Shown one piece after another: positions 1 through 33,399 of a DNA stretch of 33,399 nt. The DNA lies in assembly GCA_002713585.1 (NCBI GenBank), contig PATD01000017.1, positions 2,170-35,568 on the forward strand. Reading direction: 5' to 3'. The DNA is from Methanobacteriota archaeon (GTDB lineage Archaea; Thermoplasmatota; Poseidoniia; Poseidoniales; Thalassarchaeaceae). The stretch's first letter is position 1, and every line of letters starts with the position of its first letter. The position numbers and the translations under genes were made by a program. The notes beneath the pieces are model-generated. The model saw only the letters and a list, made by a program, of their open reading frames with translations. It made no database searches and was not told the origin of the DNA.

Positions 1-680
1 TCGAAGGTATGAGTGAAAGCTAGGCTGCTCACTGCATCGCCAGATCGGACTCCTCCATTGTAACTGGTGTAGCCTTCTTGTTGTACTTCTGCAACATTGT
101 GTGGCATTGATGCATCTTCCCAAGTCCAGCAAACGGAATCGCCAACTGCGATTGAGAGAGAGGTCAAATTGAATGCCAATCCGGTTGAGTCAAGACCGAT
201 TGTGTGGTCGGCAGCCATGCACTCCAAGGCATCATTCAATGGAATGTCTGACCAAACACCGTAGTCAATCATGGGGGCCCATGCAATTGATTGGTTGTCA
301 TCGATTGCAATGGAGTCAACACCAACTGAGGAGGCCTCCCATCCTGAGCCATTCTTCACGAAGAGACCCCACGACCAGTAGCCCGACTCACCCCAAGCAA
401 CGTCGCTTATCTCCCCGAAGAGATCATCGATGCTGTGACTGGAAAACGACTCGTAATATGTTGAGTTGATTGAAATCTGAAGTGCTGATGCTGCATCGAT
501 TGTCACGTTGTAACCGGTGTAGTTTTCCATGACGGTGACACTGGTAGTGTACTCAGTTCCATCAACACCAATTATGGTGACGTCAACAGTAGACCCTGTT
601 GCAGTTTCAGCAGTTGTTGTGGGAATCATCATTCCAGTCAAAATTAATAATACTGCAAGGGGCACAATTTGGGTTTTCAT
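1..680 (-). CDS. Secreted DUF4430 plus cupredoxin-like protein (3' end cut by window edge)
   Basis: This reading frame starts at an ATG at 680 and runs off the left edge, so only about 226 residues are visible. Residues 1-24 form a signal peptide (MKTQIVPLAVLLILTGMM, then a TTTAE cleavage region). Residues about 25-135 resemble a DUF4430 (transcobalamin C-terminal-like) domain: a secreted beta-sandwich with the pattern SGYWSWGLFVKNG followed by IAWAPM. From about residue 180 a plastocyanin/halocyanin-like fold begins, with VGDSVCWTWED and then MPHNV, where His is the expected first type 1 copper ligand. The remaining Cys/His/Met ligands lie outside the window. Several NxS/T sites suggest an exported glycoprotein. 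A TATA-like TTTAAG lies 32 nt upstream. The role could be extracellular electron transfer or copper binding. The domain calls are by eye, and the copper site is incomplete here. Confidence 0.8.
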   Translation of the reverse strand, partial: MKTQIVPLAVLLILTGMMIPTTTAETATGSTVDVTIIGVDGTEYTTSVTVMENYTGYNVTIDAASALQISINSTYYESFSSHSIDDLFGEISDVAWGESGYWSWGLFVKNGSGWEASSVGVDSIAIDDNQSIAWAPMIDYGVWSDIPLNDALECMAADHTIGLDSTGLAFNLTSLSIAVGDSVCWTWEDASMPHNVAEVQQEGYTSYNGGVRSGDAVSSLAFTHTF

Positions 681-704
681 GGAATCTGTTGTCCGAGGGA
701 GTGG

Positions 705-713
705 CACTTAAAC
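705..713 (-). promoter_or_regulatory. TATA-like box of the cupredoxin gene
   Basis: On the minus strand the sequence reads GTTTAAGTG, with its first T of TTTAAG 32 nt before the ATG at 680. This spacing fits a transcript that begins at or very near the start codon. No Shine-Dalgarno sequence is seen before the ATG, which also suits a leaderless message. Confidence 0.4.
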
Positions 714-719
714 TAGTGT

Positions 720-724
720 AAAAA
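720..724 (-). terminator. Possible T-run terminator after gatE
   Basis: On the minus strand, 25-29 nt after the gatE stop, the sequence reads TTGATTTTTAC. Archaeal transcription often ends on such short T runs. There is no convincing stem, so this is a weak call. Confidence 0.25.
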
Positions 725-748
725 TCAACGAAAATTATTGTTTTTAAT

Positions 749-2839
749 TCAGGAAAGGCGCTCTCTCAATATGGCAGACACAGCCTTCCCATCAGCACCC
801 TTTCCGAGCTTTCCAAGGATTACGCCCATCAATGGACCCATTGCCCCCATGCCACGTTCGGCAATGAAATTCGCCTTCTCTGCTAGAACTTCATCGATGA
901 CTGCTTCAAGAGTTGATGAATCAGCAGGCTTGAATCCTTCATGCTCTGCTGTAACTGTAAACCATGCACGAATTTCGTTTGCATCAGCAGGCCATGCACC
1001 TTGTTTGAGAGCCTTTGCACATAACGGAGCGAGCCCTTCGCGCGTGAGCGAGCCCTCTTCTCTTACGACTAGAGCGTGAGCAATCAATGGCCATGGAACA
1101 TCCTGTAAATCGACTGATGCCTCCTCAGCAATATCATCACGGGTTCGATCAAGCAAGAGTGAAGCCCATGCCTTTGGTGCAGTAGACTCAGGAAAAGTTT
1201 CTCCATTACTGAACGGATCATGAATCCAGTCATCTAACTCTGACCCCAGAAGTGCTTCGATTTGATTGTCAGACAAGCCTAGTGGTTTGATGCGTGCCAT
1301 TCTCTCATCAGCAGTGGGAGGGAGATGTGCAAGAATATGCTGCCAATATGGTAACTCAATTCTGTGAATTGGAATATCTGTCTCTGGATACATCCTGGCT
1401 GAACCCGGCAATGGGCGCATCGGAGCAGTTGTTCCATCCTCAGGTGCACCGCGCTTGACAACTACGTTGCGAACTTCTTGTGGGATTCGAAGATATGCAA
1501 CACGTGCACGTTCGACAACCGATTCAAGAGCGAGATGGGCTTGCCATTCTGGAGCGATACACAAAACGAATGCATCATTGTCTGAAAGAGAAAGATTTTC
1601 TCGAACGCGATTCACATGTTCTTGCTCGATACCGTAGGCAGGAAGTTCATCGCTGTGGAATATCCCTGCAACACCGGCAAGTTTCGCAGCACCGGCAAGT
1701 TCCCTACCAAGGCGAGGCATCTGTGCTCCGTCATCATCTAATTTCTTAGAGCCAAGGCGGTTGGCGAAACCTGGCAAATGAACGGCAATCATGCGATTTC
1801 CTGAAGCCAGGCCTTGCTCTACCATGCTTGACGTTGAGTCCGCAAAGAATTCCGTCAAATCTTCTGGTTCAAACGGAAGACGAGAATTCACCTTCTCAAG
1901 AACAGAGGCTTCGGTTGATGAATCATCATCATCACGATTAGGTGGAAGCGGTGGTAGTCCTGCTTCCGAACGGAGTTCATTCGCAAGACGATAGAAGTGG
2001 AGTTGACGTGCCATCTCCAAACGAACGATTCTTGGAATCCATTCCAGATCTTGAGTTCCCTTTATCTCTACACGATCGCCACACGCGAGGGATACATTGA
2101 GATCTTGACGAATCGACCCAAGACCACGTCGAACAGAACGGGTTGAGCGGAGAAGTGTCCCGATTGCACGAGCGGTTTCCATCGCATGATCCGGATCGAT
2201 AATATCGGGATCTGTTGCAATTTCAACGAGGGGTACTCCGAGCCTATCGAGGATGTAGAACACCTTCTCACCAGTAGGTGTTCTCTCGGAATCTAACTTC
2301 CGTGCAGAATCCTCCTCCAATAGAAGAACACCTACTCCAACATCGCCTCGACTTGTCTCAATCTTACCAGTCGTTCCGATAAGAGTCGTACGTTGGAAGC
2401 CTGATGTATTCGAACCGTCTACAACCTGTTTGCGCATTGTTTGCAGAACTTCAACAGGATGCATTTCGAGTAATGCTGCAATTGTTAGTGCAATATCCAA
2501 TGCTTCAGGGTCTAGGCCTTGAGGAGGAGCATCATCCAACTCGATTAAACCAGAATTCGGTGACTGGACATAAACAAAGGAACGATTGCGGCGCTGTTCA
2601 AAACGTGCGGCGATATCGACAACACCGGACTCCCCCGAAGTTGCATGGAGGCGGCGTTCGACACGTTTCCAATCAGAAGAAAGGGATTCCATGCTTGCCT
2701 CATACAGGATACTTGGTTGCCGCGAGTGCAACTTGCCAGACGCGAGTTGTTGGTGAATCTCCAATCCACACATGAAGCCTAGAGCCTCAGGATCGAGGTT
2801 GGCGGAGGCCGATACCTCACCGACTGGTTCGCCCACCAT
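749..2839 (-). CDS. gatE: Glutamyl-tRNA(Gln) amidotransferase subunit E
   Basis: GatE works with GatD to convert Glu-tRNA(Gln) to Gln-tRNA(Gln), the archaeal route to glutaminyl-tRNA. The 696-residue length is somewhat longer than usual for the family (about 620-640). The N-terminal catalytic kinase-like domain carries the signature GLEIHQQL near residue 25 and the GatB/E core (GSIRQDLNVS, then VEIKGTQDLEWIP around 240-270). A GAD-type insertion, as in bacterial AspRS, spans roughly residues 330-430. The C-terminal helical, YqeY-like tail contacts tRNA and ends in ILRERLS. The ATG at 2839 puts the N-terminus (MVGEPVGEVSASANLDPE) about 24 residues before GLEIHQQL. The gene lies 39 nt behind mcm on the same strand and is probably cotranscribed with it. 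The partner gatD is not in the window. Confidence 0.95.
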   Translation of the reverse strand: MVGEPVGEVSASANLDPEALGFMCGLEIHQQLASGKLHSRQPSILYEASMESLSSDWKRVERRLHATSGESGVVDIAARFEQRRNRSFVYVQSPNSGLIELDDAPPQGLDPEALDIALTIAALLEMHPVEVLQTMRKQVVDGSNTSGFQRTTLIGTTGKIETSRGDVGVGVLLLEEDSARKLDSERTPTGEKVFYILDRLGVPLVEIATDPDIIDPDHAMETARAIGTLLRSTRSVRRGLGSIRQDLNVSLACGDRVEIKGTQDLEWIPRIVRLEMARQLHFYRLANELRSEAGLPPLPPNRDDDDSSTEASVLEKVNSRLPFEPEDLTEFFADSTSSMVEQGLASGNRMIAVHLPGFANRLGSKKLDDDGAQMPRLGRELAGAAKLAGVAGIFHSDELPAYGIEQEHVNRVRENLSLSDNDAFVLCIAPEWQAHLALESVVERARVAYLRIPQEVRNVVVKRGAPEDGTTAPMRPLPGSARMYPETDIPIHRIELPYWQHILAHLPPTADERMARIKPLGLSDNQIEALLGSELDDWIHDPFSNGETFPESTAPKAWASLLLDRTRDDIAEEASVDLQDVPWPLIAHALVVREEGSLTREGLAPLCAKALKQGAWPADANEIRAWFTVTAEHEGFKPADSSTLEAVIDEVLAEKANFIAERGMGAMGPLMGVILGKLGKGADGKAVSAILRERLS

Positions 2840-2878
2840 GAGGTTGCGAGATGGTGGAGGGATATGAGCGCCCCGCTC

Positions 2879-5026
2879 TCAATTTGGTCGCCATTGGCCA
2901 GGTTGAGGTGAAATGATGTGGAGTTGGTGGCGACATAATTGGAGGATGCGGTCAATGTCTTCCATATCCATTCCTCTCGACATAGCGCGATTGTAAATAT
3001 CCGTCTCATGGGCGATTCCGTCACCTTCCTTAGCGAGTTCTCCCACTGTACCTTTGATGATATCCACCATCTCTCTCTGGTTGAACTTGGAACCGGTAGC
3101 CATTGCAACTTCACTGGGTACTTTCTCCTCCTCACGCCAATGCGAGAAAATCGCGATTGCCATCTGTGCATCATCGGCTGTGACTTCATCTCTCAGATGC
3201 ATTCGGGCATGTGCCTCAGCAAGTCGAATGAGTGATTCAAGCGCACGTGCACTGATTGGAATTGGCTTTTCATCATCCCAATTTGCAGCCATCTGCTCAT
3301 TGTCAGCGTAGGTGTTCCTTGCCTTGGTGTAATAATTGAGAATCAGTATCTTTGCTTCCTCACCAATTAGAGGAGAATGATTTCTCTTCGCATAGGCGAC
3401 GTATTTCCGAAGGAAGGGGACAGATAAGTAATCTCGATCTCCATTTGTTTTGATTGATTTCTCCGCGTCCTTCTTCATCGGATCCTCAAAGGAGTCCTCC
3501 TCTACCCTGTTTTCTGGAACGCCAGAAAGCCGCCCCTCCATGATGTGGCGAGCGATTTTCGCATCGTTGTCCTCGTTGACTTCATCCTTCATCAGCCACA
3601 TGATGTCGAACCTTGTAGCGAGAGGAACTGGAAGACCTGTCTGGTCGAATGCTAACATCAGATTCTGGTTGGGGCCGACTGTGAAAGTCCCCTTCTTGGG
3701 ATTCGCAGCCGAGAGAACTGCACAACGAGCACGGAGCTGGGTCGTAATACCACCCTTGCTGACTGAGATAGACTGTTGTTCCATCGCTTCGTGAAGGCTG
3801 CCCTTGTCACTAGCACTAATCTTGTCAATCTCGTCAATACAAGCAATTCCTAGATCAGAGAGTGGCAAGATACCGGCTTCAAGGCTGAAGCGACCATCAC
3901 CAAATGAATCCTTGATTGCTGCTGCAGTAAGACCAGCTGCGGAGATATTTCCTCCAGATGCGAAGCGCGCTCTTGGAGCAATCTTCGACATGTAGGTCAG
4001 CAGTTGGGACTTCGCAACACCAGGATCACCCATCAACAAAATGTGAATGTCGCCTCTGCTGCGCGTGCCGTCTGCATTACGACGAGAGACACCTCCGAAG
4101 AGTTGCATCACAAGGCTACGCTTAACAAAAGTCAACTTCGAATTGACGTCGATAATCGAAGGAGCGATGGAATCCTGCATTAGACGCATCAAATCTTCGC
4201 GTCCAGCAATCTCTTGAATCTCATCTCTCTCATCGTCCGTAGGTTGGATGTCATGAAACGGTTGAGATTCGCGTGTGGCAGAATGTAAGCTGTAGACAAT
4301 CTCAAACATCGGCGTCTTCTTGTTACGGTGATATCCAGCCTGAGTATACGGGATTAGATTCGCAGTCATCCGTTCTCCTGGCAAGTACATGTTGCATTGA
4401 ATCCCCTCGATGAGAACGCGTCCACGTGAGGGTTGACCAGTTCCCTTCACCCTCTCTGGAAGTTCCTGGATCTCCAGATATTGGTTGTTGATCCAAGTAC
4501 ATCGATCTGAATCTATACTAAACCGAGTGGACTGGGCACCGTTGCCAGGTGGGAGTTGACATCCATCACACTCTAGAGGTTCCTTCAGTTCCCGTTCATC
4601 ATCCTGACGAACCTCAGTATGGGCTCCACAACTATCACAAGAAAATACAGCAGAATAGATTCGAGGGCGAATCTCGGAACGCTTTGTGATAACGACATTG
4701 ACAGCACGGAGTCGATTCAGGTCATCTGAGCCAATCTCACCCAAATCCATGTCGACATCCGCAGGCAGATGCTCAAGGAGTAGGGTGGGCTCGAGGTTAA
4801 TTCCGTTCTCTCGACACTTGTCACGAAGGCTTCGTTGACCTCGTTCTATGAGGGATTTTGGCTGATTGAGGATTCTAGCTCCGAAATCCGGGTCCCAAGA
4901 TTGGATTTCATTAAAGGGCACTCGAAGGTGAGTTGAGTCCTTTGTCAAGCTCTGAATGCGTCCAATCATTACTTCGTCATAGAAGGTCTCCCAACGCGCA
5001 CCGAAATCATCGAACTGGAGCGCCAT
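2879..5026 (-). CDS. mcm: Replicative DNA helicase MCM
   Basis: This is the archaeal minichromosome maintenance helicase, which forms a hexamer that unwinds DNA ahead of the replication fork. From the chosen ATG at 5026 it has 715 residues. The N-terminal DNA-binding region contains a CxxC...CxxC zinc finger (Cys130, 133, 153, 156). The AAA+ domain has Walker A GDPGVAKS (333-340), Walker B CIDEIDK (396-402), sensor 1 in LSAANPKKG and the arginine finger in LPVPLATRFD. A winged-helix C-terminal domain follows. An in-frame TTG at 5074 would add 16 residues (MVHTPSKIPSKSSVNI) that do not look like MCM, so the ATG is preferred. gatE follows 39 nt downstream. The divergent 220-nt region upstream carries the promoters of mcm and of the PPC-domain operon. 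Confidence 0.96.
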   Translation of the reverse strand: MALQFDDFGARWETFYDEVMIGRIQSLTKDSTHLRVPFNEIQSWDPDFGARILNQPKSLIERGQRSLRDKCRENGINLEPTLLLEHLPADVDMDLGEIGSDDLNRLRAVNVVITKRSEIRPRIYSAVFSCDSCGAHTEVRQDDERELKEPLECDGCQLPPGNGAQSTRFSIDSDRCTWINNQYLEIQELPERVKGTGQPSRGRVLIEGIQCNMYLPGERMTANLIPYTQAGYHRNKKTPMFEIVYSLHSATRESQPFHDIQPTDDERDEIQEIAGREDLMRLMQDSIAPSIIDVNSKLTFVKRSLVMQLFGGVSRRNADGTRSRGDIHILLMGDPGVAKSQLLTYMSKIAPRARFASGGNISAAGLTAAAIKDSFGDGRFSLEAGILPLSDLGIACIDEIDKISASDKGSLHEAMEQQSISVSKGGITTQLRARCAVLSAANPKKGTFTVGPNQNLMLAFDQTGLPVPLATRFDIMWLMKDEVNEDNDAKIARHIMEGRLSGVPENRVEEDSFEDPMKKDAEKSIKTNGDRDYLSVPFLRKYVAYAKRNHSPLIGEEAKILILNYYTKARNTYADNEQMAANWDDEKPIPISARALESLIRLAEAHARMHLRDEVTADDAQMAIAIFSHWREEEKVPSEVAMATGSKFNQREMVDIIKGTVGELAKEGDGIAHETDIYNRAMSRGMDMEDIDRILQLCRHQLHIISPQPGQWRPN

Positions 5027-5246
5027 GATGTTCACCGAGGACTTAGAGGGAATCTTCGACGGTGTATGAACCAAACGGCAAAACGGCGTTCAACCCGTTG
5101 ATTTCCGATGGAACAGAAGCGATTCTCGCGTGCATCGGAACTACATATTCTAGCCTTCCAATGCAGGAATATAACGGTCGAAACGGATAGGTAGTGAACC
5201 CGTCATATACTGACTCATGGACAGCGCAATGACCGGTGGAGATGCG

Positions 5247-5642
5247 ATGATTCGCTTAGATCCCGGAGAGGAAATTCATACTTCACTCAAAGCATGGGCA
5301 AAGGAGAATGGAGTGAAGGCGGCGGCAATCACAAGCGGCATTGGTCGGATTCGCGACACTTCTGCGGGATTCCTCGATGGAGAAGGGGTCTATCGAGCAA
5401 TCGACCGGGCTGAACCAATGGAACTTCTTACCCTAATGGGAAACCTTGCTCTGCATGATGGAGAGCCTTTTACCCACCTCCATATCACTGGCATGACTGA
5501 TGACCACGAGGTTGTCGGTGGCCATCTATTCTCCACCGTCGTGCATATCACTGCAGAGATTCATCTTCGTATCCTTGAGTCGATGCCAATGATTCGGTGC
5601 CCTCTGGAAGGCAGCGAATTTATTCGTCTGGAATTTGAATGA
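5247..5642 (+). CDS. PPC/DUF296-domain protein (predicted DNA-binding, PD1-like)
   Basis: This small protein (131 residues from the ATG at 5247) matches the plant and prokaryote conserved PPC/DUF296 fold, a trimeric beta-barrel. The key segment is THLHITGMTD, followed by VVGGHLFS, in which several His residues form the usual metal-binding cluster. The first residues, MIRLDPGEEIHTSLKAWAKE, match the family's normal N-terminus. In-frame ATGs at 5217 and 5229 would add up to ten residues, but GGTGGAG at 5235-5241 sits 5 nt before the ATG at 5247 as a Shine-Dalgarno sequence. The next gene begins 10 nt after its stop. Bacterial and archaeal members have no settled function. Linkage to a Nif3-like gene and purM suggests a housekeeping operon. 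Confidence 0.8.
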   Translation: MIRLDPGEEIHTSLKAWAKENGVKAAAITSGIGRIRDTSAGFLDGEGVYRAIDRAEPMELLTLMGNLALHDGEPFTHLHITGMTDDHEVVGGHLFSTVVHITAEIHLRILESMPMIRCPLEGSEFIRLEFE

Positions 5643-5648
5643 GGTGAT
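5641..5648 (+). promoter_or_regulatory. Shine-Dalgarno sequence that decides the nif3-like start
   Basis: GAGGTGAT matches the anti-Shine-Dalgarno end of archaeal 16S rRNA for eight bases. It lies 4 nt before the ATG at 5653. It overlaps the TGA of the upstream gene (5640-5642), so the two genes may be translationally coupled. It argues against the TTG at 5635 and the ATG at 5647 as start codons. Confidence 0.6.
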
Positions 5649-5652
5649 GAAG

Positions 5653-6576
5653 ATGCAATCACCATCCGTCTACGAAGTGATGGCTGCATTGTGCACTGAA
5701 TATCGGGTTCATGAGATTCCAGATTCAAGCCGAGCGTGGAATGGGCCTCAGGTTATTCCTGATTCAGATACCATTTGCAACAAGGTGATGACTGCGACTG
5801 ATGCGAGTTTGGAGGTGATCCATAGAGCCATCGACGAAGGAGCGGATCTCCTTGTTGTACATCACGGCCTGACTTGGACACTGGGTGCAATTCCGCTCCC
5901 ATCTAGCAATGAAGTTGAAGCTGAAAGGGTACGAGTCGCAATTGCCAACAATTTGGCAATCTTGGCTCTCCATCTACCCATGGATGCTCATCCAATCCTT
6001 GGTAACAATGCCGTCCTCGCAGACGGCCTTGGCATCCAACGAGATGGAACATGGTTTGCTTCAAAGGGACTCCCCAGTCCGCTGGATTCGTCTCTTATTC
6101 AGGGCTCATCAATGACAACAGAATGGCCTCAAATTGATACTCTTGAAGATGGACGTTTAACGATGGAAATTGGACTCCATGGACGATTTTCTACCTCCAT
6201 GAATCGAAATGAAATCAAGAAGCGAATACGGCACATATTGGGCAAGGAACAAACTGAACCTGAAATTACTCGTATCTTCCCAGAAGACAGAGGGATGGAA
6301 TCTGATGAAATCGAAACAATCGCCATCTGTTCGGGTGCAGCTGGAGGCGCTGTTATCGATGCAAAAGAACTGGGTGTTGATGCCTTACTGAGTGGGGAAG
6401 GTCCATTCCAGTCTGCGATTCTAGCTCAGGAGGCTGCTATCTCTCTGATTCTCGCTGGCCACCATGCAACAGAAACTGTCGGCCCCCGTGCCACTGCTGA
6501 CTGGTTGAATCGGATCGCTGAAGCGAATGGGTGGAGTATGAGTGCCCACTTCATCTCGGCCCCTATAGGCCTGTGA
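5653..6576 (+). CDS. Nif3/DUF34 dinuclear metal-centre protein
   Basis: The protein (307 residues) belongs to the Nif3/DUF34 family, which forms toroidal hexamers with a two-metal site. It is often misnamed GTP cyclohydrolase I type 2, and its true activity is unsettled. Visible family motifs are LLVVHHGLTW near residue 60 (metal-binding histidines), LALHLPMDAHPILGNNA (Asp and His of the site), and near the end LLSGEG and LAGHHATE with the last His/Glu ligands. The long PII-like insertion of some bacterial members appears absent. It follows the PPC gene by 10 nt, and the purM start lies 56 nt after its stop. The start was set by the strong ribosome binding site just upstream. Confidence 0.88.
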   Translation: MQSPSVYEVMAALCTEYRVHEIPDSSRAWNGPQVIPDSDTICNKVMTATDASLEVIHRAIDEGADLLVVHHGLTWTLGAIPLPSSNEVEAERVRVAIANNLAILALHLPMDAHPILGNNAVLADGLGIQRDGTWFASKGLPSPLDSSLIQGSSMTTEWPQIDTLEDGRLTMEIGLHGRFSTSMNRNEIKKRIRHILGKEQTEPEITRIFPEDRGMESDEIETIAICSGAAGGAVIDAKELGVDALLSGEGPFQSAILAQEAAISLILAGHHATETVGPRATADWLNRIAEANGWSMSAHFISAPIGL

Positions 6577-6632
6577 ATGGATTCTGGAGATTACCCAAAA
6601 TCGGCGATTGGTTGATGTGGCGTCGGCCCGGG

Positions 6633-7751
6633 ATGTCGTCCATGGATGAAGGGATTGACTACGCTTCATCCGGTGTCGACATCGACCTCGAAGGTGCAGC
6701 GGTCTCCTCCTTGATTGGAGCACTCAGCGGTTCTGTCCGCAAACCAGGAACTGAAGGTGCACCAGTGGACCTCCCGGGTGGATTCGGGGGATTGCTTGAA
6801 TTCGGAGATCGATGGCTTGCTTTGGCGACGGATGGCGTAGGAAGCAAACTCCAGATTGCCAATGAACTCGGCCAGTTACAAGGAGTTGGCCACGACTGCG
6901 TAGCGATGAACGTCAACGACTTACTCTGTGTTGGCGCAGAACCAATCGCTTTCGTTGATTACATCGCCACACCAAAACCCTCTCCAGATGAGCATGCTGC
7001 GCTTGGTGCATCACTTGCTGAAGCCTGCTCTCTTGCCCGGGTCACCCTTGCTGGAGGAGAGACCGCGACTCTCCCTGGAATTGTCAAGGAACTTGATCTC
7101 TCAGGTACTGCACTAGGATGGATGCCAAAGGATGCCGCAATCACTGGTGAACACATTGGATCAAACGATGTCATGATTGGTATTCCAGCTTCAGGTATCC
7201 ATTCGAATGGCTATTCCCTTGTTCGCGCAGTCCTCGAACGGACGGGTGCAGACCTCTCAGGACCTGCCCCCTTCGATACAGAGCATTCAAATCGTGCCAT
7301 TCGAAGATGGACATCTGGAACTACGACTCTTGGAGAAGTTCTACTGAATCCCACACGAATCTATGTGGACCCGGTCCAGGACCTTATCGAAGCATTGGAT
7401 GGATCTGGAGAAGGAGATCGAAGTGACCTTCGCGGCATCGCGCATATCACTGGTGGAGGTCTCTCCAATCTACTCCGTCTCCATCCATCTCGGGGATATC
7501 ACATCGATTCACCCCTTCCAGTACTACCTGAGTTCCACTGGATTCAGGAAATGGGAGGAGTCGACGATCGGGAAATGCATCGAACTTTCAACATGGGCAC
7601 TGGCATGATACTCATTGTCTCCAACGACTCTGCGGACACCATTCTCCAATGGCTGAAGGAAAAGGACGCGGGCGTATCCGTCATTGGGAGAACTAATGAT
7701 TCAGGCATAGTCACCCACATGAATCAGAACATCAGATTCGAACACTACTGA
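6633..7751 (+). CDS. purM: Phosphoribosylformylglycinamidine cyclo-ligase (AIR synthase)
   Basis: PurM closes the imidazole ring of aminoimidazole ribonucleotide in purine synthesis, using ATP. The protein has about 372 residues, close to the family norm of about 345. It shows the N-terminal ATP-binding segment (YASSGVDIDLEG), the motif LATDGVGSK, the GHDCVAMNVNDLLCVGAEP metal-binding helix, LAGGETA, and the C-terminal domain ITGGGLSNLLR with FNMGTGM. The open frame extends back to 6531, inside the preceding gene, but that extra sequence (HLGPYRPVNGFWRLP) is unlike PurM. ATGs at 6633 and 6642 are both possible; the first is reported. It is the third gene of a plus-strand run. Confidence 0.95.
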   Translation: MSSMDEGIDYASSGVDIDLEGAAVSSLIGALSGSVRKPGTEGAPVDLPGGFGGLLEFGDRWLALATDGVGSKLQIANELGQLQGVGHDCVAMNVNDLLCVGAEPIAFVDYIATPKPSPDEHAALGASLAEACSLARVTLAGGETATLPGIVKELDLSGTALGWMPKDAAITGEHIGSNDVMIGIPASGIHSNGYSLVRAVLERTGADLSGPAPFDTEHSNRAIRRWTSGTTTLGEVLLNPTRIYVDPVQDLIEALDGSGEGDRSDLRGIAHITGGGLSNLLRLHPSRGYHIDSPLPVLPEFHWIQEMGGVDDREMHRTFNMGTGMILIVSNDSADTILQWLKEKDAGVSVIGRTNDSGIVTHMNQNIRFEHY

Positions 7752-7767
7752 GTTTGATTCTCGGCGA

Positions 7768-7776
7768 TTGAAATAC
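7768..7776 (+). promoter_or_regulatory. TATA-like box TTGAAATAC
   Basis: TTGAAATAC starts 31 nt before the ATG at 7799. An identical nonamer lies 29 nt before the ATG at 11563. The spacing places transcription start close to the start codon and suggests that the zinc-ribbon gene has its own promoter despite following purM by only 47 nt. Confidence 0.5.
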
Positions 7777-7798
7777 CGTTGAAGGTATTCAACATGGT

Positions 7799-9079
7799 AT
7801 GGCGCATTGTGAGCTCTGCAGAACTGAGACCGAAGAGGCGGTCATGTTTGGAGGGTTATGCGCAGTGTGTGAACCATGGTGGCATCTTGTCAGGGATCTT
7901 GTCGAAAGAACACCCTCGTGGCAGATTGAAGCTATGGCGGATGAGGCTGCAATGGTCGATTTAGAACGAGTCCGAAAAAATGGAATTGAAGCCAACGACG
8001 AAGGCTGGGCAGAGGTACTCTCTTGGCTCTTACCAGATGCCTCTGCTGACTCCTTTTTAGACGGATGGTCGGATGATTCTGTCCTTTCATTACTTACCAA
8101 TATGAGTTCCGTCTTCGACGAAGATTCTCCATTATTCGATGGTGGAGCACCCCTCCGCCATCATGTAAAACGCAAGGTGTTCATGGGGCCCTGCCTACTC
8201 AATGGTCACCACATACAAACCTCCTCCGTCGGCCTTGATGTAGGGGATTGGACACTGACCTATGGTCCCGGGCACCTCCTTCTACGTCTAATCCTGAGTC
8301 AAGGAAGTGATCCTGGGGGACGATTCGTTCGATTAATGAAGCAACTAATGGGGATGAATGGTATTGATTTCCGCCCGATTACGGATCGGATGGAACTTAG
8401 AAAAGGCCAACTCTGGATTCAAGATTTTCAATCACCAGGAGCAGTTCGCCCATTCATTCTCGAGACTGTCGAGTGGCCCGAAGATCCTCCATTCAACTAC
8501 ACCCCTGAAGGATTTCACATCACGGTTCTAGATGAGAACAGGAGGCGACATGTGCTCCAACTTCCACGGTCACCACGTGCCATTGAGGCATTTATCGCCA
8601 TATGGAACGGAAGAGATGGAGCTAATGTCGCGCGTCGACTCCGCGGACTGACAATGGCATGGGCAATCGATTCAGGCCATGAAGACCAAGGCGAAGTCGC
8701 CAACCCAACTGAACGATCTTTCTACTTACTCCGATCAGTGGTGGATGCAATGCCAGGCATATGGTGCGATGGATCACATCTGAGAATCGCAGGTTCATCG
8801 GGCGTCCATTGGCGATTATCACCTGGACGAGGAGCACATGGAGCGCCTTACATCATCCGACCTGTTGCTCAAACACCTGGTGGGAATGAAGTCCTTTTCA
8901 GGGAGATCTGTGCCTTCGATGCAGCAGATGAACTCCCTCTTGGAGATCGAATCTGTACCGTTGCCCTCAGTTTGCTGAATGATGCAGATACTAGACACCA
9001 AATTCACACAGTGAACAATGCCGTACACAAGGTCTTGCGGTACACAAGACCTGCTACTTCGGCCGCGGAAGGGCCTTAG
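7799..9079 (+). CDS. Unrecognised protein with N-terminal zinc-ribbon-like motif
   Basis: I do not recognise this 426-residue protein. It opens with a treble-clef or zinc-ribbon-like pair of knuckles, CELC at residues 4-7 and CAVC at 21-24. An acidic helical stretch follows (about 25-115). A mixed alpha/beta body comes next, with a basic HHVKRK patch near residue 121 and several tryptophan-rich strands. There is no signal peptide or membrane helix, so it is probably cytosolic. ATGs at 7794 and 7799 are in different frames; only 7799 opens this frame. It lies between purM and trm1, and trm1 starts 22 nt after its stop, which suggests cotranscription with trm1. A role in RNA binding or modification would be a guess. 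Confidence 0.85.
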   Translation: MAHCELCRTETEEAVMFGGLCAVCEPWWHLVRDLVERTPSWQIEAMADEAAMVDLERVRKNGIEANDEGWAEVLSWLLPDASADSFLDGWSDDSVLSLLTNMSSVFDEDSPLFDGGAPLRHHVKRKVFMGPCLLNGHHIQTSSVGLDVGDWTLTYGPGHLLLRLILSQGSDPGGRFVRLMKQLMGMNGIDFRPITDRMELRKGQLWIQDFQSPGAVRPFILETVEWPEDPPFNYTPEGFHITVLDENRRRHVLQLPRSPRAIEAFIAIWNGRDGANVARRLRGLTMAWAIDSGHEDQGEVANPTERSFYLLRSVVDAMPGIWCDGSHLRIAGSSGVHWRLSPGRGAHGAPYIIRPVAQTPGGNEVLFREICAFDAADELPLGDRICTVALSLLNDADTRHQIHTVNNAVHKVLRYTRPATSAAEGP

Positions 9080-9101
9080 CCAGCCACGCTCCGGGCATGC
9101 C

Positions 9102-10439
9102 ATGGAGGAGCCTGACCTTGGTCTGGAAGGTGCAACGCCGATGCTGCTCCCCACTCCAGAGAACATCGACGAGCATTTTGGGCGCGGGCCAGGATCAAAA
9201 GCAACACGAGAAGTATTTCACAATCCAGCCATGAACGGTAGTCGAACGCGCTCTGTACTCCTCATGCATCGATTGTTCGAACTCGGACGGTTACCAAAGG
9301 GAACTCTTCGAGCCTTGGACGGGTTGGGAGCTTCTGGAATTCGTGCACGTCGTTGGCTCAACGAACTTCCCGAAGAAATGGCGCAAAGAATCGATGCTCA
9401 TGTCTGCGATATCCTTCCGAAATCATTGGAATGGGCACGACAGAATCAGGATCGATTCGATGAAGAGGGGGCACTCACCTTGATTGAAGGTGATTTACGA
9501 GCACAAGTTCTCAACAATGGATGGCATTGGATTGATGTCGACCCATTCGGATCACCTGTCACCTTCCTAGACCCCGTGATCCAAGCTTTTGCTCGAACTG
9601 GAATTCTTGAGGTTAGTGCCACTGATTCTGCCGCTTTAACGGGCTCAAGTAAAGGTCCAACGATGCGCCGATACGGAGCAGTAGTGCGCACCAACGATTG
9701 GGCCCACGACTCAGGCCTTCGAGTTCTCCTTGCTAATATCGCACGAATCGCTGCACGTCACGATCGCGCAATTGAGCCATTACTTTCTGTCTGGGAAACG
9801 CACCATCTCCGAGTTAGTGTTGCAATTCGTCGCTCAAAGCAAGGTGCCTCCGATGTGGAAGAAAACATCGGTTGGCGGGTTTGGAACCCGACACCAGAAG
9901 AGTTGAGAATTTCCATAGATGCAGGACTACATCCTCATGGTGGCCCAGATCAATCTCAACCATTCTGCTTCCTCCCTTTCCGCCACCCAACCTCGCACGC
10001 TATCTCGGACAAAGACCGTCGAATTAGTGGACCTATGTGGATGGGGCCTCTGCATAACTCCGATGTGCTACTCGGATTCAACGAAGAAAACGCACTGAAA
10101 CTCTGTGTCCCTGACGAAGAAAGATTGCAGCGATGGGGCTTCGATACATCGGAGCATGATGACCTCATTGAAGCATCTCGAAAGAGTGTTCTACGTGCGA
10201 TTCGTCATTTACAGGAGGAAGCTACTGTTCCAGATAATGCCTCATTGATTCTGGTTGATCATCTCCATCCTCATGTCTTACTGAAAGGCCCACCTTCGCC
10301 TCGCAAACTCGCAGAAGCCCTCACAGAAGCAGGGCATCCATCCTGTGTCGCTGCTTATCCAAATCCAGGCATCCGCACCGCGGCTCCTTGGTCGCTAATA
10401 CACGACCTTGCTCTGGAATTAACCAGTTCTAAGGTCTAA
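9102..10439 (+). CDS. trm1: tRNA (guanine26-N2)-dimethyltransferase
   Basis: Trm1 methylates G26 of tRNA to m2,2G using S-adenosylmethionine. The 445-residue protein shows the family N-terminus (FHNPAMNGSRTRSVLL), the SAM-binding Rossmann motif LDGLGASGIRARRW, the catalytic segment DVDPFGSPVTFLDP, and the characteristic LEVSATDSAALTG. The C-terminal domain ends in a region that pairs RTAAPWSL with a helix, as in archaeal Trm1. The open frame extends back to 9018 inside the upstream gene. The ATG at 9102, which gives MEEPDLGLEGATPM, is the first that does not overlap it. The stop lies 1 nt from the converging moaA stop. The two tRNA-Arg genes in this window carry T and A at position 26, so neither is a substrate by sequence. 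Confidence 0.95.
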   Translation: MEEPDLGLEGATPMLLPTPENIDEHFGRGPGSKATREVFHNPAMNGSRTRSVLLMHRLFELGRLPKGTLRALDGLGASGIRARRWLNELPEEMAQRIDAHVCDILPKSLEWARQNQDRFDEEGALTLIEGDLRAQVLNNGWHWIDVDPFGSPVTFLDPVIQAFARTGILEVSATDSAALTGSSKGPTMRRYGAVVRTNDWAHDSGLRVLLANIARIAARHDRAIEPLLSVWETHHLRVSVAIRRSKQGASDVEENIGWRVWNPTPEELRISIDAGLHPHGGPDQSQPFCFLPFRHPTSHAISDKDRRISGPMWMGPLHNSDVLLGFNEENALKLCVPDEERLQRWGFDTSEHDDLIEASRKSVLRAIRHLQEEATVPDNASLILVDHLHPHVLLKGPPSPRKLAEALTEAGHPSCVAAYPNPGIRTAAPWSLIHDLALELTSSKV

Positions 10440-10440
10440 T

Positions 10441-11463
10441 TCAACCACCGATGTAAGACATCTCAACTCTTGGAAGATAGATGGCAGTAGGGCTTCTTGG
10501 CTGAGCCCGCAGTTCTGAGTAGCGATCTTCTCTCTCAGACCAAATCGTATGGAATTTATCCGTCACTGTCTCCAACCCCTCAGAATTCCGTAAGATCGGG
10601 CGCAAATCGTGACCAGATGTTGCAAAGAGGCATGTGTAGATGTGGCCGTCTGCTGAAAGCCTTGCTCGATTACAATCGCCACAGAATGGTTCTGTAACCG
10701 ACGAGATAAATCCGACTTCAAATCCCGTATCTGAATCTAAGGACCAATGCTGAGCAACTTGGCCTGAATGGAGGGATGGAATCTGTTGGAGGTTCCAACG
10801 CTCTTCCACATGTCGACGGATCTCTTCACTAGGTACCACAGATGCGAGATCCCATCGGTTATGATTGCCCACATCCATGAACTCAATGAATCGTAATGCG
10901 ACGGGTAGGTGTTGAAAACGCTTTATCAAGCGCTCAATATCCGCTTCATTCACACCTCGTCGAATCACAGAATTGATTCGCACCGGACTAAGGCCAAGTG
11001 TGACTGCTTTCTCAATTCCCTCAATAATTAGCTGAATCAAATCCCCTGACTTCCCTGTAATACTCTCAAAAGTCACTGGATCGAGGCTATCGAGGCTGAA
11101 GGTGACTCTGTTAAGCCCGGCAGAAGCAAGGGCTTCTGCACGTCCTGTAAAGAGGAGGCCGTTCGTTGTCAATGCTAGATCCAAGGAATGTTTCGAAAGC
11201 ATCCGAATCAAGACATCGAGATCGCGTCTCAGCAACGGCTCTCCGCCCGTAATCCGGACCTTCTTCAAACCATGAGGGATAAGCGAAGTCACAACCTCGT
11301 CTATTTCTTCGAAAGTTAGCAAATCACTACGTGGAAGGAAGTTGTGGTTGGCATCGAAAACATCGGCAGGCATACAGTAATCGCACCGCATGTTGCAACG
11401 ATCAGTTACAGATATCCGGAGGTCGCGGAATGGACGGCCCAATCGATCAAACTGAGCCGCCAT
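10441..11463 (-). CDS. moaA: GTP 3',8-cyclase (molybdenum cofactor biosynthesis protein A)
   Basis: MoaA is a radical SAM enzyme that converts GTP to 3',8-cyclo-GTP, the first step of molybdopterin synthesis. The 340-residue protein has the N-terminal 4Fe-4S motif CNMRCDYC (Cys23, 27, 30), the ITGGEPLLR SAM-binding segment, and a second C-terminal cluster site (FCGDCNRARL, then YTC 14 residues beyond the second Cys). It ends MSYIGG, the double-glycine tail known to be needed for catalysis. ATGs at 11469 and 11463 are both possible; AGAGG lies 6 nt before 11463, so that one is used. The frame open to 11529 would add a non-homologous leader. No other moa gene is in the window. Confidence 0.96.
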   Translation of the reverse strand: MAAQFDRLGRPFRDLRISVTDRCNMRCDYCMPADVFDANHNFLPRSDLLTFEEIDEVVTSLIPHGLKKVRITGGEPLLRRDLDVLIRMLSKHSLDLALTTNGLLFTGRAEALASAGLNRVTFSLDSLDPVTFESITGKSGDLIQLIIEGIEKAVTLGLSPVRINSVIRRGVNEADIERLIKRFQHLPVALRFIEFMDVGNHNRWDLASVVPSEEIRRHVEERWNLQQIPSLHSGQVAQHWSLDSDTGFEVGFISSVTEPFCGDCNRARLSADGHIYTCLFATSGHDLRPILRNSEGLETVTDKFHTIWSEREDRYSELRAQPRSPTAIYLPRVEMSYIGG

Positions 11464-11469
11464 GTACAT

Positions 11470-11474
11470 CCTCT
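11470..11474 (-). promoter_or_regulatory. Shine-Dalgarno AGAGG of moaA
   Basis: On the minus strand AGAGG ends 6 nt before the ATG at 11463 and directly abuts the alternative ATG at 11469. The spacing favours 11463 as the start. Confidence 0.4.
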
Positions 11475-11533
11475 TACTGTTGATGACGATGAACCCTCCT
11501 CTGCGTTCTTTAACATCACGAAGTACCAAGGAT

Positions 11534-11542
11534 TTGAAATAC
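11534..11542 (+). promoter_or_regulatory. TATA-like box TTGAAATAC
   Basis: TTGAAATAC starts 29 nt before the ATG at 11563, identical to the box before 7799. It lies in the 99-nt divergent region shared with moaA and supports 11563 as the start of a near-leaderless gene. Confidence 0.5.
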
Positions 11543-11562
11543 GAATCAGGGGACGAGTGGGT

Positions 11563-12429
11563 ATGAACAAAGGCCTAACCATCACAGGTGGAGTAATTAC
11601 TGGAATATTTGTTCTGTTGACAGTGGTAGGTGGAGTACTTTCTGGATCCGCTGGTGAAAATCTCGAAAATATTGATGATGATCCATCTCCATATTACACA
11701 GAATCAGAAGGCGGAAATGCTACATTCACCTATGTCGATGAGGATAGAAAAGGTAGTGTTGCCTTCCAGGTCCTAGTCAGTTTGGATTATGTTGACAGTG
11801 ATGAAGATGGTTTTGTTGATGGATGTTCCGATTACAATGTCACAGTAACAGATGAAGATGGTACTGATGTTACAGCGGATGTAATCAACAGAGGATGTGT
11901 ATTTGATGAATGGACTGAAGAAGACCAGATTCATGATGGATTAGTTATTTCGGCGTATGTTTGTGAGACCTTCTATGGCAAAGCAAATTGTACAATAAAT
12001 TCAGATTACACTGTCTCAGTGACCGATTCAAACAATGAATCAGTTGATTTTACTCTCTTTGATAATGATGCTTACGCAGTTGTTATGCTAACGGCCTTAG
12101 GTGAGGACTTAGGCGGACTCCTTGGAGGTCTGGGGCTCTCTTCCTTTGCTTGTTGTTGCGGTATTCCTGTCGGTTTGATTCTTCTGATTGTCGGATTAGC
12201 GATTGGTGGCCCCCCGCCTCAAGTACAGATGGTGAATCAATTCCACATGCCAGTTGGAAACCAAGTTCCAGTTGTAGGGCAAATGCCAATGCCTGTCGGG
12301 CAAATGCAGGCACCTGTCGGGCAAATGCAGGCACCTGTCGGACAAGTAATGACGACTCCTGGTGTTCCAGAGCAATCAATGATTGATATCCATCAACAGG
12401 ATTTTCAACAACCTCCCTCCAATTCTTGA
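11563..12429 (+). CDS. Two-helix membrane protein with exported acidic domain and repeat tail
   Basis: The true start is the ATG at 11563; the longer open frame runs antisense through moaA. The 288-residue protein begins MNKGLTITGGVITGIFVLLT, one membrane helix or uncleaved signal. An acidic domain of about 190 residues follows with NxS/T sites, DSDEDGFVDG (a calcium-binding-like loop) and four cysteines that could form disulfides. A second helix runs CCCGIPVGLILLIVGLAIGG. The tail is rich in Gln, Pro, Met and Val with PVGQMQA repeats and would be cytosolic if the N-terminal helix exports the middle. Codon use is visibly richer in A and T at third positions than in neighbours, which may mark a fast-evolving or acquired gene. 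The function is unknown. Confidence 0.75.
   Translation: MNKGLTITGGVITGIFVLLTVVGGVLSGSAGENLENIDDDPSPYYTESEGGNATFTYVDEDRKGSVAFQVLVSLDYVDSDEDGFVDGCSDYNVTVTDEDGTDVTADVINRGCVFDEWTEEDQIHDGLVISAYVCETFYGKANCTINSDYTVSVTDSNNESVDFTLFDNDAYAVVMLTALGEDLGGLLGGLGLSSFACCCGIPVGLILLIVGLAIGGPPPQVQMVNQFHMPVGNQVPVVGQMPMPVGQMQAPVGQMQAPVGQVMTTPGVPEQSMIDIHQQDFQQPPSNS
12292..12341 (+). repeat. 21-nt tandem repeat in the membrane-protein tail
   Basis: Two perfect copies of a 21-nt unit (12292-12312 and 12313-12333) and eight bases of a third encode PVGQMQA repeats. The unit is a multiple of three, so copy-number change would lengthen or shorten the tail without a frameshift. Confidence 0.9.
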
Positions 12430-12478
12430 ACTAGGTTAAATTGCTCAGATTCAAATCCAATCACAAACTGGGATAGTC

Positions 12479-13042
12479 ATGATCGGCATCACTGAGAAGG
12501 CGAGTGAGATGCTCGCTCAATTCCAAAGCACCGCCGATGACGATATCAAACGTGTACTCCGAGTAGAGATTATTGGGAGAGGAGCGAATGGGTTTCGGTA
12601 TGATCTGAACCTTGTCGATTTAGCTGAAAAGATTGCAAGCGATGTGGCTTGCGAAGTCGATGGAATGACTGTTCTCATTGCCGAGCGTAGTGCACCATAC
12701 ATGGAAGGTGCAATCCTCGACTTCGTTGAGACACTCATGGGAGGAGGATTTCAATTTGAGAACCCGAACCCAATGTGGGTCGATGATATCTCAAAGTCCG
12801 TAGCGGACGTTATCAGTAACGACGTTAGCCCAATGGTGGCCTCTCACGGAGGAACCGTCGAACTCCTCGGTGTGGATGAAGACAAGGCTATCATCGCGTT
12901 CGGAGGTGGATGCCAGGGATGTGGAATGGTAGATGTTACACTGAAACAGGGTATCGAAGTGGTAATCCGAGAAAAAGTCCCAGCAATCACTGCGATTGTC
13001 GATATGACTGATCATGATGCTGGTACGAATCCATTCTACTGA
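12479..13042 (+). CDS. nfuA: NfuA-type iron-sulfur cluster carrier
   Basis: The 187-residue protein has the two-domain layout of bacterial NfuA: a degenerate A-type (IscA/HesB-like) domain at about 1-95 without its cluster cysteines, and a C-terminal Nfu domain with the cluster-binding CxxC at Cys145 and Cys148 (GGGCQGCGMVDVTLKQGIE). NfuA accepts Fe-S clusters and delivers them to client enzymes. The segment SAPYMEGAILDFVE and the end DMTDHDAGTNPFY match the E. coli protein in remembered sequence and in length (191 residues there). Clients in this window could include MoaA and the Cas4-like nuclease, but that is inference. A TTAAATT box lies 43 nt upstream. The stop lies 2 nt from the converging PAC2 gene. 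Confidence 0.93.
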   Translation: MIGITEKASEMLAQFQSTADDDIKRVLRVEIIGRGANGFRYDLNLVDLAEKIASDVACEVDGMTVLIAERSAPYMEGAILDFVETLMGGGFQFENPNPMWVDDISKSVADVISNDVSPMVASHGGTVELLGVDEDKAIIAFGGGCQGCGMVDVTLKQGIEVVIREKVPAITAIVDMTDHDAGTNPFY

Positions 13043-13044
13043 AA

Positions 13045-13806
13045 TCAAAGCACCATCGGGTCGTCATCTGAACCCTCATCCATCTTTGGTTCAGGCAATG
13101 TAAGTTGATGCTCCTGCATCATCTCCCGTACCTTCTGTTCGATGACGATTGCCTTCTCCATAAGACCCTCAAGTGGAATGTCGCGATCAAGCATCTCCGA
13201 AAGTGCCTCGAGTGCTGGAAGTGCAGCACGTGCATCCGGATATCCTGGATTAGATGGTGAGAGAATTGCATAGGCATCGAACCCCTGTCGATCAGCCTCT
13301 GCTAGAAGATAGCCAGTGATTCCAGGCACGATTCCATGCTCAACTGATTCCAAACCAATCTCCTCAAGTCGAGCTCTTGATGCATCAGTAGAACCGACCC
13401 CGAAAACAGGAGGGATGTCTTCGCCGGTCATGTTTGGAAGAAACACACCATCAATCATCACAAGACGGTCGAAGCCGCCATCACGGAACCACTTGATGAC
13501 TGTCTCAGCAAAAGAGAGATTGAACTCATCAGGAAAGGCGATATCACTGACAAAGGCCCCTATTCCATCGCCTTGGTAGATTCTTACCGGGTGTTGGGGG
13601 CGGCGGCCACGGACAAGAGCCATTGCGGGGAATGATTCGCTTAGAACCGAGCCTAATTGCTCCATTCCAAACGTCTTGATGACCCAATCTACTGCAATGG
13701 CGCCAACGGCTCCCTTCGTAGTGAAACCACAGATTGCTGTCCCTCCGAGACGCTCACGCTCAGTGCCATGTTGGACGGCAAGTTCGAACGGCCGCGGTAG
13801 ACCCAT
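13045..13806 (-). CDS. PAC2-family protein, proteasome assembly chaperone-like (no HbYX tail)
   Basis: This 253-residue protein belongs to the PAC2 family, to which the eukaryotic proteasome chaperones Pba1/Pba2 and archaeal PbaA/PbaB belong. Visible family features are the purine-nucleoside-phosphorylase-like alpha/beta core with FGVGSTDASRARLEE, the loop GIVPGITGYLLAEADRQGFDAYAILSP broken around GITG, and the long C-terminal helix EKAIVIEQKVREMMQ. It ends DDDPMVL and lacks a hydrophobic-Tyr-X end, unlike the paralogue at 25378. This is the pattern expected of a PbaA-type protein. GGTTGAAAAC 30 nt upstream is a likely TATA box, with GGAG at 15 nt. Its stop lies 2 nt from nfuA. Confidence 0.85.
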   Translation of the reverse strand: MGLPRPFELAVQHGTERERLGGTAICGFTTKGAVGAIAVDWVIKTFGMEQLGSVLSESFPAMALVRGRRPQHPVRIYQGDGIGAFVSDIAFPDEFNLSFAETVIKWFRDGGFDRLVMIDGVFLPNMTGEDIPPVFGVGSTDASRARLEEIGLESVEHGIVPGITGYLLAEADRQGFDAYAILSPSNPGYPDARAALPALEALSEMLDRDIPLEGLMEKAIVIEQKVREMMQEHQLTLPEPKMDEGSDDDPMVL

Positions 13807-13827
13807 TGGCTCAATCTCTCCTTAGGT

Positions 13828-13837
13828 CGTTTTCAAC
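13828..13837 (-). promoter_or_regulatory. TATA-like box GTTGAAAACG of the PAC2 gene
   Basis: On the minus strand TTGAAAACG starts 30 nt before the ATG at 13806. It is one of several TTGAAA-type elements at this distance in the window. Confidence 0.45.
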
Positions 13838-13847
13838 CCTCGTCCGG

Positions 13848-16800
13848 TCATTCTGTGTACTCAGACCAATCCTCGTCATCAGGTCCACGCCACCACCAGA
13901 CATCGAGTTCGTCCTTCCACCACTCGGTTCCATCATCATCCACGTGGTAATTATCTGAGTCCGTGTAATCATCTTCTGAAGCTTCTTCGACTTCAATTTC
14001 ATCAGATGGTTCTTCTTCCTCATTATCGGGCTCTTCCTTGGATTCAGTAGTAACGACTGGAGGCGTCTTTGACTTCGCCATAGATACGGGCGAGGGGCGT
14101 GAACCCTGCTTCATGAGTTCATCAAGTGGTACACCCTTCGGAATATCTGCTTCAGCACGAGTGGCCTTTGCTCCACCAGAAACGGCCATCGGAAGTGCTC
14201 CGACTTCATCATCGCCATCATCAGAGAAAAGGTCCTCCTCATCCTCATCAGATCCAGAACGGAGCATGATGGCCCCAACTAATCCGAGTACGAGAATTGC
14301 GCCGACAATCCCACCAATAAGAACGAGATTGTTGTCGCTACTCGCCCCTCCTTCGGAACTGTTCGAAGGACTTGTTGAACCACCTGTTTCCTCTGTGAAC
14401 TGGAACTGAATTGTCAAGGTAGTAACGCTGTCTTGGTAATCAGGAGCTGATGCCGTCAAACTGAGATCTACGCTGCCATCACGGAACTGAGTATCGTCTT
14501 GTACCTCGAGAATGAGAATCTGATCTGCTCCCCCTTGGATACTGAAAGATCCTCCAAGATCGGATTCGATCTCGACACCTATCACATTCATCTCAAGATC
14601 AAGATCGACATAGACAATGTTCTGATTCGGATTAGTGACTGTGCACTCAAGCTGGTTTGAATCATCGCCAGACCACAACGAGGTGTTCACACTCATGGTC
14701 CAAGCCTGGCTGCCACAATTCACATTCAGTTCTAGGAGGAGTGGATCTGGTGTCGGCTCGGTCACATTGGTGTCTCCACCTGTGTCTGTCTGTGTGGGAG
14801 GAGGATGAAGGTCAATCGATACAGATGAGGGGGTCATCAAGAGCCAAAACGGTCTACTGTTCTCATCGTAAACAAACTCAATCTCACCGCCACCTGGATA
14901 ATCAACGGCTTCCTCAATGAATCCCGTCTGATCGAGGACCGATATGCCTGTGGAGGAGATGATAGATTCCGTGGCATTACCAAGGGTCCAATCAAAGGAT
15001 ATTGCGCCAAGTAGGGAGAGGTCTCTGGAGTCAGTGGTAACTTGGAGGCGGGCTGTCCCCTGATTATCGGAATCAAGTTGCACGGATGATTGAACTGCAC
15101 TAACTGACGCAGTTACAGTGCTTACAAATGCGGACGTAGCAGATGACCCCAGTATGACCTGCTGCATCGATGTCGAACCTCCGGCATATGTCGCTGAGAC
15201 ATTCACTACCCCGACAAAACGGCTAGTCGAATCGAGTAGGGTTGACCAATCAGAGTACGTCACAGAGAAAGCCCCGGTAGTATCTGTGACGGCGATGACC
15301 TGAGTACTATGAGCATCGTCACTGAGATCAATCTGCACGGTTCGGCCTGCATCCGTTTCAGTATCGAGATCCAATAAGCCAGAAATTGTGATTGATTCAC
15401 CACGAGTGACTGAGGATAGAGGTAAGCCGTCTACGTCCAAAGTAGACGATGTCGTGGTTTCCACGGTCATAGATGAAATGACATTGGAATTGTTTAGGGC
15501 ACGTACAGGGCCAACAGTAACGACTGTTTCGTTGAAGTTTCCAAGGATATCAACGGCTACCACCGCTACGTAATGATCCGTATTGTCCATAATCGATACT
15601 CCAGACTGTTGAACGCCGCCTGTATTATCCAGAACATCCGAAGTCATGTTGACCACAATAGAGGAGTTTCCTGCAGTCAAATTCGCAACATGTACCCTAG
15701 TGGATGCATTGGTGAATTGCACCATATCGACATACACAAGATGGTGATGGAGGTCATCTGAACCTCCATCGTCCCAAGAGATCACCAAGTGGCCTCCTTC
15801 ATCCCCTGGTACATCCAACACAGTCAGGTTGGTTACTGGATCCGGTGGTGTTGTATCTGGCGGAGGAGGATCAATTGTGATTGTCAAAGGTGAACTAAGG
15901 TTTGAGGTGATACTATTCTGATGCATCGCACGTACATAGTAACGGTAAGTCCCTGGTTGAAGGGATTGGTCCATGAAGAACGAGCCTTGAGAGGTTGAGT
16001 AAGGAGTCAGGAGATTCAACGGTGAATTGTCCATAGTCCGATGAATCTCGTACATCATGAAAGTCGATTCACCATCAGATGAGGTATTGTTCCATTCGAA
16101 AGCAATGAAGGGCGGTTGAAGTTGCAACGCCATATCCTCTGATATATTCATCTGAATCAAAACTGGTTCAGTCGGCAAGTCGATACTTGTAGCACCTGGA
16201 ATGTGTGTAATAGCAAGATTCTGAAGCGTGAACTGTCCACTAGAGGAAGTCATGTTGAACACAAGACCCACATCAAACGGACCTGACCCTGCCACCATCT
16301 CTCGGTTCAGCGCATTGGTGAGATTCCCAAGACCAGGGTTGGTATCTACACGAGTAGAGAGAGAATAGGTCATTAGAAGGTCTGAGCCAAGAACCGCGCC
16401 TTCACCACGAACGTACGCATCTGGCTGCAATGTGGAGTGGTCAATACCGTAGAAATCCGTGATTGATGGAGTGCTCGCCGTGAGTTCCGACTGGATAATG
16501 CTTGGAAGACTTCCCATAGTGTCCATCCACTCAATCTCGTCAACACCTTGACTCCCATTGCCCGCATAACCACTGATGTTAACCTCAGGTGTAGTGTCTC
16601 CATCGAAATCGACTAACAGATTGTGGTGTCCTGCGATGAAGATGCTATGTGTTGCTTCACCGCCAGCCACAATATGCTCTGGAACACCATCGCCATCGAT
16701 ATCTTCGACAACCATGCGGGTTGGGGCTGTGATTGGTTCGAGAAGGATTGATCCACTAGAGGCTATACCTGAAGCAGAAAGCGAGCGGGCTGCGATATCT

Positions 16801-18197
16801 CCAGTAAAGGTCACATCGCTGCCATCACTTGTTCCAGACTCGATGAGTAAAGCAGTCATTGTTCCAGAGCCATCCCAATCTGCAAAGACTGGCTCGTTTG
16901 CAAAGAAGGCCATACTTTGTGTCGATTGGTAGCCCGCGTTGGTGAATACTGCCATTGTTGTGCCTGACATTGGAGCGTTACCATACAAATCGTCGTCACC
17001 ATCACCATCAATGTCAACTGCCTGAATATTGTCTTCAAGATTAGTTGCATTGACCATGCTGATGACCCAAGAAAAGGCACCCTGTTGATTAGTGGAGAAA
17101 TTCCAGAACGAGACATATCCCTCCATATCCTCCGCTACTGCTGCCGTCTTGACTCCAGACCAGAGATTTACAGAGAGTATGTCCGAAATACTCGTCGAAG
17201 AACCTCCAGGCCCGCCCATTCCGCTTGAGTTTGAAGGTACGGTGATATTCACGAAGAGGCTCGTATATCCCCCAGAGCGACGAAGGGTCGAACAAAGTGT
17301 TCCATCGGAGGTACTGTACACAAGATCTGAGGAACCATCAGCATCAATATCATCGACATAGACATCACCCAATGAGCCTGCAGATGTTAGAGATATATTT
17401 GCGAATGGGGCGATGCCCGTATTGTTCGCTAGATGTAAACAAACAGAACCATTCTGTGCATCAATCAGATACACATCCATGCGAGAGTCAGCATTTGCAT
17501 CGCCAGTCATCAATTCAGTGCCACCTGCACAAGTCCATGTCCAAGAGACGGGTGAAAAGCCGGATGCAAGAGTCCAATCAATGATTCCGATATGTGGATG
17601 AGAACCATTACCTGGATCTTTGTCTCGGTCGAGAATCACAACCTCTGACTGTCCGTCATTATCTACATCAGCCACAGTCATGTCGTCAATAGCTCCCCCC
17701 GTTGGCACCACACCTCCACCCATTTCAGGGGCATAAGATATGTTCAACTCAGCGAGATCGACATTCGCTTCTGATGGTAGATCGAAAGACCAGATAGACG
17801 CCCAGGTGTTCTTGGTTGGATTATTTGATGCGATTGATCCATTAGTACTGAATCGAGTCTGTGACCCAAGCTCTCCATAGCGATTACCACCAAAGGACCA
17901 CTCGAGCAAACCGTCGTTTCCAATGTCCATTTCAACAATACCAGGACTTGGATCTGAGGAAAGGTACCGCAACTCAAAACTGGAATCAGTAATCGTAGTA
18001 TTCCGTTCCAACGCCAAATCCACCGTGGTGTTACCAATTACTGTCTCACTACTGTTCCCACTACTGAATATCGTGATTGATGAAGGGTTAGCGCTAACGG
18101 TTGAGATAAGCGGACTAAAGGACAATCCAAGCATCAAAACAACGAGTAGATATCCTGCAGTACGGGATGCAGCCGGTTCCACTGAGGGGTGTTTCAT
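13848..18197 (-). CDS. Giant surface protein with FG-GAP propeller, FN3-like region and acidic W-rich tail
   Basis: From the ATG at 18197 the protein has 1449 residues. A signal peptide is followed by a large region with at least seven calcium-loop motifs of FG-GAP/VCBS type (for example DVDNDGQSEVVIL, DIDADGSSDLVYS, DIDGDGDDDLYG, DIDGDGVPEHIVA), which suggests an integrin-alpha-like beta-propeller over about residues 150-560. A fibronectin-III-like region (TPPDPVTNLTVLDV onward) and further beta domains follow. There are many NxS/T sites. A membrane helix (VLIGGIVGAILVLGLVGAIM) lies about 137 residues before the end. The acidic cytosolic tail finishes with WWKDELDVWWWRGPDDEDW. An in-frame ATG at 18224 is an alternative start. 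It is likely a cell-surface adhesin or binding protein; the ligand is unknown. Confidence 0.88.
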   Translation of the reverse strand: MKHPSVEPAASRTAGYLLVVLMLGLSFSPLISTVSANPSSITIFSSGNSSETVIGNTTVDLALERNTTITDSSFELRYLSSDPSPGIVEMDIGNDGLLEWSFGGNRYGELGSQTRFSTNGSIASNNPTKNTWASIWSFDLPSEANVDLAELNISYAPEMGGGVVPTGGAIDDMTVADVDNDGQSEVVILDRDKDPGNGSHPHIGIIDWTLASGFSPVSWTWTCAGGTELMTGDANADSRMDVYLIDAQNGSVCLHLANNTGIAPFANISLTSAGSLGDVYVDDIDADGSSDLVYSTSDGTLCSTLRRSGGYTSLFVNITVPSNSSGMGGPGGSSTSISDILSVNLWSGVKTAAVAEDMEGYVSFWNFSTNQQGAFSWVISMVNATNLEDNIQAVDIDGDGDDDLYGNAPMSGTTMAVFTNAGYQSTQSMAFFANEPVFADWDGSGTMTALLIESGTSDGSDVTFTGDIAARSLSASGIASSGSILLEPITAPTRMVVEDIDGDGVPEHIVAGGEATHSIFIAGHHNLLVDFDGDTTPEVNISGYAGNGSQGVDEIEWMDTMGSLPSIIQSELTASTPSITDFYGIDHSTLQPDAYVRGEGAVLGSDLLMTYSLSTRVDTNPGLGNLTNALNREMVAGSGPFDVGLVFNMTSSSGQFTLQNLAITHIPGATSIDLPTEPVLIQMNISEDMALQLQPPFIAFEWNNTSSDGESTFMMYEIHRTMDNSPLNLLTPYSTSQGSFFMDQSLQPGTYRYYVRAMHQNSITSNLSSPLTITIDPPPPDTTPPDPVTNLTVLDVPGDEGGHLVISWDDGGSDDLHHHLVYVDMVQFTNASTRVHVANLTAGNSSIVVNMTSDVLDNTGGVQQSGVSIMDNTDHYVAVVAVDILGNFNETVVTVGPVRALNNSNVISSMTVETTTSSTLDVDGLPLSSVTRGESITISGLLDLDTETDAGRTVQIDLSDDAHSTQVIAVTDTTGAFSVTYSDWSTLLDSTSRFVGVVNVSATYAGGSTSMQQVILGSSATSAFVSTVTASVSAVQSSVQLDSDNQGTARLQVTTDSRDLSLLGAISFDWTLGNATESIISSTGISVLDQTGFIEEAVDYPGGGEIEFVYDENSRPFWLLMTPSSVSIDLHPPPTQTDTGGDTNVTEPTPDPLLLELNVNCGSQAWTMSVNTSLWSGDDSNQLECTVTNPNQNIVYVDLDLEMNVIGVEIESDLGGSFSIQGGADQILILEVQDDTQFRDGSVDLSLTASAPDYQDSVTTLTIQFQFTEETGGSTSPSNSSEGGASSDNNLVLIGGIVGAILVLGLVGAIMLRSGSDEDEEDLFSDDGDDEVGALPMAVSGGAKATRAEADIPKGVPLDELMKQGSRPSPVSMAKSKTPPVVTTESKEEPDNEEEEPSDEIEVEEASEDDYTDSDNYHVDDDGTEWWKDELDVWWWRGPDDEDWSEYTE

Positions 18198-18318
18198 CGA
18201 CTCCCGTTCCCCCCTCGCACTCATAAGGAATCGGCGGGATTTGGGTTTGTAAACTCAGTTGAAACGACGGGAACGGTTAAGTCAAGCCCGAGAATGGTTG
18301 AGCCATTCGGTGGGTGCC

Positions 18319-18849
18319 ATGAGCGACGAGTCGGGAGATGGTTTGAAAGCACGTCTTTCCATTCGCGTCGGTAACTCAAGGATTGATCTTGAAGGGACTG
18401 AGCAGATTGTTACTGCTGAACTTCTCAAGTTACGTGCTGATGAGCAGTGGTCTACTGCTCTCGATAAGGTCCGCGAGACTAGGGAAAGAGCGTTTGAGGC
18501 TGCACGAATTGCCGCAATGCAGACTGGGCTTCCTGAGCGCGGCTCTGCATTCAGTTCGCTGGTCTCAACCTGTCAATTAACCAAGAAGCCTGATTTAATT
18601 CTAGCTGCAATACATTACCTTCGTGAAGTTGAGGGGCAGAAGGACTCACCTCCTCGAGAACTCAAGCAGCTCTTCATCGATGCTGGACACGATGCTGAAG
18701 ATGTAGAGAAGTGGAATATCTCCCTCTATCTGAACCGTCTCCGTGAGCAAGGGCGGCTTTACTTCCCTGAAGATATGCCCGAGAAGAACCGATTCATGTC
18801 TCTCACCGATGAGGGTCGTGCACATCTTGATTCACGGGCTGCCCAGTGA
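18319..18849 (+). CDS. Hypothetical protein with possible winged-helix C-terminus
   Basis: From the ATG at 18319 the protein has 176 residues. The first part, LKARLSIRVGNSRIDLEGTE, looks like a short beta-hairpin domain that precedes a charged helix (QIVTAELLKLRADEQW). The second half (about residues 80-172) reads like a helix-turn-helix module: LILAAIHYLREVEG, PPRELKQLFIDAGHD, and a wing-like LREQGRLYFPED ending in LTDEGRAHL. I do not recognise a named family. The frame open to a TTG at 18259 adds an unlikely leader. The pentapeptide-repeat gene starts 7 nt after its stop, so the two probably form an operon. The promoter is shared with the divergent giant surface protein, whose start is 121 nt away. 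Confidence 0.75.
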   Translation: MSDESGDGLKARLSIRVGNSRIDLEGTEQIVTAELLKLRADEQWSTALDKVRETRERAFEAARIAAMQTGLPERGSAFSSLVSTCQLTKKPDLILAAIHYLREVEGQKDSPPRELKQLFIDAGHDAEDVEKWNISLYLNRLREQGRLYFPEDMPEKNRFMSLTDEGRAHLDSRAAQ

Positions 18850-18856
18850 AGGACCA

Positions 18857-19261
18857 ATGTCAGACCAAGAAGATCAGACGGATCCAGTTGACTGGTCTTT
18901 TCAATCAAAGATTGATCAGGATTTGAGAGATACAAATCTTCAGAACGCGAATCTAAGACGCGTGATTCTTGATGGTTCGAACCTTCAAGGCTCAAACCTC
19001 TCCGGGGCAGATTTACGAAACGCCTCCCTCATTGGGACGGATCTGATGAAGTGCGCTCTAGACGGAGCTGATTTACGCGGCGCACGTCTAACTAAGGCGA
19101 AACTAAACCTCTCGAACTTTCAGGATGCTAAGTTGGATGGAGCAGATCTACGTGGTGTCCGTGGCCGATATGCAATCTGGCGTCGAGCAAACTGGTGGGA
19201 TGCGAAGATGAATGATGACCTCCGCAAAGCGCTTTCAAAGAAGTGGCCTAAACCGGAATGA
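18857..19261 (+). CDS. Pentapeptide-repeat protein
   Basis: This 134-residue protein consists of about 15 tandem A(D/N)LxX pentapeptides between residues 25 and 110 (for example NANLR, SNLQG, ADLRN, ADLRG), which fold as a right-handed square beta-helix. It has an acidic N-terminal leader and a C-terminal WRRANWWDAKMNDDLRK that may cap the helix. There is no signal peptide, so it is cytosolic. Some such proteins mimic DNA and shield gyrase (Qnr, MfpA), but nothing here proves that. The start is the ATG at 18857 with GAAGGA just before it (18847-18852). It follows the putative winged-helix gene by 7 nt and converges on a membrane-protein gene. Confidence 0.9.
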   Translation: MSDQEDQTDPVDWSFQSKIDQDLRDTNLQNANLRRVILDGSNLQGSNLSGADLRNASLIGTDLMKCALDGADLRGARLTKAKLNLSNFQDAKLDGADLRGVRGRYAIWRRANWWDAKMNDDLRKALSKKWPKPE

Positions 19262-19262
19262 A

Positions 19263-19898
19263 TTATTCCGATTCGTCTAGAGTCACTAGAGATGAATTCT
19301 TCAGATTAGGGTCAAGAGCCTCGCGTGCGCCTGACAAAACAAGGGGAAGCAATGGTAACGCAGTGCAAAAGAGGCCGCAAGAGGTAATCAGGACTTGTAG
19401 GATGTTGAGTGTCAATGAGAGCATAGCGGACGGGGCCTCGACCGAACGGAGAAAGTACAAACCTGCAACTGCATCTATGAGAAGGAGAGATCCTCCGGTT
19501 AGACCGATTCGGATTCCATAACTTCGACAGCGGAATAGCAAAACGCCACTAACGATGAGAAGCACTCCTGCACAGGTCTCCAGCGTCCCGAGGACCTCAT
19601 AGTATCCTTTCTCTGCAATCGCATCATAGTAGGCTGCAATTTCTTCTGATGTGATGTCCTCTCCCGCAGCCTGAAGTTGCAAGGCTACCGGTTCGTACAT
19701 TGCAGGATCTGTTGGACCGTCAGCCATTCCTGTCCAAATATTGGATGCTCCACTCAGTAAAGCAAGAAGGCCACCAATAACCAATACTGACCCAATAATC
19801 CGCAGTATTCCCGGCTGAGGCCTAATCGGTACACCGATGATAGGTCCTTCGGTTTCTACCTCATCCTCATCCCATCGGATAGAGAAGGATTCCTCCAT
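19263..19898 (-). CDS. Four-helix membrane protein, hypothetical
   Basis: The 211-residue protein (from the ATG at 19898) has a short acidic cytosolic N-terminus with the phrase GPIIGVPIRPQPG, then hydrophobic helices at about 31-52, 107-125, 132-150 and 162-190. Between the first two helices a roughly 50-residue loop carries DPAMYEPVALQLQAAGED and lies outside the membrane if the N-terminus is inside. It resembles small Poseidoniales-type membrane proteins of unknown role. I see no catalytic motif. It lies 25 nt behind the thioesterase gene on the same strand and converges with the pentapeptide-repeat gene. Confidence 0.75.
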   Translation of the reverse strand: MEESFSIRWDEDEVETEGPIIGVPIRPQPGILRIIGSVLVIGGLLALLSGASNIWTGMADGPTDPAMYEPVALQLQAAGEDITSEEIAAYYDAIAEKGYYEVLGTLETCAGVLLIVSGVLLFRCRSYGIRIGLTGGSLLLIDAVAGLYFLRSVEAPSAMLSLTLNILQVLITSCGLFCTALPLLPLVLSGAREALDPNLKNSSLVTLDESE

Positions 19899-19923
19899 AA
19901 GATGCGGTAACCTCAATCACGCA

Positions 19924-20337
19924 TCAATCCTCGCCGCATCTGCGTAGAGATTCGGTAATATTCTCAGGGATTGGCTGAGGCTGAAAATCATCAAGATTGA
20001 CGCAGACGGTCGTAACTTCTGCTGTCCAAACAATATTTGACTTCTGATCTGTAAAACAATACCCCCAGACAATCGATGATGTGCCTACTTCCTTAACCCA
20101 AAGGCGGCAATGTGCAGTATCCCCGTAACGTAACGGCGCATGATGTGTAGAATTGGTAGCAACTGCAGGAAATCCTAGACGGTGTTCAGAAATTATTGTC
20201 GGATAATCAATACCACAAATCGACTCCCATGCCTCTTCAAAGAATCGATGGGCAAGGTCCCAATACTGAGGATAATAGACCACATTAGCTGGATCTATCA
20301 TCGGCCAATCTACACGCCGAGAAAGTTCGATTGCCAT
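19924..20337 (-). CDS. 4HBT-family hotdog acyl-CoA thioesterase
   Basis: The 137-residue protein has the single hotdog-fold layout of 4-hydroxybenzoyl-CoA thioesterases. The active-site segment is VDWPMIDPANVVYYPQYWDLAHR, written in two parts here (DWPMIDPANV then YYPQYW), where the Asp is the usual catalytic residue. It likely hydrolyses an acyl-CoA to free acid and CoA; the substrate is not clear from sequence. The ATG at 20337 is preferred over a GTG at 20358. A TTTGAAAAC box starts about 34 nt upstream. Confidence 0.85.
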   Translation of the reverse strand: MAIELSRRVDWPMIDPANVVYYPQYWDLAHRFFEEAWESICGIDYPTIISEHRLGFPAVATNSTHHAPLRYGDTAHCRLWVKEVGTSSIVWGYCFTDQKSNIVWTAEVTTVCVNLDDFQPQPIPENITESLRRCGED

Positions 20338-20363
20338 AATCACACCAGCCCAGTCCACATACA

Positions 20364-20375
20364 GTTTTCAAACTC
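20364..20375 (-). promoter_or_regulatory. TATA-like box GAGTTTGAAAAC of the thioesterase gene
   Basis: On the minus strand TTGAAAAC begins 34 nt before the ATG at 20337. It matches the TTGAAA boxes seen upstream of other genes in the window. Confidence 0.4.
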
Positions 20376-20419
20376 TTGATTAGCCCAATAAGAATGTAAA
20401 TACTTGAGCAATCAAATAA

Positions 20420-20929
20420 TCATCCAATATCTCTAACCTCATACTTTCCATTCCAATCAATAGATGATGAATTAAACAAATCATGCCCATTTTCAATAAT
20501 TGTGACCCATTCATTTGCCCCCCATCTTCCATCAACACGACCTTCTTGCTCCTCGAAGAAGCATTCCGATGTTCCATTGCCATAACAAGGAATCCAGCCA
20601 GAATCTGTCAGGACCGTGATTTGAATACAAACCGATGCATAGTTGTCTTCACAAGTTCCATTATTTTCAAAGTAAAAATGGTCCCATTGACAAGGATCGT
20701 AAAGCATTACGTTGACCAAGCTATCATTTCCTCCAGAACCTATGTCGTCAGGGTGATCTTCCCATTGTACAAATGTAGCTTCTGCTGCACCCATTCCTGT
20801 CGGACCATAACATGGGTCGTAATCCCCACTAGATTCATCATTAGACAAACACCCTGATGCTGCGGCAAATGGCATCAAAATTACCAACAAAATTGTGGCT
20901 AAATTCTGTTTGAATGGTTGAATACTCAT
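20420..20929 (-). CDS. AT-rich putative lipoprotein, hypothetical
   Basis: From the ATG at 20929 (the codon before it is TTG) the protein has 169 residues. Its signal peptide ends in a lipobox-like PFAAASGC with the lipidated Cys at residue 27, so it is predicted to sit on the outer face of the membrane. The mature part is acidic with six Cys that could form disulfides, a W-rich end (WVTIIENGHDLFN) and two NxS/T sites. I recognise no family. The gene and its flanks are visibly richer in A and T than the neighbouring genes. It lies 79 nt downstream of a tRNA-Arg gene, which fits a recent arrival at a tRNA site, but no attachment repeat was found. Confidence 0.75.
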   Translation of the reverse strand: MSIQPFKQNLATILLVILMPFAAASGCLSNDESSGDYDPCYGPTGMGAAEATFVQWEDHPDDIGSGGNDSLVNVMLYDPCQWDHFYFENNGTCEDNYASVCIQITVLTDSGWIPCYGNGTSECFFEEQEGRVDGRWGANEWVTIIENGHDLFNSSSIDWNGKYEVRDIG

Positions 20930-21003
20930 CAATTTTACAATCTCCAGCAGTATAATTCTGTATTGTGAATTCTATAATTTAGTATCTGCCATCAAGCATC
21001 AAG

Positions 21004-21008
21004 AAAAA
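21004..21008 (-). terminator. T-run after tRNA-Arg(CCG)
   Basis: On the minus strand, five T residues directly follow the discriminator A of the tRNA. Archaeal RNA polymerase commonly terminates on such runs. Confidence 0.5.
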
Positions 21009-21082
21009 TGGACCCACCGCGATTCGAACACGGGTTTCCAGCTCCGGAGGCTAGAGTGATATCCAGGCTACACTATGGGTCC
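21009..21082 (-). tRNA. tRNA-Arg (anticodon CCG)
   Basis: The 74-nt minus-strand sequence folds into a cloverleaf: acceptor GGACCCA/TGGGTCC, a 3-bp D stem GTG/CAC, anticodon stem CTAGC/GCTGG, loop CTCCGGA and T stem CCGTG/CGCGG with loop TTCGAAT. The anticodon CCG reads CGG (Arg). The discriminator is A and no CCA is encoded. Position 26 is T. Confidence 0.93.
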
Positions 21083-21106
21083 AGTGACACAACCAGCGCT
21101 CTAACT

Positions 21107-21115
21107 AATTTCAAC
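21107..21115 (-). promoter_or_regulatory. TATA-like box of tRNA-Arg(CCG)
   Basis: GTTGAAATT on the minus strand has its first T 32 nt before the mature 5' end of the tRNA. This is a typical archaeal tRNA promoter position, so the gene probably has its own promoter. Confidence 0.5.
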
Positions 21116-21170
21116 CACTCGGATACAATCGGGTTTCTTACGCTCCGCTAATGCTTAGCAGGGTGACGAA

Positions 21171-21247
21171 TGGCGGACCCACCGCGATTCGAACACGGGT
21201 TACAAGCTCCGCAAGCTCATGTGATATCCAGGCTACACTATGGGTCC
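21171..21247 (-). tRNA. tRNA-Arg (anticodon GCG), CCA encoded
   Basis: The 74-nt body (21174-21247) shares the acceptor, D and T arms exactly with the neighbouring tRNA-Arg. The anticodon arm is TGAGC/GCTTG with loop TTGCGGA, so the anticodon is GCG and reads CGC/CGU (Arg). The discriminator is G and CCA is encoded at 21171-21173. Position 26 is A. Confidence 0.93.
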
Positions 21248-21271
21248 AGCGGCTCGGCGAGATGTGCCATC

Positions 21272-21279
21272 GGTTTAAC
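21272..21279 (-). promoter_or_regulatory. TATA-like box of tRNA-Arg(GCG)
   Basis: GGTTAAAC on the minus strand begins its TTAAAC 31 nt before the mature 5' end of the tRNA. It is a close match to the archaeal TATA consensus at the expected distance. Confidence 0.5.
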
Positions 21280-21292
21280 CCCGACGGTTGAA

Positions 21293-21532
21293 TCAATGTG
21301 CAACTGAATAGAGTCGTTTACCTGTTGAACTGTCAAGTCTCCAGTTTACACCATCCACAAATCTCGGAATGAAGAAGCCCACCTTGCGCGGGGTCAGACC
21401 ATGGTTCCTCATTCGTAGATCGATGCACAAGTAAGCCGCAATCTGACTAGCAGTGCATTCAGGATTATTCGAAACATATCTTCGTATCTCCCGCTTCAAT
21501 CGTTCTTCCCGTGCTTCACGTTGCTTGCCCAT
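21293..21532 (-). CDS. Small winged-helix-like protein
   Basis: From the ATG at 21532 the protein has 79 residues. A basic N-terminus (GKQREAREERLKREIRRYVS) leads into TASQIAAYL, LTPRKVGFFIPRF and a wing-like VNWRLDSSTGKRLYSV. This is the pattern of a small winged-helix DNA-binding protein; its regulon is unknown. The frame open to 21589 adds a non-matching leader. It lies 63 nt downstream of the following hypothetical gene and just upstream of the tRNA pair. Confidence 0.7.
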   Translation of the reverse strand: MGKQREAREERLKREIRRYVSNNPECTASQIAAYLCIDLRMRNHGLTPRKVGFFIPRFVDGVNWRLDSSTGKRLYSVAH

Positions 21533-21595
21533 GGTTCTATTTTGGCTGGTGGGCACTTGAAGGCAATCTGGGGAGACCCTGGGGCCCAATGTTGC

Positions 21596-21964
21596 TCAAC
21601 GAGATTTCGGGAGGAACTCTAGGGGAAGGAGAGTCTTCCAGCGAGATTCAGCGAGTTTCTTCGCGTTGGGTCCGGATTGTGGCAGGGGAGTCTTGTGAGT
21701 CAATGTACCATGCATACCATGCACGCCGAACTTCACTCGTAATTCTATGACTCGATCGCGCTCAGCAGCAATCAACATCTCCTCTTCAAGATCAAAAGTG
21801 GACGATACTTCGTCTTGACCCGCATTCTGAATATGTAAGGTGCCTTCTGACATACGCGCACGTGGAGAGAAGTCGTGGTCCTCAGGGTCATCCATCCAGA
21901 CATTGACATCGACGACGACGCGTTCGCGGAGAGTCGCCTTGGTAATCTCAATGGAGGTCGCCAT
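21596..21964 (-). CDS. Hypothetical cytosolic protein
   Basis: The 122-residue protein starts at the ATG at 21964; a GTG at 21976 would add four residues. It has beta-strand-rich segments (RERVVVDVNVWMDD, RVIELRVKFGVHGMHGTLTH) and a basic end, with no signal, membrane helix or recognisable motif. It may fold as a small beta-sandwich. It lies upstream of the winged-helix gene on the same strand, so the two may be cotranscribed. Confidence 0.65.
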   Translation of the reverse strand: MATSIEITKATLRERVVVDVNVWMDDPEDHDFSPRARMSEGTLHIQNAGQDEVSSTFDLEEEMLIAAERDRVIELRVKFGVHGMHGTLTHKTPLPQSGPNAKKLAESRWKTLLPLEFLPKSR

Positions 21965-22020
21965 CGACCCTTCCACCCAGTCCGGGTTCTAAGGGCTTCC
22001 TTTCAAGACACACTTGGGAA

Positions 22021-23196
22021 TCAAAGCAATCCAACTTCTAGAATAATAGGAATGAGGACTACGAACTCCACTTCTAAAGTCCAATTATTTCCTTCATCTG
22101 GATCCACACCATCAATTGGCAAATCTGGATCTGATTCATCTGCAGTAATCGTCCAAATCCAATCTCCTTGACCAAATCGTGCGCCTGGTTCTGCGATTAA
22201 TGTAGACAGCAACGTCTCTTCTGAATCTGCAGTATAGGTCTGTGTCTCTGTAGAATATGGATTGAGATTTGTACGTTCAATCGACCCGGTCGATGCTTCA
22301 GTAATATTGTGCTGTACTGTCTTCGTCTTGGCCGCCCAACTAGATTCAGGAATCTGTAACATCATCGAGAAGTTGTCCTCAGGGGGCAATCCTGCAGGGA
22401 CAAAATCACGGTCTAAGACCAATGTACCGTTGAACTCCAGAAGACGTCCCCCCTCTCCAGGAATATGGTTAATCTCGTGGCTCTCCCCCTGCTTCAGATA
22501 TCCGTCCCAAGTTACCTTCATGGTCTGGTGTCTCCACGTGACATTGAATGTTCTCTCAAGAATTCGCAGCTCCCATATCGTCGTAGTCGCTGCGCCCCTA
22601 TCATCAGTTACAGTCAGTGAACCAGTACGATTCTGAGACCTATCTACAATGAATGAGGTGCTATCATTTGTATCATCGATATCATTCTGGAAGTTTCCAT
22701 CAGCATCAGAATCAACAGACCAATCAAGATCCCATGCATATTGAAGGACGCCTTCTTCTGGGTCAAAAGATGTGGAACCATCCATTGTGACTATGGTTCC
22801 AGTTTTGACGACAGTGGGGCCGGATACAGCAGCAATCGGATACTCGTTGACGTAGATTGTTACCGTGACTGAATCCTCTCCTCCAATATCATTGACTACT
22901 GTCAAGCTAATGTCAAAGCGGCCAGATTCATCGAAAACATGGCTCACATATCCTTGAGTTGTGTTCCTCTCCGATGTACCAAAATCCCATCGATAATCAA
23001 CGATTAGAGTTGGATCGGGAGAGGTAGAGGCGCGGGCATCGAAGTTCACGGCTTCACCGACATCAATCATGTCTACATCAACAGAAAGGCGGGCGGTCGG
23101 TGTTACAGTAGTAAACGCACTAGTGCATCCGGCCAAAGGAAGCATCAACATCAGAACTGTGAGAAGGAGTCCTCGACCAACCCGTCCCCCCTCCAT
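22021..23196 (-). CDS. Lipoprotein with two PKD domains
   Basis: The 391-residue protein has a lipobox signal (MLPLAGC, Cys24) and two PKD-type Ig-like domains. The first, about residues 35-120, carries VDYRWDFG and the strand SHVFDESGRFDISLTV. The second, about 120-210, carries GSTSFDPEEGVLQYAWDLDW and calcium-binding-like acidic loops (DSDADGNFQNDIDD). A C-terminal beta domain of about 180 residues is not assigned. PKD domains usually mediate surface contacts. A TATA-like ATAAAC starts 29 nt upstream of the ATG at 23196. The last strand VEFVVLIPIILEVGLL is too irregular for a sure membrane helix. Confidence 0.85.
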   Translation of the reverse strand: MEGGRVGRGLLLTVLMLMLPLAGCTSAFTTVTPTARLSVDVDMIDVGEAVNFDARASTSPDPTLIVDYRWDFGTSERNTTQGYVSHVFDESGRFDISLTVVNDIGGEDSVTVTIYVNEYPIAAVSGPTVVKTGTIVTMDGSTSFDPEEGVLQYAWDLDWSVDSDADGNFQNDIDDTNDSTSFIVDRSQNRTGSLTVTDDRGAATTTIWELRILERTFNVTWRHQTMKVTWDGYLKQGESHEINHIPGEGGRLLEFNGTLVLDRDFVPAGLPPEDNFSMMLQIPESSWAAKTKTVQHNITEASTGSIERTNLNPYSTETQTYTADSEETLLSTLIAEPGARFGQGDWIWTITADESDPDLPIDGVDPDEGNNWTLEVEFVVLIPIILEVGLL

Positions 23197-23218
23197 GACC
23201 CGAATCCTACCCTCACCC

Positions 23219-23228
23219 TGTTTATGTC
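23219..23228 (-). promoter_or_regulatory. TATA-like box of the PKD lipoprotein gene
   Basis: On the minus strand GACATAAACA carries its ATAAAC about 29 nt before the ATG at 23196. No Shine-Dalgarno sequence is evident, which fits a near-leaderless message. Confidence 0.35.
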
Positions 23229-23315
23229 TGACGCCGTGATTCTTCGTTTTCTCTGCATTCTAGTTCAACTTTGAAACGACGAGGTATGAAAAACGGTCAC
23301 GTCAGAAGGCGGTGC

Positions 23316-24125
23316 ATGGTGGACGATCCATTCACTGGTCAACGCGTCGTCGCGTTCGACCTAGAAACCACTGGACTTAATGTCCGCAAAGACCGGATTG
23401 TTCAGTATGCACTCATCGGAAGCGATAGTGATGGGTCAACGATTACTGTGGAATCCCTTGTTAATCCTCAGCGAAGTATCCCTAGTGAATCTAGTGCAGT
23501 TCATGGAATCACAGATTCTGATGTTCGTTCTGCGAGTACCTTCGAAGAACACGTTGACCAGCTGAGTGAAATCCTCGATGGAGCCATCGTGATTGGACAC
23601 AATATCGAACGCTATGATTGGCGGCTACTTACTGCAGAATATACCCGAGTTGGTCGTTTGCCACCTAAACCTAGCATAATGATTGACACACTACGCCTCG
23701 CCAAACGATTGAAAATTCCAGGAAGACATGATCTCGGAACTCTATGTAGAACAGCGGATATCACTCTGAATAACGCCCACAATGCAGCTGCAGATGCGGG
23801 AGCAACACTGATGCTTCTATGGCGTTGGATGTCGAGATATCCGCGTGAATTTCGGAGGTCGGCAGAGGAGTTACAGGCATGGATCTCTGCCGGGAACACA
23901 AATCAAAATGCACTTGGCCCATCCTTAGAAGACCTTGAATCGATACCGGGTTCAGGTGGACGTCTTCGGAAAGATGGGGATAGCGTAGTACTCGCATTTG
24001 GTAAGCACAAGGCAAGAGATCTGCTCGTTGTCGCAAACGAAGAACCGGGATATATTCGCTGGCTATGCTCACCTGCAGGACCATTGAATCAGGAAGCCAT
24101 AGACGCTGTGATGGAACTAATCTGA
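23316..24125 (+). CDS. DEDDh 3'-5' exonuclease with ExoX-like C-terminus
   Basis: The 269-residue protein has the DnaQ-like exonuclease fold with all catalytic residues: Asp15 and Glu17 (FDLETTG), Asp in GHNIERYDWR, and the final His...Asp pair in HNAAADAGATL. It would remove nucleotides from DNA or RNA 3' ends. The C-terminal about 50 residues (LAFGKHKARDLLVV, then GYIRWL) match the small domain found at the end of exodeoxyribonuclease X and related proteins. The ATG at 23316 is used because GGCGGTG lies just upstream and FDLETTG follows at the normal distance; an ATG at 23286 is the alternative. It converges with the Cas4-like nuclease gene, leaving 5 nt between them. A TTGAAAC box lies 45 nt upstream. 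Confidence 0.88.
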   Translation: MVDDPFTGQRVVAFDLETTGLNVRKDRIVQYALIGSDSDGSTITVESLVNPQRSIPSESSAVHGITDSDVRSASTFEEHVDQLSEILDGAIVIGHNIERYDWRLLTAEYTRVGRLPPKPSIMIDTLRLAKRLKIPGRHDLGTLCRTADITLNNAHNAAADAGATLMLLWRWMSRYPREFRRSAEELQAWISAGNTNQNALGPSLEDLESIPGSGGRLRKDGDSVVLAFGKHKARDLLVVANEEPGYIRWLCSPAGPLNQEAIDAVMELI

Positions 24126-24130
24126 ATGAT

Positions 24131-25312
24131 TTATTCTTCTTCGGACTTGTTGCGATACGATGAATTGCGAATTGACTCATGAAGGGGAGCCCATGGAAGA
24201 ACCTCGCTCCAATCACCCATGGCCCAGGGTTTTGCATTGGTTCGGATAGAGCCGAGAAAGACCGCTCCACGATGGTCTGAATTCATGACATCTCGCATCT
24301 GATCGAGTGCCTGTCCTTTGCAGATTAGGCCAATAGTGCGGCCCGACGGGATGATTCCACCAACCTCATCCTTAGGGCTCACGAGTTCTACCATGCAGGC
24401 GCCACTTGCTTCATCGAATTGGAGAACAAGAGCAACCTCGTCACGGAAGATTCCTGTCGGGGCAGACAGTCCACCCTCGGATCGTGCATGGAACCAGGCT
24501 GGGCACCATGCTTTCCATTCACAAAACCGACACGCGTCATCATCTGGAGTTGCCTGCAATGGTTCCTTTGTGATTGCCATCCCTTCCCATGCACGGAATG
24601 CGTCCTCGAGGACGGAGGGGCCCTCGGCATCGTACACCTTTGGTCCGGCTGAATACCATCCCTGAGCACGCACAGTTGGTGCATTAGGATTGTTTTCCAA
24701 TAGCATATCTCGATAGAAGCGGAGTTGCCGACTAACTGTCTCATAGAGGCCCCCGGGAGGTGGTCGGCCTGTCTTTAGGTCTGCAACAATCCACCCAACG
24801 GGATTACGGTCCTCATCAAGATCCTTCACGAGAAGGTCAAGTCGGCCCATTAGTCGACCACAAGGTGAGCGGAGTGTCCCTTCCGCAGCCAGAACAGTAT
24901 CCTGTACTTCACGCCACTGAGCAATGGATACCTCTGACATCTTCGCCGTACCAATCTTCGCGTTAGCAATGAGCATGTTGAGAGAACCAATTAGAAGATC
25001 GTGGGCACGAACAATTTCGCCATCCTTGAAAGCTGGATGGCGAGGCGTTCTAAGGAAAATTTCCTTTTCCTTCTGCCAATGAAGATCGAGAATTCGCTTC
25101 GCAGTAGGTGGTAGCCAACCAACCTCATCTGCATCCTGCCCGGAAAGATCGAGATTGCAGAAATCCTCCACACTATCATGCACTGCGGTTCCAATCGTTG
25201 CTGCCATCCCTGCCTTCCGTGGAAGGCGTTGTCTTGACAACCAGTACTTGCGAGGACAAGATGCGTAGTTATTCCATGAGGAGGGTGACAACTGATGAGC
25301 AGGAGTGGTCAT
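24131..25312 (-). CDS. Cas4/RecB-like PD-(D/E)XK nuclease with Fe-S cysteines
   Basis: The 393-residue protein has the RecB-type nuclease core: LSPSSWNNYASC at the N-terminus, GTAVHD (His45), GRLDLLV (Asp159), VADLKTG (Asp178 and Lys180) and QLRFY (Gln196, Tyr200). Cys19 with the C-terminal set Cys261, 264, 270 (CxxC plus five plus C) matches the four-cysteine 4Fe-4S layout of Cas4, AddB and Dna2 nucleases. It should therefore cut or resect DNA ends. A further 110 residues after the cluster (about 283-393) are not part of the nuclease and may be a beta-barrel. No cas gene or CRISPR array is near, so a defence role is not implied. The start is the ATG at 25312. Confidence 0.88.
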   Translation of the reverse strand: MTTPAHQLSPSSWNNYASCPRKYWLSRQRLPRKAGMAATIGTAVHDSVEDFCNLDLSGQDADEVGWLPPTAKRILDLHWQKEKEIFLRTPRHPAFKDGEIVRAHDLLIGSLNMLIANAKIGTAKMSEVSIAQWREVQDTVLAAEGTLRSPCGRLMGRLDLLVKDLDEDRNPVGWIVADLKTGRPPPGGLYETVSRQLRFYRDMLLENNPNAPTVRAQGWYSAGPKVYDAEGPSVLEDAFRAWEGMAITKEPLQATPDDDACRFCEWKAWCPAWFHARSEGGLSAPTGIFRDEVALVLQFDEASGACMVELVSPKDEVGGIIPSGRTIGLICKGQALDQMRDVMNSDHRGAVFLGSIRTNAKPWAMGDWSEVLPWAPLHESIRNSSYRNKSEEE

Positions 25313-25348
25313 AGTTGCATCCTCAATTGCACATAGTTAGGCCCAATG

Positions 25349-25356
25349 ATTAACAC
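25349..25356 (+). promoter_or_regulatory. TATA-like box of the second PAC2 gene
   Basis: ATTAACAC carries a TTAACA whose first T is 28 nt before the ATG at 25378. It lies in the 65-nt divergent region between the nuclease and PAC2 genes, so transcription probably starts at the ATG. Confidence 0.4.
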
Positions 25357-25377
25357 CATCGGCCCCAAACAGAGAAT

Positions 25378-26187
25378 ATGGCGAGCGAGCCGATTCTAAA
25401 GATTTCTAGTGATGTGGATGCCGAAGGTGCGTTGGTAGTTACCTGCTTCCCGTCAGTGGGTTATGTGACTTCTATTGTTGCTCATTACCTCATCGATCAA
25501 CTTGAGCTGAGGTTCTGCGGGGGAGTTCGGGCACCCGGGCTTCCTGCCGTCTGTCTAGTGAAAGATGGGCAACCCATGCCTCCTCTCCGATTCTATGCAG
25601 GTGAACCTGTTTGCACAGTCGATGGCTGCGACAAGTTGATTCTGATTGTCTCTGAAATCCCAGTTCGCAACGATATGGTCCTCCCTCTAACCGAGACTTT
25701 GCTGGATTGGTCCAAGGAGGCAAAGATTGCTGGAGGTGTTCTAATAGATTCATTCTCCCACACAGATGAACACGCTCACGAAATTATTGATGATGATGAT
25801 ACAGAGGAGACTATTCTAGGCATTGGTGCGACCGAAGCTACACGCGAACGACTAGAGAAGATGGATGTTCAACTACTGAGTCAAGGCGTCGTCGCTGGGA
25901 TGACTGGGGTTCTACTTGGTGAATGCCGACGAAGAGGACTCGATACTTTCGCAATTCTCGCCGAAGCAAATGGGCCACCTGGCGCGGGTTTACCTGATGC
26001 AAGAGCGGCTTCTCGTATTATCGAAAAACTCGACATGTTACTTCCCAACCTTTCCCTTCCTACCGAGCCTCTTATCGAAGAAGCAGAACGAATTGAAGAA
26101 CAGATTCGTGAAATGCTCCAGGTTCACCTAGGAAAGGTAGCAGAAGATGAAGAGAATGCGGGTCCTTCCTCAATGATCTACGGTTAA
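25378..26187 (+). CDS. PAC2-family proteasome assembly chaperone-like protein with HbYX tail
   Basis: The 269-residue protein is a paralogue of the PAC2 protein at 13045. It has the family's alpha/beta core, GIGATEATRERLEK, GVVAGMTGVLLGECRRRGLD and the C-terminal helix IEEAERIEEQIREMLQ. It ends Met-Ile-Tyr-Gly, a hydrophobic-Tyr-X tripeptide at the very C-terminus. In archaeal PbaB and eukaryotic Pba1/Pba2 such a tail docks into the pocket between proteasome alpha subunits. A flexible acidic stretch (VAEDEENAGPSS) separates helix and tail, as expected of a docking arm. The gene abuts the converging ligA stop with no gap. Confidence 0.87.
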   Translation: MASEPILKISSDVDAEGALVVTCFPSVGYVTSIVAHYLIDQLELRFCGGVRAPGLPAVCLVKDGQPMPPLRFYAGEPVCTVDGCDKLILIVSEIPVRNDMVLPLTETLLDWSKEAKIAGGVLIDSFSHTDEHAHEIIDDDDTEETILGIGATEATRERLEKMDVQLLSQGVVAGMTGVLLGECRRRGLDTFAILAEANGPPGAGLPDARAASRIIEKLDMLLPNLSLPTEPLIEEAERIEEQIREMLQVHLGKVAEDEENAGPSSMIYG

Positions 26188-28308
26188 TCAGATCCAATCA
26201 TCCAAGGTTCCTGACCTTTGAACCTCTGATTCCTCATTGGTTTGTGACTCAAAATTCCCGCCCGTGGTGAATATTGTATCTAAATCAGATTCTTTCAAAA
26301 TCGACACTCCGAGACGTTGTGCCTTATCCAACTTCGACCCTGCTGATTCGCCAGCAATAAGATAATCCAATTTACCTGAAACTGTGCTGACTACCTTGCC
26401 ACCGGATGCTTTGATTGCAAGCGCAATCTCCTTTCGAGGACGACTAAGCGTCCCCGTGATGCAGAATGTCTTACCCTCCAATACACCAGAGGATGTGGAA
26501 GAAACTACCTCGGCTGTAATCTCGATTATATCTGCTAAATCAGAAACAATAGAATGACGCACTGCTAACCCATCAAGAAGTGAAGACGCAACGGTTTCTC
26601 CAACGCCATCAATTGCAATAAGGCGATCAATCACAGGCTTATCTTTCGCCTCAACCATCATCATCAATTTCTCCAAATCGCCAACTTCTGCAGCAATTGA
26701 GGTAGCGAGTTCTGGGCCAATCCCTGGAAGACCGAGAGCTGATAAGAATCTCGATAGCATCAAAGATTGAGTTGATTCCAACTGAGAGAGGACATTCGAA
26801 GCACTCTTCTCACCCATGCGATCAAGGGCAAGTAGGTCGCTCATACTCAATCGATAGAGGTCAGGAAGGGTTCGAACAAGTCCTGCATCACAGAGTTGCT
26901 CTGCAAGTTTTTGACCGATCCCATCCATCTCAAGAGCTCGACACCAGTAAAGGACTGTGCGAACAACACGGGCTGGGCAATCGAGGTTGTTACATCGAAG
27001 AAAGGCACCATCAATCTCAAGCGACGAAGCGCATTCAGGACAAGATGATGGCGACTCAGGCACAGACCGTTGCGGAAGTAGCGATTCAAATTGTGTCCCA
27101 TCTCCATGAAAACGTCCTATCAAATCATTCGAATCGGCCGGCCCCAACACCTCGATAATCTTCGGAATTACATCACCTCTACGCACAATCCTAACCTTGT
27201 CCCCGATTTGGATTCCGAGACGCTCGACCTCTCCAGCATTATGGAGGGTAGTATTCTCGACTGTCACTCCGGAAACAACAACTGGAGCAACGCGTGCAAC
27301 TGGCGTTACGGCCCCCGTTCTACCAGTTTGCCAATCCACACCCATAAGCACAGTTACCGCCTCCTCCGGAGGAAACTTCCATGCAAGGGCCCAACGAGGA
27401 TGATGTGCAGTCATTCCCAGTAATTCCCTCTTAGCAAGATCATCGAGTTTGAACACTACACCATCAATCTCCCATGGAAGTTCAGACCGAGTATCGGTCC
27501 AATACTTGGTCTGAGAAATCATTGAAGCTGTTACTGTATCCACTGTGTCTCCCTCACAAACTTGGTCTCCCGCCGGTTCGATACCGACGCTGCGTAACCA
27601 ATGGACAATTTCGCTATCATGTTCAAACTGGAGTGGTTTAGGACTGTCAGGATGGGCCTCATCCGAAGGAATGAAACGCGCGTCGTAAGCAAGGAAGGTT
27701 AGATCTGAAGCATTTCCCTTACCTGAATCAACGTGCTTCTGACGGAGAGCCCCGGCTGCAAGATTTCGAGGGTTTGGGGCGATGTCAGCGTACTTCTCCC
27801 TAAATACATCGAGACGCATTACAACCTCACCACGAACATGGCAATCCCCATCCCAAGTAAGGCGATGAGGGATGTTGGGGATTCTCAGAGCATTTGCTGT
27901 TACATCCTCCCCACGCTCACCATTACCTCGAGTTGCTGCACGTACCAGTCGGCCTCGCCGATATTCAAGCGAAAGGGCAGAGCCATCGAGTTTCGGTTGA
28001 GCGAGGAAGCGTCGACCCTCCGCCGTCGTCTCCTGAACAAAATGGAGAATCTCCTCTTCTGTTGTGGCTTTGTCAAGACTCCTCATAGGAAAACGATGGT
28101 CTACCTTTACTGAACCAGCCGGCACCTCTGCACCAACTCGTCTAAGTTGAGGATGATTCGGAGAATGTCGCTTTAGTTCATCCCACAATGCATCGAACTC
28201 GGCATCATCAATCTCTGGAGTTGCGAGATTGTAGTATAGATGAGAATGGCGAGCGATCTCCGCCGCAAGATGCTCAACACGATCCAAAGGCCCCCCTCCC
28301 ATGTCCAT
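26188..28308 (-). CDS. ligA: NAD-dependent DNA ligase LigA with C-terminal PIP-like tail
   Basis: LigA seals nicked DNA using NAD. The 706-residue protein has the full bacterial layout: the NAD-binding Ia domain (YYNLATPEIDDAEFDAL), the adenylation site AQPKLDGS with Lys106, an OB fold, a four-Cys zinc finger (Cys423, 426, 439, 444), helix-hairpin-helix repeats (about 460-585) and a BRCT domain (about 608-680). A 26-residue tail follows and ends SGTLDDWI, resembling a PCNA-interacting (PIP) peptide; bacterial LigA usually stops near its BRCT domain. The ATG at 28308 has GGAG 6 nt upstream; another ATG lies two codons later. Most archaea use ATP-dependent ligases, so this enzyme is probably of bacterial origin, as in haloarchaeal LigN. 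Confidence 0.96.
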   Translation of the reverse strand: MDMGGGPLDRVEHLAAEIARHSHLYYNLATPEIDDAEFDALWDELKRHSPNHPQLRRVGAEVPAGSVKVDHRFPMRSLDKATTEEEILHFVQETTAEGRRFLAQPKLDGSALSLEYRRGRLVRAATRGNGERGEDVTANALRIPNIPHRLTWDGDCHVRGEVVMRLDVFREKYADIAPNPRNLAAGALRQKHVDSGKGNASDLTFLAYDARFIPSDEAHPDSPKPLQFEHDSEIVHWLRSVGIEPAGDQVCEGDTVDTVTASMISQTKYWTDTRSELPWEIDGVVFKLDDLAKRELLGMTAHHPRWALAWKFPPEEAVTVLMGVDWQTGRTGAVTPVARVAPVVVSGVTVENTTLHNAGEVERLGIQIGDKVRIVRRGDVIPKIIEVLGPADSNDLIGRFHGDGTQFESLLPQRSVPESPSSCPECASSLEIDGAFLRCNNLDCPARVVRTVLYWCRALEMDGIGQKLAEQLCDAGLVRTLPDLYRLSMSDLLALDRMGEKSASNVLSQLESTQSLMLSRFLSALGLPGIGPELATSIAAEVGDLEKLMMMVEAKDKPVIDRLIAIDGVGETVASSLLDGLAVRHSIVSDLADIIEITAEVVSSTSSGVLEGKTFCITGTLSRPRKEIALAIKASGGKVVSTVSGKLDYLIAGESAGSKLDKAQRLGVSILKESDLDTIFTTGGNFESQTNEESEVQRSGTLDDWI

Positions 28309-28692
28309 TCATCTCCACGACAGGCAATGAACCTCTTTGCTCTCTTCAACACCATCGCTTCTGGAATTTCGAATTGAACTCGAGGGAAGCCTGTAAAAGA
28401 CGTCTGCGAGTTCCCCTCAATCGTGCAATACGGTGAGACCCAATAGGACGTAAGCGTCTTCTAACCACTAGATGAGTATTCGGAGGGATAACGACTCTTC
28501 GAGTTCGGCGAATGATTTCCTTTCTTGAGTGAATAGTCCAGCGATTCCTATCGGAATCATCTGGTGTCCAAGAAGGGGAATCGGGGGGGATGGTTGGGTC
28601 GCGCAAGGCCCGGATGGCATTCGAGATAGGACATCAACATTACCATCTACCACCCAAAGGAAACAGCACTGACAAAGGAGCAGTGAGGCGTT
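28309..28692 (-). other. 384-nt gap between the P5C dehydrogenase and ligA genes
   Basis: No certain gene lies here. The best open frame (28346-28606, minus strand) would encode an 86-residue, strongly arginine-rich peptide (IIRRTRRVV and RGTRRRLLQ), but it has only a TTG start and no ATG. It could be a small basic protein, an RNA-coding region, or chance. I looked for the conserved core motifs of SRP RNA and RNase P RNA and did not find them. The stretch must hold the 3' end of the upstream transcript and the ligA leader. Confidence 0.4.
28312..28319 (-). promoter_or_regulatory. Shine-Dalgarno of ligA
   Basis: GTGGAGAT on the minus strand matches the archaeal anti-Shine-Dalgarno sequence. 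Its GGAG lies 6 nt before the ATG at 28308. This marks ligA as a leadered message, unlike several apparently leaderless neighbours. Confidence 0.5.
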
Positions 28693-30315
28693 TCACTCGT
28701 CAGGAGAGAGGAAGGGGTAACCCCATTCATGTGGAGGCGAAAGGGTACGCTTAACCGAACGGGGACTAATCCAACGAAGCAAGTTGAGGGGACCTCCTGC
28801 CTTGTCGTTTGTGCCACTAGCACGGGCTCCTCCGAACGGTTGTTGGGCGACGACTGCACCAGTTGGCTTGTCGTTGATGTAGAAGTTTCCAGCTGTAAAG
28901 CGCAACGCATTGAAAGCAGTCTGGATATCTTCCTCATCATTCGCGAAAATTGAACCCGTGAGTGCGTAGGGTGATGCAGTATCGCACATGCTCAAGACAT
29001 CCAGGAAGCCATCATCTTCGTAGATATAGATCGACAAAACCGGTCCGAATATCTCCTCAATCATCGATTCATATTCTGGGTCATCACAAACGATGATGGT
29101 CGGATCAATGAACCAGCCCTCTGAATCGTCGCTGTTGCCTCCACAAACAATGTTGCAACTAGGATCGGTTTGGGCCCGCTGGATATATCCTGTAATTTTG
29201 TCGAACGAACGTTGGTCAATTACAGCCGTCATGAAATTAGTGAAATCACGAGGATCGCCCATGGTGATACGTCCTACCTCCTCTACGAGTTCATCTTTGA
29301 TAGATTCCCAAACAGACCGAGGGATGTAGGCACGGCTAGCTGCACTACACTTCTGACCTTGGAATTCGAAAGCGCCTCGAAGAAGCGCAATGACAAGACC
29401 ACGTCGATCACAATTTGGATGGGCGACGACGAAATCTTTGCCACCAGTTTCTCCGACGATACGTGGGTAGGATGCAAGGTTTCCTAGTGATGATGCAATT
29501 CGCTCCCAGAGGCCATTGAAGGTGTTCGTCGAGCCGGTGAAGTGAACTCCTGCGAAGTGAGGGTTCTCCAAGGCGATACTAGTAATTGCTTCACCAGAAC
29601 CCGGAACGAAGTTGATGACACCAGGGGGTAATCCAGCCTCCATCATCAGTTTCATGATTACATGGTTTGAGAATATGGAATTACGACTTGGCTTCCATAC
29701 TGCAGTGCAACCCACAAGTGCTGGTGCACTTGGAAGATTTCCAGAGATACTTGTGAAATTGAAGGGGGTGATTGCAAGAACAAATCCCTCAAGGGGTCGT
29801 ATCTCTGTTGAATTGATTACACCCTCGGGAGAATGGAGAGGTTGGAACTCGTCATGGAATTGACGAGCATAGTAAGCGTTGAACCTCCAAAAGTCCACAA
29901 GTTCGCAAACCGCATCGATCTCTGCCTGGAACGCTGTCTTTGATTGGTTCAGCATGGTGGAAGCATTCGCTTTCGCCCGCCACGTAGTTGCGAGTAGGTC
30001 GGCGGCACGCTCGAAAATAGCACATCGTGCCTCAAGGCCCATCGTAATCCAATCCATCTGCGCATTAACGGCAGCATCGCAAGCTGCTTGCATCTCTTCA
30101 GGTCCTGCAAGATGCACATTGGCGAGAACATGGCCATGCTTGTGAGGAATAACTTGAGGCATTGTGTTCCCTGTGAAAATTTCAACTCCATTGATGATAC
30201 AGGGTATTTCCACTACCTCAGACATCTGTCGATCCATCTCCTCCTGTAGTTCAACTCGCTCCACACTACCGGGGGCATAGGAGAGGATGGGTTCGTTGTC
30301 GGGGTAGTCAGCCAT
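28693..30315 (-). CDS. pruA: L-glutamate gamma-semialdehyde dehydrogenase (P5C dehydrogenase, ALDH4-like)
   Basis: This enzyme oxidises glutamate semialdehyde from proline or arginine breakdown to glutamate with NAD. The 540-residue protein has catalytic Cys323 (FQGQKCSAASR), Glu289 in VGETGGKD, ITPFNFTSISGN and FGPVLSIYIYED. Its end (AGNFYINDKPTGAVVGQQPF-like, here with AVVAQQPF, then GGARASGTNDKAGGP) follows the mitochondrial ALDH4A1 more closely than the P5CDH half of bacterial PutA, as I remember those sequences. The ATG at 30315 is used; 28 more codons are open upstream but unlike the family. No proline dehydrogenase gene is in the window. The PH-like membrane gene ends 44 nt upstream, so the two are probably cotranscribed. 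Confidence 0.94.
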   Translation of the reverse strand: MADYPDNEPILSYAPGSVERVELQEEMDRQMSEVVEIPCIINGVEIFTGNTMPQVIPHKHGHVLANVHLAGPEEMQAACDAAVNAQMDWITMGLEARCAIFERAADLLATTWRAKANASTMLNQSKTAFQAEIDAVCELVDFWRFNAYYARQFHDEFQPLHSPEGVINSTEIRPLEGFVLAITPFNFTSISGNLPSAPALVGCTAVWKPSRNSIFSNHVIMKLMMEAGLPPGVINFVPGSGEAITSIALENPHFAGVHFTGSTNTFNGLWERIASSLGNLASYPRIVGETGGKDFVVAHPNCDRRGLVIALLRGAFEFQGQKCSAASRAYIPRSVWESIKDELVEEVGRITMGDPRDFTNFMTAVIDQRSFDKITGYIQRAQTDPSCNIVCGGNSDDSEGWFIDPTIIVCDDPEYESMIEEIFGPVLSIYIYEDDGFLDVLSMCDTASPYALTGSIFANDEEDIQTAFNALRFTAGNFYINDKPTGAVVAQQPFGGARASGTNDKAGGPLNLLRWISPRSVKRTLSPPHEWGYPFLSPDE

Positions 30316-30359
30316 GGAATAGGCTTCCCGGGTCCGTCTTTGATGATTGCGAGAGGAAA

Positions 30360-30938
30360 TCATTCCTCTTCTTGTAGGTGTTCGATGATTTCCTCCCACC
30401 GATTAGTGACTGCCGCTTCAATCCGAAGTGCAGCCTGCTCGAGGTCATCAGGGGAGCCACCAAGAGGCAAGGGGGCGAATAACCACCACCCAGTACGCTG
30501 AAGGACAATTCGGCGACCACCTTCCCAACCCCTCCATACTACTCGGTCCCATTCGAAAGTGAAACCATCTGCAGATAGAAGGTCGCGTGTTACTGCATAC
30601 CGTTTCGGGAAAATCTGGAGGAGTAACATCCCGAATAAAGCTAGAGGAAAGAGGAATAATTGCAACGGCGGAATATCGAGGATGGGGTTGAGAAGTAAAG
30701 GCATCAGGCCCATCACGATGAGCGTGATCACATTTGCCCAATTCCGCTCATATTCGTACCGAATAGTGGTGGACCACGCCCAACCCCCGTTTGGAAGCAC
30801 TCCAAGAAGGGGGACTTCTCGTTCCATCATAAAATAACGAAATGCGTCGATTACTACGATTATTGAGACCAAGACAATAGCACCAAAACCGACGACCGAA
30901 GTAGTATCATCGAATGTTCCGAAAAACTCGCTCACCAC
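30360..30938 (-). CDS. Membrane protein with C-terminal PH-like domain
   Basis: The 192-residue protein has three hydrophobic helices (about 15-35, 68-86 and 92-110). A C-terminal soluble domain of about 75 residues follows, with KRYAVTRDLLSADGFTFEWDRVVW and a closing helix DDLEQAALRIEAAVTN. This is the pattern of bacterial PH-like (DUF5673-type) domains, in which YAVT...GF introduces the first strands. The role is unknown; such domains face the cytosol. It lies 5 nt downstream of the large surface-protein gene and 44 nt upstream of pruA on the same strand. Confidence 0.8.
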   Translation of the reverse strand: MVSEFFGTFDDTTSVVGFGAIVLVSIIVVIDAFRYFMMEREVPLLGVLPNGGWAWSTTIRYEYERNWANVITLIVMGLMPLLLNPILDIPPLQLFLFPLALFGMLLLQIFPKRYAVTRDLLSADGFTFEWDRVVWRGWEGGRRIVLQRTGWWLFAPLPLGGSPDDLEQAALRIEAAVTNRWEEIIEHLQEEE

Positions 30939-30943
30939 ATCAC

Positions 30944-33399
30944 CTAACCATCGGAGTTTCGCCGCTGGCGGGCAAGCAATGCAGTAGCAATCACAATCAC
31001 AAGAAGAGGTAGAACCACTCCAGGAGATAGTAAAGTCACAATTAGAGAATCTTCTGATGTGCTTTCAGATACTGTCAACGGAACTTTGGGGTCAGAATCG
31101 TCTCGATCTAAAAGTCCGTCATTGTCATCGTCATCATCCTCGATAAGAACGGTGGCACAAGAAGCAACAATATCATCGGGTTTTCCATCCTCATCGGTGT
31201 CTTGCCAAGCACAGGGATCCTTCGGGAAGACATCAATTGTGTCGCGCATCCCGTCGTTGTCGTCGTCCTCATCATACTCATCAGGTCCACAGCGGACCTC
31301 TTCCACTGGATCATACCAAGCATAATCCCCAGTCGTCTGACAAGTATCGATGAAATCGTTGTCATTATCCTGTGGCCAAACTTGGAAAATGACTGAATCA
31401 GTAGCTACACCGCCAGCGGGATCCCTAACCGAAACGGTAAGTGTATACGTGCCCAACTCAGTCGGATTAACCGTGTTAGAAAGAACGGCATATGGATTAG
31501 GGAATCCTGTTTCGCTTCCAATTTGCTGAGAATCTGAACTCCCTTCCTCAGATATCTCATATGTGACCATCAATGCACCTGCTTGAACCATGTCAGGATC
31601 TGTTACCTGTACTTCAATGAGAAATTCATCTCCAAGATATGTGACTTGGTCATTAGCTGGTTGAGTAATCGTAATTGTCGGGATGGTGTTTGTATCCATC
31701 TGTATCACAATGTCCGATGACATACCATCCCCTACCTCCACTGAATTAATTTCAGAAAGATAGCCCCCTGCAGTGGAATCAAGTTGAACCTGTGGATAAG
31801 TAAGATCGAAATCTTGAGTCACGACTCGATGATAGAGGATGACTGAATTACCATTCTCAACAATAGCGGATTGTTCTTCCAATGAACTATGGAACTCTGG
31901 AAGATAATACTCGATAAGGCCTGAATCAAGAGCATTACCTGATTGATCTTGAAGCAGAATTCGACGTTCTTCAGCAATACGCACTGTCGCAGGTTCAATT
32001 ACTTCAATTCCACCTGCAGGCATAGAAGAAATCAAAGCCGCTTCGAAAGAAAATGCAGTCGTGGATACATTCACAGAACCAGTTAGGGTTGTCGATATCA
32101 CAAGGAACGGCAAGCTAACACTACTGATTGATTCGATAGTATCGATATCACATTCCTCGATTCTAACGGCTGGATTCTCGAGGTCGTCCTTGTCACCGAT
32201 TAATTCGATTCCATGTGCCCATCCGTTGAAAGAGAGGTTTCGTAGAGTCAACTGACGTGAAGTTGAGCCATCAACACGGAGGCCCACGGCACCTGTACCG
32301 CCTCCATCGAAAATCATCGCTTCCATAATGCCTGAAGATTCCTCTAACATCACACCTGTACTCGCGATTATATGGCCCCCAACAATATCGAGAGATTCAG
32401 TATACTGTGACATCAATGCTGGTTCAAGACTGGCATTGAATGTACCCCCTCGAACCCGTAAATCACCGGTATCTTCGAGCAAAAGCGCAGCCTTACCCGT
32501 ATGTTCGCTTGATTCAAGATTGGTCACGTTCCCATTTGCAGATTGTAACCAGATACCTCGACCATTACCCGATTCCAAAGTAATATCAGTAAATTCGACG
32601 ATGGATCCGAAAGCAAGAATCCCCTGCTGATAACACGATTCAAAAGTGGTATCCTGAACATTAAGCACACTCTGATCCATACCTGAAAGACAGGTTGAGG
32701 ACCCGAGCAAGCGAGATGACTGAACTGTTACTTGAGAGGAACCTGTCGAATCAATTGGAGCTCCGTTCAGTACCGAATCGATGACAGTTAACTCACCATC
32801 TGAAGCGACATCGATTGGTCCACCGGTAATCTGGGTTCCACGAATCATACCATCGCCAGAGATACGTAGGGATAACCAGTCATATCCTGTGATTGTAGCA
32901 TCTTCTGCATCCAGATTACCTTGAATATCCACAGTCATGGAAGAGCCGATTCGGAGAGATGCTTGAGGTAAGATCTGCAACGTAACACCTACAGGAACAA
33001 CAAGATCTCCGAGTAGATGAACTGGGGAGAATTGAGGTTCAATACGAGTCCATCCAGTAAGGGTCCCCGAATCAAGAGTTGAAACGCTAATATCTTCATC
33101 GAATGGGCCTGATGTATCCCATGAACGAAGGGATTCGATACCTTGTTGTCGGACTACGATTGTCACAGTCCCTGTAATTATATTCTCAATTTCTTCATAC
33201 CTCGCAGATATTACGCTGCCCTCAGCTGTTCCATCGCTGGCAGTATTCATCTGAAGGGCGCCAACAATCACCGTCGCCCCTTCGACAGGAAAACCTCGGT
33301 CGAGAATTCTTACACGAATTGGTGATTCCACAAGGACACTTGCACCTGTGGACAAAATCACATCTCCGTTAACTGAACCATGAACTGTAAGAGTGCAAC
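30944..33399 (-). CDS. Large surface protein with beta-helix-like repeats (5' end cut by window edge)
   Basis: The frame is open to the right edge, so the start is missing and about 817 residues are visible; a GTG at 33361 is not the true start. The visible part has a region of right-handed beta-helix-like repeats (ASLRIGSSMTVDIQGNL, then SGDGMIRGTQITGGPIDV and similar turns over about 300 residues). An Ig-like domain follows (PTITITQPANDQVTYLGDEF) and then three thrombospondin type 3-like calcium loops (EDDDNDGMRDTIDVFPKDP, DTDEDGKPDD, DDDDDNDGLLDRDDSDP). The C-terminus is a membrane helix (VVLPLLVIVIATALLA) with a short basic anchor RQRRNSDG. It is probably a cell-surface protein. It leads an apparent operon with the PH-like gene and pruA. 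Confidence 0.88.
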   Translation of the reverse strand, partial: CTLTVHGSVNGDVILSTGASVLVESPIRVRILDRGFPVEGATVIVGALQMNTASDGTAEGSVISARYEEIENIITGTVTIVVRQQGIESLRSWDTSGPFDEDISVSTLDSGTLTGWTRIEPQFSPVHLLGDLVVPVGVTLQILPQASLRIGSSMTVDIQGNLDAEDATITGYDWLSLRISGDGMIRGTQITGGPIDVASDGELTVIDSVLNGAPIDSTGSSQVTVQSSRLLGSSTCLSGMDQSVLNVQDTTFESCYQQGILAFGSIVEFTDITLESGNGRGIWLQSANGNVTNLESSEHTGKAALLLEDTGDLRVRGGTFNASLEPALMSQYTESLDIVGGHIIASTGVMLEESSGIMEAMIFDGGGTGAVGLRVDGSTSRQLTLRNLSFNGWAHGIELIGDKDDLENPAVRIEECDIDTIESISSVSLPFLVISTTLTGSVNVSTTAFSFEAALISSMPAGGIEVIEPATVRIAEERRILLQDQSGNALDSGLIEYYLPEFHSSLEEQSAIVENGNSVILYHRVVTQDFDLTYPQVQLDSTAGGYLSEINSVEVGDGMSSDIVIQMDTNTIPTITITQPANDQVTYLGDEFLIEVQVTDPDMVQAGALMVTYEISEEGSSDSQQIGSETGFPNPYAVLSNTVNPTELGTYTLTVSVRDPAGGVATDSVIFQVWPQDNDNDFIDTCQTTGDYAWYDPVEEVRCGPDEYDEDDDNDGMRDTIDVFPKDPCAWQDTDEDGKPDDIVASCATVLIEDDDDDNDGLLDRDDSDPKVPLTVSESTSEDSLIVTLLSPGVVLPLLVIVIATALLARQRRNSDG

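Follow-up and report, generated by a model that had tools for sequence, protein, structure and literature searches.

Dna2, a eukaryotic Fe-S nuclease, carries an OB domain that is located before its nuclease. The Cas4 protein SSO0001 is a 5'-3' single-stranded DNA exonuclease, and its cysteine set resembles that of AddB (available text of PMC3466216). For the Cas4-like proteins of Pfam family PF12705, the available text of PMC5704561 describes phage proteins and forms linked to UvrD or COG1205 helicases and reports no major CRISPR-associated branches; for solo-Cas4 genes, roles in defense or repair are suggested there. The archaeal nuclease analyzed here belongs to the same Pfam family as these Cas4-like proteins. 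It differs from the groups described there, and the term OB-fold is absent from the main text of PMC5704561. The nuclease family itself is known, but the literature searched (including PMC5704561, PMC3466216, PMC6299218, and PMC9960219, in the text available of each) contained no description of a PF12705 Fe-S nuclease with a C-terminal OB domain.

Identification of the nuclease and conservation of its active site

The window, i.e. the whole stretch of DNA that was analyzed, comprises 33,399 nucleotides of a genome of the archaeal order Poseidoniales (Marine Group II) that is 77% complete. It holds an open reading frame on the minus strand with the ATG at 25312 and a stop codon that ends at 24131; the frame on the plus strand is full of stops. 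Judged by its sequence and predicted structure, the encoded protein belongs to the Fe-S nucleases of PF12705, with a C-terminal OB-type domain and an intact set of motifs. The following features were assigned.

24131..25312, minus strand: predicted Fe-S PD-(D/E)XK nuclease with C-terminal OB-type domain, 393 amino acids (open reading frame, Pfam, structure model)
24500..25294, minus strand: nuclease domain, residues 7-271, PF12705 (Pfam E value 5.1e-23; fold matches AdnA, Dna2, and AddB)
25256..25258, minus strand: Cys19, first cysteine of the putative cluster (unchanged in all 118 aligned rows)
24503..24532, minus strand: Cys261-x2-Cys264-x5-Cys270, the other cluster cysteines (invariant in 118 of 118 rows)
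24767..24781, minus strand: DLKTG active-site motif with D178 and K180 (invariant; D178 aligned with AdnA residue 934)
24836..24838, minus strand: D159 of the GRLD motif (invariant; aligned with the GRLD of AdnA)

PDDEXK_1 (PF12705) was the sole Pfam match above cut-off in the 393-residue protein and covered residues 7-271 with 82.7 bits against a cut-off of 22. The curated Cas4 models scored below their cut-offs, PF01930 with 11.5 bits (cut-off 22.7, Pfam) and TIGR00372 with 23.5 bits (cut-off 65, NCBIfam). Therefore, the term "Cas4-like" used in an earlier note on this DNA is valid in a wide sense only. No helicase domain was matched by Pfam in the 393-residue protein, neither one fused to the nuclease as in AddB/AdnA nor a C-terminal SF1 helicase as in Dna2. 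A search of the PDB with the single sequence gave no match; the profile built from 38 relatives matched AdnA, a subunit of a bacterial helicase-nuclease, with a best E value of 1.2e-4. The match to phrog_69 spanned residues 2-277 only. Whether the nuclease could stem from the nuclease domains of the AddA/AddB proteins in these genomes was tried as well, and the comparison yielded marginal profile scores only.

Conservation was assessed in an alignment of 118 rows, of which 95 were assigned to family f1 and 23 to family f2; one row probably duplicates the window protein. The residues H45, D159, D178-L-K180, Q196, and Y200 were invariant in all 118 rows, and so were the four cysteines (Cys19, 261, 264, and 270), which are spaced C-x241-C-x2-C-x5-C and would form an Fe-S cluster. 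The nuclease motifs and the four cysteines reported in the earlier note are present, the cysteines at the positions given there and conserved in the homologues. H, D, D-x-K, and Q-x3-Y make up the complete active-site set of PF12705 Fe-S PD-(D/E)XK nucleases, and the protein contains all of them. D178 was aligned with AdnA residue 934, the catalytic Asp that was mutated in AdnA and is replaced by Ala in the chain of the D934A mutant. The four-cysteine set is like that described for AddB, and the cysteine arrangement together with the active site is like that of Cas4 (available text of PMC3466216). Family f1 alone typically has two more cysteines, C52 (95/95 rows of f1, 0/23 of f2) and C151 (90/95 and 0/23).

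Of eight pairs of close sequences, two had a computable dS, one of them near saturation (dS 1.5-2.5); in the other six pairs dS was beyond measure. In these two pairs, dN/dS amounted to 0.010-0.015 in the nuclease and to 0.013-0.055 in the OB part. By these ratios, both parts of the protein are under strong purifying selection.

Fold relatives and the C-terminal OB-type domain

The full-length structure model had a mean pLDDT of 89. Its nuclease part matched AdnA (Z = 15.1), Dna2 (14.3), AddB (13.4), the Argonaute-associated ACE1 (13.3), EXO5 (10.8), and Cas4 SSO0001 (10.6). With the nuclease domains of AdnA and AddB, which are among the top fold matches, the protein shares the PD-(D/E)XK fold and, for AdnA, the GRLD and DLKTG motifs; unlike these, it has no helicase in the same chain and carries an OB-type domain after the last cysteine. 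The Fe-S nuclease fold is also common to the eukaryotic enzymes Dna2 and EXO5. However, the OB domain of Dna2 precedes the nuclease and a helicase is present, whereas in the archaeal protein the OB-type domain follows the nuclease and no helicase was found; the alignment with Dna2 started at Dna2 residue 121. From Cas4 and solo-Cas4 proteins (PF01930, e.g. SSO0001) the archaeal protein differs in scoring below the curated cut-offs, in its additional C-terminal domain, and in that no Cas1 was detected in the genomes of its order that were surveyed.

24179..24457, minus strand: C-terminal OB-type domain, residues about 286-378 (predicted models and fold searches; sequence searches of Pfam and PDB without a credible match)

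The tail after Cys270 comprises 123 residues, of which about 286-378 (~93-95 residues) are folded in the model and the last 10-16 have a pLDDT below 50. AddB chains and most Cas4 chains aligned to model residues 1-291 only; the exceptions, 8d3q_J (Cas4) and 3l0a, reached residue 328 with an rmsd above 5 Å. Of the two outcomes that would have spoken against the earlier note, a tail that matches a Cas4 or AddB domain and cysteines that vary among homologues, neither was observed. When residues 281-393 were folded alone, with 38 sequences, a barrel was predicted with a pLDDT of 87-98 over most of its length. The isolated domain model had strands at 9-19, 25-33, and 40-51, a helix at 53-64, and strands at 71-77, 83-85, and 90-93, and this succession of three strands, helix, and three strands contains the order b1-b2-b3-helix-b4-b5 of the OB fold. 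In the Foldseek and VIA comparisons, both lists were mostly headed by OB proteins, namely Teb1, SSB, HIN, PriB, POT1, RPA-related proteins, and CusF/SilF. SSB 6jdg was superimposed with a Z of 8.1 and 2.4 Å over 76 residues. The top Z of 8.3 belonged to Teb1, but with an rmsd of 11.4 and an alignment that extends into the disordered tail. The Z values of 7-8 lie in the middling range of the tool, and the best Foldseek E value was 4.4e-3, with none below 0.001. On the strength of the models, the OB fold class is well supported, and no particular OB family is. Both the existence of an additional domain behind the last cysteine and the suggestion of an OB fold, made earlier from the letters alone, are thus borne out by structure prediction.

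Sequence searches with the domain returned nothing credible: the Pfam hits were limited to a single one at chance level in each of two members out of 38 (E = 0.05 and 0.14), and against PDB sequences the best E value was 0.43. No viral model matched the OB part in Foldseek at E < 0.001. Invariant positions were F289, V293, G318, G366, W368, and P376, and W374 was near-invariant. The domain is acidic, with a mean net charge of -4.9 over about 93 residues and negative values in 36 of 38 sequences; within the same window, the OB domain of LigA has a charge of +1 over 71 residues and that of MCM -4 over 125 residues. Some conserved aromatic residues are present, and at no position do Lys or Arg occur in more than 71% of the sequences. 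Given the acidity of the modeled domain and its want of strongly conserved Lys or Arg residues, docking of a partner protein appears at least as likely as recruitment of DNA.

Distribution of the nuclease gene

Of 97 close genomes, the own genome included, 93 have the nuclease gene, among them 27 of 27 with a completeness of at least 90%, and all 19 genera are represented; a few of the 93 positives are contig-edge fragments, which count as matches here and in the class and phylum samples. The class sample had matches in 118 of 145 genomes, and the 27 misses consisted of 6 members of the order, 14 genomes listed for the sister family f3, and 7 outside the table. In the phylum sample, 54 of 194 genomes matched, 47 of them Poseidoniales. 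In the other seven, the matches were short and partial, with E values from 1e-9 to 5e-4; they lay in three genomes within frames of more than 1000 amino acids and in four within frames of 213-277. No full-length copy outside Poseidoniales was present in this 194-genome sample. Matches were found neither in phages or plasmids, searched by tblastn with the window protein, nor in viral contigs, searched with the alignment. The architecture may exist in other phyla or metagenomes, as the searched range was the phylum sample, phages, plasmids, and viral contigs.

Of 95 relatives, the best 80 were covered. The 80 loci L031-L110, placed in family f1 by similarity and titles, are not all independent because in several cases one assembly contributes two contigs. 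The gene of L106 is split in two frames and was excluded from the non-redundant set.

Genomic neighborhood

The genes next to the nuclease were delimited as follows.

23271..24125, plus strand: DEDDh 3'-5' exonuclease-like protein, convergent neighbor, with a weak ExoX-like C-terminal match (profile matches)
25378..26187, plus strand: PAC2 family protein, divergent neighbor (Pfam; at most 500 bp away wherever there is room)
26188..28308, minus strand: NAD-dependent DNA ligase LigA, beyond PAC2 and on the strand of the nuclease (TIGR00575, 558 bits against a cut-off of 444)

In loci with sufficient room, the DEDDh gene was present in 78/78 of family f1 (64 within 500 bp) and 18/18 of family f2 (15 within 500 bp), PAC2 within 500 bp in 79/79 and 17/17, and LigA within 10 kb in 76/76 and 15/15, respectively. 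Among the 15 f2 loci with a LigA gene, 11 have it several kb from the nuclease; in L159, the one such locus that is annotated, the insert encodes three proteins, one with a PKD domain and two that matched nothing. The window contains two genes of the PAC2 (proteasome assembly chaperone) family, at 13045-13806 and 25378-26187. In one Poseidoniales genome, a DNA methylase gene (PF01555, L176:2688-3998) adjoins LigA.

The whole region is collinear across the order, including genes for surface proteins and thioesterases. Since many unrelated genes are collinear too, the neighborhood speaks for vertical inheritance rather than for a common pathway of its genes, and the adjacency of LigA and DEDDh is weak evidence for a functional link. 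The search for the architecture in other archaea and for its gene neighbors, as proposed earlier, thus gave an order-wide, collinear gene with no full-length copy elsewhere in the phylum sample.

CRISPR and defense

Of the 26 window proteins delimited, 22 neighbors of the nuclease were scanned with Pfam, and no cas gene was found among them. Apart from DEDDh, the scanned neighbors were housekeeping proteins, surface proteins, or proteins without a match. Cas1 was detected in 0/22 Poseidoniales genomes, 0/6 of the sister family, and 4/9 other members of the phylum, with a profile that matched in 9 of 14 controls. In a search for direct repeats of at least 20 nucleotides with copies within 200, the window yielded only two tRNA-Arg genes. 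These tandem, similar genes have the anticodons ccg and gcg and lie at 21008-21083 and 21171-21247. A link to CRISPR was rejected on these grounds (no cas gene in 22 neighbors, Cas1 in 0/22, repeat family made up of tRNA genes). The earlier statement that neither a cas gene nor a repeat array is nearby holds for the 22 neighbors scanned and the repeat settings used, and the earlier suggestion of a stand-alone nuclease is supported, with no CRISPR link detected.

Could the protein nevertheless be a solo Cas4 that defends the cell against foreign DNA? Its nuclease fold is Cas4-like, and roles of solo-Cas4 in defense or repair have been suggested (available text of PMC5704561). PADLOC, which was applied to two proteins, matched the nuclease with the DruK (3e-9, the best) and Cas4 (8e-7) models and the DEDDh neighbor with the candidate defense model PDC-S48 (6e-39) and a CRISPR-associated DEDDh model (4e-34). 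However, the matches of both proteins cover generic nuclease domains that are shared with housekeeping proteins. NCBIfam grouped the DEDDh protein with exonucleases of the DNA polymerase III epsilon type, although all 25 models shown scored below their cut-offs. The unmet Cas4 cut-offs, the lack of Cas1 in the 22 Poseidoniales, and the composition of the other Pfam-scanned neighbors all speak against defense. So does the near-universal retention at one collinear place with low dN/dS, unlike typical defense islands, and a defensive solo Cas4 seems very improbable.

The Cas4 model PF01930 itself matched in 7/22 Poseidoniales, 4/6 sister-family genomes, and 3/9 others, and the Poseidoniales matches were on contigs other than that of the nuclease. 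The own genome encodes a second Cas4-like protein (L177:4027-5253, G000:C12:12393-12725), with relatives at L179:4141-5337, L178:4991-5926, and L180:4390-5262. It retains the C-x2-C-x5-C set and is shared with the sister family. The part between its N-terminal cysteine motif and its nuclease motifs includes two or three stretches that are strongly hydrophobic and resemble membrane segments. The L177 protein is possibly a membrane-anchored solo Cas4.

Repair genes of the order

Repair genes were surveyed in 37 genomes, comprising 22 Poseidoniales, 6 of the sister family, and 9 other members of the phylum. LigA matched in all 22 Poseidoniales, in 20 above the cut-off; the remaining two matches come from a gene divided between contigs and from a fragment. 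ATP-dependent ligase was detected in 0/22 Poseidoniales, 5/6 sister-family genomes, and 7/9 others. LigA (window 26188-28308) was the only type of DNA ligase detected in the 22 Poseidoniales genomes. This ligase content would suit an excision repair, such as mismatch or long-patch repair, in which the nuclease and the DEDDh exonuclease degrade with opposite polarity and LigA seals. The conservation of the neighborhood in both families and the weak ExoX-like match of the DEDDh protein point the same way. However, the genes do not form a single operon, with DEDDh convergent and PAC2 between nuclease and LigA, and the collinearity extends to unrelated genes, so that such a pair of exonucleases is possible but rather unlikely.

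Mre11/SbcD was detected in 0/22 Poseidoniales and, at E = 7.8e-13 or better, in 9/9 other members of the phylum, with a profile that matched in 13 of 14 controls; the six sister-family genomes had two strong and four weak hits. NurA was detected in 0/22, 1/6, and 4/9 genomes, respectively, with a profile that matched in 7 of 14 controls. The Rad50 hook was found in 0/22 Poseidoniales, in a weak test whose model matched in 3 of 14 controls only. FEN1-type XPG_I was present in 19/22 Poseidoniales, and UvrD_C in 21/22, in 19 of these in frames of at least 1592 amino acids. Frames for an AddB-like and an AddA-like protein, the large frame coming after a second long one, were observed side by side in three genomes, at L185:3-7951 (G000:C42, the own genome), L186:1484-10158 (G060), and L188:1361-9927 (G012). 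In the two of three pairs examined with Pfam, the AddA-like protein, of about 1650 amino acids, contains UvrD plus PDDEXK_1, and the AddB-like protein PDDEXK_1.

The absences make it attractive to assume that the nuclease has replaced end resection by Mre11-Rad50 and HerA-NurA, apparently lost in the order, the more so as full-length copies in the class and phylum samples were found only in Poseidoniales. However, the AddAB-like pair of the three genomes and the UvrD_C proteins are candidates for resection as well. Because the AddAB-like pair is present, the Fe-S nuclease is probably not the main nuclease for resection of double-strand breaks, for which this pair, by its predicted domains, is the better candidate. 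Moreover, a trade of one for the other was not strict, since G098, G099, G100, and G102, which make up four of the six genomes of the sister family, lack both a strong Mre11 hit and the nuclease gene. We consider the replacement quite improbable, and the reading is unnecessary with the AddAB-like pair at hand.

Discussion

Since nearly all sampled Poseidoniales carry the gene, the protein is probably a housekeeping DNA-repair enzyme of the order, outside any CRISPR system. With its nuclease core and putative cluster, it most likely acts as an exonuclease on single strands. We consider it fairly probable, from motifs and models, that the protein is a stand-alone Fe-S single-strand exonuclease for repair or replication, with the OB barrel positioning the strand or docking a partner. 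As a chromosomal PD-(D/E)XK exonuclease of the AddB/AdnA/Dna2/EXO5/Cas4 class, it would probably act on single-stranded DNA ends or flaps and degrade the single strand 5'-3' or both ways. The OB barrel would most likely sit where the strand exits or enters, or serve to dock a partner, and of these two its acidity favors docking.

A role in DNA-end processing, which had been proposed in the earlier note, is one that we infer from the nuclease family only. A trimming of single-stranded ends, flaps, or excision tracts, which LigA would then ligate, would fit best, and the enzyme may cooperate with the neighboring DEDDh exonuclease and LigA. Against a need for the nuclease counts that FEN1-type XPG_I and the AddAB-like pair already cover flap and end processing. 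That the nuclease with a single-strand-handling OB domain, DEDDh, and LigA form a dedicated excision-repair module, in an order that has an AddAB-like pair and LigA instead of detectable Mre11, NurA, and ATP-dependent ligase, seems unlikely on present evidence.

Archaea of Marine Group II abound in the surface ocean and are not known to have been brought into culture. Their nearly universal, lineage-specific nuclease would be a DNA-maintenance enzyme for which the literature found, in the text available, gives no description. As a small protein, it would be suited for probing the Fe-S nuclease fold without a helicase, and with an OB domain at the other end that may do the job of the OB domain of Dna2.
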